NCBI GenBank assembly: GCA_013202875.1
Contig: JABMRD010000104.1
Coordinates: forward strand, 1-44,344
DNA length: 44,344 nucleotides
Source: Actinomycetota bacterium
GTDB taxonomy: Bacteria > Actinomycetota > Humimicrobiia > Humimicrobiales > Humimicrobiaceae
Direction: 5' to 3'
Below the pieces are notes generated by a model. That model made no database searches. It was not told the origin of the DNA and saw nothing but the letters and a program-made list of their open reading frames with translations. The position numbers were made by a program, and so were the translations under genes. Positions 1-44,344 of the stretch are shown here, piece by piece (the first letter of the stretch is position 1; each line of letters begins with the position of its first letter).

Positions 1-1509
1 AGAACAGGCAGTATTATGGCCCTTATGACCAATGATCTTGAAGCAGTAAGGAATTTCCTGGGCCCGGGACTATTACATCTTTTTAATACTATTTTTGTTT
101 TTATAACCACCCTAACTGTAATGTTTCTTATAAATGTAAGGCTATCACTTTACTCGCTGATTGCTATTCCCTTGATTCCCGTGCTGGTAAGCAAGCTGAG
201 CGCTATGTTACATCGGAGATTTAAAAAGTCTCAGGAACAATATGCTGTCCTTTCAGCTAAAACCCAGGAGAGTATTGCCGGGATAAAAGTTATAAAATCA
301 TTTACCCAGGAGGAAAATGAAAAAAACATATTTTCTGAATTAAATCTTGAATATATGAAAAGAAACCTATCCCTTGCCAGAGCTAGAAACCTGTTCTGGC
401 CATCAATGATTTTTGTAGGAGGAATTGGAACTACGGTTGTCCTGCTGGTAGGTGGGAAACAGGTAATAGATGGAACTTTGACCATAGGTCAATTCGTTCA
501 ATTTTCTGCTTATATTGGCTCCATTACCTGGCCCCTTATCTCCCTGGGGTGGGTCATAAATTTAATCCAGCGTGGTTCCGTTTCAATGGGTAGAATTAAT
601 AATGTATTTAAAATAAAACCGGATATAACAAGTCCTCAAAAACCGGCAGCTCCGGAAACTTTACAGGGTAATATCAGTTTTGATCATGTATTTTTTAGAT
701 ATGAACTCAGTGAAAAAACAAAAAAGTTTATTAAGGCAACCTTTATTGACTTTAAAGATACATTCACCCGTGCCATTGAAAATAATTGGGTAATCAAAGA
801 CATGAGTTTCGATATTAAAGCAGGGATGAAGGTGGGCATAGTAGGATTTACCGGGTCTGCAAAATCAACTATAGCTAACCTCATTCCCCGTCTTTACAAC
901 CCACAAAAGGGTAAGATTCTGATAGATGGGTTTGATATAAGGTCCTACCCCCTGGAAGTTCTCCGGTCAAATATTGGATATGTTACCCAGGAACCTTTCC
1001 TCTTCTCAAAATCAATCAGGGAAAACATTTTATTTGGAAAAGAGGAGATCCTGTCACATCTAAGTGAGAGTGAGATTACAAATAAAATTATAGAAGTTTC
1101 AAAAACATCCCATCTCCATGAGGATATAAGACAGTTCCCCCAAAAATATGAAACTCTTATTGGTGAACGTGGAGTTACCTTATCGGGGGGACAGAAACAG
1201 AGACTGGCCATAGCCAGAGCTCTGCTTTCAGAGCCTGTAATTTTAGTCTTTGATGATTCGTTTTCAAACGTGGACACCAATACCGAGGAATTGATACTTT
1301 CTGATTTAAAACAAAAAACTTTTGGTATTACTACCATAATAATTTCCCACCGTATTTCCACCATAAAAGACTCTGATTTGATTATGGTTATTGATAATGG
1401 AGAAATAGAAGAAATGGGAAAACACAGTGAACTTATTAAAAAATGCAGTATATACCAGAGCTTATATTACAGACAGCAACTATCTGAAGAGTTAAGAGAG
1501 GAAGTTTAA
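1..1509 (+). CDS. Heterodimeric ABC exporter, degenerate-site half (5' end cut off)
   Basis: The frame is open to base 1 and already codes for conserved transmembrane-domain sequence (TGSIMALMTNDLEAV), so about 120 N-terminal residues lie outside the window. The protein is an exporter-type ABC half transporter with membrane domain followed by ATPase. Numbered from the ATG at 16, Walker A is GFTGSAKST (277-285), the signature LSGGQ is at 389-393, Walker B ends in D413-D414 and the switch His is H445. The catalytic Glu after Walker B is Asp, and Walker A has Ala for its last Gly. In TM287/288- and BmrC/D-like heterodimers the degenerate partner has the same Asp. About 25 extra residues (230-255) sit before the usual NBD strand. 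It lies 19 bp before its likely partner. Substrate unknown. Confidence 0.9.
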   Translation, partial: RTGSIMALMTNDLEAVRNFLGPGLLHLFNTIFVFITTLTVMFLINVRLSLYSLIAIPLIPVLVSKLSAMLHRRFKKSQEQYAVLSAKTQESIAGIKVIKSFTQEENEKNIFSELNLEYMKRNLSLARARNLFWPSMIFVGGIGTTVVLLVGGKQVIDGTLTIGQFVQFSAYIGSITWPLISLGWVINLIQRGSVSMGRINNVFKIKPDITSPQKPAAPETLQGNISFDHVFFRYELSEKTKKFIKATFIDFKDTFTRAIENNWVIKDMSFDIKAGMKVGIVGFTGSAKSTIANLIPRLYNPQKGKILIDGFDIRSYPLEVLRSNIGYVTQEPFLFSKSIRENILFGKEEILSHLSESEITNKIIEVSKTSHLHEDIRQFPQKYETLIGERGVTLSGGQKQRLAIARALLSEPVILVFDDSFSNVDTNTEELILSDLKQKTFGITTIIISHRISTIKDSDLIMVIDNGEIEEMGKHSELIKKCSIYQSLYYRQQLSEELREEV

Positions 1510-1528
1510 AATAACCAAGGGGCAAAAG

Positions 1529-3307
1529 ATGTTAGAAGGTTTTTACGAAAAAGATCTAGTAGAAAAACAAATAGATAAAAAAATAATTTTAAAACTTTTC
1601 AGATATATAAAGCCGTACAGGCTCCTTTTGGCCTTTACTATCTTTCTGCTTCTGGTTACAGCAGGCCTGCAGATGGCAGGGCCGTTCTTGTTAAAAATAG
1701 CTATTGACAATTATATTATGCCCGGGGAATTTAAAGGACTTCTCTATGTAGCAGTCCTATATGGTCTGATAATATTATTTGAATTTGTAATCAGGTACTT
1801 TCAGGGATATTACACCGAATATATGGGACAGAAGATAATGTACGATATGAGGATGGACATCTTTTCCCATATAAACAAGATGCCTATGTCCTTCTTTGAT
1901 AAAAATCCAGTAGGAAGAATCATGACCAGGGTCACTACTGATGTTCAAACCCTAAATGAAATGCTATCCTCGGGAATTGTCACTATCTTTGGAGACATAT
2001 TTATGATACTGGGTATTATGATTGTGATGCTCTCTTTGAACTGGAAACTATCACTTATAGCCTTTTCAGTACTGATCCTGCTGGCTATCACCACCTTTAT
2101 ATTCAGATCCAAAGTTAGAATAACTTTCAGAATCGTCAGGACAAAAATATCCAATATTAACTCCTTTTTGCAGGAAGCAATTTCCGGAATAAACACTACC
2201 AAGCTGTTTAACCGGCAAAAGGAAAACAATAAGGATTTTAAGGATCTTAGCCGGAGTTACCTGGATATTTACCTTAAAACCATATTTTATTACGCTGTAT
2301 TTTACCCGGTGGTAATTATCATCAGTACCCTGGCAGTAGCTCTGATAATCTGGTACGGAGGGCAAAAAGTTATTGCCAATCTTCTTACTCTGGGAACCCT
2401 GGTGGCTTTTATACAGTACATAGAAAAATTCTTCCATCCCATAAGTGATTTGAGTGAAAAATTTGGAATCCTCCAGGAAGCCATAGCTGCTTCAGAAAGA
2501 ATATTTAAACTTCTGGACCAGAAACCCTCTATTGTATCTCCTGCAAAACCTGTGAAAGTCAAAGAGATTAAGGGCAATATTAAATTTAATAAAGTATGGT
2601 TTGCCTACAATGATAAAAACTACGTGCTTAAAGATATTTCTTTCAAACTTGAAACAGGCCAGAGCGTGGCTTTCGTAGGAGCAACCGGGTCAGGAAAAAC
2701 ATCTGTAATAAACTTGCTTAATAGATTTTATGACATACAGAAAGGAAAGATTTTTCTTGACGATATAGATATAAAAAGTTTTGACCTGCAGGATTTAAGG
2801 AAACATATCGGGGTGGTAATGCAGGATGTATTTCTTTTTTCCGGTACCGTACTGGATAATATCCGTCTGGGAAATAAAGACATTTCCCTGGAAAGGGTAA
2901 TTGAGGCTTCAAAATATGTAAATGCCAATAAATTTATAGAAAGACTTCCTGGCAAATACGACTATGAAGTGAAAGAGAGAGGACAGACATTATCAGTAGG
3001 CCAGCGCCAGCTAATTGCTTTTACCAGAGCTCTTGTATTCAATCCGGAAATCCTTCTGGTACTTGATGAAGCTACCTCAAGTATTGATTCTGAAATAGAA
3101 GCATTAATTCAGGACGCTCTGGGTAAAATAATGAAAAACAGGACCACCATAGTGATTGCCCACCGGCTCTCTACCATAAGGAATGTAGATAAAATAATAG
3201 TCCTGTCTCATGGCAGAATAGTAGAAAAGGGTACTCACAAGCAGCTTCTCAAACTAAGGGGAATTTACTACAAGCTATATAAATTTCAATACCAGCTGCA
3301 GGCTTAA
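1529..3307 (+). CDS. Heterodimeric ABC exporter, catalytic half
   Basis: This is a full-length exporter-type ABC half transporter: six-helix membrane domain (about 30-310) followed by an ATPase. Walker A is GATGSGKT (384-391), Walker B ends D513-E514 with the catalytic Glu intact, and the switch His is H545. The signature is LSVGQ (488-492) instead of LSGGQ. Paired with the upstream gene, this gives one consensus ATP site (its Walker motifs plus the partner's LSGGQ) and one degenerate site, the usual layout of bacterial heterodimeric multidrug or lipid exporters. It follows the first gene after 19 bp, so the two are probably co-transcribed. The exported compound cannot be told from sequence. 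Confidence 0.92.
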   Translation: MLEGFYEKDLVEKQIDKKIILKLFRYIKPYRLLLAFTIFLLLVTAGLQMAGPFLLKIAIDNYIMPGEFKGLLYVAVLYGLIILFEFVIRYFQGYYTEYMGQKIMYDMRMDIFSHINKMPMSFFDKNPVGRIMTRVTTDVQTLNEMLSSGIVTIFGDIFMILGIMIVMLSLNWKLSLIAFSVLILLAITTFIFRSKVRITFRIVRTKISNINSFLQEAISGINTTKLFNRQKENNKDFKDLSRSYLDIYLKTIFYYAVFYPVVIIISTLAVALIIWYGGQKVIANLLTLGTLVAFIQYIEKFFHPISDLSEKFGILQEAIAASERIFKLLDQKPSIVSPAKPVKVKEIKGNIKFNKVWFAYNDKNYVLKDISFKLETGQSVAFVGATGSGKTSVINLLNRFYDIQKGKIFLDDIDIKSFDLQDLRKHIGVVMQDVFLFSGTVLDNIRLGNKDISLERVIEASKYVNANKFIERLPGKYDYEVKERGQTLSVGQRQLIAFTRALVFNPEILLVLDEATSSIDSEIEALIQDALGKIMKNRTTIVIAHRLSTIRNVDKIIVLSHGRIVEKGTHKQLLKLRGIYYKLYKFQYQLQA

Positions 3308-3518
3308 AATTAACGTCTTCCCTGCCGCATATTTAATCTTTCTAATACCTACTGCCAGTATTCCGGTTTTGTTATTTCATTTCCATTACTATCAATGATT
3401 TTTTCGGATAGCTGGCTTTTTTAAAAATAACTGGTAAAAATCCTGACACTGAATATACAAAACTAATATTAAATTTAGTCTGGTTAATACATTATCATTT
3501 TTTAATGAATTTTCTTTA

Positions 3519-3527
3519 TGATATAAT
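3519..3527 (+). promoter_or_regulatory. Extended -10 promoter for plsY-nrdR
   Basis: TGATATAAT is an extended -10 (TG-N-TATAAT). No convincing -35 is visible 17 bp upstream. It lies about 80 bases before the plsY start and would drive plsY-nrdR. Confidence 0.45.
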
Positions 3528-3604
3528 CACTTTATTATTAGTAGATAACTTTTAATTTTACTGTTCAGTCATAATTTATATTGTCGATAAACTATAGGAG
3601 GCAG

Positions 3605-4249
3605 ATGATTCTGCAAAATTTTTACTTAAATACTATAGTTATTCTACTTGCGTCATATCTCATTGGCTCCTTCCCGTCCGCACATATTGCCGGAAAAATA
3701 AAAGGTATTGATATAAGTAAAGAGGGAAGCAGAAATGTCGGTGGGATGAACACAATCACAAATGTAGGTAAATTCGCAGGAGTGACAGTAATAATTATTG
3801 ATATTGGGAAAGGGGCACTGGCAGCTTACCTTGCCAGTAGATTTTCAGATCATATTTTTATCCCCCTTCTTGCTGTTGTATTTGCAGTGATGGGACATAA
3901 TTGGATGGTATATATCGGTTTTAAAGGTGGAAAAGGAGTCTCAACATTTTTAGGGGGGTTGCTTTACCTGTCACCAATATCATTCCTTTTTCTTTACCTT
4001 CTATTTATACCTGTCGCTTTGTTCATTATCAAGGATTCATACCTTGCAACTGCTGTCGGATTCTTTTTCTTCTCTTTTTTTCTCGGGATTTACAAAGAAA
4101 GCCCCTGGTGGGTAATTTTTGGGCTCCTTGTAACCATAGTGTACAGTATAAAAAGCTACAGCTTTTTAAAATCATACTATACTGAAAAAAGAAAAGATGT
4201 AAGTCCGGCAGTTAAAAAAATATTTAAACCATTTTTCAAGGGAATGTAA
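3605..4249 (+). CDS. plsY: Glycerol-3-phosphate acyltransferase PlsY
   Basis: PlsY is an integral membrane enzyme that moves an acyl group from acyl-phosphate to glycerol-3-phosphate, the first step of bacterial phospholipid synthesis. The family signatures are present: IGSFPSAHIAG near the N-terminus, a GSRNVGGMN loop (usually GSGNxGATN, so partly divergent), and GHNWMVYIGFKGGKGVSTF. Several hydrophobic segments fit the usual 5-7 helices, and the length (214 aa) is normal. I chose ATG 3605 because AGGAGG lies at 3596-3601. A longer TTG start at 3581 would place that site inside the gene. nrdR follows after 3 bp, so the two share a transcript. Confidence 0.85.
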   Translation: MILQNFYLNTIVILLASYLIGSFPSAHIAGKIKGIDISKEGSRNVGGMNTITNVGKFAGVTVIIIDIGKGALAAYLASRFSDHIFIPLLAVVFAVMGHNWMVYIGFKGGKGVSTFLGGLLYLSPISFLFLYLLFIPVALFIIKDSYLATAVGFFFFSFFLGIYKESPWWVIFGLLVTIVYSIKSYSFLKSYYTEKRKDVSPAVKKIFKPFFKGM

Positions 4250-4252
4250 AAA

Positions 4253-4708
4253 ATGAAATGCCCCTACTGCTCAAACCCTGATACAAGGGTTATAGATTCC
4301 AGATTAACTGATTCTAATGATAATGTCAGAAGAAGAAGAATGTGCGAAAAATGCAGTAAAAGGTTTACAACCTATGAAAGGATGGAAAATCAGCCCATCG
4401 CAGTTATAAAGAAAGATGATACAAGACAGCCTTTTGACAGAAATAAGATACTCAGCGGATTAATCAGGGCATGTATAAAAAGAAACATAGGCACAGAAGT
4501 ACTAAATAAAATTGTAGACGATATAGAAAACGAAATTTCCAATATGCCTTCCAATGAAATCCAATCTAAAGAAATAGGAAATCTTGTTCTTAAAAGATTA
4601 AAGAACCTGGATAAAGTTGCATATATTAGATTTGCTTCTGTTTACAAGCAATTCGATAGCATCAAACAATTTACCAAAGAATTATCGGAATTACAAAAAT
4701 CAAAATAA
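4253..4708 (+). CDS. nrdR: Transcriptional repressor NrdR
   Basis: NrdR is the nucleotide-sensing repressor of ribonucleotide reductase genes. The N-terminal zinc ribbon is complete (C3, C6, C31, C34; MKCPYCSNPDTRVIDSR and RRMCEKCSKRFTTYER), followed by an ATP-cone domain (VIKKDDTRQPFDRNKILSGL). The length, 151 aa, is typical. It starts 3 bp after plsY. Its probable target is in this window: nrdJ at 14793-18359 has two NrdR-box-like sites, 32 bp apart, in its promoter. Confidence 0.97.
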   Translation: MKCPYCSNPDTRVIDSRLTDSNDNVRRRRMCEKCSKRFTTYERMENQPIAVIKKDDTRQPFDRNKILSGLIRACIKRNIGTEVLNKIVDDIENEISNMPSNEIQSKEIGNLVLKRLKNLDKVAYIRFASVYKQFDSIKQFTKELSELQKSK

Positions 4709-4719
4709 AACCGGTTGTA

Positions 4720-5877
4720 TTATAACTTGTATCTTAACACAGCTCCAATACTTCCAGCTCTTATTAGTTTTTCATTCCCTTCTATATCCGCTATTTCACA
4801 TCCCTGGTTTAAAGCATCCTCAACAATCTCATCAACTATATCATTATAAAATACCGGCTTTCCTCCACAATACGGACACTTATCTTTATATTCTATAGTT
4901 AAGTAGCGGCATGAATCACAAATATAACCCTCATGTGTAAATTGTCTGTCATATATTAAAATCCTTATCTTCTCGATTAATAACGATTTTATGGTAGCAT
5001 CAATTCCAAGCACACCCATTCCATTTGGGTTATCTTCATCAATTAGCCTGTCGATCAGGTCATTTTTAGTTTTAGCCTCAAATTCATCAATAACTTTTTG
5101 AGCTTTATTTCTAATTAAAGAAATATTTGAATCCGGCTCAGCATCAATATTGCCAATATGTATTGACTGCAGGTAACTGTGCAGATAATTTAAAAAATCA
5201 GGAATTATTTTTTTTCTTCCTGCTAGAATCAGATAATCAAATTTTTCCCCTTTGAAAAGTTCCATTGTTCTGTCATTTACCAGTTTGAAGAAATGATGTA
5301 ACTTCTCTTCTAGCCTGCCATACAGTTTTCTTTCTCTCAAAACAGCTTGACTTTTAAAATTAACCTTTGAAGGGACATCACTTATAAAAGCTGCGAGATA
5401 CTCATTAATCTCACCAAGATATACAGAATAAATTTGCGCTTTTTCCCTGTCAATAAGCAGTACACCGTATTTTTTAGAATTATTAATAAGAGCCCTTATA
5501 TTCTGGGTATACGGCTTGGGATCGATAATTATTTTGGATCTCATTATTATGGGTATTCTAAATTCTTTCCACGGGCCATCTCCTGAAGAAAAAATTGCAA
5601 GTGTCTTTGTTGAATCAGCTCTGAACTTATCATTTACAAAAGCTTTCACTTTTTCAAAGACTTCAAATGCCTCCTTTTTATGGTTTTTATCAATATTAGT
5701 ATCAGCCTCCAGTTTCTCTTTACTGCTGACAATCATGGAATTCAATTTAGTCTGGTAATCTCTTTTCGTAATCCTGGACCTGTCTACCAAAAGATAAACA
5801 CTTACTACCGGTCTCCCTGTGGGAACGAAATTTAGTATTTCTTCCAGGCCCGAAACTTCATTGCTTGAATTTGCCAT
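4720..5877 (-). CDS. Bacterial release-factor-like protein (baeRF/eRF1 fold)
   Basis: The protein looks like a member of the bacterial archaeo-eukaryotic release factor (baeRF) group, relatives of eRF1, Pelota and Vms1 with suspected roles at stalled ribosomes. The evidence is an N-terminal segment GLEEILNFVPTGRPVVSVYL, a middle domain, and an L7Ae-like C-terminal domain carrying a four-Cys zinc ribbon (CDSCRYLT and CPYCGGKP) and ending in a conserved acidic, Gly-rich stretch. I chose ATG 5877, with an AGGAG about 11 bases upstream, over a GTG at 5898 that would include that site. It converges with nrdR, with only 11 bp between the stops. Function is inferred from the fold. Confidence 0.75.
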   Translation of the reverse strand: MANSSNEVSGLEEILNFVPTGRPVVSVYLLVDRSRITKRDYQTKLNSMIVSSKEKLEADTNIDKNHKKEAFEVFEKVKAFVNDKFRADSTKTLAIFSSGDGPWKEFRIPIIMRSKIIIDPKPYTQNIRALINNSKKYGVLLIDREKAQIYSVYLGEINEYLAAFISDVPSKVNFKSQAVLRERKLYGRLEEKLHHFFKLVNDRTMELFKGEKFDYLILAGRKKIIPDFLNYLHSYLQSIHIGNIDAEPDSNISLIRNKAQKVIDEFEAKTKNDLIDRLIDEDNPNGMGVLGIDATIKSLLIEKIRILIYDRQFTHEGYICDSCRYLTIEYKDKCPYCGGKPVFYNDIVDEIVEDALNQGCEIADIEGNEKLIRAGSIGAVLRYKL

Positions 5878-6030
5878 AAATAATACCGCTCCTCTCACTA
5901 CTGTATTAATATGATAAATACTGTGTTTATTATTCCAATGGACATTCTTGCTTTAAAAACTTTAATTTATAACTAAAATTTATTATTATTGTTATCATTA
6001 TACAATACCTATTCAAGAAAGAGAGTATTA

Positions 6031-6891
6031 ATGTTTGGATATATTGGATATAAAATCCTCGAATTTATTGCCATTTCAACTCCCTACCCTGTTATATACT
6101 TCATTGCAACATTTGGCGCCAGGCTATGGATGCTAACTGGCGTAGATGTTAAGACCATTAGAAATAATGTTTCAAAAGTACTCAACCTTAATATAAATAA
6201 TAAGGAAGTTCATAGAATAGCAAATAGGATTTTTATAAACTGGGCAAAAAATGTTGTTGACTTTTTAAAACACCCTATTATCTCAAAAGAGAAATTAAAA
6301 CAAAGGGTAGAAATAGAGGGTCTTGAGCATCTGGATAATGCATTAAAAAAAGGAAGGGGTGCAGTTATTATTTCAGCGCATATCGGGAACTTTGAATGGG
6401 CTGCCTGTAGAATAGCAGTAGAGGGATATAAGATATGGGTTATGAGCCTGGTTAGAAAAAATAAACTTGTGAGGAAATTTTTTGAGTCAAATAGACTTTC
6501 AAAAGGACTTAAAACTCTTTATATAAACAGGATGCTGAATGTTTTTAGAATGCTTAAGAACAATGAAATAGTGGCTATAGCAGCAGACTGGGCTCCTACA
6601 GGGCAAGCCACCAGGCCGTTTAAATTCTTTGGTAAAACAGCGTATCTGCCTACAGGTGCCCTCATGATAGCATTAAAATCTGGGGCACAATTAATACCAT
6701 GTTTTGTCTGTAAAAAGGATAAATATAACCATTTCCAAATAATCGAAAAACCCATTGATCTCATAAGAGAGGGGGATAAAGAAACATTGATTGCTAAAAA
6801 TATGGAAAAAGTGCTGGAGGTGATGGAAAAGTACATCAGGGTTAATATTTCCGAATGGGAAATGTTTCATAATATCTGGAGTGAAAAATAG
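6031..6891 (+). CDS. LpxL/HtrB-family lysophospholipid acyltransferase
   Basis: This is a membrane-associated acyltransferase of the lipid A / phosphatidylinositol-mannoside acyltransferase superfamily. The catalytic HxxxxE motif is visible in ISAHIGNFEWAA, followed by a conserved arginine-rich region and a GALMIALKSGAQLIPCFV block typical of the family. The length (about 286 aa) fits. The start ATG 6031 follows a GAAAGAGAG purine stretch. A TTG at 5989 in the same frame has no clear ribosome-binding site. In an actinobacterial-type cell the acceptor is more likely a glycolipid than lipid A, but this is inference. The neighbours downstream are also lipid-type genes. Confidence 0.82.
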   Translation: MFGYIGYKILEFIAISTPYPVIYFIATFGARLWMLTGVDVKTIRNNVSKVLNLNINNKEVHRIANRIFINWAKNVVDFLKHPIISKEKLKQRVEIEGLEHLDNALKKGRGAVIISAHIGNFEWAACRIAVEGYKIWVMSLVRKNKLVRKFFESNRLSKGLKTLYINRMLNVFRMLKNNEIVAIAADWAPTGQATRPFKFFGKTAYLPTGALMIALKSGAQLIPCFVCKKDKYNHFQIIEKPIDLIREGDKETLIAKNMEKVLEVMEKYIRVNISEWEMFHNIWSEK

Positions 6892-7100
6892 TTTCATTTC
6901 ATTTATAATTTACTCACTTTTACATATATGCTTTAATATCTGGCAACCCGGAATTTTATCAGTTCTTCAATCATCAGATGAATAGAAAAAGGGGGAATAG
7001 TCTATAAAACTAATATTTTTTTATTTCGATTTATAAAAGTTCTATAAATTCCACTTTTTTTATATAATAATATTCAATTACCAATTGAAGAAAGAAAAAA

Positions 7101-7535
7101 TTGATCGAAATATTTGACCTGCCACGGATAATAATATCAAATATATATAAGGTAATTACTAGAATAAGGGTATTTAATACTGATAAAATACCCCAAGATA
7201 CTTCAGTAATTTTTACTTTTAATCATATTGCAGGAGCAGCTTATATAATTTATAAACTAAAGTGGCCAATTGTTCCAGTTTATATACATAATATGTTTAA
7301 AGGTCCAGGTGTGGAAAGTTTTATTGGGAGAAATGAATGGACTAAGGGAATGACTGCTATGATAATAAATATTGGTAGGAGAATAAATGTAGTAGTTGGC
7401 AATCCAATGTGGCCAACTTCTTTTATTAAAAGTAAAAAACCATATAAAAGGGTAGTAGAAGATATTAATAATTCACTATTTGAAGCATTTTTAAGATTGG
7501 AAAAAGATATAAATAATGTTATCAGAAAAACCTAA
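7101..7535 (+). CDS. Shortened PlsC-like acyltransferase, probably inactive
   Basis: The sequence resembles a 1-acyl-glycerol-phosphate acyltransferase (PlsC) with its centre missing. It has the pre-motif strand (DTSVIFTFNHIAGA), a WPIVPVYIHN strand and a C-terminal EDINNSLFEAFLRLEKDI. The catalytic HxxxxD motif has no Asp in place. At 144 aa it is much shorter than the usual 200-250. The start is a TTG after a GAAGAAAG purine stretch. It overlaps the methyltransferase by 20 bp, so it may survive through translational coupling. It could be a degraded paralogue or a divergent small acyltransferase. Confidence 0.5.
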   Translation: MIEIFDLPRIIISNIYKVITRIRVFNTDKIPQDTSVIFTFNHIAGAAYIIYKLKWPIVPVYIHNMFKGPGVESFIGRNEWTKGMTAMIINIGRRINVVVGNPMWPTSFIKSKKPYKRVVEDINNSLFEAFLRLEKDINNVIRKT

Positions 7536-8229
7536 AACAAAAACTAATTATTTAAATATATTGCCAGTATCACGAAGCAGAAAAGAAGCAAGGGAAGCTT
7601 ATGATAAAATTAGTAAATTTTATGACTTTACTGAAGGGATTTTTGAAAAAAAATATATAAATATGGCATTAGAACAACTTTATATAAAAGAAGGAGAGGT
7701 AGTTTTAGAAATAGGATTTGGAACCGGTAATGCTCTAATTAAGATGGCAGAATATGTTGGTAGAAGTGGATTTGTATATGGAATAGATATTTCCCCTAAA
7801 ATGGTTGAGATTACTATCAAGAAAATAAAAAACAGGGTACTTTCGGATAGGATAAAACTTACATGTGGAGATGCTGCAAGATTACCCTATCCCGATAAGA
7901 AATTCGATGTGGTTTTTTTAAGCTTTACTCTTGAACTTTTTGATACTCCTGAAATCCCAGAAATATTAAAAGAGGTAAGGAGAGTCTTAAAACCAGATGG
8001 AAGACTTAGTATTGTTAGCCTTTCCAAAGACAATGGAAAATCCCTATTCTTAAGATTATATGAATGGGCACATAAAAAATTCCCCAAATATATTGACTGC
8101 AGACCTATATTTGTAGCTTGTTCGCTTGAAAATGCAGGATTTGAAATCAGCTATAAAAATAAAGCAAAAATCTTTTTAGCACCTCTTGAGATTGTAATTG
8201 GTATTAATAAATCCGGCACCTCTTATTAA
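7516..8229 (+). CDS. Class I SAM-dependent methyltransferase (UbiE/type 11)
   Basis: This is a Rossmann-fold methyltransferase. Motif I is VVLEIGFGTGNALIKMA, the acidic end of strand 2 is VYGIDISPKMVE, the motif II region has DAARLPYPDKKFDVV, and motif III is LKEVRRVLKPDGRLSIVSLS. The opening YDKISKFYDF is typical of UbiE/MenG-like enzymes. Nothing in the locus shows quinone synthesis, so a lipid or small-molecule substrate is as likely. Its start lies inside the end of the PlsC-like gene (20-bp overlap). Codon use is strongly AT-rich. Confidence 0.85.
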   Translation: MLSEKPKTKTNYLNILPVSRSRKEAREAYDKISKFYDFTEGIFEKKYINMALEQLYIKEGEVVLEIGFGTGNALIKMAEYVGRSGFVYGIDISPKMVEITIKKIKNRVLSDRIKLTCGDAARLPYPDKKFDVVFLSFTLELFDTPEIPEILKEVRRVLKPDGRLSIVSLSKDNGKSLFLRLYEWAHKKFPKYIDCRPIFVACSLENAGFEISYKNKAKIFLAPLEIVIGINKSGTSY

Positions 8230-8300
8230 ATCTATATAATCATTCTTAATTAGGTCCCCGGTAACACAGCTACCATAGGATACAAGAGTATTGTAAAAGA

Positions 8301-8360
8301 TGGCTGCCCCGGGTTGCGAAATTTCGAACCAATTTTTAAAAGAAATAATTAATTTAAAGA
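8301..8360 (+). repeat. Dispersed ~60-bp intergenic repeat, copy A
   Basis: The copy begins TGGCTGCCCCGGGTTGCG and passes through the core GCGAAATTTCGAACCA into an AT-rich tail (AATTTTTAAAAGAAATAATT). The segment GGTTGCGAAATTTCGAACC can fold into a 7-bp hairpin with one bulge. It is followed by a run of T, so on the + strand it resembles a weak terminator 72 bases after the methyltransferase. It shares the whole 60 bp with copies B to E. The rest of 8230-8586 shows no gene. Confidence 0.85.
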
Positions 8361-8586
8361 ATAATTTTTCTATACCTATAGATTTTTAATAGTCGTATCA
8401 TGTCCTCTAGTTGCAACTTATCAAAAATGAATTTTTGAAAAGTACAAAAAAATGGACACTAAAATACCTGTAGGCAGATTACAATCAGCAATTTACAAGT
8501 AGAACAGAATAAGGCAGCCTACTTCTTGGGGTGACTCATATAAAATACTATATCTTTTTCGGTATTTGCATTTATATAAATATCAA

Positions 8587-10095
8587 TTATTTCGCTGTGG
8601 TTTTTACAAGCTCTTCCTGAGACATTTCTGCTAACTTTTTGACCTTGTTCACATCAAGATCCAATCCCTTAGCAACGCGCGTGCCGTACTCGGGATCGGC
8701 CTTGTAGAAAATTGCTGACTGGCGCAGCTGTATTCGTTTTAGTGCATTACAGAGGTGTGTTGTGATATTCCCTATTAGATGGTCTCTATCTTCGTCAGTC
8801 ATCACTCGACGATAGAGTTCCCCGGCCTGAAAGAAATCATCGTTTGGATGAATATAAGGCTGTCTGGCAGCCTGACCTGATACCTCAAACGGTGGCTCAC
8901 CAGCATTCTGATTAGGTTCTGGACCACCAAAACTGTTGGGATAATAATTTGGTCCGTTGCCGCCGTTATCACCATAAGTCATGTAACCATCACGCTGGTA
9001 GTAATTAACAGCGTTCTTTGGACGGTTAATAGGTAATAAATGATAGTTGGGTCCCAGACGATGTAGGTGGGCATCATGGTAAGAAAATAGGCGACCTTGA
9101 AGTAACTTATCTGATGATGCTGCAATACCAGAGACAAAGTTTGCAGGGGAAAAGGCTGCCTGTTCAACTTCTGCAAAATAATTCTTCGGGTTACGGTTTA
9201 AAACCAATCGTCCGACAGTAAACGGCTTAACATCAGCATGAAACCAGACCTTGGTGACATCGAAGGGATCAAATCGGTACTTTTCAGCTTCCTTGGGAGT
9301 CATTATCTGCATTTCCAGCTTCCATGACGGATATTTACCGCCCTCGATGGCTTCAAACAGATCACGGGTAGCGTGATCGGGGTCTTTGCCCTTTATTTCA
9401 GTTGCTTCATCGCGGTTTAAGTTCTGGATACCTTGTTCCGTCTTAAAATGATATTTAACCCAAAAGTACTCTCCTTTTTCGTTATACCACTTGAATGTGT
9501 GACTGCTATAGCCATTCATGTGGCGAAAGTTCCTGGGTGTACCGCGGTCTGAGAACAGGATAGTGACCTGATGGAGTGACTCTGGTGTCAGGGATAGAAA
9601 GTCCCAGAACATACTGGTATCTTTAAGATTCGAGCCGGGGTGGCGTTTCTGAGTATGGATGAAGTCCGGAAACTTCAAAGGGTCTCGGATGAAAAAAACA
9701 GGGGTATTGTTTCCGGTCATATCGTAGTTGCCTTCTTCCGTATAAAACTTCAGAGCAAATCCACGTGGATCTCGCTCGGCATCAGCCGAGCCTCTCTCTC
9801 CTCCTACAGTGGAGAAACGGGCAAATACTTCTGTACGCTTGCCAATTTTAGAAAGGAATTTTGCTTTTGTGTATTTCGTTATGTCAGCTGTTACCTCAAA
9901 GTAACCGTGCGCTCCTGCGCCCTTAGCATGGACGACGCGCTCTGGAATACGCTCCCGGTCAAAGTGGCCTAATTTTTCCAGCAGATGTGTATCCTGCATG
10001 AGGATAGGGCCAGGATTGCCTGCTGTCTTAGAATTCTGATCATTATCAACCGGGGTACCAAAACCAGTAGTATAGATTTTCTTCTCTTCTGCCAT
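8587..10095 (-). CDS. katA: Monofunctional haem catalase
   Basis: The enzyme splits hydrogen peroxide into water and oxygen. Numbering from ATG 10095 gives 502 residues, the small-subunit (clade 3) size. The distal site [20 protein letters not shown] contains the catalytic His56, the distal Asn is in GNNTPVFF (129-130), and the proximal haem-binding Tyr338 lies in [18 protein letters not shown]. The ATG at 10095 has GAGG 6-7 bases upstream, better than ATG 10116, which would include that site. By eye the gene is richer in GC than its neighbours and lies between repeat copies A and B, which suggests acquisition. It probably protects an otherwise oxygen-sensitive cell. Confidence 0.97.
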
Positions 10096-10133
10096 ATAGC
10101 ACCTCGTCTTAATCAATTTTTTATTTTTATTGT

Positions 10134-10162
10134 ATTATATACATTATATAGAGTCTTATCAA
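10134..10162 (-). promoter_or_regulatory. katA promoter
   Basis: Read on the minus strand, TTGATA (10157-10162) is followed after exactly 17 bases by a perfect TATAAT (10134-10139), about 40 bases before the katA ATG. Confidence 0.65.
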
Positions 10163-10176
10163 TTGTGTCCTAACCA

Positions 10177-10190
10177 GAACTTATAAGTTC
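10177..10190. promoter_or_regulatory. Palindrome upstream of the katA promoter
   Basis: GAACTTATAAGTTC is a perfect 14-bp palindrome whose near edge is 15 bp upstream of the katA -35. The position suits an activator or a peroxide-responsive regulator. It does not match the PerR box (TTATAATNATTATAA) well, and no regulator gene is adjacent. Confidence 0.4.
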
Positions 10191-10299
10191 CATTATTTTA
10201 AAAGTTTTGGGATAAATTTAAAATTATTTAAAGCTTATTAATTTTAGGAATTTATTTAAAAAATATTAAGAATAAAAGTATTAATACAGGTTTTTTGGG

Positions 10300-10360
10300 T
10301 GGCTGCCCCGAGTAGCGAAATTTCGAACCAATTTTTAAATGAATTGATCAATCTGAAAGA
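10300..10360 (+). repeat. Dispersed ~60-bp intergenic repeat, copy B
   Basis: The copy runs TGGCTGCCCCGAGTAGCG, then the invariant GAAATTTCGAACCA, then an AT-rich tail. It differs from copy A by point changes only. Its tail overlaps the last codons and stop of the DUF454 gene on the other strand (stop at 10348-10350), so the repeat now forms the 3' end of that gene. Confidence 0.85.
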
Positions 10361-10776
10361 CCTATTTTGCTTTTATCTAAAGGTTTTATTCTTATAATAT
10401 GAATTGTTACTCCAATTGCAATAATAACCAGCATAACTCTTACCCAAAATATATCTATAGCAAAAATAACCGAACATCCTATAGTTATCCATAAAAGGGC
10501 TATAGTAATGATTTTTAATTTTAATGGAATTCCTTTTCCCTCTCTATAATTTTTAATGTATCTCCCGAGAATTTTATTATTTACAAGCCAGTTATAAAAA
10601 CTCTTGGAGCTCTTTGCATAAAGTGCTGCTGAAATTAAAAGAAAAGGAGTGGTAGGAAGTACAGGTACGAATATTCCAACAATACCAAGTCCAATAAAAA
10701 AGGTTCCTGTAGCAATTAATAAAACCTTTATTGGTTTTCTTAAAAATTGCTCATTTTTATTTAAGTTATTACTCAT
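10348..10776 (-). CDS. DUF454 (YbaN-like) small membrane protein
   Basis: This 142-aa protein belongs to the DUF454/YbaN family of inner-membrane proteins of unknown function. The family stretch GLGIVGIFVPVLPTTPFLL is clear, followed by AALYAKSSKSFYNWLVNN and two more hydrophobic segments (IITIALLWITIGCSVIFAI, VRVMLVIIAIGVTIHII). Its last residues and stop codon lie in repeat copy B, which suggests the C-terminus was replaced or extended when the repeat arrived. No strong ribosome-binding site precedes the ATG. It stands alone between repeats. Confidence 0.85.
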   Translation of the reverse strand: MSNNLNKNEQFLRKPIKVLLIATGTFFIGLGIVGIFVPVLPTTPFLLISAALYAKSSKSFYNWLVNNKILGRYIKNYREGKGIPLKLKIITIALLWITIGCSVIFAIDIFWVRVMLVIIAIGVTIHIIRIKPLDKSKIGLSD

Positions 10777-10863
10777 ATTGGTGAGTGATCAGAAATACTA
10801 ATAATTTAATAAAGGATATCATTAGTTTCACATAAAGAAAATAAATCTATAAAATGGGTAAGT

Positions 10864-10922
10864 TGGCTGCCCCAAGTAGTGAAATTTCGAACCATATTAT
10901 AAAGGAATTAATTAATTTAAAG
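10864..10922 (+). repeat. Dispersed ~60-bp intergenic repeat, copy C
   Basis: The copy runs TGGCTGCCCCAAGTAGTG, then GAAATTTCGAACCA, then an AT-rich tail. It is the most diverged in its head. It is followed by copy D only 30 bp later, giving a tandem pair in the gap between the DUF454 and GyrI-like genes (10777-11082), which holds no gene. Confidence 0.85.
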
Positions 10923-10951
10923 GTTACTTTGAGTAATTAAAAAGTCTTGTA

Positions 10952-11011
10952 TGGCTGGCCCGGGTTGCGAAATTTCGAACCATTTTTTAAAGGAATTAAA
11001 CAGGATTAAAG
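10952..11011 (+). repeat. Dispersed ~60-bp intergenic repeat, copy D
   Basis: The copy runs TGGCTGGCCCGGGTTGCG, then GAAATTTCGAACCA, then an AT-rich tail ending near 11011. Its head matches copy E best (GGCCCGGGTTGCG). Confidence 0.85.
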
Positions 11012-11082
11012 AGTTATTTACATTAAAAATATAAATAATGGTTATCTTTCAATATAACGACCTTTTAAGTAAGAGTTAATTT

Positions 11083-11580
11083 TCAGATTTTTGCAAAAAG
11101 AATCATATAGTGATGTCCATATTTCTTCTCGCATTTCGGACAATATGCATAATGAATGTAATACTCATCATTTTTGGGAACTTTCTCCCCTTTTTTTTCT
11201 AAATAGATATTCATATCCTTTACAAATTCGGGAATTGCATTATATGGACCGTCGTACACTTTAGCCATGAATTCGCCAGGAATTTTAACATTGTTCGCTC
11301 CGGGAACATTCCCAGCTACGGAAATGTAAATGTTTGATTTAAATGCACTCGGGTCTTGAAATAAAACTAAAACTTCATCTTTTTTTGAATCTATCTTATT
11401 TGAACTTGTTGCAAGGCCCATCATCTTAGTTATCTTTTTCCCAATCATTGGTGGAAAAGGCATATGGAATAGGGTGGGAATAGTTTCTTTGATAAATTGT
11501 TTGTTGTCCCAGTTGAATGTTTTTTTATCCCATTTTTCAGGATTAAATTCGGGGCAACATTCATTGTTTTTATTGTCCAT
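11083..11580 (-). CDS. Conserved GyrI-like protein with N-terminal CCP motif
   Basis: This 165-aa protein resembles a family often labelled hydrolase or GyrI-like small-molecule-binding protein. It has an N-terminal ECCPEFNPEKWDKKTFNWDN, a centre FIKETIPTLFHMPFPPMIGKK, then KVYDGPYNAIPEFVKDMN, and a C-terminal YCPKCEKKYGHHY that could bind metal. The DGPY segment and fold resemble effector-binding domains of AraC/MerR regulators, but there is no DNA-binding domain. I know of no tested reaction. It sits alone, with repeat copies on both sides (D and E). Confidence 0.6.
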   Translation of the reverse strand: MDNKNNECCPEFNPEKWDKKTFNWDNKQFIKETIPTLFHMPFPPMIGKKITKMMGLATSSNKIDSKKDEVLVLFQDPSAFKSNIYISVAGNVPGANNVKIPGEFMAKVYDGPYNAIPEFVKDMNIYLEKKGEKVPKNDEYYIHYAYCPKCEKKYGHHYMILFAKI

Positions 11581-11628
11581 ATTATTACTTTACCAAATTT
11601 TAAGGAATCCGTATAGTAGTGCTGCTCC

Positions 11629-11687
11629 TGGCCCGGGTTGCGAAATTTCGAACCAATTTTTAAAAGAAATAATCAATTTAAAAAAGA
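11629..11687 (+). repeat. Dispersed ~60-bp intergenic repeat, copy E
   Basis: The copy runs TGGCCCGGGTTGCG, then GAAATTTCGAACCA, then the tail AATTTTTAAAAGAAATAATC. Apart from its first bases it is nearly identical to copy A although the two lie 3.3 kb apart, so the copies are recent or kept alike. Confidence 0.85.
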
Positions 11688-11728
11688 TTGATATTGGTAA
11701 AAGTTTATTTAGAGCGGTTATGGTATAA

Positions 11729-12085
11729 CTATTTGTCGTTAAGGTAATAATCTAAAACATTCATTGCAAATCTTGCTGATGCGGTCCCTGGACCTCCAGT
11801 CATTTCTATACCGACTTCTATGGCTTCGAGTATTTCATCTTCTTTGGCACCATCATTAATAGCTTGTTTAATGTGCCATTCCATACAAGATTCACAATTT
11901 ATAACTATTGAAATCCCTATAGCAATCAGTTCCTTTTGTTTCTTAGATAATTTCCCATCTGAATAAGTATTTTTTTCCATCTCAACAAAAGATCGATATA
12001 CTTTTGACTTTTTTGAAAAATATGAATGAGATTTATTCCTATTTTCTATGATTTGTTTTATTTTTTCTTTTTCTAGATTATCCAT
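11729..12085 (-). CDS. Carboxymuconolactone decarboxylase / AhpD-like protein
   Basis: This is a small all-helical protein of the CMD/AhpD family. The redox motif CxxCxxxH is intact in NCESCMEWHIKQA, preceded by LSKKQKELIAIGISIV and followed by EILEAIEVGIEMTGGPG. Such proteins act as alkylhydroperoxidases or thiol-disulfide partners, which would fit the nearby catalase as part of an oxidant-defence set. This link is inference. I prefer ATG 12085, which has GGAG about 10 bases upstream; an in-frame ATG at 12118 has no such site. Confidence 0.85.
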   Translation of the reverse strand: MDNLEKEKIKQIIENRNKSHSYFSKKSKVYRSFVEMEKNTYSDGKLSKKQKELIAIGISIVINCESCMEWHIKQAINDGAKEDEILEAIEVGIEMTGGPGTASARFAMNVLDYYLNDK

Positions 12086-12180
12086 CTTCGAGATTCTCCA
12101 TTTTACTTTGTTGAACATTCAATTATTTTATCAATTTATATTAAAATAATCCAAGTATTTTATTAATTAGAAGAAAAAAC

Positions 12181-12220
12181 TGGCTAGGGAGGGGGGATTC
12201 GAACCATTAGCTAAAATAAA
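12181..12220 (-). other. tRNA-3'-end-like relic at the edge of the repeat array
   Basis: On the minus strand this reads TGGTTCGAATCCCCCC and ends in TCCCTAGCCA, like the T-loop, 3' acceptor strand and encoded CCA of a tRNA gene, then a run of T. The 5' part of a tRNA (D-arm, anticodon arm) cannot be found upstream, and the T-stem does not pair. It shares GGTTCGAA and the terminal AGCCA with the ~60-bp repeats. The best guess is a remnant of a tRNA gene or an attachment site. Confidence 0.45.
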
Positions 12221-12478
12221 TATCATACCCACAATTTGTTATAGATATGCTATAATTTTTGCAAGATAAATTAATTGCACCAAAACTTCTATCCCATAGA
12301 AATTAAGCAAATTAACCTCAAATAGGCTGAAATAGTTATCTCTTTTTAATTTTTTATTTTAAGTTTTTAAAAATAACATAATTTTCTGATGTTACAGTTT
12401 CTAAAGAAGACAAATTAGATTAAAAAATAAAAATAATAAATCCCAAATTTAGCCATTAAATTTAAATTAAACATTTCA
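12221..12478. other. AT-rich intergenic stretch
   Basis: This is part of the 460-bp gap between the AhpD-like gene and the ABC pair. It is very AT-rich, has no open frame worth naming, and holds no repeat copy that I can see. Confidence 0.6.
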
Positions 12479-12507
12479 TTGATCGATGATAAATATATAG
12501 CTATAAT
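12479..12507 (+). promoter_or_regulatory. Promoter of the first ABC-2 operon
   Basis: TTGATC (12479-12484) and TATAAT (12502-12507) are separated by exactly 17 bases. The leader to the ATG is about 32 bases and has no clear Shine-Dalgarno site. Confidence 0.6.
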
Positions 12508-12545
12508 TTATAAAATTATATTCAGAAGAACATTAATATAAATTT

Positions 12546-13463
12546 ATGAGTGAAGCTGTAGTTGAAGTAAAAAACTTATGTAAATCCTACGGGAAAATAA
12601 AGGCAGTAGATGATATTTCTTTTGAAGTATCCAGTGGAGAAATATTTGGACTGGTTGGCCCCAATGGTGCCGGAAAGACTACTGCCATAGAATGTATTGA
12701 GGGTATGAGAAAATCAGATTCTGGAAATTTAAAAGTATTAGGGCTAAATCCATTAAAAAATGGCCGCCGGCTAAGACATTATATAGGTATTCAGCTCCAG
12801 CAATCGGAGCTTCCGGCAAGATTAAAAGTATGGGAAGCAATAGATCTTTTTTCCTCTTTTTATCAAAAAAATATAGAAAGTAGCTCTCTTCTTAATGATC
12901 TTGGACTGGAAGATAAAAAAAGTTCATATTTTGATAAGCTTTCAGGAGGTCAAAAACAAAGACTTTTTATTGCCCTGGCATTGCTAAACAATCCCGACCT
13001 CATCTTCCTTGACGAACTAACTACGGGCCTTGATCCCCAGGCAAGAAGAACAACCTGGGACCTTATAACCGGCATTCGTGAAAAGGGGAAGACCATATTT
13101 CTTACCACCCACTATATGGAAGAAGCTGAAAGATTATGCGACAGGGTGGCAATCATGGATCACGGTAAAATAATGGCTTTAGATACACCTCAAAATTTAA
13201 TCAGGAATATAAAGATTGAAACCAGACTTATATTCAATGTAATCGGAGACTTCCCGTTAGATACTTTAAATGGCATTAAAAGTATAAGCAAATACGAAAA
13301 ATCAGGAGACAAAATAATTGTATACGGCCATGATAAAAAAATGGTAAAAGACACAGTTAACTTTTTAGTTAACAATAATATCGATTTTCATGATCTTAAA
13401 ACCGAGCAGGCAACACTTGAGGATGTATTCTTAACCCTAACCGGAAAGGAAATAAGAAACTAA
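12546..13463 (+). CDS. ABC-2 type export ATPase (DrrA/CcmA-like)
   Basis: This is the ATP-binding subunit of an ABC-2 exporter. Walker A is GLVGPNGAGKTTAIE, the signature is LSGGQKQRLFIALALL, and the switch His lies in FLTTHYMEEAERLCDRVAI. Walker B reads LIFLDELTTGLDP, with Leu where nearly all relatives have Pro (DEPTTGLDP). The C-terminal third is the usual variable tail of DrrA-like proteins (about residues 220-305). The length, 305 aa, is normal. The permease follows after 10 bp. Likely cargo is a drug, lipid or peptide; no cargo gene is adjacent. Confidence 0.9.
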   Translation: MSEAVVEVKNLCKSYGKIKAVDDISFEVSSGEIFGLVGPNGAGKTTAIECIEGMRKSDSGNLKVLGLNPLKNGRRLRHYIGIQLQQSELPARLKVWEAIDLFSSFYQKNIESSSLLNDLGLEDKKSSYFDKLSGGQKQRLFIALALLNNPDLIFLDELTTGLDPQARRTTWDLITGIREKGKTIFLTTHYMEEAERLCDRVAIMDHGKIMALDTPQNLIRNIKIETRLIFNVIGDFPLDTLNGIKSISKYEKSGDKIIVYGHDKKMVKDTVNFLVNNNIDFHDLKTEQATLEDVFLTLTGKEIRN

Positions 13464-13473
13464 GGAGGTTTTT

Positions 13474-14217
13474 TTGAAGTCTCTTTTTAAACTTACAGTA
13501 ATTGAAATGAAATTATACCTCAGGGAGCCGATGGCAACTTTCTTTACACTGATCTTTGCACCAATGCTATTGCTACTATTTGGATTTATCTACGGCAATG
13601 AACCCACTCCATTTTTTGGTGGCCGCGGTTTTGTTGATTCTCAACTTCCGGCATACATAGCATTGATTATAGTTACTGTTGGGCTGATGAGTGTACCTAT
13701 TGCTACTTCTGAGGACAGGGAAAAAGGTATTTTAAGGAGGTTTCATTCAACACCGGCATCTCCGGCAATTTATCTTTTTGCCAATATCTTTACCTATTTT
13801 ATTATGTCTCTTATGGGTGTGACTCTTCTTTTTTTAGTAGGCAGATTTGTCTTCCATGTCAAATTTGAAGGAAATATTTTTAGTATACTGGCCGGTTTTA
13901 CTATATGCGCTCTATCTTTTTTCTCCTTTGGATACCTGATAGCAAGCCTGGCGCCTACTGCCAGGACAGCACAGATAATCGGGATGGTTATAGCTTTTCC
14001 TATGATGTTTCTCTCCGGAGCTGGTATGCCTCTTGAAGTTCTTCCTGAGAGAGTAACCAATATAAGCAAATTCTTACCTCTTTACTATGTAGTTACTTTC
14101 ATGAAAGGTTTATGGGCCGGCAATAGCTGGGCAGAACACTGGTTGGAAATAATTGTCATTCTTGGCTTGCTGGTAGTTGGAGCAGCCATATCCACTAAAA
14201 CATTCAGATGGGAATAA
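13474..14217 (+). CDS. ABC-2 type permease
   Basis: This is the membrane subunit for the preceding ATPase, with about six hydrophobic segments and the ABC-2 pattern: N-terminal helix after KLTVIEMKLYLREPMATFF, a conserved EDREKGILRRFHSTPAS loop, then FLSGAGMPLEVLPERV before the last helices. The start is TTG 13474, set by AAGGAGG at 13462-13468, which overlaps the stop of the ATPase gene. The spacing shows translational linkage. The length, 247 aa, is typical for the short class. Confidence 0.9.
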   Translation: MKSLFKLTVIEMKLYLREPMATFFTLIFAPMLLLLFGFIYGNEPTPFFGGRGFVDSQLPAYIALIIVTVGLMSVPIATSEDREKGILRRFHSTPASPAIYLFANIFTYFIMSLMGVTLLFLVGRFVFHVKFEGNIFSILAGFTICALSFFSFGYLIASLAPTARTAQIIGMVIAFPMMFLSGAGMPLEVLPERVTNISKFLPLYYVVTFMKGLWAGNSWAEHWLEIIVILGLLVVGAAISTKTFRWE

Positions 14218-14243
14218 TTAAATTTAAAAGAGAATAAATACAC

Positions 14244-14783
14244 ATGTCCGCTAAATACAAAATTGAAAATTCAATTCTGGAACTATTCAACGGAGATATA
14301 ACTGTTCAGGATACAGAAGCAATAGTAAACGCTGCAAACAAACAACTTTCTCCCGGGGGAGGCGTATCAGGCGCCATCCATAGGGCAGCTGGATCGCAGC
14401 TGTGGGAAGAGTGTAAAAAACTTGGAGGCTGCAATACCGGTAAAGCTAAATTAACAAGTGGATATAACCTTGGAGCCAAATATGTGCTCCATACTGTTGG
14501 ACCTGTTTACAGCGGCAGCATAAGTGATTCGGAATATCTTAAAGACTGCTATAAAAACTGCTTACTTCTAGCTTCCCAAAATAAAATTAAAAGTATTTCC
14601 TTTCCCTCAATAAGCACCGGAGTTTTTGGCTATCCTATAAAGGAAGCATCAATAGTTGCTCTTAAAACCATCATTAATTTCTTAAAAGAACATCAGGAAA
14701 TTGAGCTGGTACAAATGGTATTATTTACAGAAGATACCTATAACACATATAAATCATCCCTGGAAAAGATTTTAAAAGATTAG
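14244..14783 (+). CDS. Macro-domain protein (O-acetyl-ADP-ribose deacetylase-like)
   Basis: This is a single macro domain that should bind ADP-ribose and probably removes acetyl-ADP-ribose or ADP-ribosyl esters. The MacroD-type motifs are intact: LFNGDIT, IVNAANKQLSPGGGVSGAIH, and PSISTGVFGYP. The length, 179 aa, is typical. It follows the ABC permease after 26 bp, so it may be the third gene of that operon, though no functional link is known. It converges with nrdJ, with 9 bp between the stops. Confidence 0.92.
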   Translation: MSAKYKIENSILELFNGDITVQDTEAIVNAANKQLSPGGGVSGAIHRAAGSQLWEECKKLGGCNTGKAKLTSGYNLGAKYVLHTVGPVYSGSISDSEYLKDCYKNCLLLASQNKIKSISFPSISTGVFGYPIKEASIVALKTIINFLKEHQEIELVQMVLFTEDTYNTYKSSLEKILKD

Positions 14784-14792
14784 AAAAAAAGA

Positions 14793-17700
14793 TTAAGAGC
14801 ACTTGGAGAAACCGCAGTTTCTACAAACATGGCAGCCCCCCTCAGGTTCCATTATGCCTCCGCACCCATCCTCAGGACATATCATAATAGATCTGGGGCC
14901 ATTGGTTATTCCAAAATCAAATTTATTGGATCCATTCAAATAAAAGTCTATGGCTTTCCCCATTGCATCCGGGCAGGAAAGAACATTGGTTTCTACATCA
15001 GCAATGCAGGTTATACATCTTATTCCTTCTACCTGTTTCTTTACTGATTCAATATCAATGCCAGATCTAATAGCAATACTTATAAGTCTGCCCACAGCTT
15101 CGGTTAAGGCAGTGCATCCCTCTTCCCCGGTATTTATAAATACTTCACAGATGCCGTTTTCATCCGAATTCACGGTCACATAAAGTTTCCCGCAACTCCC
15201 TATTTTATATTTTTTGGTCATCCCACGGGTAATTTCCGGTCTTGGCCTGGGTTTTAATTTAACCTCTTTTGCTTTTCCTTCCTTTTTTGATTCTTCCTCC
15301 GGATAACTTTTTACTCTTTTTTTTGTTTCTTTCCTGCCAGTATCCAATATTTCCATTTTTTCTTTGCCTTTTTTCTTTCCTTCTACCTGGAGTACCTGGG
15401 TACCTCTGCTCTTATCCCTGAATATAGTTATGCCTTTACAGTCTAACCTGTAAGCCAGCATATATACATCTTCTACATCCTGAACCGTAGCGCTACCGGG
15501 AAAATTAACAGTCTTGGATACTGCATTATCTACAAATTTTTGAAAAACCGCCTGAGTCCGCACATGCCATTTCGGAGACATCTCGTGCGCCGTAATAAAT
15601 ACCCTCTTATATCCCGAGGGGATTTCATCAATATCCTTAAGATTACCGCTTTCAGCTATCTTCTCCATTACCTCTTCGCTGTAAAAACCTTCATCCGTTG
15701 CAATTTTTTTAAAATATTTGTTAACTTCCACCAGTCTGTCATTATCCATAACATTTTTAACAAATGATATTGCGAACAGCGGTTCCACCCCGCTTGAACA
15801 GTCAGCAATAATACTTAAAGTCCCGGTAGGAGCAATTGTAGTAGTAGTTGCATTTCTAATTTCATAACCATCAGGGTTATCATATATGCTTCCTTTAAAG
15901 TTTGGGAATACTCCCTTTTCTTTAGCCAGTTCTTTTGATGCATTTTTGGATTCATCCTGAATGAAGCTCATAACCCTCTGGGCAAGTTCCAGAGCCTCCT
16001 CGCTATTATATGGGATACCAAGGATTATAAGCAGATCGGCGTATCCCATTACCCCCAGGCCTATTTTTCTATTCCCGTGTGCCATCTTCCTTATTTTTTC
16101 CAGCGGGTACTTGCTCATATCAATAACATCATCCAGGAACCTCACTGCTATGTGGACAATCTTTTTTAATTTATCATAATCTACTTTTTTTATGCCCTCT
16201 TCTTCTTTTACCATATGTGCCAGATTTATGGATCCCAGATTGCATGCTTCGTAGGGCAATAATGGCTGCTCGCCGCAGTTTCTAACTACGATTCCATTGG
16301 CAATATAGGAATTACTTATGGGTTCATTAAAGTCAAAAACTTCCTTCTTTCCCATATATTTTATTTCTTCTACTTTATCAATAAACTTATTATAGTAATT
16401 ATCAGAAGAAAGCTTTTCAAATTTAAAGGAACGCAGTAAGTTCTCTTTTCTTTCCAGAAGGAAACATACTTCTTTCTGAAATCTTTTTTTGGATATACCT
16501 CCCGATATGAATAATTCGTAGTAATTATCATTCTTGGCTCTATAGCTTTTATGTTCCCCACTCTTATTAACATAAGAAAAGTTCTTTGAGAACGAATATC
16601 TTCTGGTCAAAATATTGGATTTAATTCCCTGACCTATCAGCAGCATCTGAACACCCTTTAATAATTTTTTAGAAGATGAGCTAACCTTTATAGTTCCGTC
16701 CGTATCATCAATATTACCATCTGAGCTAAAAATTCCTCTTAAAAACCCGGCTGCAGCTTCTTTTGTAGCACTGAATAAACTCTGCGGAACTTCTTTATCG
16801 CAGGAAGTGCATACTTTAACTCCTAATTCTTTAAAAAACTCAATGAACCCCTTTGAATGATAAGAAAGGTGAATTACTCCATTTTCTCTTATCATCTCCC
16901 TTACATTATAGTTATACCAACTACTTATAATCTGGTTAAAATATGAAGCAAGTTTCCTATCTTCATGCCCAAAAGTAAATCCAACCCTGTCATTTCTAAG
17001 CCAACCATCACCAATTAACCATCCTAAAATCTCCCCAAGCTCACCAGACCAGCATTCAGGCAAGTTGAGAGTCTTTCTTTTTGTAAAATTGTTTAATTTC
17101 TTAACTTTTCCATTACTAAATATTTTTTTATTCACCGCAAATTTACCAAGTGGCTGAATTAAGACCTTATCATCTTTAACAAGTTCTATAAGCTTTTTAT
17201 ATCCATCAGTAGTTAACACTTTATGATCTGCGGTAGCTTCAAGTTCATAACCTGAATATGTGATCAATTTATATGTATCCTTTTTACCCCTGTTCCAGGA
17301 TTTTATATTTTCGCTTTCAAAAATATCTAAATTTTTATCTGCAAACTCCTTTGAAACCTTGTACTCTAGAGCTCTCCTATCAAAAAGTATTTTTACATGT
17401 TCGCCAGCTTTAACTCTCTCATATAAATCCCTGGCCTTAATAAAACCTCTGTCAGTAGAAATTAAAGTTTCGCCCGAAACACACGGATTGGTGCTTTCAA
17501 TCTGTCCTAAATTTGGGGTAGGGTTGTCTTTGTTTAACCTGTCCAGGAATATGATACCAGGATCACCATTCTTCCACGCATGTTCAACAACTTTACCGAA
17601 CACTTCCTTTGCTCTATACCTATCCACTACCTCTTTGGTTCTCGGGTTTATAATCTCATATTCGTTATCATTCTCAACTGCCCTCATAAATGTTTCAGTC

Positions 17701-18359
17701 ACTCCAACAGAGATATTAAAATTAGTCAATTTTTCATTATTATCTTTTGATGTAATAAAATCCAAAATATCAGGATGGTCCACTCTTAGTATCCCCATAT
17801 TTGCACCTCTCCTTGTTCCACCCTGCTTTATAGTATCGGTTGCAGCATTAAAAACAGTCATAAAAGATATGGGACCGCTTGAAACCCCTTTGGTAGAAAG
17901 AACTACATCATTTCTTGGTCTTATATTGGAAAATGAATACCCGACCCCGCCTCCAGATTTCTGGATTAGTGCAGTTTCCTTCAGTGCTTCAAAAATATCA
18001 TTCATGGAGTCACCTATTGGAAGAACGAAGCAGGCAGCCAATTGCTGAAGTCCTTTCCCGGCATTCATAAGCGTCGGAGAATTTGGAAGAAAATCAAGGT
18101 CTGTCATAATATTAAAAAACTGCTTTTCAATCCCTTTTACTTCTTCTTCTGTTTTACCATACTTCTTTTCTGCAGAGGCTATGTTTCTGGCAACTCTTGC
18201 AAACATATCTATGGGTTTTTCCAGCAGGACCCCTTCTTCATCTCTTTTTAAATATCTTCTTTCCAGAACTTTTATGGCATTTTCTGATAGATTGGTTTTT
18301 TTATTGAAGTAATAATTATCCTGAATTTTTTTATTATCGGATTTTTTAATGTTTTCCAT
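14793..18359 (-). CDS. nrdJ: Adenosylcobalamin-dependent (class II) ribonucleotide reductase with intein
   Basis: NrdJ makes deoxyribonucleotides with a B12-derived radical, with or without oxygen. The precursor is 1188 aa; removal of a 402-aa intein (residues 293-694) leaves 786 aa. Redox Cys110 ([18 protein letters not shown]), the substrate loop [12 protein letters not shown], the joined site [18 protein letters not shown] and a Cys-rich C-terminal tail ([21 protein letters not shown]) mark class II. The radical Cys of the NxCxE motif is the first residue after the intein (C695), so the enzyme cannot work before splicing. GGGAG lies 9 bases before the ATG. An NrdR box pair lies in the promoter. 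Confidence 0.95.
16278..17483 (-). mobile_element. LAGLIDADG intein inside nrdJ
   Basis: This is a 402-residue in-frame protein intron. Block A is [20 protein letters not shown] with catalytic Cys1. Block B is [17 protein letters not shown] (Thr-xx-His). Two LAGLIDADG-type helices, [14 protein letters not shown] and [16 protein letters not shown], show a homing endonuclease. Blocks F and G are [14 protein letters not shown] followed by Cys+1. The terminal Asn and the Cys+1 are present, but the residue before the Asn is Arg, where most inteins have His. Some active inteins lack that His, so splicing is still likely. Both endonuclease motifs keep an acidic residue. Confidence 0.93.
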
Positions 18360-18412
18360 TAATTAATACTCCCGGATTTATAATTAAGCAATTCAATAAA
18401 TTAAGCTAATCA

Positions 18413-18460
18413 GCTCATTATATTGTGTACTTCTATATACTAATACGCTATATATTGTAT
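18413..18460 (-). promoter_or_regulatory. NrdR box pair in the nrdJ promoter
   Basis: Two 16-bp sites resemble the NrdR box (acaCwATATATwGtgt): GCTCATTATATTGTGT at 18413-18428 and ACGCTATATATTGTAT at 18445-18460. By my count they match 13 and 14 of 16 positions. Their starts are 32 bp apart, three helical turns, the known spacing for paired NrdR boxes. The distal box covers the spacer of the nrdJ promoter and the proximal box lies just after the predicted start of transcription. Confidence 0.8.
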
Positions 18461-18465
18461 GTCAA
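18437..18465 (-). promoter_or_regulatory. nrdJ promoter
   Basis: On the minus strand a perfect TTGACA (18460-18465) is followed after 17 bases by TAGTAT (18437-18442), about 75 bases before the nrdJ ATG. It overlaps the distal NrdR box. Confidence 0.65.
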
Positions 18466-18585
18466 TAGAAATTCATTTTTTAATTATATTTCTTATAAAT
18501 ATTAAAGGCCATTTTGGTAAATCAACCAGGGCATTGGCTAAAAATATTCCAGTTTTGCATTAAATTTTTTTAATTTATTAATGTA

Positions 18586-18634
18586 ATAACAGAATTATTT
18601 CTGTTATAATAACTTACCTGTTATAAGAATAACA
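18586..18634 (+). promoter_or_regulatory. bS22 operon promoter with nested palindromes
   Basis: The extended -10 TGTTATAAT (18602-18610) is perfect. It is embedded in an inverted repeat with 9-bp arms, ATAACAGAA (18586-18594) and TTCTGTTAT (18599-18607). A second palindrome, TGTTATAAGAATAACA (18619-18634), covers the expected start of transcription. The half-site TGTTAT or its complement thus appears four times in 49 bp, as expected for a repressor. The regulator is unknown. An 80-base leader follows. Confidence 0.55.
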
Positions 18635-18695
18635 TTTTTAAAAATCTATAAAAAAATTTTTATTTTATAAAGACACTAATCTTTAAGGAAGTACT

Positions 18696-18791
18696 ATGAG
18701 TTCAGTTATTAAAAAGAGAAGAAAAAAAATGAGAAAGAAAAAGCATAAAAAAATGCTTAAAAAAACAAGATGGCAAAGAAGAAATAAATGA
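18696..18791 (+). CDS. Small ribosomal protein bS22 (AURKAIP1/COX24 type)
   Basis: This 31-residue, extremely basic protein starts SSVIKKRRKKMRKKKHKK and ends KTRWQRRNK. It matches the actinobacterial bS22 pattern (VIKKRRKRM-KKKHRKLLRKTR-QRRN), a peptide of the 30S subunit related to the mitochondrial AURKAIP1 C-terminus. AAGGAAG lies 4 bases before the ATG. Its TGA overlaps the ATG of the next gene by 4 bases (ATGA), so the two are translationally coupled. It is the best taxonomic marker in the window. Confidence 0.9.
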   Translation: MSSVIKKRRKKMRKKKHKKMLKKTRWQRRNK

Positions 18792-19729
18792 TAAAGGACA
18801 ACAATATCAACAAAATAAAACTGTTAGATATTATCGATAAAAAAATTCTTGTCTGTGACGGTGGTATGGGAGCAACCCTGCTTTCAGCCGGTATTTCTGC
18901 GTTGCCCGATTCACTGAATCTGGACAGCAGCCAGATAAAAAAAATAATAGATATCCATTTAGGCTATCTTGAAGCCGGTTCTGATATTATTATTACCAAT
19001 ACTTTAAATTCCACTCCAATTAAACTTGAATCTCATGGACTTCAACATGAAATAAAAAAGATAAATGAGAATGCAGTAAGTGCTGCAAAGGAAGCGATAA
19101 ACCTTTACAGAGTCAGATCCGTTGATAATAAACCTATTTTTATTGCCGGAGATATAGGGCCCCTGGGTAAACTGCTGGATCCATTTGGTCCCTTAAAATA
19201 TGAAGAAGTGCTGGACGCATTTTCAAAGCAGGCGGAAATACTGATAGGCGAAAAAGTAGATTTGATAATAATCGAAACCATTATGGACCTAAATGAAGCT
19301 TTAGCTGCAGTCAAAGCAGTAAGAAAAATATCAAAAGACATACCCATTGCCTGCAGCCTTACCTTTGGTGAAAATGGCGTAACCCTTATGGGCAACAAAG
19401 CAGAAGATGCGGTAGAAATTTTAATTAATGCCGGCAGTAATATTGTAGGAGCAAACTGCAGCGTTGGCTCAAGCGCAATGTTAAATGTGGTTAAAAAAAT
19501 GAGAGAAGCAAACCCGGAAGCCAGGCTTATCTTTCAGCCCAATGCCGGACTACCGGTTCTGGTAGAAGGTAAAACCATATACAACGAGACTCCGGAAACC
19601 ATGGCTTCCAATATCGCCAAATTTCTTCCTTATAAGCCATCAATAATCGGAGGATGCTGTGGCAGTACGCCCGAACACATAAGAGAAATTATAAAGGCAA
19701 TAAGAATTTACAACAATTCGCAACAATAA
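18788..19729 (+). CDS. Homocysteine S-methyltransferase family protein
   Basis: This is a stand-alone homocysteine-binding TIM-barrel like the N-terminal module of MetH or BHMT. It starts ILVCDGGMGATLLSAG, and the zinc ligands are present as C224 (VGANCSVGSS) and the pair C290-C291 (IIGGCCGSTPEHI). At 313 aa it has no folate, cobalamin-binding or activation domain, so it needs a separate methyl donor such as S-methylmethionine, betaine or a corrinoid protein. It overlaps the bS22 gene by 4 bp and shares its promoter. Confidence 0.9.
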   Translation: MIKDNNINKIKLLDIIDKKILVCDGGMGATLLSAGISALPDSLNLDSSQIKKIIDIHLGYLEAGSDIIITNTLNSTPIKLESHGLQHEIKKINENAVSAAKEAINLYRVRSVDNKPIFIAGDIGPLGKLLDPFGPLKYEEVLDAFSKQAEILIGEKVDLIIIETIMDLNEALAAVKAVRKISKDIPIACSLTFGENGVTLMGNKAEDAVEILINAGSNIVGANCSVGSSAMLNVVKKMREANPEARLIFQPNAGLPVLVEGKTIYNETPETMASNIAKFLPYKPSIIGGCCGSTPEHIREIIKAIRIYNNSQQ

Positions 19730-19776
19730 TTTGTACCCTTTTTTAGCAGTCTAAGCTATCAAAAACCAATGATCCT

Positions 19777-20697
19777 TTAAAATTTTGTGTCTGTCTCCTG
19801 TATTATTGGGGTTAACTCGCTTTCCAGAAATTCTTCATCCTCATTGAGTGTGGCTTTGAATAAAAACCAGTTTTCAACATGTTCAACAGACCCCCCGGGA
19901 GGCACTTTTTTTATACCTCCAAGTGTTTCAACCTCCAGTATTTCCGGATTGGTATAAATTTCCGTATTTACCCCAAAATCAGGATACCTGGCTTCCGGAT
20001 TGTAATTATACCTTTTTACAAAAAGTTGCCCTTTAAGGTAATATGCTGCCCATCCTAGTGTATTTAAAATACCAATTTTCTGGTAAGTTTTTGCATCAGG
20101 ATTCTGCTTTACCTGAATAAACTTTGTTCCCCAGATAAATCTGGGGTCCTTCATTTCCGTATAAGACCAGAGTACCAGGGGACGTACCGGAATAAGATTT
20201 TCTTCCCCGGACCTATAAGGCTCCTGGGGTATTATCGCCCTTCCCCCCTGTGCCATTACTGAAAGTGCCCACGGCGCTATTTCTATACCCCATAGATTTT
20301 TATTAATCAGTCTATGTAAAATCCTGACATTATTATTGCTTGACCCCAGATTTATTTCTATTTCTTTTTGAATACCGGTTTTCTCCTCAATGCTTTGAAC
20401 AAGCTTAAGAGTTTTCCCATTCCAGTTATAATCCACAGGATTATTATCGGGTAAATATGTGCGCGTCTTTTCTTCAGGCGCATGCCAGAGCCTGTGCCCC
20501 CCGTATATCAACCACTTATCTCCGCCTGTTTTTCCCTGCTGCTGCTTAAACTCCCTAAATAGATTCTGGTCTCCAACAAATCCGAAACGGACAATCCTGG
20601 GTCCCACGTCAGTGGTAACTACTATTTCTACTTCCCCATTGGTCATGCGGATACAGTTCTTCCAGCCCCCGAATTCATATTTTTCCTGAATTTCCAT
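19777..20697 (-). CDS. DUF4380 (galactose mutarotase-like fold) protein
   Basis: This 306-aa protein appears to be a DUF4380 member, a beta-sandwich family related to aldose epimerases and of unknown reaction. Family-like stretches include MTNGEVEIVVTTDVGPRIVRFG, IYGGHRLWHAPEEK and APWALSVMAQGGRAIIPQEP. No signal peptide is visible, so it should be cytoplasmic. AAGGAGGG precedes the ATG. The 5' leader can form two hairpins just before this site. It is not clearly linked to its neighbours and may act on a sugar or glycoconjugate. Confidence 0.75.
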   Translation of the reverse strand: MEIQEKYEFGGWKNCIRMTNGEVEIVVTTDVGPRIVRFGFVGDQNLFREFKQQQGKTGGDKWLIYGGHRLWHAPEEKTRTYLPDNNPVDYNWNGKTLKLVQSIEEKTGIQKEIEINLGSSNNNVRILHRLINKNLWGIEIAPWALSVMAQGGRAIIPQEPYRSGEENLIPVRPLVLWSYTEMKDPRFIWGTKFIQVKQNPDAKTYQKIGILNTLGWAAYYLKGQLFVKRYNYNPEARYPDFGVNTEIYTNPEILEVETLGGIKKVPPGGSVEHVENWFLFKATLNEDEEFLESELTPIIQETDTKF

Positions 20698-20711
20698 AAA
20701 ATCCCTCCTTG

Positions 20712-20786
20712 GACTTAAAAAGTAAACTTATAAAAATTAAGTCTCCTACCAAACGGCTCATGAAATCTAAGCCGTCTGTCCTGGTA
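20712..20786 (-). promoter_or_regulatory. Structured 5' leader of the DUF4380 gene
   Basis: Read 5' to 3' on the minus strand, TACCA pairs with TGGTA around an inner stem ACGGCT/AGCCGT with an 11-base loop (20747-20786). A second perfect stem follows, GACTTAA (20737-20743) with TTAAGTC (20712-20718), ending about two bases before the AAGGAGG. The second hairpin could limit access to the ribosome site. This may be a riboswitch-like or protein-binding leader. It matches no class that I recognise. Confidence 0.4.
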
Positions 20787-20911
20787 CATCTCCCAAATTT
20801 ATAAAAATTTTATTATCTACAATATAATATATTACAACTATAATATCTTAAATAAAATAAATATCATTCCTTTAAATAATATAGATAATTAAATTTCACC
20901 ACTTGCTAGAA

Positions 20912-21334
20912 TCAATCCTCATAATTCAAATACCTCTTTGAAAGCGGGTGATTGAATCTCTTCCACAGAATTGCTCCTATTATGGTGCCGACAGGGAAAA
21001 AGAATACCATAGTTACTACTAAAACTGCCCTGCCAAGTGGAACTGCAAAAGCCTTTCTCTGGTAAATACCGACCAGTTCCACCACATACAATGCCGGAAC
21101 AATTAAAGAATATACCATTTTGAGAGGAAAACTTATCAGGTTTCTAATAACACCTGTTGCAGCATGCAAAGAAAACGGATTATACAAATAATTACTGAGA
21201 ATCCCTAAATGACCCCGGCCAAATCCAGACAAGATGCCTATTCCTGTAATAATAGCCAATATCCAGCATAGTATTAATACTCCTTCCAATTGTTTCTTTC
21301 CTTCTTTTAATTCTTTTTTGACCAGTTCTGCCAT
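20912..21334 (-). CDS. Small membrane protein of the PadR-HAAS locus
   Basis: I do not recognise this 140-aa protein. It has a charged N-terminus (ELVKKELKEGKKQLEG) and about four hydrophobic segments (VLILCWILAIITGIGIL, SFPLKMVYSLIVPALYVVEL, AVLVVTMVFFFPVGTIIGAIL). AAAGGAGT lies just before the ATG. It is the last gene of the minus-strand run that begins with padR, 87 bp after the GIN-domain gene, so it is likely part of that envelope operon. Confidence 0.65.
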   Translation of the reverse strand: MAELVKKELKEGKKQLEGVLILCWILAIITGIGILSGFGRGHLGILSNYLYNPFSLHAATGVIRNLISFPLKMVYSLIVPALYVVELVGIYQRKAFAVPLGRAVLVVTMVFFFPVGTIIGAILWKRFNHPLSKRYLNYED

Positions 21335-21421
21335 TTTTTACTCCTTTTTTTAATTAATTTTAATATTATTTTTTATTATTCAGAGTCTCTCTAATGACCC
21401 TTTCTATTAAACTATCTGCCC

Positions 21422-22180
21422 TCAGTCAATACTTTTAACCCTGCCTAGTCCGGAAATATCCTTTTTTACATGTGGGCTTCCAGCATAATAAACATTCCCC
21501 ACTCCACTAATGCTAACGTCAAGTTCCTCGCTAGCATTTACTGTGACACTTCCTGCTCCTGAAAGGCTGATACTGCATTCTCTGCTTTCAAGTTCTTCAG
21601 CATCGTATTTTCCCACTCCGCTTATATCTATATCCTGGCTATCAACTTTTCCGGTTAAGGTGATATCTCCGGCCCCTGATGATGTGGTCTCAATCCTTTC
21701 AGCATTGATATTAAAATCTATATCGCCGACACCGCTGATATTAAATTCTAACTCATCGGTATTGAAGTCATCACAATTAATATCTCCGGCTCCGCTTATG
21801 GAAATTTCATCCAGATCTATTACTGTCAGATGAAATTTTATTTTTGCTGCTGGTATGAAACTATAACCTCTTTTAAAACCAATAGTCAGCCTACCTCCGG
21901 AAACATCTGCTCTGATAAGTGGAATTATATTATCGTCAGCTTCTATTACCAGCGATTCTTCATCTCCCTGAGTAATAATTAAATTCCCAATTCCTTCAAG
22001 ATATACCTTATCAAAACCTGATACATCTCTTTCTTCTGTCTCAATATCCCCGGATCCCCTGACCATTCCTATGGTCCATTTACAGGAAGCAGCAAAGACA
22101 GCCAAAACACTTATTACGGCAATTATTAGTGCCGCCTTGATTATTTTTTTAATCTTACTTTTTTTACTTACTCTGTTCAT
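21422..22180 (-). CDS. GIN-domain (DUF2807) surface beta-helix protein
   Basis: After a positively charged start and one hydrophobic helix (ALIIAVISVLAVFAASCKW) comes a DUF2807/GIN region: RDVSGFDKVYLEGIGNLII, then repeating beta-strand units with SGAGDI, SGVGDI, SGAGSV and SGVGNV, about 22 residues each. This builds a right-handed beta-helix exposed outside the membrane. The FAASC is a weak lipobox, so it could be a lipoprotein or a membrane-anchored protein. It shares the operon with DUF4097, a similar beta-repeat family. AAGGAGA precedes the ATG. Confidence 0.85.
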   Translation of the reverse strand: MNRVSKKSKIKKIIKAALIIAVISVLAVFAASCKWTIGMVRGSGDIETEERDVSGFDKVYLEGIGNLIITQGDEESLVIEADDNIIPLIRADVSGGRLTIGFKRGYSFIPAAKIKFHLTVIDLDEISISGAGDINCDDFNTDELEFNISGVGDIDFNINAERIETTSSGAGDITLTGKVDSQDIDISGVGKYDAEELESRECSISLSGAGSVTVNASEELDVSISGVGNVYYAGSPHVKKDISGLGRVKSID

Positions 22181-22224
22181 CTTTTTCTCCTTATATTAAA
22201 TATTATTTTAACCATGCCGGCTGG

Positions 22225-23130
22225 TTAATAATCTACGTCAATATCCCCTGAAGTAGTTCTTATAGTAATTTCCTTCTCATCACTTCCAACTATACCTTCA
22301 AGATCCCTTCTGCCGGAAGAGATTATCTTAATTGGAAATCTATTTTCGATATCGCCTGATAAGGTACTTGCTTTAAGATAAAACCATGCGTCTTCGGAAA
22401 GATCGATCTCAACATCACCGGAGATAGAGCTGATATTCATATTACTGGAATCTTCCTGTTCTATGCAAACCTCACCAGAAACTGTAACCACTTTAATATT
22501 ATCATTTTGGCTTCCACCCCCCAGTACCGCATCTCCTGACACAGTATTGAAATCTATATTTCCTGTATAATCCTTAAGACTAATGTCTCCTGAGATTGTA
22601 TGAATTTTTAAATCACCGGCAAATAATGATTCGCCTTTAAAATCTCCGGATACAGCATTTAAATTAAACTTATCTACTTTTAAATCACTTATATTGGTAT
22701 CAGCCGATACTGTTTCTATTTTTAGGACTTCTATCGAATCTTCCGGAATATATACATCCAGTTTGGTTCTCCATATATTAATCACTCCAATACCAAAGAT
22801 CGTCTTCGGCCGGATAATTTCCACCCGCAGCTCATCACCGGATTCATAAGCAACAAGAGCCGGTATATCCTTTTTTATATTTGTAGAAACTTCACCATAA
22901 AAATGCACCCTGATCTCTTCTTTGTCTGTGGAGATTATATTGATGTCTGTGCTTACCATGTCCAGATAAATTTCATTGATTCCCCCGACATCAAAAGTTT
23001 TAGATTCATCAATCTTCTCCGTCGCTATGGAGAAATTTCCAGTTACTACCAGGATAATACCAGCAATAACAAAAGACGCGACCATAATAATAGCAAGACA
23101 TATAACAAATTTTTTTATTTTGGACTTCAT
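22225..23130 (-). CDS. DUF4097 (LiaG-like) beta-repeat membrane protein
   Basis: An N-terminal anchor (FVICLAIIMVASFVIAGIILV) is followed by a DUF4097 beta-helix. The strands carry repeated SGD motifs (VSGDFKGE, ISGDISLKD, VSGDAVLGG, ISGDVEIDL, LSGDIENRF, TSGDIDVDY). Members are common next to HAAS/DUF1700 proteins and PadR regulators, as here, and in LiaFSR-like envelope-stress loci. The likely place is the outer face of the membrane. The start lies 4 bp after the HAAS gene, with AAAGGAGT inside the end of that gene, so they are coupled. Confidence 0.88.
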   Translation of the reverse strand: MKSKIKKFVICLAIIMVASFVIAGIILVVTGNFSIATEKIDESKTFDVGGINEIYLDMVSTDINIISTDKEEIRVHFYGEVSTNIKKDIPALVAYESGDELRVEIIRPKTIFGIGVINIWRTKLDVYIPEDSIEVLKIETVSADTNISDLKVDKFNLNAVSGDFKGESLFAGDLKIHTISGDISLKDYTGNIDFNTVSGDAVLGGGSQNDNIKVVTVSGEVCIEQEDSSNMNISSISGDVEIDLSEDAWFYLKASTLSGDIENRFPIKIISSGRRDLEGIVGSDEKEITIRTTSGDIDVDY

Positions 23131-23134
23131 TTTT

Positions 23135-23710
23135 CTACTCCTTTCCTTTTATGATTCTTAAATTAAATTTTATATACCTCACGAACAACCTGTATAACAA
23201 TTTTGCCAGATATATATCACCTATAAAAAATAAAATACCAAAACAGGTTAGCCCGATAGAACTAAATATAGCTGCAGCCGGATTAATTAAGACTGCATAA
23301 TACTGGGGAAAAAACGGCCCAATAATTGAAGCTAAAAATACAGTAATCCCAGATGCTGTAACACTAATTGCTGCAGCAAATAAGGATATCAACACTGCGA
23401 CAATTGCAATAAAGGGTCCCAGTATAAATACAAGATTTAAAAACCCCAGTCCGAGCGTAGCAAAAACTGCCCTGGTTATATTTGCTGCAGATGTGGTCCT
23501 TTCTGCCTCACTTACCAGTATGCTTGCCCTTAGCTGCCTGGCTAAAGCTTTTGGGTCACCAAGAGAATCAGCAATATCCTCTTCAGTTCTCCCTTCTGCT
23601 AAACCTTCTTTAAAATGTTCTTCAAAATCACTAATCACATCTTCTCTGTCCTTCCAGGAAATTCCTCCAAGATGTGATGATAATCTGCCCATAAAATCTT
23701 TTTTATTCAT
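23135..23710 (-). CDS. HAAS-domain (DUF1700) membrane signalling protein
   Basis: The N-terminal 65 residues form a helical HAAS/DUF1700 domain ([20 protein letters not shown] and [20 protein letters not shown]). It is followed by about four membrane helices. In other bacteria such proteins pair with PadR-type regulators and are thought to sense or signal at the membrane. It overlaps the end of padR by 8 bp and precedes DUF4097 by 4 bp, which is strong evidence for one operon. Confidence 0.9.
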
Positions 23711-24026
23711 CTTTTACACCACCTTTTAATAAACCATTTACTTTTTTTACAAATGTCAGCCACTCTTCTTTGAGCTCCTTTCCCATCTTTTTACCAGCTT
23801 CAGTTAACTGGTAGTACTTTCTGGGAGCTCCCTCATTTGATTCCTCAAGGTAAGTAGTAACATATCCATCATTTTTTAAGCGTCTCAGCAATGGATAAAT
23901 AGTCCCTTCAGAGATTGAAATGTTTTTAGAGATCTCATTTACAAGCTCGTAGCCATACCGGTTTTTTTTAGCCAGCAGTGCCAGGGTACATAATTCCAGG
24001 ACTCCCTTTTTAAACTGTATGTTCAT
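23703..24026 (-). CDS. PadR-family transcriptional regulator
   Basis: This 107-aa winged-helix protein has the PadR pattern: [40 protein letters not shown] as the recognition part, and [16 protein letters not shown] as the wing. A short C-terminal helix serves dimer formation. It is first in an operon of envelope proteins and probably represses its own promoter: an inverted repeat, ACACA-N6-TGTGT, fills the spacer between -10 and -35. A lipophilic drug or envelope stress is the usual inducer for PadR relatives; here that is a guess. Confidence 0.93.
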
Positions 24027-24060
24027 AACATTACATCCTCTCTATGATTTTTATTGCTGT

Positions 24061-24089
24061 ATCTTAACACAAGGTACTGTGTAATGCAA
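24061..24089 (-). promoter_or_regulatory. padR operon promoter with operator in the spacer
   Basis: On the minus strand TTGCAT (24084-24089) and TAAGAT (24061-24066) are 17 bases apart. The inverted repeat ACACA and TGTGT (24067-24082, 6-bp centre) fills that spacer. A dimeric repressor bound there would block RNA polymerase. PadR is the natural candidate. Confidence 0.65.
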
Positions 24090-24407
24090 GGTATTAATTA
24101 AAAAATTTATATTTTTTATAAATTTGTATAAAATTATGCTTTATAAGCTGATCTTTTATTCCATTTTTTCCGGTAAATGTGTATTATGCTCTGTAATAAT
24201 GCTGGAATTGATATTTAACCCGATAAATTAGAAAGTCATGTTCCTAAATTATCGGTTAATAATCAACCTGTGGGCCGAGCCCTGTATTAACTTACGCATT
24301 ATTCTATGTTTTTACACTATGAAAAAGATGGAGAAGTAATAGCTACCAGGATTGCTGATTATGTAGGATTTATTCCCTTAACCAGAGAGATAAAATAAAG
24401 TCTTCTT
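24090..24407. other. Intergenic stretch with a 30-codon open frame
   Basis: The gap between padR and the nitroreductase holds no clear gene. On the + strand 24306-24398 is a short frame (ATG to TAA) whose peptide includes DGEVIATRIADYVGF. It may be a scrap of a lost gene. It has no ribosome-binding site that I can see. Confidence 0.4.
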
Positions 24408-24992
24408 TTAAAAGTAGTCAATATGAATTATATCATCCAATTTTCTTTTTGGTATATGCAACACCCCTGAAACATCTTTATAATATTTAATTGGTTTACC
24501 TTTTTTAATGTCGTAATATTCCGGATCTTCCAGTGGGTATCCAAGTGCTAAAACCAGATCAACACTATACCCTACAGGAATTTTTAAAATATTTTGAATT
24601 TTTTTTCTATTAAAAGACCCTATCCAGCAACAGCCAATTCCTTCTTCCAGAGCTGCCAGGGTAATATTTTCAGCGCTGGCTCCTACATCATACTTAAAAA
24701 ATGAACTAAAAGAAATTTCTTTATTGACCAGAATTATTATATACGCCGCCGGTCTTTCATTGTTCTTAGGATTTCCTTCAGGTGCAATATACCCTGCCCA
24801 CCTTGCGTTAGGAAAAATTTTTTCCCTTAAAGTATCGTCTACAGCAATAACGTATTCCAATGGCTGCAGGTTCCCTGTGGATGGTGCCAGTCTTCCGGCA
24901 TTAACTATTCTCTTTAAAATTGACAGTTTTATAGGTTTCTGCTGGAATTTCCTTATGGTCCTTCTTGATACTATGGTATTATAAACTTTCAT
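24408..24992 (-). CDS. Nitroreductase-family FMN protein
   Basis: This is an NAD(P)H-dependent FMN oxidoreductase of the nitroreductase superfamily. It starts VYNTIVSRRTIRKFQQKPI, has the conserved AGRLAPSTGNLQPLEYVI, a middle DVGASAENITLAALEEGIGCCWIG and a closing VDLVLALGYPLEDPEYYD. The length is about 194 aa from ATG 24992. A TTG at 25013 would add seven residues and is less likely. The substrate is unknown; relatives reduce nitro compounds, quinones or flavins. It stands alone. Confidence 0.9.
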   Translation of the reverse strand: MKVYNTIVSRRTIRKFQQKPIKLSILKRIVNAGRLAPSTGNLQPLEYVIAVDDTLREKIFPNARWAGYIAPEGNPKNNERPAAYIIILVNKEISFSSFFKYDVGASAENITLAALEEGIGCCWIGSFNRKKIQNILKIPVGYSVDLVLALGYPLEDPEYYDIKKGKPIKYYKDVSGVLHIPKRKLDDIIHIDYF

Positions 24993-25166
24993 AGTTCGAG
25001 TACCTGCCTTCAATCATATAACGTTTCTGTAAATTACAATATAACACATGTTAATATTCAATTTAACAATTATTTAAATATTTATTAACTTTTTTTTAAC
25101 AACAGCTACATTTTTATTTGGCAGTATTCCTATTAAACGTTTTTTTCATTTGAGCCTCTTCTCATA

Positions 25167-25200
25167 AAAAAATCCTTCTAATTAAAAAGAGGGATTTTTT
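25167..25200. terminator. Bidirectional intrinsic terminator
   Basis: AAAAAATCCTTCT pairs with AAGAGGGATTTTTT (13 bp with one G-U) around a 7-base loop. It has T runs on both strands, so it can end transcription from either side, between the nitroreductase promoter region and the ABC operon. Confidence 0.7.
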
Positions 25201-25288
25201 ATCAGAAACACAATGCTTTATTAGACAAATATACACAGTTGCCTGGAAAACCAAATTTTTTATTGTAAAGGGGTATTGATAATGTATA

Positions 25289-25319
25289 ATTGTCAGACAA
25301 TACTGTATGGATATATTAT
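25289..25319 (+). promoter_or_regulatory. Promoter and palindrome of the second ABC-2 operon
   Basis: TTGTCA (25290-25295) and TATTAT (25314-25319) are 18 bases apart. The -35 lies inside the perfect 13-bp palindrome ATTGTCAGACAAT (25289-25301), which looks like a repressor site of TetR type. No regulator gene is adjacent. Confidence 0.5.
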
Positions 25320-25391
25320 AAAAATCAATTATATTACGGTTTAAAAGACTACAACCTATAACTCCGGATATTAATAATTTTTAAGAGGAAC

Positions 25392-26321
25392 ATGTCTTTG
25401 TCACATATAATAAATGTCAGTAGCCTAAAAAAAAATTATGGAAATGTTAAAGCTGTAAAAGGTATAGACTTTCACGTTAATGAGGGTGAGCTATTTGCAT
25501 TTGTAGGTCCAAACGGTGCGGGTAAAACTACAACTATTGACATTATCTGTACCCTGCTTAAACCTGACAGCGGTGCTGTAATAGTCAACGGTTATACACT
25601 TGGCAAACAGGATGATAAAATCCGAAAAAACATTGGAATCGTATTTCAAGATAACCTTTTAGATAATCTGTTAACCATCAAAGAAAATCTCTATACGCGG
25701 GGCAGCTTTTACGGACTATCAAGTAAAGAGCTTTCAGCTGCAGTGGAAAAAGCAGCAAGGGCAGCAGATGTGGAAAGCTTTTATAATCGTCCCTACGGCA
25801 AGATTTCCGGCGGTCAGCGCCGCAGGGCCGATATAGCGAGAGCACTGGTAAATACACCAAAAATTCTTTTTTTAGATGAGCCCACTACAGGTCTTGACCC
25901 TCAGACACGAAAAAGTGTCTGGGATACAATCCGCAATCTGCAAAAGGGCACCGGGATGACAGTATTTCTAACCACACACTATATGGAGGAAGCTGCTAAA
26001 GCTGACTATATTGCGATTATTGACAACGGCAGGATTTCTGCCAAAGGCACTCCTTCTGAGCTTCGTGCAAAATACAGCACAGACACCCTGCGGCTTATCT
26101 CAAAAGATAATGAGAGACTCACCACATTCTTAAATGAGCAAAATATCAAGTTTATTATATCCAGCGGCGCTTTTATTATTAATATTTCTAATACTCTTGG
26201 TGCTCTTCCATTAGTAAATAAGGCGGAAAGCCTGATATCCGGTTTTGAGGTTATAAGCGGCAGTATGGATGACGCTTTTGTAAAAATTACCGGACACGTC
26301 ATGAGGGAGGATGCTGGTTAA
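25392..26321 (+). CDS. ABC-2 type export ATPase (DrrA-like)
   Basis: This is the ATPase of an ABC-2 exporter. Walker A is FVGPNGAGKTTTIDI, the signature is KISGGQRRRADIARALV, Walker B is ILFLDEPTTGLDP, and the switch His is in FLTTHYMEEAAKADYIAI. At 309 aa it has the DrrA-type C-terminal tail. AAGAGGA lies just before the ATG. The permease ATG directly follows the TAA. It is not a close copy of the ATPase at 12546: the signature differs and its base composition looks a little richer in GC, so it may have a separate origin. Confidence 0.92.
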   Translation: MSLSHIINVSSLKKNYGNVKAVKGIDFHVNEGELFAFVGPNGAGKTTTIDIICTLLKPDSGAVIVNGYTLGKQDDKIRKNIGIVFQDNLLDNLLTIKENLYTRGSFYGLSSKELSAAVEKAARAADVESFYNRPYGKISGGQRRRADIARALVNTPKILFLDEPTTGLDPQTRKSVWDTIRNLQKGTGMTVFLTTHYMEEAAKADYIAIIDNGRISAKGTPSELRAKYSTDTLRLISKDNERLTTFLNEQNIKFIISSGAFIINISNTLGALPLVNKAESLISGFEVISGSMDDAFVKITGHVMREDAG

Positions 26322-27194
26322 ATGACTGTAATGATCAATTTAATCAAACGCAACCTAAAGCTGTTTTTCCGTGACAGGACTTCGGTATTTTTTTCGCTTC
26401 TTGCCGTCTTTATAATAATCGGACTTTACGTGCTGTTCCTGGGAGACATGATGACTAATAACTTTAAGGAACTTCTGGGAAGTAATTCTCGTTTCATTGT
26501 TGACAGCTGGGTTATGGCAGGGATTCTATCTGTTATATCAATAACTTCAACAATGGGTGCTTTTCATATTATGATTGAGGACGCTACAAAGAAAATCTCA
26601 AAGGATTTTCTTTCAGCTCCGCTCAAACGCAGCCAGCTTGCAGGTGGATATATCATCAGTTCTTTTATAGTCGGTGTGATTATGAGCATTGCAGCACTGA
26701 TTATTTCTGAAATCTATATTCTGGCCGGAGGCGGAAGTTTGCTCGGGTTAATGTCACTGTTAAAGTTATTGGGAGTAATGCTGCTGTCTGTCTTTGCCAG
26801 CTCGGCGATGGTGTTTTTTATTGTGTCATTTTTTAAAAGTAGTAGCGCTTTTGCCAGCGCAAGCACAATAATCGGAACACTTATAGGTTTTTTAACCGGA
26901 ATATATATTCCAATCGGGTCACTGCCGTCTGGTGTACAAACTGCAATAAAAATATTCCCCATAAGCCACTCAGCAGCGTTGTTCCGGCAAATTATGATGG
27001 AAGCACCGATGTCTAAAGCCTTTGCAAATGCACCAGCGCAGGTAGTCACCGGCTTCAAACAGATGATGGGTATTGTTTTTTTCTTTGGCGACAGGGAGCT
27101 GTCTCCACTTATCAATATGCTTGTTTTGATTGTTACAGGTGTTGTGTTTCTTGCATTAGCTATTCTTAATATTTCTGTTAAGAAAAAGCAATAG
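26322..27194 (+). CDS. ABC-2 type permease
   Basis: This is the membrane partner of the preceding ATPase, 290 aa with about six hydrophobic helices. It has an N-terminal RNLKLFFRDRTSVFFSLL, a large outside loop after the first helix, the conserved KISKDFLSAPLKRSQLAG coupling region, and the FPISHSAALFRQIMMEAPMS segment near the end. No gap separates it from the ATPase gene, so the two are coupled. Relatives export antibiotics or lipids. No cargo or regulator gene is near. Confidence 0.9.
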   Translation: MTVMINLIKRNLKLFFRDRTSVFFSLLAVFIIIGLYVLFLGDMMTNNFKELLGSNSRFIVDSWVMAGILSVISITSTMGAFHIMIEDATKKISKDFLSAPLKRSQLAGGYIISSFIVGVIMSIAALIISEIYILAGGGSLLGLMSLLKLLGVMLLSVFASSAMVFFIVSFFKSSSAFASASTIIGTLIGFLTGIYIPIGSLPSGVQTAIKIFPISHSAALFRQIMMEAPMSKAFANAPAQVVTGFKQMMGIVFFFGDRELSPLINMLVLIVTGVVFLALAILNISVKKKQ

Positions 27195-28048
27195 TGTTAT
27201 TTTTAATCTTTAGATAAGCAATTAAACCGGGAATATCGTTTCCTATAGGCTGCTTGACTTTTTTTAAGGATTAATTATGAAATCATATTTAAGACGGGCT
27301 ATAATTTTTCTAATGGATTAACAATTATTTTAGTGTTTTTTAGAAAATATCTATAAAGGAGTGATTTCCGGATTTTCCCCAAATTAATTTTCTTGTTTTA
27401 TCTGTAATTCCCATTTTTTCTTTTTTATAAACTAGTGGTCTCTCATTAAAAGATTTGTTTAAGATTGTAACAAAAAATAAATTGAACAATTATTTTTTCT
27501 TGTATACTAAATATGCCCCTTTTATAATTCCAAAACAATAAGCATAATAGTTAAAATTATAAAACACTAAAACTATTCTTACTTGTTACAATGTTACTTA
27601 ATAGATAATTAGATAGAGAAGAGTTCAAACTCTCAGAAGTTATAAGTTTCCAGTATTTTTTTAGACTGTTTGAATAACCTAGCCACCTTCTTCCTCATCA
27701 AAAAACGACATTGTTAAAAGAAAAACAAAGGGATATGGCAGAAAGTATAAGTAGCAAAGACACTGAGGATTGCTTGAGAAAAATATTAAAAAAAGAAAGT
27801 TATAGTTTAAGTAAAAAGCTAGAACTTGGTGAATTACTGCTTCAAGCAATATAGATAAATAATATAGGTTTATATAGTGGTAAAAATACCATTAAATAAA
27901 GAAATTTATACAATAATTTCAAGAAATAATTTCAGTTTTTAAAATAATATGCAGAATTATGATTTTATGTGGGTTTTAACAATGAAATATCGGACAAGCT
28001 CCTAGTGACTTTTCATACAGTCAGGAAGCTGGTGGCTAAAATTAAAAT
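27195..28048. other. Gene-poor 850-bp gap
   Basis: I see no clear gene. A short + strand frame at 27711-27854 (TTG start, or ATG 27735) codes for a charged peptide that includes KDTEDCLRKILKKESYS and KLELGELLLQAI, perhaps the tail of a lost gene. A small hairpin (TGGTA/TACCA, 27878-27891) follows. This gap is the boundary between the ABC pair and the sugar-acid region. Confidence 0.45.
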
Positions 28049-29332
28049 TTATATCAGCTGGCCCTCCGGGGTAAAACACATTTTTTCAAGCAAGGAAATT
28101 TGCTCAAAGATAGGATTGTCTTTCATATCTCGAAGCACTTGTTCCGAAACTTGGATCTCCTGTAGCTCCATAGTATTTTTAATTCTGACCACTCTGCATT
28201 CATTAGGATTAGATTGGTTACATGTTCTTATAGCTAACTGAATAGCTTCCTGATCGCTATTCGCCAAAATCGGGATTTTGGCTGGATCAAGAACTGACGC
28301 AGTTATCGCATTCGTGTACATAGAGGACAAGTTTATCTTATGATAACATCGTATTGTAGATATATCTGCCATACCAATTCCCACACCATTCCCGTGAGAT
28401 TCATCGGTAATGTCCAAGACAACAATCTTCTGAATAAGCGGAGCTTCAAAACCTTCCAGTAAACCTGACCCTGGACGCCCGGTTACGTTAGGATCCATTC
28501 CCTCGCCGCTAATATTTTTACCTATTTCCTCTACAATAAGAACATCTATCTTCGGCATTATAAGCCTGGGCATATACTTTTTCGCTAAGATCAATAACTC
28601 TCGATCACGCTGAATAATTGTGTTACTAGGAACTAGCTCAAGATCTAGGAGCTGTTTACAGGGGTTTTCCAAAATCCCTACACCAAAAAGGATCGGAGCT
28701 GCTTCTAAAATTAGTCCCGCCGCTTTCAGTAGGATAGTGGCCATTTGTTCAAAACCGCGAGAGTGGATGGCAGATGCACCATTATGATTACCCAATCCAA
28801 CAACCATCATTTTAAGCAGACCGCTCTCGTGATCTCCTTTAAAATCAGCATGAGGTTTGATCTTATTAATAACCACAATCCCATCTGACTCGAATGCGAT
28901 ACGATCACAATATATCGGCATACCATCTTCTAGACACCCAATCGTAACAGTATCCATTGAGGATCGAATAGGGCAACCTACGTTATCTGGTGTAATCCCA
29001 TAATCGACTATTACCTCTGTTTGTCCATTTGCAGTAGCGCCACCATGGCTCCCCATTGCCGGTACGATAAACGGAAGGGCACCGTAGTTTTTCAACACTT
29101 CTACGATGATTCGGGTGATCTCAACGATACGAACAATTCCCCGGCTTCCTGCTGTAAGGGCAATTTGCTTCCCTTCTAAATCTATTTGCGAAAGAAACTT
29201 GTTTAGTTGATCAGTGAACTTTCGTGTACTTTTTAGCTCAGGGGCATTAAAAAGTTGCCGAGCTTTAGCCATTTTAGGTATGTGTACATCCCTGTGTCCA
29301 TCTACTTGTATTTGAATATTTATTATATCCAT
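28049..29332 (-). CDS. LarA-like (DUF2088) protein, possible nickel-pincer epimerase
   Basis: This 427-aa protein resembles the lactate racemase LarA superfamily: ALTAGSRGI, PFIVPAMGSHGGATANG, VINKIKPHADFKG, and GLGNHNGASAIHSRGF. H96, H161, K174 and H190 fall at spacings close to the H108, H174, K184 and H200 of LarA, which handle substrate and hold the nickel-pincer cofactor. LarA relatives include racemases and a D-gluconate 2-epimerase, so next to sugar-acid genes an epimerase role is attractive but unproven. No maturation genes (larB, larC, larE) are in the window. It is the last gene of the minus-strand run. Confidence 0.7.
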   Translation of the reverse strand: MDIINIQIQVDGHRDVHIPKMAKARQLFNAPELKSTRKFTDQLNKFLSQIDLEGKQIALTAGSRGIVRIVEITRIIVEVLKNYGALPFIVPAMGSHGGATANGQTEVIVDYGITPDNVGCPIRSSMDTVTIGCLEDGMPIYCDRIAFESDGIVVINKIKPHADFKGDHESGLLKMMVVGLGNHNGASAIHSRGFEQMATILLKAAGLILEAAPILFGVGILENPCKQLLDLELVPSNTIIQRDRELLILAKKYMPRLIMPKIDVLIVEEIGKNISGEGMDPNVTGRPGSGLLEGFEAPLIQKIVVLDITDESHGNGVGIGMADISTIRCYHKINLSSMYTNAITASVLDPAKIPILANSDQEAIQLAIRTCNQSNPNECRVVRIKNTMELQEIQVSEQVLRDMKDNPIFEQISLLEKMCFTPEGQLI

Positions 29333-29408
29333 AACTGCGTTCCTATCTATTTAATCTTCTTGCGTCATCTCCCTTAATATTCATTTAATCGTCCCGATGA
29401 ACATTATT

Positions 29409-30182
29409 TCACCACCGTTCAAGTTCACAAGTAAGCCCTCCATCTACAAAAAGTTGGGCTCCTGTAATAAAGGAAGCTTCATCACTTGCTAGAAAGGCAA
29501 CAGCATAACCAACATCCTCCGGTGCCCCAATTCGCTTCATTATCTGACGTTCCTCTACCGCTTTTCGTTGGGCAGCAGGGTCCGGATAGGCATCAAAAAT
29601 CCCCTGGACTAATTCTGATAAAACCCATCCTGGAGAGACGTCGTTTACACGCACAACAGGTCCATAGTCGATTGCCATCTGCCTAGTAAGAGCGGAAACA
29701 GCTCCTTTGGCTGCATCGTAAGCCGCACAACCGTTGACCGAAAGCTTTGCATGAACAGATGATATATTGATAATCACCCCTTTCCCTTTTTTCAGCATAT
29801 AGGGAATCACATATTTGGAACAAAGAAACACCCCTTTTAGATCTACATTCATACAGCGATCCCAATCTTCCAAGGTGGTTTCGGTAACAGTATGGTAACC
29901 ACCTATCCCGGCGTTGTTCACAAGGATATCCAAGCTACCGAATTGTTCATTGGTTTCTTTCATTAACTCTTTTACCTGGCTCTCTTCTGATACGTCACAT
30001 TTAATCCAAATTGCTTCTCCACCACTTTTTCTAATCTTCTGTACCACCCTGTTCCCTGCATCTTCATCCCGTCCAGAGACAACAATTCTTGCTCCTTCCT
30101 GTGCTAAGATCATAGAAATTCCTTGGCCTATACCTTTGTTACCACCTGTAACAATAGCAACTTCTTTGTTATTAAACCTCAT
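29409..30182 (-). CDS. SDR-family dehydrogenase, probably for a sugar acid or polyol
   Basis: This is a classical short-chain dehydrogenase of 257 aa. The NAD(P)-binding motif is VTGGNKGIGQG (12-21), followed by LVNNAGIGG (88-95). The catalytic set is S141/S142 in INISSVHAKLS and Y155 with K159 in YDAAKGA. The C-terminal GAQLFVDGGL is usual. In this cluster the most likely role is oxidation or reduction of a hydroxyl group on the imported sugar acid, as in gluconate 5-dehydrogenase or KduD relatives. Its start overlaps the end of the M24 gene by 11 bp. Confidence 0.9.
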   Translation of the reverse strand: MRFNNKEVAIVTGGNKGIGQGISMILAQEGARIVVSGRDEDAGNRVVQKIRKSGGEAIWIKCDVSEESQVKELMKETNEQFGSLDILVNNAGIGGYHTVTETTLEDWDRCMNVDLKGVFLCSKYVIPYMLKKGKGVIINISSVHAKLSVNGCAAYDAAKGAVSALTRQMAIDYGPVVRVNDVSPGWVLSELVQGIFDAYPDPAAQRKAVEERQIMKRIGAPEDVGYAVAFLASDEASFITGAQLFVDGGLTCELERW

Positions 30183-31392
30183 CCTTTTCTCCTTTCACCA
30201 TGGGCAAACTTTTCCCAAGAACCTTACCACTCCTTTTCGTGACCAGGACATTAACCTCTTGCCGTACCCCCCCTACCCCAGGTATGTAAACTCCCGGCTC
30301 ACAGGAATGAACCATTCCCGCTTTTAACACTAACTGCGCTCCTGGCATTAAATAAGGTTCACCGTCATGGTAAGCTAGACCTACTCCATGTCCAAGGATA
30401 TGAACAAAGTATTCACCATATCCATCATTTCGAATACTTTCACGCGCTACCTGGTCTATTTCACCAGCACTAACTCCTTCCTTGATCGCCGCCAAAGCCG
30501 TAGCTTGTGAACGTTCGATTACAGACATTATCTCTATCTGCTTATCCGAGGCAGTACCACTTACAATCGTTTTTGTCAAATCACACCAAAAACCGTCCGC
30601 GACTAACCCAAATTCGATCATTACGAAGTCTCCATTACGAATTATTCGGTCTGTAGTTACCATTCCGGCAAACCAGGCAGCTTCAGTTCTTTTCGGGCCA
30701 CTTGTAATCTGTGTAACAGCCCTCCCGAATTTAACTCTGCCTTTATAACCAGAAGCGGTTCGTAAAATGCAAGATTCTATTTCAGCAGCTATATCAATCT
30801 CTCGTATCCCTGGCTCTGATGCTAACTCTACAAATCTCTCAATACCAATCCAGCCCAGTTCATTCGCCATCTCAATCTTCTCTACTTCCTCTTTAGTTTT
30901 TACCCGTCGCATCTCGCCGATAATTCCCGTTACCTCTACTAAACGTTCGGTTCGGAAGACTTTTCTCAGCATCTTCCTGGTGTTAGCCCCGGGAGGCATT
31001 AGTTCTCCACAACACAGGTTAGGAGCCATAACATCAGCATCCAAGTCAGTTCCTATAACAGATCCGTCAGGGATCCGGTCTTTTTGCTTTAAATCTTCCA
31101 GAATACTCCCTATGGTACTGTACGGATCACCATCCTCTAGCTTGACCCAACCAAAACGTCTTACTTCTGAAATTATGCCTTTATCTGGGTCATCCTGGTC
31201 TCCATAAGGAGCTATTATGCATGAATTCCCTTCAGCAGGTACAAAAAGAAATGAAAATCCGTTTCTGGGCCAATACAAACTGAATAACACCAGGTTTTCA
31301 GGTAATTTCAATATCGTTGCAGCTATTCCCTTTGCATTCATTTTTTCCTGTAATTGGTTCACTCTTGATATTGTATCCTTCACTTTCAACAA
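30172..31392 (-). CDS. M24-family (pita-bread fold) hydrolase, creatinase/Xaa-Pro peptidase-like
   Basis: This 406-aa protein has a creatinase-type N-terminal domain and an M24 domain. The five metal-ligand positions are E260 (MIEFGLVADG), D271 (WCDLTKT), H335 (ILGHGVGLAYHDG), E365 (SCEPGVYIPG) and E379 (GVRQEVN). The first is usually Asp. M24 proteins with changed ligands include metal-free hydrolases of the creatinase kind, so the substrate may be an amide other than a peptide. The start is TTG with AAGGGGA a few bases upstream. It lies between the ABC importer and the SDR. Confidence 0.8.
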   Translation of the reverse strand: MLKVKDTISRVNQLQEKMNAKGIAATILKLPENLVLFSLYWPRNGFSFLFVPAEGNSCIIAPYGDQDDPDKGIISEVRRFGWVKLEDGDPYSTIGSILEDLKQKDRIPDGSVIGTDLDADVMAPNLCCGELMPPGANTRKMLRKVFRTERLVEVTGIIGEMRRVKTKEEVEKIEMANELGWIGIERFVELASEPGIREIDIAAEIESCILRTASGYKGRVKFGRAVTQITSGPKRTEAAWFAGMVTTDRIIRNGDFVMIEFGLVADGFWCDLTKTIVSGTASDKQIEIMSVIERSQATALAAIKEGVSAGEIDQVARESIRNDGYGEYFVHILGHGVGLAYHDGEPYLMPGAQLVLKAGMVHSCEPGVYIPGVGGVRQEVNVLVTKRSGKVLGKSLPMVKGEKDEV

Positions 31393-31703
31393 ATCCCCTT
31401 ATTTCTGTATATGCTCTTGACTGATAATTTATTAGCAAAATTAGTATAAATCACTCATTTAAAAAAATCTTATATATTTTATAAAACTATTCTATCTCTC
31501 TGAAACCTATTTTAAGGTGCTACCACCACCAATTCCATTTCTTTATAGCATTCTATTTCATCCTTAACTACCTTTACAATCTTCTTAAAGTTATGATACA
31601 TAAATAAAAGACTTTCGCTACATTTCTTCTGTTATTTTATTATAATTGTTCAAATACCACGTTGTGTATCTAGGCTACTACACGTATAATTTAGTTGTTA
31701 TTC
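31393..31703. other. Intergenic gap splitting the catabolic run
   Basis: These 311 bases lie between the permease stop and the M24 start. They are AT-rich. I see no gene and no clean terminator, so the M24-SDR-LarA genes may have their own promoter here, but I cannot point to one. Confidence 0.4.
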
Positions 31704-32672
31704 TCAGACAAGTTTACTCGTTTTTCTATGTTCACTTATGGCATCGAGTAAAATAGCCAGAATCAGGGTTACCCCTGTTACCAGGTTTTGCCAATAGATA
31801 CCGACCCCCAAGAGATTCAAAGAATTGGAAAGAACTCCCATAAACATTGCACCCAGAAAAGCTCCAAACACTGTTCCTTCTCCACCTTTTAAACTCGCAC
31901 CACCTATAATTGCTGCAGTGATAACCCTCAACTCCATCCCTTGGCCTACCGTAACCGAGGCTGAACCAAATCGAGCTGTGACTAAAATACCAGAAAACCC
32001 TGCTAGAAAAGATACCAGGATATAGTTCACGATTTTAACCAGAGCAACATTGATACCGTTGAGCTTGGCAGCTATTTCATTCCCGCCGACATAATATCCC
32101 TGACGCATAAAGCGGGAATTTCTGAGAATGGTATCGCCTACAAGGACTATAACAAAAAGCAGAATAATCGGGTACTGTACTCCCCATAGCTTCCCCTGGC
32201 CGATTATTTCAAACTCCATTGGTAGGTTCAACACTGCCTTTCCTTTGGCTATAACCAAGACCAGCCCTCTCACAGCCATTAACATACCTAAAGTCGTGAT
32301 GAATGGATTAAGCCCCACTTTAGCAATAAGCACTCCATTCACAAATCCTACCATTACGGCTGATAAAAGACCTATTAAAATGGAGAAAACTACTGGTATA
32401 CCGACATTAAGTGAAAGCCCCGTTGCGACACCTGCGAGAGCAAGTGTTGAACCGACTGAAAGATCCAGCCCACCTGAAATCAGGACAATTACCATTCCGG
32501 TGGTTATAAGCGCTTCTACAGAAAGACCCATGAAGATAGCTTCCATATTTCGCCAGCTCAAAAAATGAGGTGACATAATTGACATAAACAATCCTATCAA
32601 CAAAATTACTATAATCAAAATCGATTCTCGGAAAGAACTAATAGCTTTCCCTATTGATTTAATACTGTTCAC
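31704..32672 (-). CDS. Ribose-type (CUT2) sugar ABC permease
   Basis: This is an RbsC-like permease of 322 aa with about ten hydrophobic segments. Typical stretches are GMVIVLISGGLDLSVGSTLALAG, VGLNPFITTLGMLMAVRGL, NEIAAKLNGINV and AAIIGGASLKGGEGTVFGAFLG, the last being the ATPase contact loop. The start overlaps the end of the ATPase gene by 14 bp. CUT2 importers carry monosaccharides and related compounds such as sugar acids, polyols or autoinducer-2. The neighbours point to a sugar acid. Confidence 0.93.
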   Translation of the reverse strand: MNSIKSIGKAISSFRESILIIVILLIGLFMSIMSPHFLSWRNMEAIFMGLSVEALITTGMVIVLISGGLDLSVGSTLALAGVATGLSLNVGIPVVFSILIGLLSAVMVGFVNGVLIAKVGLNPFITTLGMLMAVRGLVLVIAKGKAVLNLPMEFEIIGQGKLWGVQYPIILLFVIVLVGDTILRNSRFMRQGYYVGGNEIAAKLNGINVALVKIVNYILVSFLAGFSGILVTARFGSASVTVGQGMELRVITAAIIGGASLKGGEGTVFGAFLGAMFMGVLSNSLNLLGVGIYWQNLVTGVTLILAILLDAISEHRKTSKLV

Positions 32673-34194
32673 TTTTAACTACCCTCTTTGAATTTGGATC
32701 AATACCTGCCGCGTAAGATATGATTGTCTCTTCCGAAAAATCTTTCCGAGACACCTCTCCAGTGATTTTCCCCTGCCGCATCACTAAAACCCGATCGCAG
32801 AGACCAATAATTTCTGGAAGGTCGGAAGAAATTACTATTACCCCTTTCCCCTGTGCAGAATATTGCCGAATCTTTTCATAAATTTCCGAACGAGCACCTA
32901 CATCAATTCCGCGGGTAGGTTCGTCCAGGATAATGACGTGTGGTTTTATTCCCAACCACGTAGAGAGAAGGCATTTCTGTTGATTTCCTCCAGATAGATT
33001 CATTACCTTCTGATTAATAGATGGTGTCAGGATGCGGTACTCATTTTTAAGATGCTCGGCATAGCGATCGATCTTTTTTTTATCGATAATGTCAATTAGA
33101 CGACGGAAATTTTTTAACGAAGGAGCAATCACATTATCTTTTATTGTGGATCTCAGGTACAGGCCTAGCTTTATTCTGTCCTCTGTCAAATAGGAGATCC
33201 CGTTGTTAATCGCATCTGCAGGAGAGTGTATTTTGCTCTCTTTACCGTTTATAAATATTTTTCCTTTATCGCACTGATAATAACCAAAAATTGTCAAAGC
33301 CAGATCCGTTCGTCCAGCTCCGATAAGCCCATAAAACCCAAGAATCTCCCCCTTTTTCAAACTGAAGTTTATATCCTCAAAGCATCCCTTTTTCGAGAAT
33401 TTCTCCACCTTGAAGAAGGGTTTGTTTTCAACTATGTGTTTATCGGAACCTGATCCATACAAATCTTTTATCTCCCGCCCAACCATCATGGATATTAGAT
33501 CGTTCTCCGTCACATGCTTTTTGGCCTTGGTATCGATATGCCGACCATCACGCATCACCATTACACGGTCGGCAATTTCAAAAACTTCAGCAAGTTTATG
33601 CGTGATGTAGATAAAGGAAAGACCTTCTTTTTTCAGTTTGTAAATGTTTTCAAAAAGTAATTTGATCCCTTTTTCTGTAAGGGAGCTTGTGGGTTCATCA
33701 AGACAAAGCACTTTAGGATTGGCAGAAATTGCTTTAAGTATCTCTAACATCTGCTGATTCTCTATGGAGAGATTTTTCGCCAGCATTTTCGGATTAAATT
33801 CCAGATTGAATTTTTTCAAAAGCTGATCCGTTTCCAGATAAAGGTTTTTCCAGCGGATCTGGTTTAAAAGGCTTACCGGCTGCCTATTCATAAAAATATT
33901 TTCGGCTATAGAGATACTCCCCACTATCGAGAGTTCCTGATACACAACGCCCACACCCATGCACATGGCATCATAAGCTGAATGAAATTGGTACTCCTTA
34001 CCCCCGAGCACAATACGTCCACTGTCGGACTTAAGAACTCCCCCTATCATTTTTATCAGTGTTGATTTTCCTGCGCCGTTCTCACCCAAAAGCGCTAATA
34101 CTTCCCCTTCGTTAAGCCCAAAAGAAACTTTATCAACCGCAAGCACACCGGGAAACGTCTTTGTTAGGTCTTCTACTCGTATTATTTCATTCAT
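32659..34194 (-). CDS. Ribose-type (CUT2) sugar ABC ATPase, two nucleotide domains
   Basis: This is an RbsA/MglA-like fused ATPase of 511 aa. In the first domain Walker A is LLGENGAGKSTLIKM, the signature is LSIENQQ and Walker B is VLCLDEPTSSL. The second domain has the degenerate Walker A usual for this family (GFYGLIGAGRTDL), a full LSGGNQQK signature and VIILDEPTRGID. Both halves therefore match the normal CUT2 asymmetry. It follows the binding-protein gene after a strong hairpin (34212-34247), which probably lowers its expression relative to the binding protein. Confidence 0.95.
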   Translation of the reverse strand: MNEIIRVEDLTKTFPGVLAVDKVSFGLNEGEVLALLGENGAGKSTLIKMIGGVLKSDSGRIVLGGKEYQFHSAYDAMCMGVGVVYQELSIVGSISIAENIFMNRQPVSLLNQIRWKNLYLETDQLLKKFNLEFNPKMLAKNLSIENQQMLEILKAISANPKVLCLDEPTSSLTEKGIKLLFENIYKLKKEGLSFIYITHKLAEVFEIADRVMVMRDGRHIDTKAKKHVTENDLISMMVGREIKDLYGSGSDKHIVENKPFFKVEKFSKKGCFEDINFSLKKGEILGFYGLIGAGRTDLALTIFGYYQCDKGKIFINGKESKIHSPADAINNGISYLTEDRIKLGLYLRSTIKDNVIAPSLKNFRRLIDIIDKKKIDRYAEHLKNEYRILTPSINQKVMNLSGGNQQKCLLSTWLGIKPHVIILDEPTRGIDVGARSEIYEKIRQYSAQGKGVIVISSDLPEIIGLCDRVLVMRQGKITGEVSRKDFSEETIISYAAGIDPNSKRVVKSEQY

Positions 34195-34211
34195 AGCGTA
34201 TTATCTCCAGA

Positions 34212-34247
34212 GACAAAAGCTCCCTATATAATGAGGGAGCCTTTGTC
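34212..34247 (-). promoter_or_regulatory. Hairpin between binding-protein and ATPase genes
   Basis: GACAAA plus GCTCCCT pairs with AGGGAGC plus TTTGTC: 13 bp, one A-C mismatch and an 8-base loop. There is no T run after it on the minus strand. It resembles the stem-loops that protect the binding-protein mRNA and limit read-through in ABC sugar operons. Confidence 0.7.
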
Positions 34248-34256
34248 AAACAGTAT

Positions 34257-35357
34257 CTATTTTGCATACATCTCATTTGCTTCTAAATAATAATCTACAT
34301 TGCTTTTGTCGATATAATTGGGGGGAAGATAGATTAGGTCTGGCTCAACCACAGCATTGGCAGCCTCATTGTCAGATGCTAAAGATGGCCTGTAGGTATT
34401 ACGTGAGATTAAGGTTAACATTGACCAGTACATCATGGAAACGTCATTTTGTGCGACTGTACCGGTTAAAACACCTTCTTTAATCTTCTCCAGTATATCA
34501 GAGTTCCTGTCCATACCAATAATCTTCACCTTGCCGACCATATCCATTTCTTCCACCGCCATGATACCTCCAATCGCGGCGGTTGAATCACATCCCACAA
34601 ACCCGCTCAGGTCAGGAAAGCGTACAAGAATATCCTTTGCGGTTTGAATTGCTTTTATAGTATCAGCTCCAGTATCCCCGACTGCAACAACGCTTATTCC
34701 AGGATATTCATCAAAAGCTTTACGATAACCCTCTTCGCGAATATCCCACTGATCGTACCCTGGAATAGTAAGAACCGCTACCTTACCACTTCCTCCTAGT
34801 GCTTCCGCTAACTTTGTCCCTCCGAGATAACCCAGATCTTGCCCATAAGAACCTATATAGGCTATCCGTTTTGACCCTGGTTGATCTCCTATGATGACAA
34901 CTACAGGAATCCCAGCGTCTATTGCTTTATCTATGGAAGGATCAAGACTAGGATCTACGCCGAAAAGACAGATTCCTTTTGGGTTTTTTGCGATCGCTTG
35001 GTCCATCGTAGCAACGGTTGCAGGAATATCAAATTCGGCAGGCCCCATAATGGTAGTTTTTACGCCGAACATCTCTCCGAGCTTTGTCCATTCATACTTG
35101 TGCGCGTTGAAATACTCAATGTTTGATATACATAGGACAAAGATATATTCATCCTCAGAGGAAACACCACTCACAAGGGGATTGCTGGTTTTTACTTCTT
35201 CTGCAGGTGCTGCTTCTTCTGCAGGTGCTGCTTCTTCTGCAGGTGCTGCTTCTTCTGCTACTGGCTCTGCAGTCTCTTTACAACCAGACAATATAGTAAA
35301 AACACCAACTATCATTATTACTAAAACAAACATTAACACAAATTTAACTTTTGACAT
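34257..35357 (-). CDS. Sugar-binding lipoprotein of the CUT2 importer
   Basis: This is an RbsB-type binding protein of 366 aa. The signal peptide ends in a lipobox (FTILSGC, lipid on C26), so it is tethered outside the membrane. An acidic linker with three EEAAPA units follows (three identical 18-bp repeats). Ligand-domain stretches include YIFVLCISNIEYFNAHKYEW, IPVVVIIGDQPG, DLGYLGGTKLAEAL and GFVGCDSTAAIGGIMA. AAGGAGG precedes the ATG. It leads the ABC genes. The ligand cannot be named. Confidence 0.92.
   Translation of the reverse strand: MSKVKFVLMFVLVIMIVGVFTILSGCKETAEPVAEEAAPAEEAAPAEEAAPAEEVKTSNPLVSGVSSEDEYIFVLCISNIEYFNAHKYEWTKLGEMFGVKTTIMGPAEFDIPATVATMDQAIAKNPKGICLFGVDPSLDPSIDKAIDAGIPVVVIIGDQPGSKRIAYIGSYGQDLGYLGGTKLAEALGGSGKVAVLTIPGYDQWDIREEGYRKAFDEYPGISVVAVGDTGADTIKAIQTAKDILVRFPDLSGFVGCDSTAAIGGIMAVEEMDMVGKVKIIGMDRNSDILEKIKEGVLTGTVAQNDVSMMYWSMLTLISRNTYRPSLASDNEAANAVVEPDLIYLPPNYIDKSNVDYYLEANEMYAK
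35203..35256 (-). repeat. Three 18-bp tandem repeats in the lipoprotein linker
   Basis: GCAGGTGCTGCTTCTTCT occurs three times without change. In frame it gives the EEAAPA units of the linker between lipid anchor and sugar-binding domain. The unit is a multiple of three, so copy changes only alter linker length. Confidence 0.9.
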
Positions 35358-35417
35358 CTCAAACTTACCTCCTTATAATATTTTTGTTTCTTTGACTTTT
35401 TTGTTAAAATTATTCTG

Positions 35418-35476
35418 TGAGATTTGTTCGTGATTAGGCTACCCTTCAAAACAGCAGCGTTCTCGAACAAATCTCA
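35418..35476. repeat. Perfect 13-bp inverted repeat upstream of the binding-protein gene
   Basis: TGAGATTTGTTCG (35418-35430) and CGAACAAATCTCA (35464-35476) are exact complements around a 33-base loop. The structure lies between the HpcH aldolase gene and the binding-protein gene. On the minus strand no T run follows it, so it may be an RNA processing or stability element, or a looped operator. Confidence 0.6.
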
Positions 35477-35549
35477 TTTTTCCCACATTAAAATCACCCC
35501 CTTAGCAATTATAGATAATTTATCTTTCACCTCCTATCGATTTTTTTTA

Positions 35550-36317
35550 TTATTGTTTGCATAGTTCTACTGCTTTTTTGCATGATTCAAAAAAGATTCC
35601 AATATCGACTGAATAACAGAGGTAACGAACTCCAATCTCCCGCCATTTATCAGAATCAGTTTTATTTTCCACAAAGGTTCCCACATAGATTCCTTTGCTC
35701 ATGCTAAAATCAATTATGAAACGCATCTTTTCTATAACTTTAGGGTGATCCGTACGACCCGGTACCCCCAGTGCTTGAGACAGATCGTAGGGCCCGATAA
35801 ATATAATATCAATACCTGGCACATTTAAAATCGACTCCAAGTTATTTATCGCTTTCTCCCCTTCAAGCTGAAGGATTATAATTGTCTCGTTAGCCTCACT
35901 GAAGTATTGAAATCGATCCATGGAAGAGTAGTCCGCAGCTCGGACATAACGACAGACTCCTCTCATCCCGTCGGGAAAAAATTTCGCGGCTTCTATCGCC
36001 CTGTTTGCATCTTCAGCACAGGTAATTTGAGGGACCTCGATTCCTCCGGCGCCAATATCCAACACTTCTCCTATATAGTTCGTCAACGATTCCTTGACTC
36101 TAACAATAGGGAAAAGACCGCTGATCTGAGCCGCCCGAATTAAATTTTGGGTCGACCGAATTGAATTAGGCCCATGTTCCAGATCAATGATTACAAAATC
36201 AAACCCTGCATACCCGATAGCTTCAATCAGAGCAGGGTCTTCTGTTTTAGAAAAGGGACCCCAAACTGGTCCGTTCTTTAGCTTTTTACGAAATAATCGT
36301 ATTTCTTTGGTCAACAT
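35550..36317 (-). CDS. HpcH/HpaI-family 2-keto-3-deoxy acid aldolase
   Basis: This is a class II (metal-dependent) aldolase that splits 2-keto-3-deoxy sugar acids or related hydroxy-keto acids to pyruvate plus an aldehyde. From ATG 36317 the key residues are H48 (IIDLEHGPNS), R73 (PIVRVKES), and the metal ligands E152 (LQLEGEKA) and D178 (FIGPYDLSQALG). The start at 36317 has GGAGG 10 bases upstream. An ATG at 36362 would overlap the kinase gene. With the KDPG aldolase nearby, the cluster has two unrelated pyruvate-yielding aldolases, so it may handle more than one acid. Confidence 0.88.
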   Translation of the reverse strand: MLTKEIRLFRKKLKNGPVWGPFSKTEDPALIEAIGYAGFDFVIIDLEHGPNSIRSTQNLIRAAQISGLFPIVRVKESLTNYIGEVLDIGAGGIEVPQITCAEDANRAIEAAKFFPDGMRGVCRYVRAADYSSMDRFQYFSEANETIIILQLEGEKAINNLESILNVPGIDIIFIGPYDLSQALGVPGRTDHPKVIEKMRFIIDFSMSKGIYVGTFVENKTDSDKWREIGVRYLCYSVDIGIFFESCKKAVELCKQ

Positions 36318-36333
36318 CTCAATATAACCTCCA

Positions 36334-37362
36334 TTAACGTTGTACACGGCCAGATCCGCCATTTTTTAAAAGATTCTGCACTTCTTTAAGAGAAGTAAGA
36401 GGGAGATCTCCCGGTATCGAGTGCTTAAGACAGGAAGTTGCCACCGCAAAATTGAGAGCCTCCTGTTCCGATTTCAGCATGTTCAATCCATAAATCAAGC
36501 CGGCAGCAAAAGCATCTCCACCACCGACACGATCCACGATATCAGTAATCTCGTATTTCTGGGAAATGTAAAACATGTCTCCCGTGTTAAGAACTGCAGA
36601 CCAGCCATTATAATCAGCACTGTGTGACTCTCGCATTGTTAAAGCGATTTTTTTCAAATTAGGATAATTCTCCACGACCTTTTCAGTTAGAATTCGGTAT
36701 TTTTCTGCATTGAGGTTGCCAGATTCCACATCCATATCCATCTGGATTCCCAGGGATTTCTGACAATCCTCCTCATTACCTATCGCTATATCGACTAGCT
36801 GTGCCATTTTACTCATTACCTCAGACGCACTTTTACCATACTTCCACAATTTTTTTCTGAAGTTTAGGTCGAGAGATACAGTAAGTCCTTTTTTTTTAGC
36901 TTGTTTTACTGCTTCCAAGCTTAAGTTAGCAGCTGACACAGAAATAGCCGGTGTAATGCCTGTTATATGAAACCATACTGCGTCTTCAAAGATTGTCTGC
37001 CAATCAAAGTCCTCAGCTTTTGACTGGCTTATTGCTGAATAAGAACGATCGTATATAACCAGGGAAGGCCTCTGATTGGCTCCTCCTTCTAGAAAGTACA
37101 CACCTATCCTATCTCCCTGCCGGAGTATATAAGATGTATCAACACCATGCCTTTGAAGCTCCATTACACAGGCATCTCCTATAGGATTGTCAGGGACTGC
37201 GGAAACAAAAGCCGCTTCAAGACCCAGCCTGGATAACCCGACCGCCACATTAGCTTCACCTCCTCCAAAGCTTGCCTCCAACAAGTTAGTCTGAAAAAAC
37301 CTTTCATGCCCCGGAGCCTTCAACCGCAACATAATCTCTCCTAATGTAATAAACTTTCCCAT
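36334..37362 (-). CDS. kdgK: 2-keto-3-deoxygluconate kinase (PfkB family)
   Basis: KdgK phosphorylates 2-keto-3-deoxygluconate to KDPG, the substrate of the aldolase encoded just upstream. The PfkB features are [16 protein letters not shown] near residue 35, the sugar-site stretch [23 protein letters not shown], and the ATP/catalytic motif [12 protein letters not shown] with base D283. Opening with [11 protein letters not shown] is usual for KdgK. It starts 14 bp after the aldolase gene, and the pair forms the core of a modified Entner-Doudoroff route. Confidence 0.9.
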
Positions 37363-37376
37363 TTATACCTCACCTC

Positions 37377-38333
37377 TTATTTCTGAACTAAATGGATGGC
37401 AAAACCAGCTATTTCTTCTTCCAGGTAAACCGCGGCCAATTTGCCATTCTTTGTTTTTTTCGTCTCTTCCCGTATTTGAAATCCTCTTCGTCCTAGATAT
37501 GAAATAGCCAGGGAAATTCGATTGGTTCTCACTGCTATATGACCGTGTGAGCCTAAATACAGTTTCTTCATTATTTCGATGCTTGTTCCACTGAATATCG
37601 ATGAATTCCCGACTTTGCTTAAAAACCCGAAAAGATCCTTGAATCGATCCGCCCCTTCAGCAGCGTGTTTTTCACTTTTGCTATTAATTCCGATATGAGC
37701 AAATTCAAATCCCAATACTATTTTTACAGCTTCTTCCGTAAGTTCCGTAATTTTTTGAAATTCTCCTGAAGAAATTAATTCAGATTTGACCATCCAACTA
37801 CCGCCACAAGCTAAGACGTTACCGACTGAAAGATAATCACAAATATTAGTCTGGTTGATGCCACCTGTAGGTATAAAGAGAATATCTCCATATGCTGCTG
37901 CAACCGCTTTAATAGCCTTTATGCCTCCCGAAGCCTCTGCTGGGAAATATTTTAATACCTTTAACCCACGCTCCAAACCTTGTTCAATTTCAGAAGGGGA
38001 GTTAACGCCAGGAAAAATTGGTATGTCTTCCGCAATACAATAATCTACCACCTTCGGGTTAAATCCTGGCGTTACAATAAAGCTGGCTCCTGCATTGATA
38101 GCATTGCGAACATTTTTCACACAAAGAACCGTACCTGCCCCCACCAGCATATTGGGGAAATTACTCACTATCCGTTTTATTGATTCTTTAGCAGCGTTGG
38201 TTCGGAAGGTTATTTCCGCCACTGGCAACCCTCCTCTTATGAGAGCCTGCGCCAGTTTTATGGCTTTCTCAGCATCATCGATCTTAATAACCGGAATAAT
38301 TCCTAAACTACCTATCGTATCTTTTATTTCCAT
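37377..38333 (-). CDS. KDPG/KHG aldolase fused to a VOC-like domain
   Basis: Residues 1-205 are a class I KDPG aldolase (Eda/KdgA): general base E40 in PVAEITFRT, Schiff-base K128 in VLKYFPAEASGG, and phosphate-binding FIPTGGINQTN. It cleaves KDPG to pyruvate and glyceraldehyde-3-phosphate. Residues 208-318 form an added half resembling a vicinal-oxygen-chelate (glyoxalase-like) domain, from FAHIGINSKSE to HIAVRTNRISLAISYLG. Most Eda proteins stop near 210. AAGGAGA precedes the ATG. The tail may bind a ligand or metal. Confidence 0.87.
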   Translation of the reverse strand: MEIKDTIGSLGIIPVIKIDDAEKAIKLAQALIRGGLPVAEITFRTNAAKESIKRIVSNFPNMLVGAGTVLCVKNVRNAINAGASFIVTPGFNPKVVDYCIAEDIPIFPGVNSPSEIEQGLERGLKVLKYFPAEASGGIKAIKAVAAAYGDILFIPTGGINQTNICDYLSVGNVLACGGSWMVKSELISSGEFQKITELTEEAVKIVLGFEFAHIGINSKSEKHAAEGADRFKDLFGFLSKVGNSSIFSGTSIEIMKKLYLGSHGHIAVRTNRISLAISYLGRRGFQIREETKKTKNGKLAAVYLEEEIAGFAIHLVQK

Positions 38334-38388
38334 AAGTCTCCTTCCTAAATTGCATTAGCCACCTTGGTAAGTATTTTTAGTCACCAAA

Positions 38389-39066
38389 CTAAATCCTGCC
38401 GTACTTATTCAATAAATCATCCATTGTTGCACCTGCGAGGATGTCCTTCCTTATTTTTCTTTCCTTTTCAGCCTGTTCCTTAGCTACAGGGAAAACCTTC
38501 TCCAGTGCTTCATAAGGAACAACGACAACTCCTATCTCATCACCCACAATCAAGTCCCCAGGATTTACAACTACTCCGCCACACACTATGGTGGTATTTA
38601 CTTCAATAGGCTCCCTTCTTTTTGAATAAGCCGTATGTGAGGCCCTCGGAGTAACTACTTTCGAATAAATCGGAAAACCGAGCATTTTCGCCTCATCAGT
38701 ATCCCTGCAACTTCCATCTATAACTGCTCCAACTATCCCTGCGTTTCGTGCGAGTCCCGACATAAGCCCTCCCCATATTGAAGTTTCCGTTTCACCAAAC
38801 GCGTCAACAACAATAACATCACCCGGTTTTGCAACTTCAAAAATATCAAGAGGATCTACCAAGTCGCCCGGTGAAATCTTTACTGTAATAGCCGGACCTA
38901 CAATCTTCTTATCCGCAGCACGCGATTTAATATAGTGCTTCATAACGTTATCTCTTTCCATGGCGTCTCCAACTACACATGATAAAGAGATAACGTTCTC
39001 CAGTTTTCTAAAAGGCTTAATCTTACTTTCATCAATGTCTGGTCTCGATTTAATTATTTTTTTCAA
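38389..39066 (-). CDS. RraA-family protein (HMG/CHA aldolase-like)
   Basis: The protein has the RraA fold, with metal-dependent aldolase/decarboxylase residues R123-D124 (in the longer numbering, GSCRDTDE) and the preceding GGLMSGLARNAGIVGAVIDG glycine-rich motif. In sugar-acid clusters such proteins are thought to split or decarboxylate 4-hydroxy-2-keto acids, not to control RNase E. I chose the TTG at 39066, because GAGGAG (39073-39078) is 6 bases from it but directly abuts the TTG at 39072. A perfect palindrome (39093-39109) lies just upstream. Confidence 0.82.
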   Translation of the reverse strand: MKKIIKSRPDIDESKIKPFRKLENVISLSCVVGDAMERDNVMKHYIKSRAADKKIVGPAITVKISPGDLVDPLDIFEVAKPGDVIVVDAFGETETSIWGGLMSGLARNAGIVGAVIDGSCRDTDEAKMLGFPIYSKVVTPRASHTAYSKRREPIEVNTTIVCGGVVVNPGDLIVGDEIGVVVVPYEALEKVFPVAKEQAEKERKIRKDILAGATMDDLLNKYGRI

Positions 39067-39092
39067 TCCCAACTCCTCAAGTAATGAATGAT

Positions 39093-39109
39093 ATATTACA
39101 ATGTAATAT
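39093..39109. promoter_or_regulatory. Palindromic operator candidate before the RraA-like gene
   Basis: ATATTACAATGTAATAT is a perfect 17-bp palindrome. With one more base it contains the 11-mer TATATTACAAT that also lies in the gntR leader (40891-40901). It is the best candidate for a site of the cluster's own GntR regulator. Confidence 0.5.
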
Positions 39110-39156
39110 TAGTTTTGACACCAACCCATCTTTTTCCATTTCCTTTGTTACCTTAC

Positions 39157-40137
39157 TTACGGTTTCACTAAGTTAATCGGGGTCTGACCTAGAAGCACAG
39201 CTTTAACATTATTGGCAGCTGCATACCTACATTCCTTAAGTGATGCCTCCGAAACATAAGATGCATGTGGAGTAAAAAAGCAATTATCTAGTTTAAAAAG
39301 GGGATTCATATCCGGAGACCACTTTTCCATTTTCATTGGCTCTTCCTCAGGATCATCGAGAGCCGCCCCCATTATCCAACCTTCGGTTAGAGCTTTATAG
39401 AGCGCCTTATTATCAACGCACTTTCCCCGGGAAACACAAACTAGATAAGCATCATTCCTCATCATCTTAAGGGCATTCTCGTCTATTATATGATGTGTTG
39501 CTTCTGTGTATGGCGTGAGAACATTTATCACGTTGGAGCGATGTAAAAGGTCTATTAATTCTACTTTTTTCACTCCTTGGGTCGCCATAAAGCTCTCGGA
39601 AATATAAGGATCATACGCAATGACTCGAAATCCGAAATTCCATATTTTTCTCGCTATGTTCTGACCTACTCTACCGAAACCGATAAGCCCATAACTTGAA
39701 TCTCTCATTCTTAGAATGGGACCTCTCCAATCTTGCCATCTGTAACTGCCCTGTCTTATTTTGGCGTCATAAAACGGAATATTTCTAATAAGCATAAAAG
39801 AAAATGCAATAGCATGGTCCGACACTTCATCCAGACAATAATCAGGCACATTTGTAACTATAATGTTATGTTCATAGGCTGCTTTAATATCAACAATATC
39901 CATACCCATGCCATACCGTGCTATTATTTTACATTTCTCAAGCTTTTCTATGGTTGATCTTGTAATCTTCGCATATTGCTGAAGGATCGCGTCTGCATCT
40001 TTTACGAGCTCCCCCAAACCCTCTCCTGTATTGCATTTAAGACCAATAACTTCAGCACCTATAGGTTCCAGCACGCTTTTTTCAATCTCATTATCAGGAT
40101 AATCGTAGTCGCTTATATAAACTTTATACTTTGCCAT
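39157..40137 (-). CDS. D-isomer-specific 2-hydroxyacid dehydrogenase
   Basis: This is a 326-aa NAD-dependent enzyme of the phosphoglycerate/glyoxylate reductase kind. The Rossmann motif is GLIGFGRVGQNIA (G153, G155, G158). The catalytic set is R237 (VSRGKCVD), the Glu in DDPEEEP (264-266) and H291 (FFTPHASYVSEA). It lacks the C-terminal ACT domain of long SerA proteins. In the cluster it could interconvert a 2-keto and a 2-hydroxy acid. It follows gntR after 35 bp, with AAGGAG before the ATG. Confidence 0.9.
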   Translation of the reverse strand: MAKYKVYISDYDYPDNEIEKSVLEPIGAEVIGLKCNTGEGLGELVKDADAILQQYAKITRSTIEKLEKCKIIARYGMGMDIVDIKAAYEHNIIVTNVPDYCLDEVSDHAIAFSFMLIRNIPFYDAKIRQGSYRWQDWRGPILRMRDSSYGLIGFGRVGQNIARKIWNFGFRVIAYDPYISESFMATQGVKKVELIDLLHRSNVINVLTPYTEATHHIIDENALKMMRNDAYLVCVSRGKCVDNKALYKALTEGWIMGAALDDPEEEPMKMEKWSPDMNPLFKLDNCFFTPHASYVSEASLKECRYAAANNVKAVLLGQTPINLVKP

Positions 40138-40172
40138 TTATTTAACTCCTTACAAAAAAACATCCCGCAGTC

Positions 40173-40865
40173 TCATTTATCTTCGTCAACTATTAACTTT
40201 TTATAAGCTTCGAGTGCATCCCCGATATGTCTCCTCATTAAAAGCTCGGCTAACTCAGAATCTTTTCTTTTTATAGCGCTCAACAAAGCAGCGTGATATT
40301 TAATCCCTATTTCTGGACCTATGCTTTTACTTAACAGGGCATGGTGCATTCTAAGTATCTCATTAAGAACTGAACTTATCTTTTTTACAAAGATATTTTT
40401 TGTCCCTTTCGCGATAACATCGTGAAAATTAAAATCTGCAATATAGAACTTCGAAATATCTCGAACGGATTTTTTCATTTCTTTATAGTAATATTGAAGC
40501 TTATCATATTCTTCCTCGGAATAATTTTGTACAAACAGAGCAACGTTACCTGATTCTAAATAAATTCTGACCTCAAGAAGTGAAATAAAATCTTTCTTAT
40601 CGAGAAGGATGAGTGGTGCAAGAGAACTCATATACCCGGCAGCATCGATGTTTGCAACAAACGTGCCGGCTCCCTGTCTTTTCGTAAGCAGTCCTTGAGC
40701 CACTAACTGATCCAAGGCTTGCCGTACAGATACACGGCTGACACCAAGCTCCCGACATAGCTCTTTTTCAGTCATTATTTTAGCGTTTGGCACCCACTGC
40801 TTTGTTTTGATTTTTTCTACAATATAATTGTAGACACTCTCTCCAACAGTTTGTCCACTTTTCAT
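40173..40865 (-). CDS. GntR/FadR-family (FCD) regulator of the sugar-acid cluster
   Basis: This 230-aa regulator has an N-terminal winged helix ([21 protein letters not shown], then [13 protein letters not shown]) and a C-terminal FCD ligand domain with the likely metal or acid-binding residues in [13 protein letters not shown], the MHH of [10 protein letters not shown] and [16 protein letters not shown] regulators usually answer to organic or sugar acids. It heads the minus-strand run and probably controls the genes from here to the ABC importer. AAAGGA precedes the ATG. Confidence 0.92.
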
Positions 40866-40890
40866 TTTTAATCCTTTATATAAGTCTATT

Positions 40891-40910
40891 TATATTACAA
40901 TTATTGTTAT
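40891..40910. promoter_or_regulatory. Operator candidate in the gntR leader
   Basis: ATTACAAT and ATTGTTAT face each other around one base, an imperfect palindrome (7 of 8 pairs). It starts with the 11-mer TATATTACAAT that is also found before the RraA-like gene, and lies between the predicted start of transcription and the gntR ATG. Confidence 0.45.
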
Positions 40911-40927
40911 TTGTATGATGCCTTTAA

Positions 40928-40956
40928 AGCATATAGCCATTTTACCTGCTTGTCAA
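40928..40956 (-). promoter_or_regulatory. Promoter of gntR and the sugar-acid run
   Basis: On the minus strand a perfect TTGACA (40951-40956) and TATGCT (40928-40933) are 17 bases apart. This is the only strong promoter I found for the downstream catabolic genes. Confidence 0.6.
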
Positions 40957-40972
40957 GCTTTTTAAAAGCTTA

Positions 40973-41004
40973 TTTGTATTATATATTTAAAATTTTGTAT
41001 TATA
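40973..41004. repeat. Phased direct repeat upstream of the gntR promoter
   Basis: TTTGTATTATA occurs at 40973-40983 and 40994-41004, starts 21 bp apart (two helical turns). It lies 17 bp beyond the gntR -35. The rest of 40866-41284 holds no gene. Confidence 0.4.
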
Positions 41005-41284
41005 AATTTTTTCACTAAGCAAGGGCTGTCTTCAATTTATCGCAACAGTTTAGCTTTAGAAAAAACCTGTTATTCTTGAAAAAATGGCAGTATGTTAAGC
41101 AGTAAATGCCAGGATTTGACCAAGTTACCTCTACATATCTCTTCTAAATTATTTAGCAGTTAATTTTATAGAACTTGCATAAATTGTGGAAAGTACATAA
41201 GGATTTGGCAAATATTTGTCAAAACCTATCAAGGGGAGCGAATTTTAGCAAGTAAATTATTCTTTTCCTCATCCTTTCCTACTA

Positions 41285-41518
41285 TCAACTCTTTAGTATC
41301 TTTAGGGGATCAGCTTCATTTAGCCTTGCTGTTTGGACAATGGAAAAAATTAAAGAGGCTACCTTTGGTGTTTTTCTATCCTTTTTTTTGCCATGATTTT
41401 CTACAAGCATCTTCCTGCAGGCTTTCCTTGCCATCTCCATTAGCTTTTTCTCTATCTGTACCATATCTTTTAAATCATTAGTATCCATACAAATTGTATG
41501 CGATATTGTATTATTCAA
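41285..41518 (-). CDS. Orphan 77-aa basic protein, possible transposase C-terminus
   Basis: I do not recognise this protein with confidence. It is short and basic, with IEKKLMEMARKACRKMLVEN and then TPKVASLIFSIVQTARLNEA before its end. The last part recalls the C-terminal end of IS66-type transposases (xIIYSxVETAKxNGLxP), but the usual preceding motifs are missing. It has a good start: AAGGAG (41525-41530) is 6 bases before a TTG. So it is either a real small gene or a transposase scrap that happens to keep a ribosome site. Confidence 0.4.
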   Translation of the reverse strand: MNNTISHTICMDTNDLKDMVQIEKKLMEMARKACRKMLVENHGKKKDRKTPKVASLIFSIVQTARLNEADPLKILKS

Positions 41519-42013
41519 ATTGGGCTCCTTCTAAGACTAATTATTAATGGTTTTTAGCTTAGAAGTGAGCCTGTATCTATTTAAGGTTTAATTCAAGTAC
41601 CAGGTACTAAAATTGGGACACATCCTGAATCAAGAGATGTCAGGAAAATAAATGTTCAAATTTCAAACTCTGAGCAGATGATTAAAAAAATATTGGAGTT
41701 AGTCTATAAGCCGAGTTATAAACTAAAAATACTTTTCATTTAATTCTTATACTATTTTATCGCTCCTAAACATCAAAAAGTATATTAAATATATTTAAAT
41801 TCTACTAAAATAAAAGTTCTACGCTAAAGTATTTGTGGACATTGATTTTACTTTAGTATATATGTATAATTATGTAAATACATAAATATAATTATTTTAC
41901 AAACAAAATGTTTATTTCATATTGGCAGCGGAAGATATTGTGATAAACTATGGAATAAAGCAAATATCCTTCCGTCTTAAGATTTAAAAATTGCTGAAAG
42001 GATGTGATGGGCT
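41519..42013. other. AT-rich gap with a coding scrap
   Basis: A + strand open frame without a good start (41585-41743) codes for a peptide that includes VPGTKIGTHPESRDVRK and ends at TAA. It looks like a leftover of a larger protein. The 3' part is extremely AT-rich and contains an inverted repeat CTAAAGTA/TACTTTAG (41824-41856). I see no intact gene. Confidence 0.4.
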
Positions 42014-42484
42014 GTGGGTAATAAAATTCCAGGAAGAAAATCGAATGAGAAAGTAACTTCAGATTTATCGAGGCTTCTGGAGAATAAGGATTTTAAGTCC
42101 GAAGAGGACCTGAAAGACTTTTTAGGAAGTATAGACATAAATAAAAAAATCCCGGATATACCTCCAAAAAGTGCCACAGAGCTTGCGCAGGATATTATAT
42201 ATGATGCATGGGAAGCAAGCAGCCCTTGGATTTAATAAATATGTACCTGATTATTTAACCGGTAAAAAGGCTTTTCCAGATATATTGCCTGACAGGATTA
42301 CTATGGGTGGCGAAGACGAAGCTTATTGTTATGCCTGGAGATATAGAAAATCCTGGGGAAAGGTTCCTGGTGCCATTTCCTGATTAATGGAGCAAACAGG
42401 GATAAGGACCATTTCCAGAGTCGGCCGCAATGACCCCTGTCCCTGCGGGAGCGGCAAGAAATATAAGAAGTGTTGCGGAGCATA
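42014..42484 (+). pseudogene. Broken SEC-C motif protein
   Basis: Three pieces of one protein lie in order. The N-terminal part (GTG 42014) ends in ATELAQDIIYDAWEAS and a stop. A middle part in another frame carries YVPDYLTGKKAFPDILPDRI, GGEDEAYCYAWRY and WGKVPGAIS, then TGA. After this stop, in the same frame, comes a SEC-C zinc motif ([20 protein letters not shown]) to 42484. The jump from YDAWEA straight to the C-terminal block, compared with intact relatives as I recall them, implies a large internal deletion, a frameshift and a Trp-to-stop change. It is not functional as one protein. Confidence 0.7.
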
Positions 42485-42604
42485 ATAAGTTCCTGAAGCT
42501 TTCATCTTTCTTTGATTATTAATATATTTTCAACATCACTCATTTGTTTCTTAAATAATCCTCTCAATATTTATTAGCCTTTTCAATTTCCTTAACTGGT
42601 GTTT

Positions 42605-43474
42605 TTATTTTCTCAATCCTGCCCAATAATCTTGCAAAAGAGAAAAAGCTTCCAGCATTGTCTTTTTCGTAATACCGCAATCTTGAGCCATTCTTGCGTA
42701 ACTATCCTCCAGAATGTCAGGCGGTATTTCCAATGCCTGAGGCATATCATGTGTATTGCGTAGTTTAAATGTTGCTTCAATTGCTGATATTACCAATTTC
42801 TTATCAGGGAGCTCCTGTTCAATAATTAAAACCAAATCAACTAAATCTCTTATACGTGAAAAAGGTCGTTTTTCACGGGGATATGAATATGCGTGTATTT
42901 TTTCCGCGAAATGCTGTTCAACCGGTAACATAGCCACACATATCGGCTTTATTCCAGCAAATCCTAAAATATCATCACCTTTTTTCCATTCAGCCTCAGA
43001 GATAACCGCATCACCAATCCCTATATCAATATGAAATTTTGTAAAAACTCGGTTAGCAACTCTTGCCTCAACCGGATAACGCCACCCACCATATATCGTC
43101 TGGTTAAATTCTCTTATAGGAAGTCCAATATAAAATTGAAACCAATCAGACATATCTTTCTTAGCTTCCGTCTGAAGCAACTCACGAATTGTATTTTCAT
43201 TGGGATTTTTCATATGGGGTATTGAAAAATCAATATCCTTAGTCGTTCTCGCCAAACCATGAAACCGCAATTCCAAAGCATACCCACCTTTTAGCAGCCA
43301 TTGTTGATTTGGGCTGCTTGATTCAAATAATCGTGCGAGAAACCTGTCAAATGTGACCCGCCTTCGTAAACGGTCTAATGGAATCGATTGTTCATAAGCG
43401 ATATTTTTGAGCCTCTCTTCAAGGGCCCGCCTGAAAGAAGCCGCATCATTATATTTTTTAAAATCAGTAGTCAT
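42605..43474 (-). CDS. AbiEii/AbiGii-family nucleotidyltransferase toxin
   Basis: This is the toxin of a type IV toxin-antitoxin, phage-defence pair. This 289-aa protein has the DNA polymerase beta-like nucleotidyltransferase core WLLKGGYALELR (G63-G64) and TTKDIDFS (D80, D82), then IDIGIGDAV and an EKIHAYSYPREKRPFSRIRDLVDL helix block of the COG2253 family. AbiEii-type toxins modify cellular RNA with nucleotides; which RNA here is unknown. Its ATG shares one base with the TAA of the antitoxin gene (TAATG), so the two are coupled. Confidence 0.92.
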   Translation of the reverse strand: MTTDFKKYNDAASFRRALEERLKNIAYEQSIPLDRLRRRVTFDRFLARLFESSSPNQQWLLKGGYALELRFHGLARTTKDIDFSIPHMKNPNENTIRELLQTEAKKDMSDWFQFYIGLPIREFNQTIYGGWRYPVEARVANRVFTKFHIDIGIGDAVISEAEWKKGDDILGFAGIKPICVAMLPVEQHFAEKIHAYSYPREKRPFSRIRDLVDLVLIIEQELPDKKLVISAIEATFKLRNTHDMPQALEIPPDILEDSYARMAQDCGITKKTMLEAFSLLQDYWAGLRK

Positions 43475-44085
43475 TAGGTTTTCTCGCGATTATTTTTCAT
43501 CTTTTTAAAAACTATCATTATTTTTTCTTTTGCCTTTTCCGGCATTTCCGCGCTCACGATATCAATAATCTGGATCATTCCCTTATCACAGGCCTCTTGT
43601 ATGGCTTGTTCAAGATAATCTATACTGAAATTTGACCCGGCAGAATCAATTATTGTACGAAGAGGATTTGTAACAAAAAAACCTTCTCTTTGCTCTTTTT
43701 CATCATCCGAGATTCTCCCTCTGTAAATAACACATCCTTTAGGTGCTTTTTTTCTAAATCCCGGAGGAACCGTAAAATAGATTTTTGATGGCATAACATC
43801 GCTGAGATCATGAATGCTAAGCGCTGATTCATGGGAAATAACAGCTTGCGTCCGGCCATTGCGATCTCTGCTCCAGAGGGACCATCTAACGAAGTCCTCA
43901 TCAGGTGAATTTGGAAATTGTGCCAGCCTAAAAATACCCCTATCAATTTCAAGCCACTCACCATTTTGCTTGTAATGGGTATGCATTCTATAGGAAAATC
44001 CAGCACGAATAGCTTGTTTTGCTGTAAAATAGCCCTGCTGAAGCGAAGCAGTTTCAAATAGTTTTTGTTTTTTTGTTTTTTCCAT
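43474..44085 (-). CDS. AbiEi-family antitoxin and autorepressor
   Basis: This is the antitoxin of the AbiE pair. It has an N-terminal winged helix (QQGYFTAKQAIRAGFSYRMH) and then the AbiEi antitoxin region (EWLEIDRGIFRLAQFPNSPD, VISHESALSIHDLSDVMPSKIYFTVP, VTNPLRTIIDS). AbiEi proteins both neutralise the toxin and repress their own promoter. Two palindromes sit in this promoter (44100-44118 and 44149-44167). I chose ATG 44085 over TTG 44094. About 203 aa. Confidence 0.9.
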   Translation of the reverse strand: MEKTKKQKLFETASLQQGYFTAKQAIRAGFSYRMHTHYKQNGEWLEIDRGIFRLAQFPNSPDEDFVRWSLWSRDRNGRTQAVISHESALSIHDLSDVMPSKIYFTVPPGFRKKAPKGCVIYRGRISDDEKEQREGFFVTNPLRTIIDSAGSNFSIDYLEQAIQEACDKGMIQIIDIVSAEMPEKAKEKIMIVFKKMKNNREKT

Positions 44086-44099
44086 AATATGCAATACCT

Positions 44100-44118
44100 A
44101 TATTTATGTAATAAATAT
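44100..44118. promoter_or_regulatory. abiE operator IR1
   Basis: ATATTTA and TAAATAT face each other around TGTAA, a perfect 7-bp inverted repeat that lies where the -10 of the abiE promoter is expected. Confidence 0.6.
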
Positions 44119-44148
44119 ACACCCTTTTTAGATTTTGTAAAGCATATT

Positions 44149-44167
44149 TATTACATTATATGTAATA
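44149..44167. promoter_or_regulatory. abiE operator IR2
   Basis: TATTACAT and ATGTAATA face each other around TAT, a perfect 8-bp inverted repeat. Its complement shares ATGTAATAAATAT with IR1, 49 bp away, so one protein can bind both. Confidence 0.6.
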
Positions 44168-44213
44168 TTTGTGCAAAATCTAATAATTATTCGAAAGTAA
44201 TGTTCATACATGA

Positions 44214-44344
44214 CATAACACACGTCTTATACAAAAGATATATGAAGTTGATCCCCTCACCTGCCCAAAGTGTGGGGGAGATATGAGGATAATCGCCTTT
44301 ATTGAAGATTATAAGATTGTTAAGAAGATACTTGATTATGTGGG
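44214..44344 (+). mobile_element. C-terminal part of an IS91-like transposase (runs off the window)
   Basis: The frame is open from just after a TGA at 44211 to the last base. It codes for RLIQKIYEVDPLTCPKCGG, then DMRIIAFIEDYKIVKKILDY, the typical tail of IS91/IS801-type transposases with a CPKCGG zinc knuckle. No start or upstream part is present, so the copy is truncated at its 5' side. It marks a mobile-element scar beside the AbiE genes. Confidence 0.65.

Follow-up and report, generated by a model that had tools for sequence, protein, structure and literature searches.

A group 22 protein of the LarA superfamily, predicted to be a nickel-pincer-dependent sugar-acid C2-epimerase, in an actinomycetotal gene cluster

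Nickel-pincer enzymes were discovered recently, and for most of their families no substrate is known. A superfamily study from 2020 arranged LarA homologues in 25 groups, with 13 assayed (PMC7583248). One of these relatives, GntE (LarAH19/LarAH20), epimerizes D-gluconate at C2 (PMC7583248), as a first-pass annotation of the DNA studied here had pointed out, and a loop signature of E, V after the second catalytic His typifies GntE, groups 18-20 (PMC11770544). In LarASp and LarABw, which are single-histidine homologues with a proposed link to carbohydrates (9Q3J, 9Q2U), Asn replaces the second catalytic His (PMC12611868). Group 22 is absent from activity Table 1 of the 2020 study (PMC7583248), whose supplementary tables may hold a context note, and no protein under that number is among those of a 2024 study (PMC11770544), which is in agreement with the earlier description of the family as poorly characterized. 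Here we assume that the NCBIfam name “group 22” follows the 2020 numbering. A literature search for a named group 22 enzyme found none, nor was a demonstrated substrate found in the literature for the corresponding NCBIfam family, NF052515. To our knowledge, no group 22 enzyme has been assayed.

The window, i.e., the whole stretch of 44,344 nucleotides that was analyzed, carries an open reading frame at the coordinates first annotated, which gave no strand; it runs from 29332 to 28049 on the minus strand, starts with ATG, and encodes 427 amino acids. Over its full length the protein passes the curated equivalog cut-off of NF052515 (nickel pincer cofactor-dependent isomerase, group 22), scoring 509 bits against a cut-off of 400 and covering profile positions 1 to 391 of 392; it also has the conserved residues of the family, and nothing excludes membership. 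Group 22 is the sole NCBIfam model above its cut-off, and identity as a lactate racemase was rejected, as NF033504 is absent from the matches. The protein is a newly found member of a recognized, uncharacterized family that is known from sequence alone. Pfam Lar_N (PF09861) reaches 22.1 bits against a gathering cut-off of 23.3, which many other group 22 members pass, and there is a weak Pfam match to DUF362. Searching the PDB with the single protein (phmmer) gave nothing meaningful; the best sequence-profile match there, to the malate racemase Mar2 (6D6Z), is weak (E 0.39), and Mar2 belongs to a clearly different family. The AlphaFold model (pLDDT 95.2, pTM 0.91) has the two-domain fold of LarA, and all 19 PDB structures matching it at E ≤ 0.001 are of the LarA family (TM 0.41 to 0.55), including LarA, the LarA of Isosphaera, Mar2, T. 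maritima GntE2 (4NAR), and the single-histidine homologues. Most of these matches cover nearly the whole chain with a high rmsd, of which domain opening is a possible source. The profile score and a model that matches LarA-family structures only at this threshold bear out the initial reading of the protein as a LarA-like nickel-pincer family member.

The residues H96, H161, K174, and H190 and the motifs GSHGGAT (94 to 100) and KPHADFKG (159 to 166) lie where the first-pass annotation had placed them. The LarA-like spacing that it had described is close rather than identical (65/13/16 here versus 66/10/16 in LarA), the stretch from the second His to the Lys being three residues longer. A profile of 52 relatives was compared with 27 canonical LarAs (hhalign, 96% probability, E 1.7e-9); in this alignment, and in its global version too, H96 corresponds to LarA H108, H161 to H174, K174 to K184, H190 to H200, and R64 to R75, a cofactor/substrate contact. 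A chance spacing of His and Lys is ruled out because none of the four residues varies across the 105 aligned group 22 sequences, in which R64 is invariant too. The protein has equivalents of both catalytic histidines, the tether Lys, the nickel-ligand His, and R75 of Lactobacillus plantarum LarA (5HUQ, 6C1W) as well as its fold, at about 15 to 16% identity in structure alignments. It differs from LarA in the three-residue insertion and in having no equivalent of D72, a cofactor contact; the alignment has a gap at this point of group 22, with mostly (V/A)GSR there. Going by the alignment, this is a family-wide difference and not a loss in the window protein. D72 is present in LarA and the single-histidine homologues and is not stated to be universal. 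The C-terminal substrate residues of LarA had no sequence-based mapping onto group 22. Unlike LarASp and LarABw, with which it shares the fold and the proposed carbohydrate link, group 22 retains the second catalytic His. GntE has in common with the window protein the LarA superfamily and a proposed sugar-acid C2 inversion, yet it is a separate family by sequence; A162 and D163, not E and V, follow the second His in the window protein, which rules out GntE as a family label. The window protein may work like GntE in the proposed sense without being a GntE by loop signature.

Eleven further genes, several of them overlapping, lie on the same strand in an array that begins with a GntR/FCD regulator (40865) and ends at the group 22 gene:

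28049..29332, minus strand: group 22 LarA-like protein, predicted nickel-pincer-dependent sugar-acid C2-epimerase (NF052515, invariant residues, LarA fold)
29409..30182, minus strand: SDR oxidoreductase, 76 bp upstream of the group 22 gene
30172..31392, minus strand: M24 (creatinase/prolidase-like) protein (PF00557), overlapping the SDR gene
31704..32672, minus strand: ribose/arabinose-type ABC transporter permease
32659..34194, minus strand: ribose/arabinose-type ABC transporter ATPase
34257..35357, minus strand: periplasmic sugar-binding protein of an ABC transporter (PF13407, allose/rhizopine-type matches)
35550..36362, minus strand: HpcH/HpaI-type aldolase (PF03328), nearest to 2-dehydro-3-deoxyglucarate aldolase, below cut-off
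36334..37362, minus strand: PfkB kinase, 2-keto-3-deoxygluconate-kinase-like (kinase part of NF041633 and KDG/KDGal kinase models, below cut-off)
37377..38333, minus strand: KDPG/KHG aldolase (TIGR01182, 252 bits against a cut-off of 156)
38389..39072, minus strand: RraA-like aldolase/decarboxylase family protein (PF03737), 50% identical to its Marinovum neighbor
39157..40137, minus strand: D-2-hydroxyacid dehydrogenase, GhrB/PGDH type (PF02826), 47% identical to its Marinovum neighbor
40173..40865, minus strand: GntR/FCD regulator, head of the array (PF00392 and PF07729)

The cluster reads as one for uptake and breakdown of a sugar acid via a 2-keto-3-deoxy intermediate; an aldonate C2-epimerase fits into it, and the substrate is not fixed by it. 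GhrB-type dehydrogenases can act on 2-ketoaldonates, an activity that would pair naturally with a C2-epimerase. The SDR is 33% identical to the mannonate-oxidoreductase-type SDR that adjoins group 22 in Paenibacillus. The M24 gene sits inside this operon without an obvious role there, and the open reading frame of the KDPG aldolase is 318 amino acids long, with the family match covering the first ~206 and the C-terminal ~110 unexplained. The G+C content of the cluster (window positions 28049 to 40865) is 41%, versus 35% in the window's first 28 kb, and a group 22 gene was found in none of 34 searched genomes of the same genus or family; this suggests, short of proof, that the cluster was gained horizontally.

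Relatives of the protein were retrieved by an alignment-based scan of genome contigs; a single-sequence scan returned none. The closest one found (54% identity) is on plasmid pMaD2 of Marinovum algicola, in a cluster that shares with the window an RraA protein (50% identity), a 2-hydroxyacid dehydrogenase (47%), and a KDPG aldolase (33%) and has in addition larB, larE, larC, and a KDG-type (KDGal) kinase that belongs to another family. In the tree, the window protein forms a sub-clade with this Marinovum locus (L042) and a third member (L059), the locus of which showed no clear pathway, separate from a Bacillales gluconate sub-clade. The gene context is clearest in Bacillales. In 27 of the fetched loci, group 22 lies beside both an SDR close to D-mannonate oxidoreductase (PRK08277) and an FGGY kinase, the latter nearest to gluconokinase and below the cut-off of that model; uxaC, larE, larB, larC, and 6-phosphogluconate dehydrogenase are often added (such clusters include L043, L044, L057, L063, L079, L083, and L103). 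The simplest reading of these loci is a route from glucuronate via fructuronate to mannonate, followed by C2 epimerization to gluconate and phosphorylation, and this gene context suggests that proteins of the Bacillales sub-clade are D-mannonate to D-gluconate epimerases. A strong match to the mannonate dehydratase UxuA is missing in 11 of the 25 genomes with the Bacillales cluster, and the clusters point to a D-mannonate to D-gluconate route that bypasses UxuA. The substrate of the window protein need not be gluconate, because it belongs to a different sub-clade and has A162-D163 after the second His where the gluconate sub-clade has T-A.

Other group 22 members adjoin UxaA-type altronate dehydratases. 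On a Haladaptatus plasmid (L159, 6938-10921, plus strand), a group 22 gene annotated as DUF362 precedes genes for a four-carbon acid sugar kinase and PdxA, an arrangement that suggests tetronate epimerization, for which erythronate/threonate would be the obvious C2 pair. In 12 loci, one of them L117 (11245-14410, plus strand), a dehydratase of ~737 amino acids from the IlvD/Edd family lies beside group 22; it has no named NCBIfam model above cut-off, and in L117 it is followed by a 316-amino-acid protein without a Pfam match. Group 22-like genes on plasmids of Haloferax gibbonsii and Haloarcula marismortui (L160, L161) adjoin LUD-domain (lactate-utilization-like) genes. The sugar-acid setting proposed at first pass is thus found in the window cluster and in the loci of relatives. 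Instead of the incoming sugar acid, the substrate could be a small 2-hydroxy acid (glycerate, tartronate, or lactate-like) that the HpcH or RraA aldolases and the 2-hydroxyacid dehydrogenase produce further down the pathway. The HpcH aldolase and GhrB-type dehydrogenase of the window, the two haloarchaeal relatives next to LUD-domain genes, and the preference of some LarA homologues for glycerate (PMC11770544) are in its favor; we consider it unlikely, as the commonest contexts of relatives are those of C6 or C4 sugar acids (uxaC, mannonate oxidoreductase, gluconokinase, UxaA, four-carbon acid sugar kinase).

No dehydratase was recognized in either the window cluster or the Marinovum cluster. 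Since no UxaA-type dehydratase was found in this genome and just one IlvD/Edd gene, the path from an epimerase to KDG has a gap. One guess is that the cluster handles a 3-deoxyaldonate, hence needing no dehydratase. Another is that the protein uses the nickel-pincer nucleotide (NPN) for a reaction other than inversion at C2, for example, a hydride-assisted dehydration or a redox isomerization, and so supplies the dehydratase that the cluster lacks. The three-residue insertion and the loss of D72 relative to LarA would suit such a change of reaction as well. Against this, both catalytic histidines are retained, as inversion would require; many relatives have an adjoining dehydratase (UxaA, IlvD), and dehydration there does not need the LarA-like protein; and the search of this genome for dehydratases was confined to the UxaA and IlvD/Edd types. 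We find a reaction without inversion rather improbable, and its particular form in which group 22 converts the sugar acid directly to the 2-keto-3-deoxy acid in place of the missing dehydratase distinctly so.

The reading that we prefer, a C2-epimerase, depends on the nickel-pincer cofactor, and absence of the maturation genes from the genome had been named as grounds for giving it up. All three are present above cut-off, larB on one contig (C100) and larC and larE as neighbors on another (C161). Their presence alone is weak evidence, because the genome also encodes a LarA of the malate-racemase type (383 bits to Mar2 6D6Z and 498 bits to the LarAH6 model, which has a cut-off of 500), for which larB, larC, and larE could solely exist. 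The gene for this second LarA (C44, 1483-2724, plus strand) comes directly after an open reading frame resembling malic enzyme, and the two likely form a D-/L-malate route.

Better evidence comes from the relatives. In 35 of 80 loci from named genomes, larB, larC, or larE lies within 10 kb of the group 22 gene, and in 27 all three do; the sample leans to Bacillales and close matches, so that these counts are not independent events. Such linkage is far above positional chance, and the lar-linked loci are spread over several separate clades of the tree. All 50 genomes of relatives that were tested have LarB above cut-off; 33 of them lack a strong Lar_N protein or canonical LarA and show weak group 22-type matches or none. 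Judged by sequence, the lar linkage and the co-occurrence with LarB would decide for cofactor use. Among 199 genomes near that of the window, larC is present in 20 of the 21 with a full group 22 gene versus 111 of the 178 without (p about 0.001, ignoring shared ancestry); co-occurrence with larC was set aside as stand-alone evidence, because many genomes carry larC without any LarA. That the protein has the LarA fold without using NPN, as a DUF362-like relative might, and that the nearby lar genes of other genomes serve other proteins is highly improbable: the weak DUF362 match, the DUF362 annotation of haloarchaeal relatives, and a second LarA that could use the cofactor in this genome are outweighed by the invariance of the Lys and His that occupy the cofactor positions, by the many relatives whose clusters include lar genes, and by LarB, which all 33 genomes lacking another strong LarA still have.

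The window protein is thus probably an NPN isomerase of LarA superfamily group 22, a distant relative of lactate racemase, and is predicted to be a sugar-acid C2-epimerase; the nickel-pincer epimerase interpretation made at first pass is supported. From the observed family, fold, conserved residues, maturation genes, and gene context, a mechanism can be proposed by analogy with LarA. NPN, made by LarB, LarE, and LarC, would probably be tethered to K174, with the nickel held by H190, and H96 and H161 would alternate as general base and acid. In a LarA-like proton-coupled hydride transfer, the C2 hydride would leave to NPN and return on the other face, so that C2 is inverted. Most likely, an aldonate-type sugar acid serves as the substrate and would be imported by the neighboring ABC transporter. 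In an order of steps that we infer, the 2-hydroxyacid dehydrogenase and/or the SDR would carry out redox reactions, and the C2 epimer would feed the 2-keto-3-deoxy-aldonate kinase and KDPG aldolase to give pyruvate and triose phosphate.

The evidence ties group 22, which occurs in bacteria and haloarchaea, to the NPN cofactor and to sugar-acid breakdown. From it we predict that the Bacillales protein is a D-mannonate to D-gluconate epimerase, which might stand in for mannonate dehydratase, and that the Haladaptatus protein epimerizes a tetronate; both predictions are testable with known co-expression systems.
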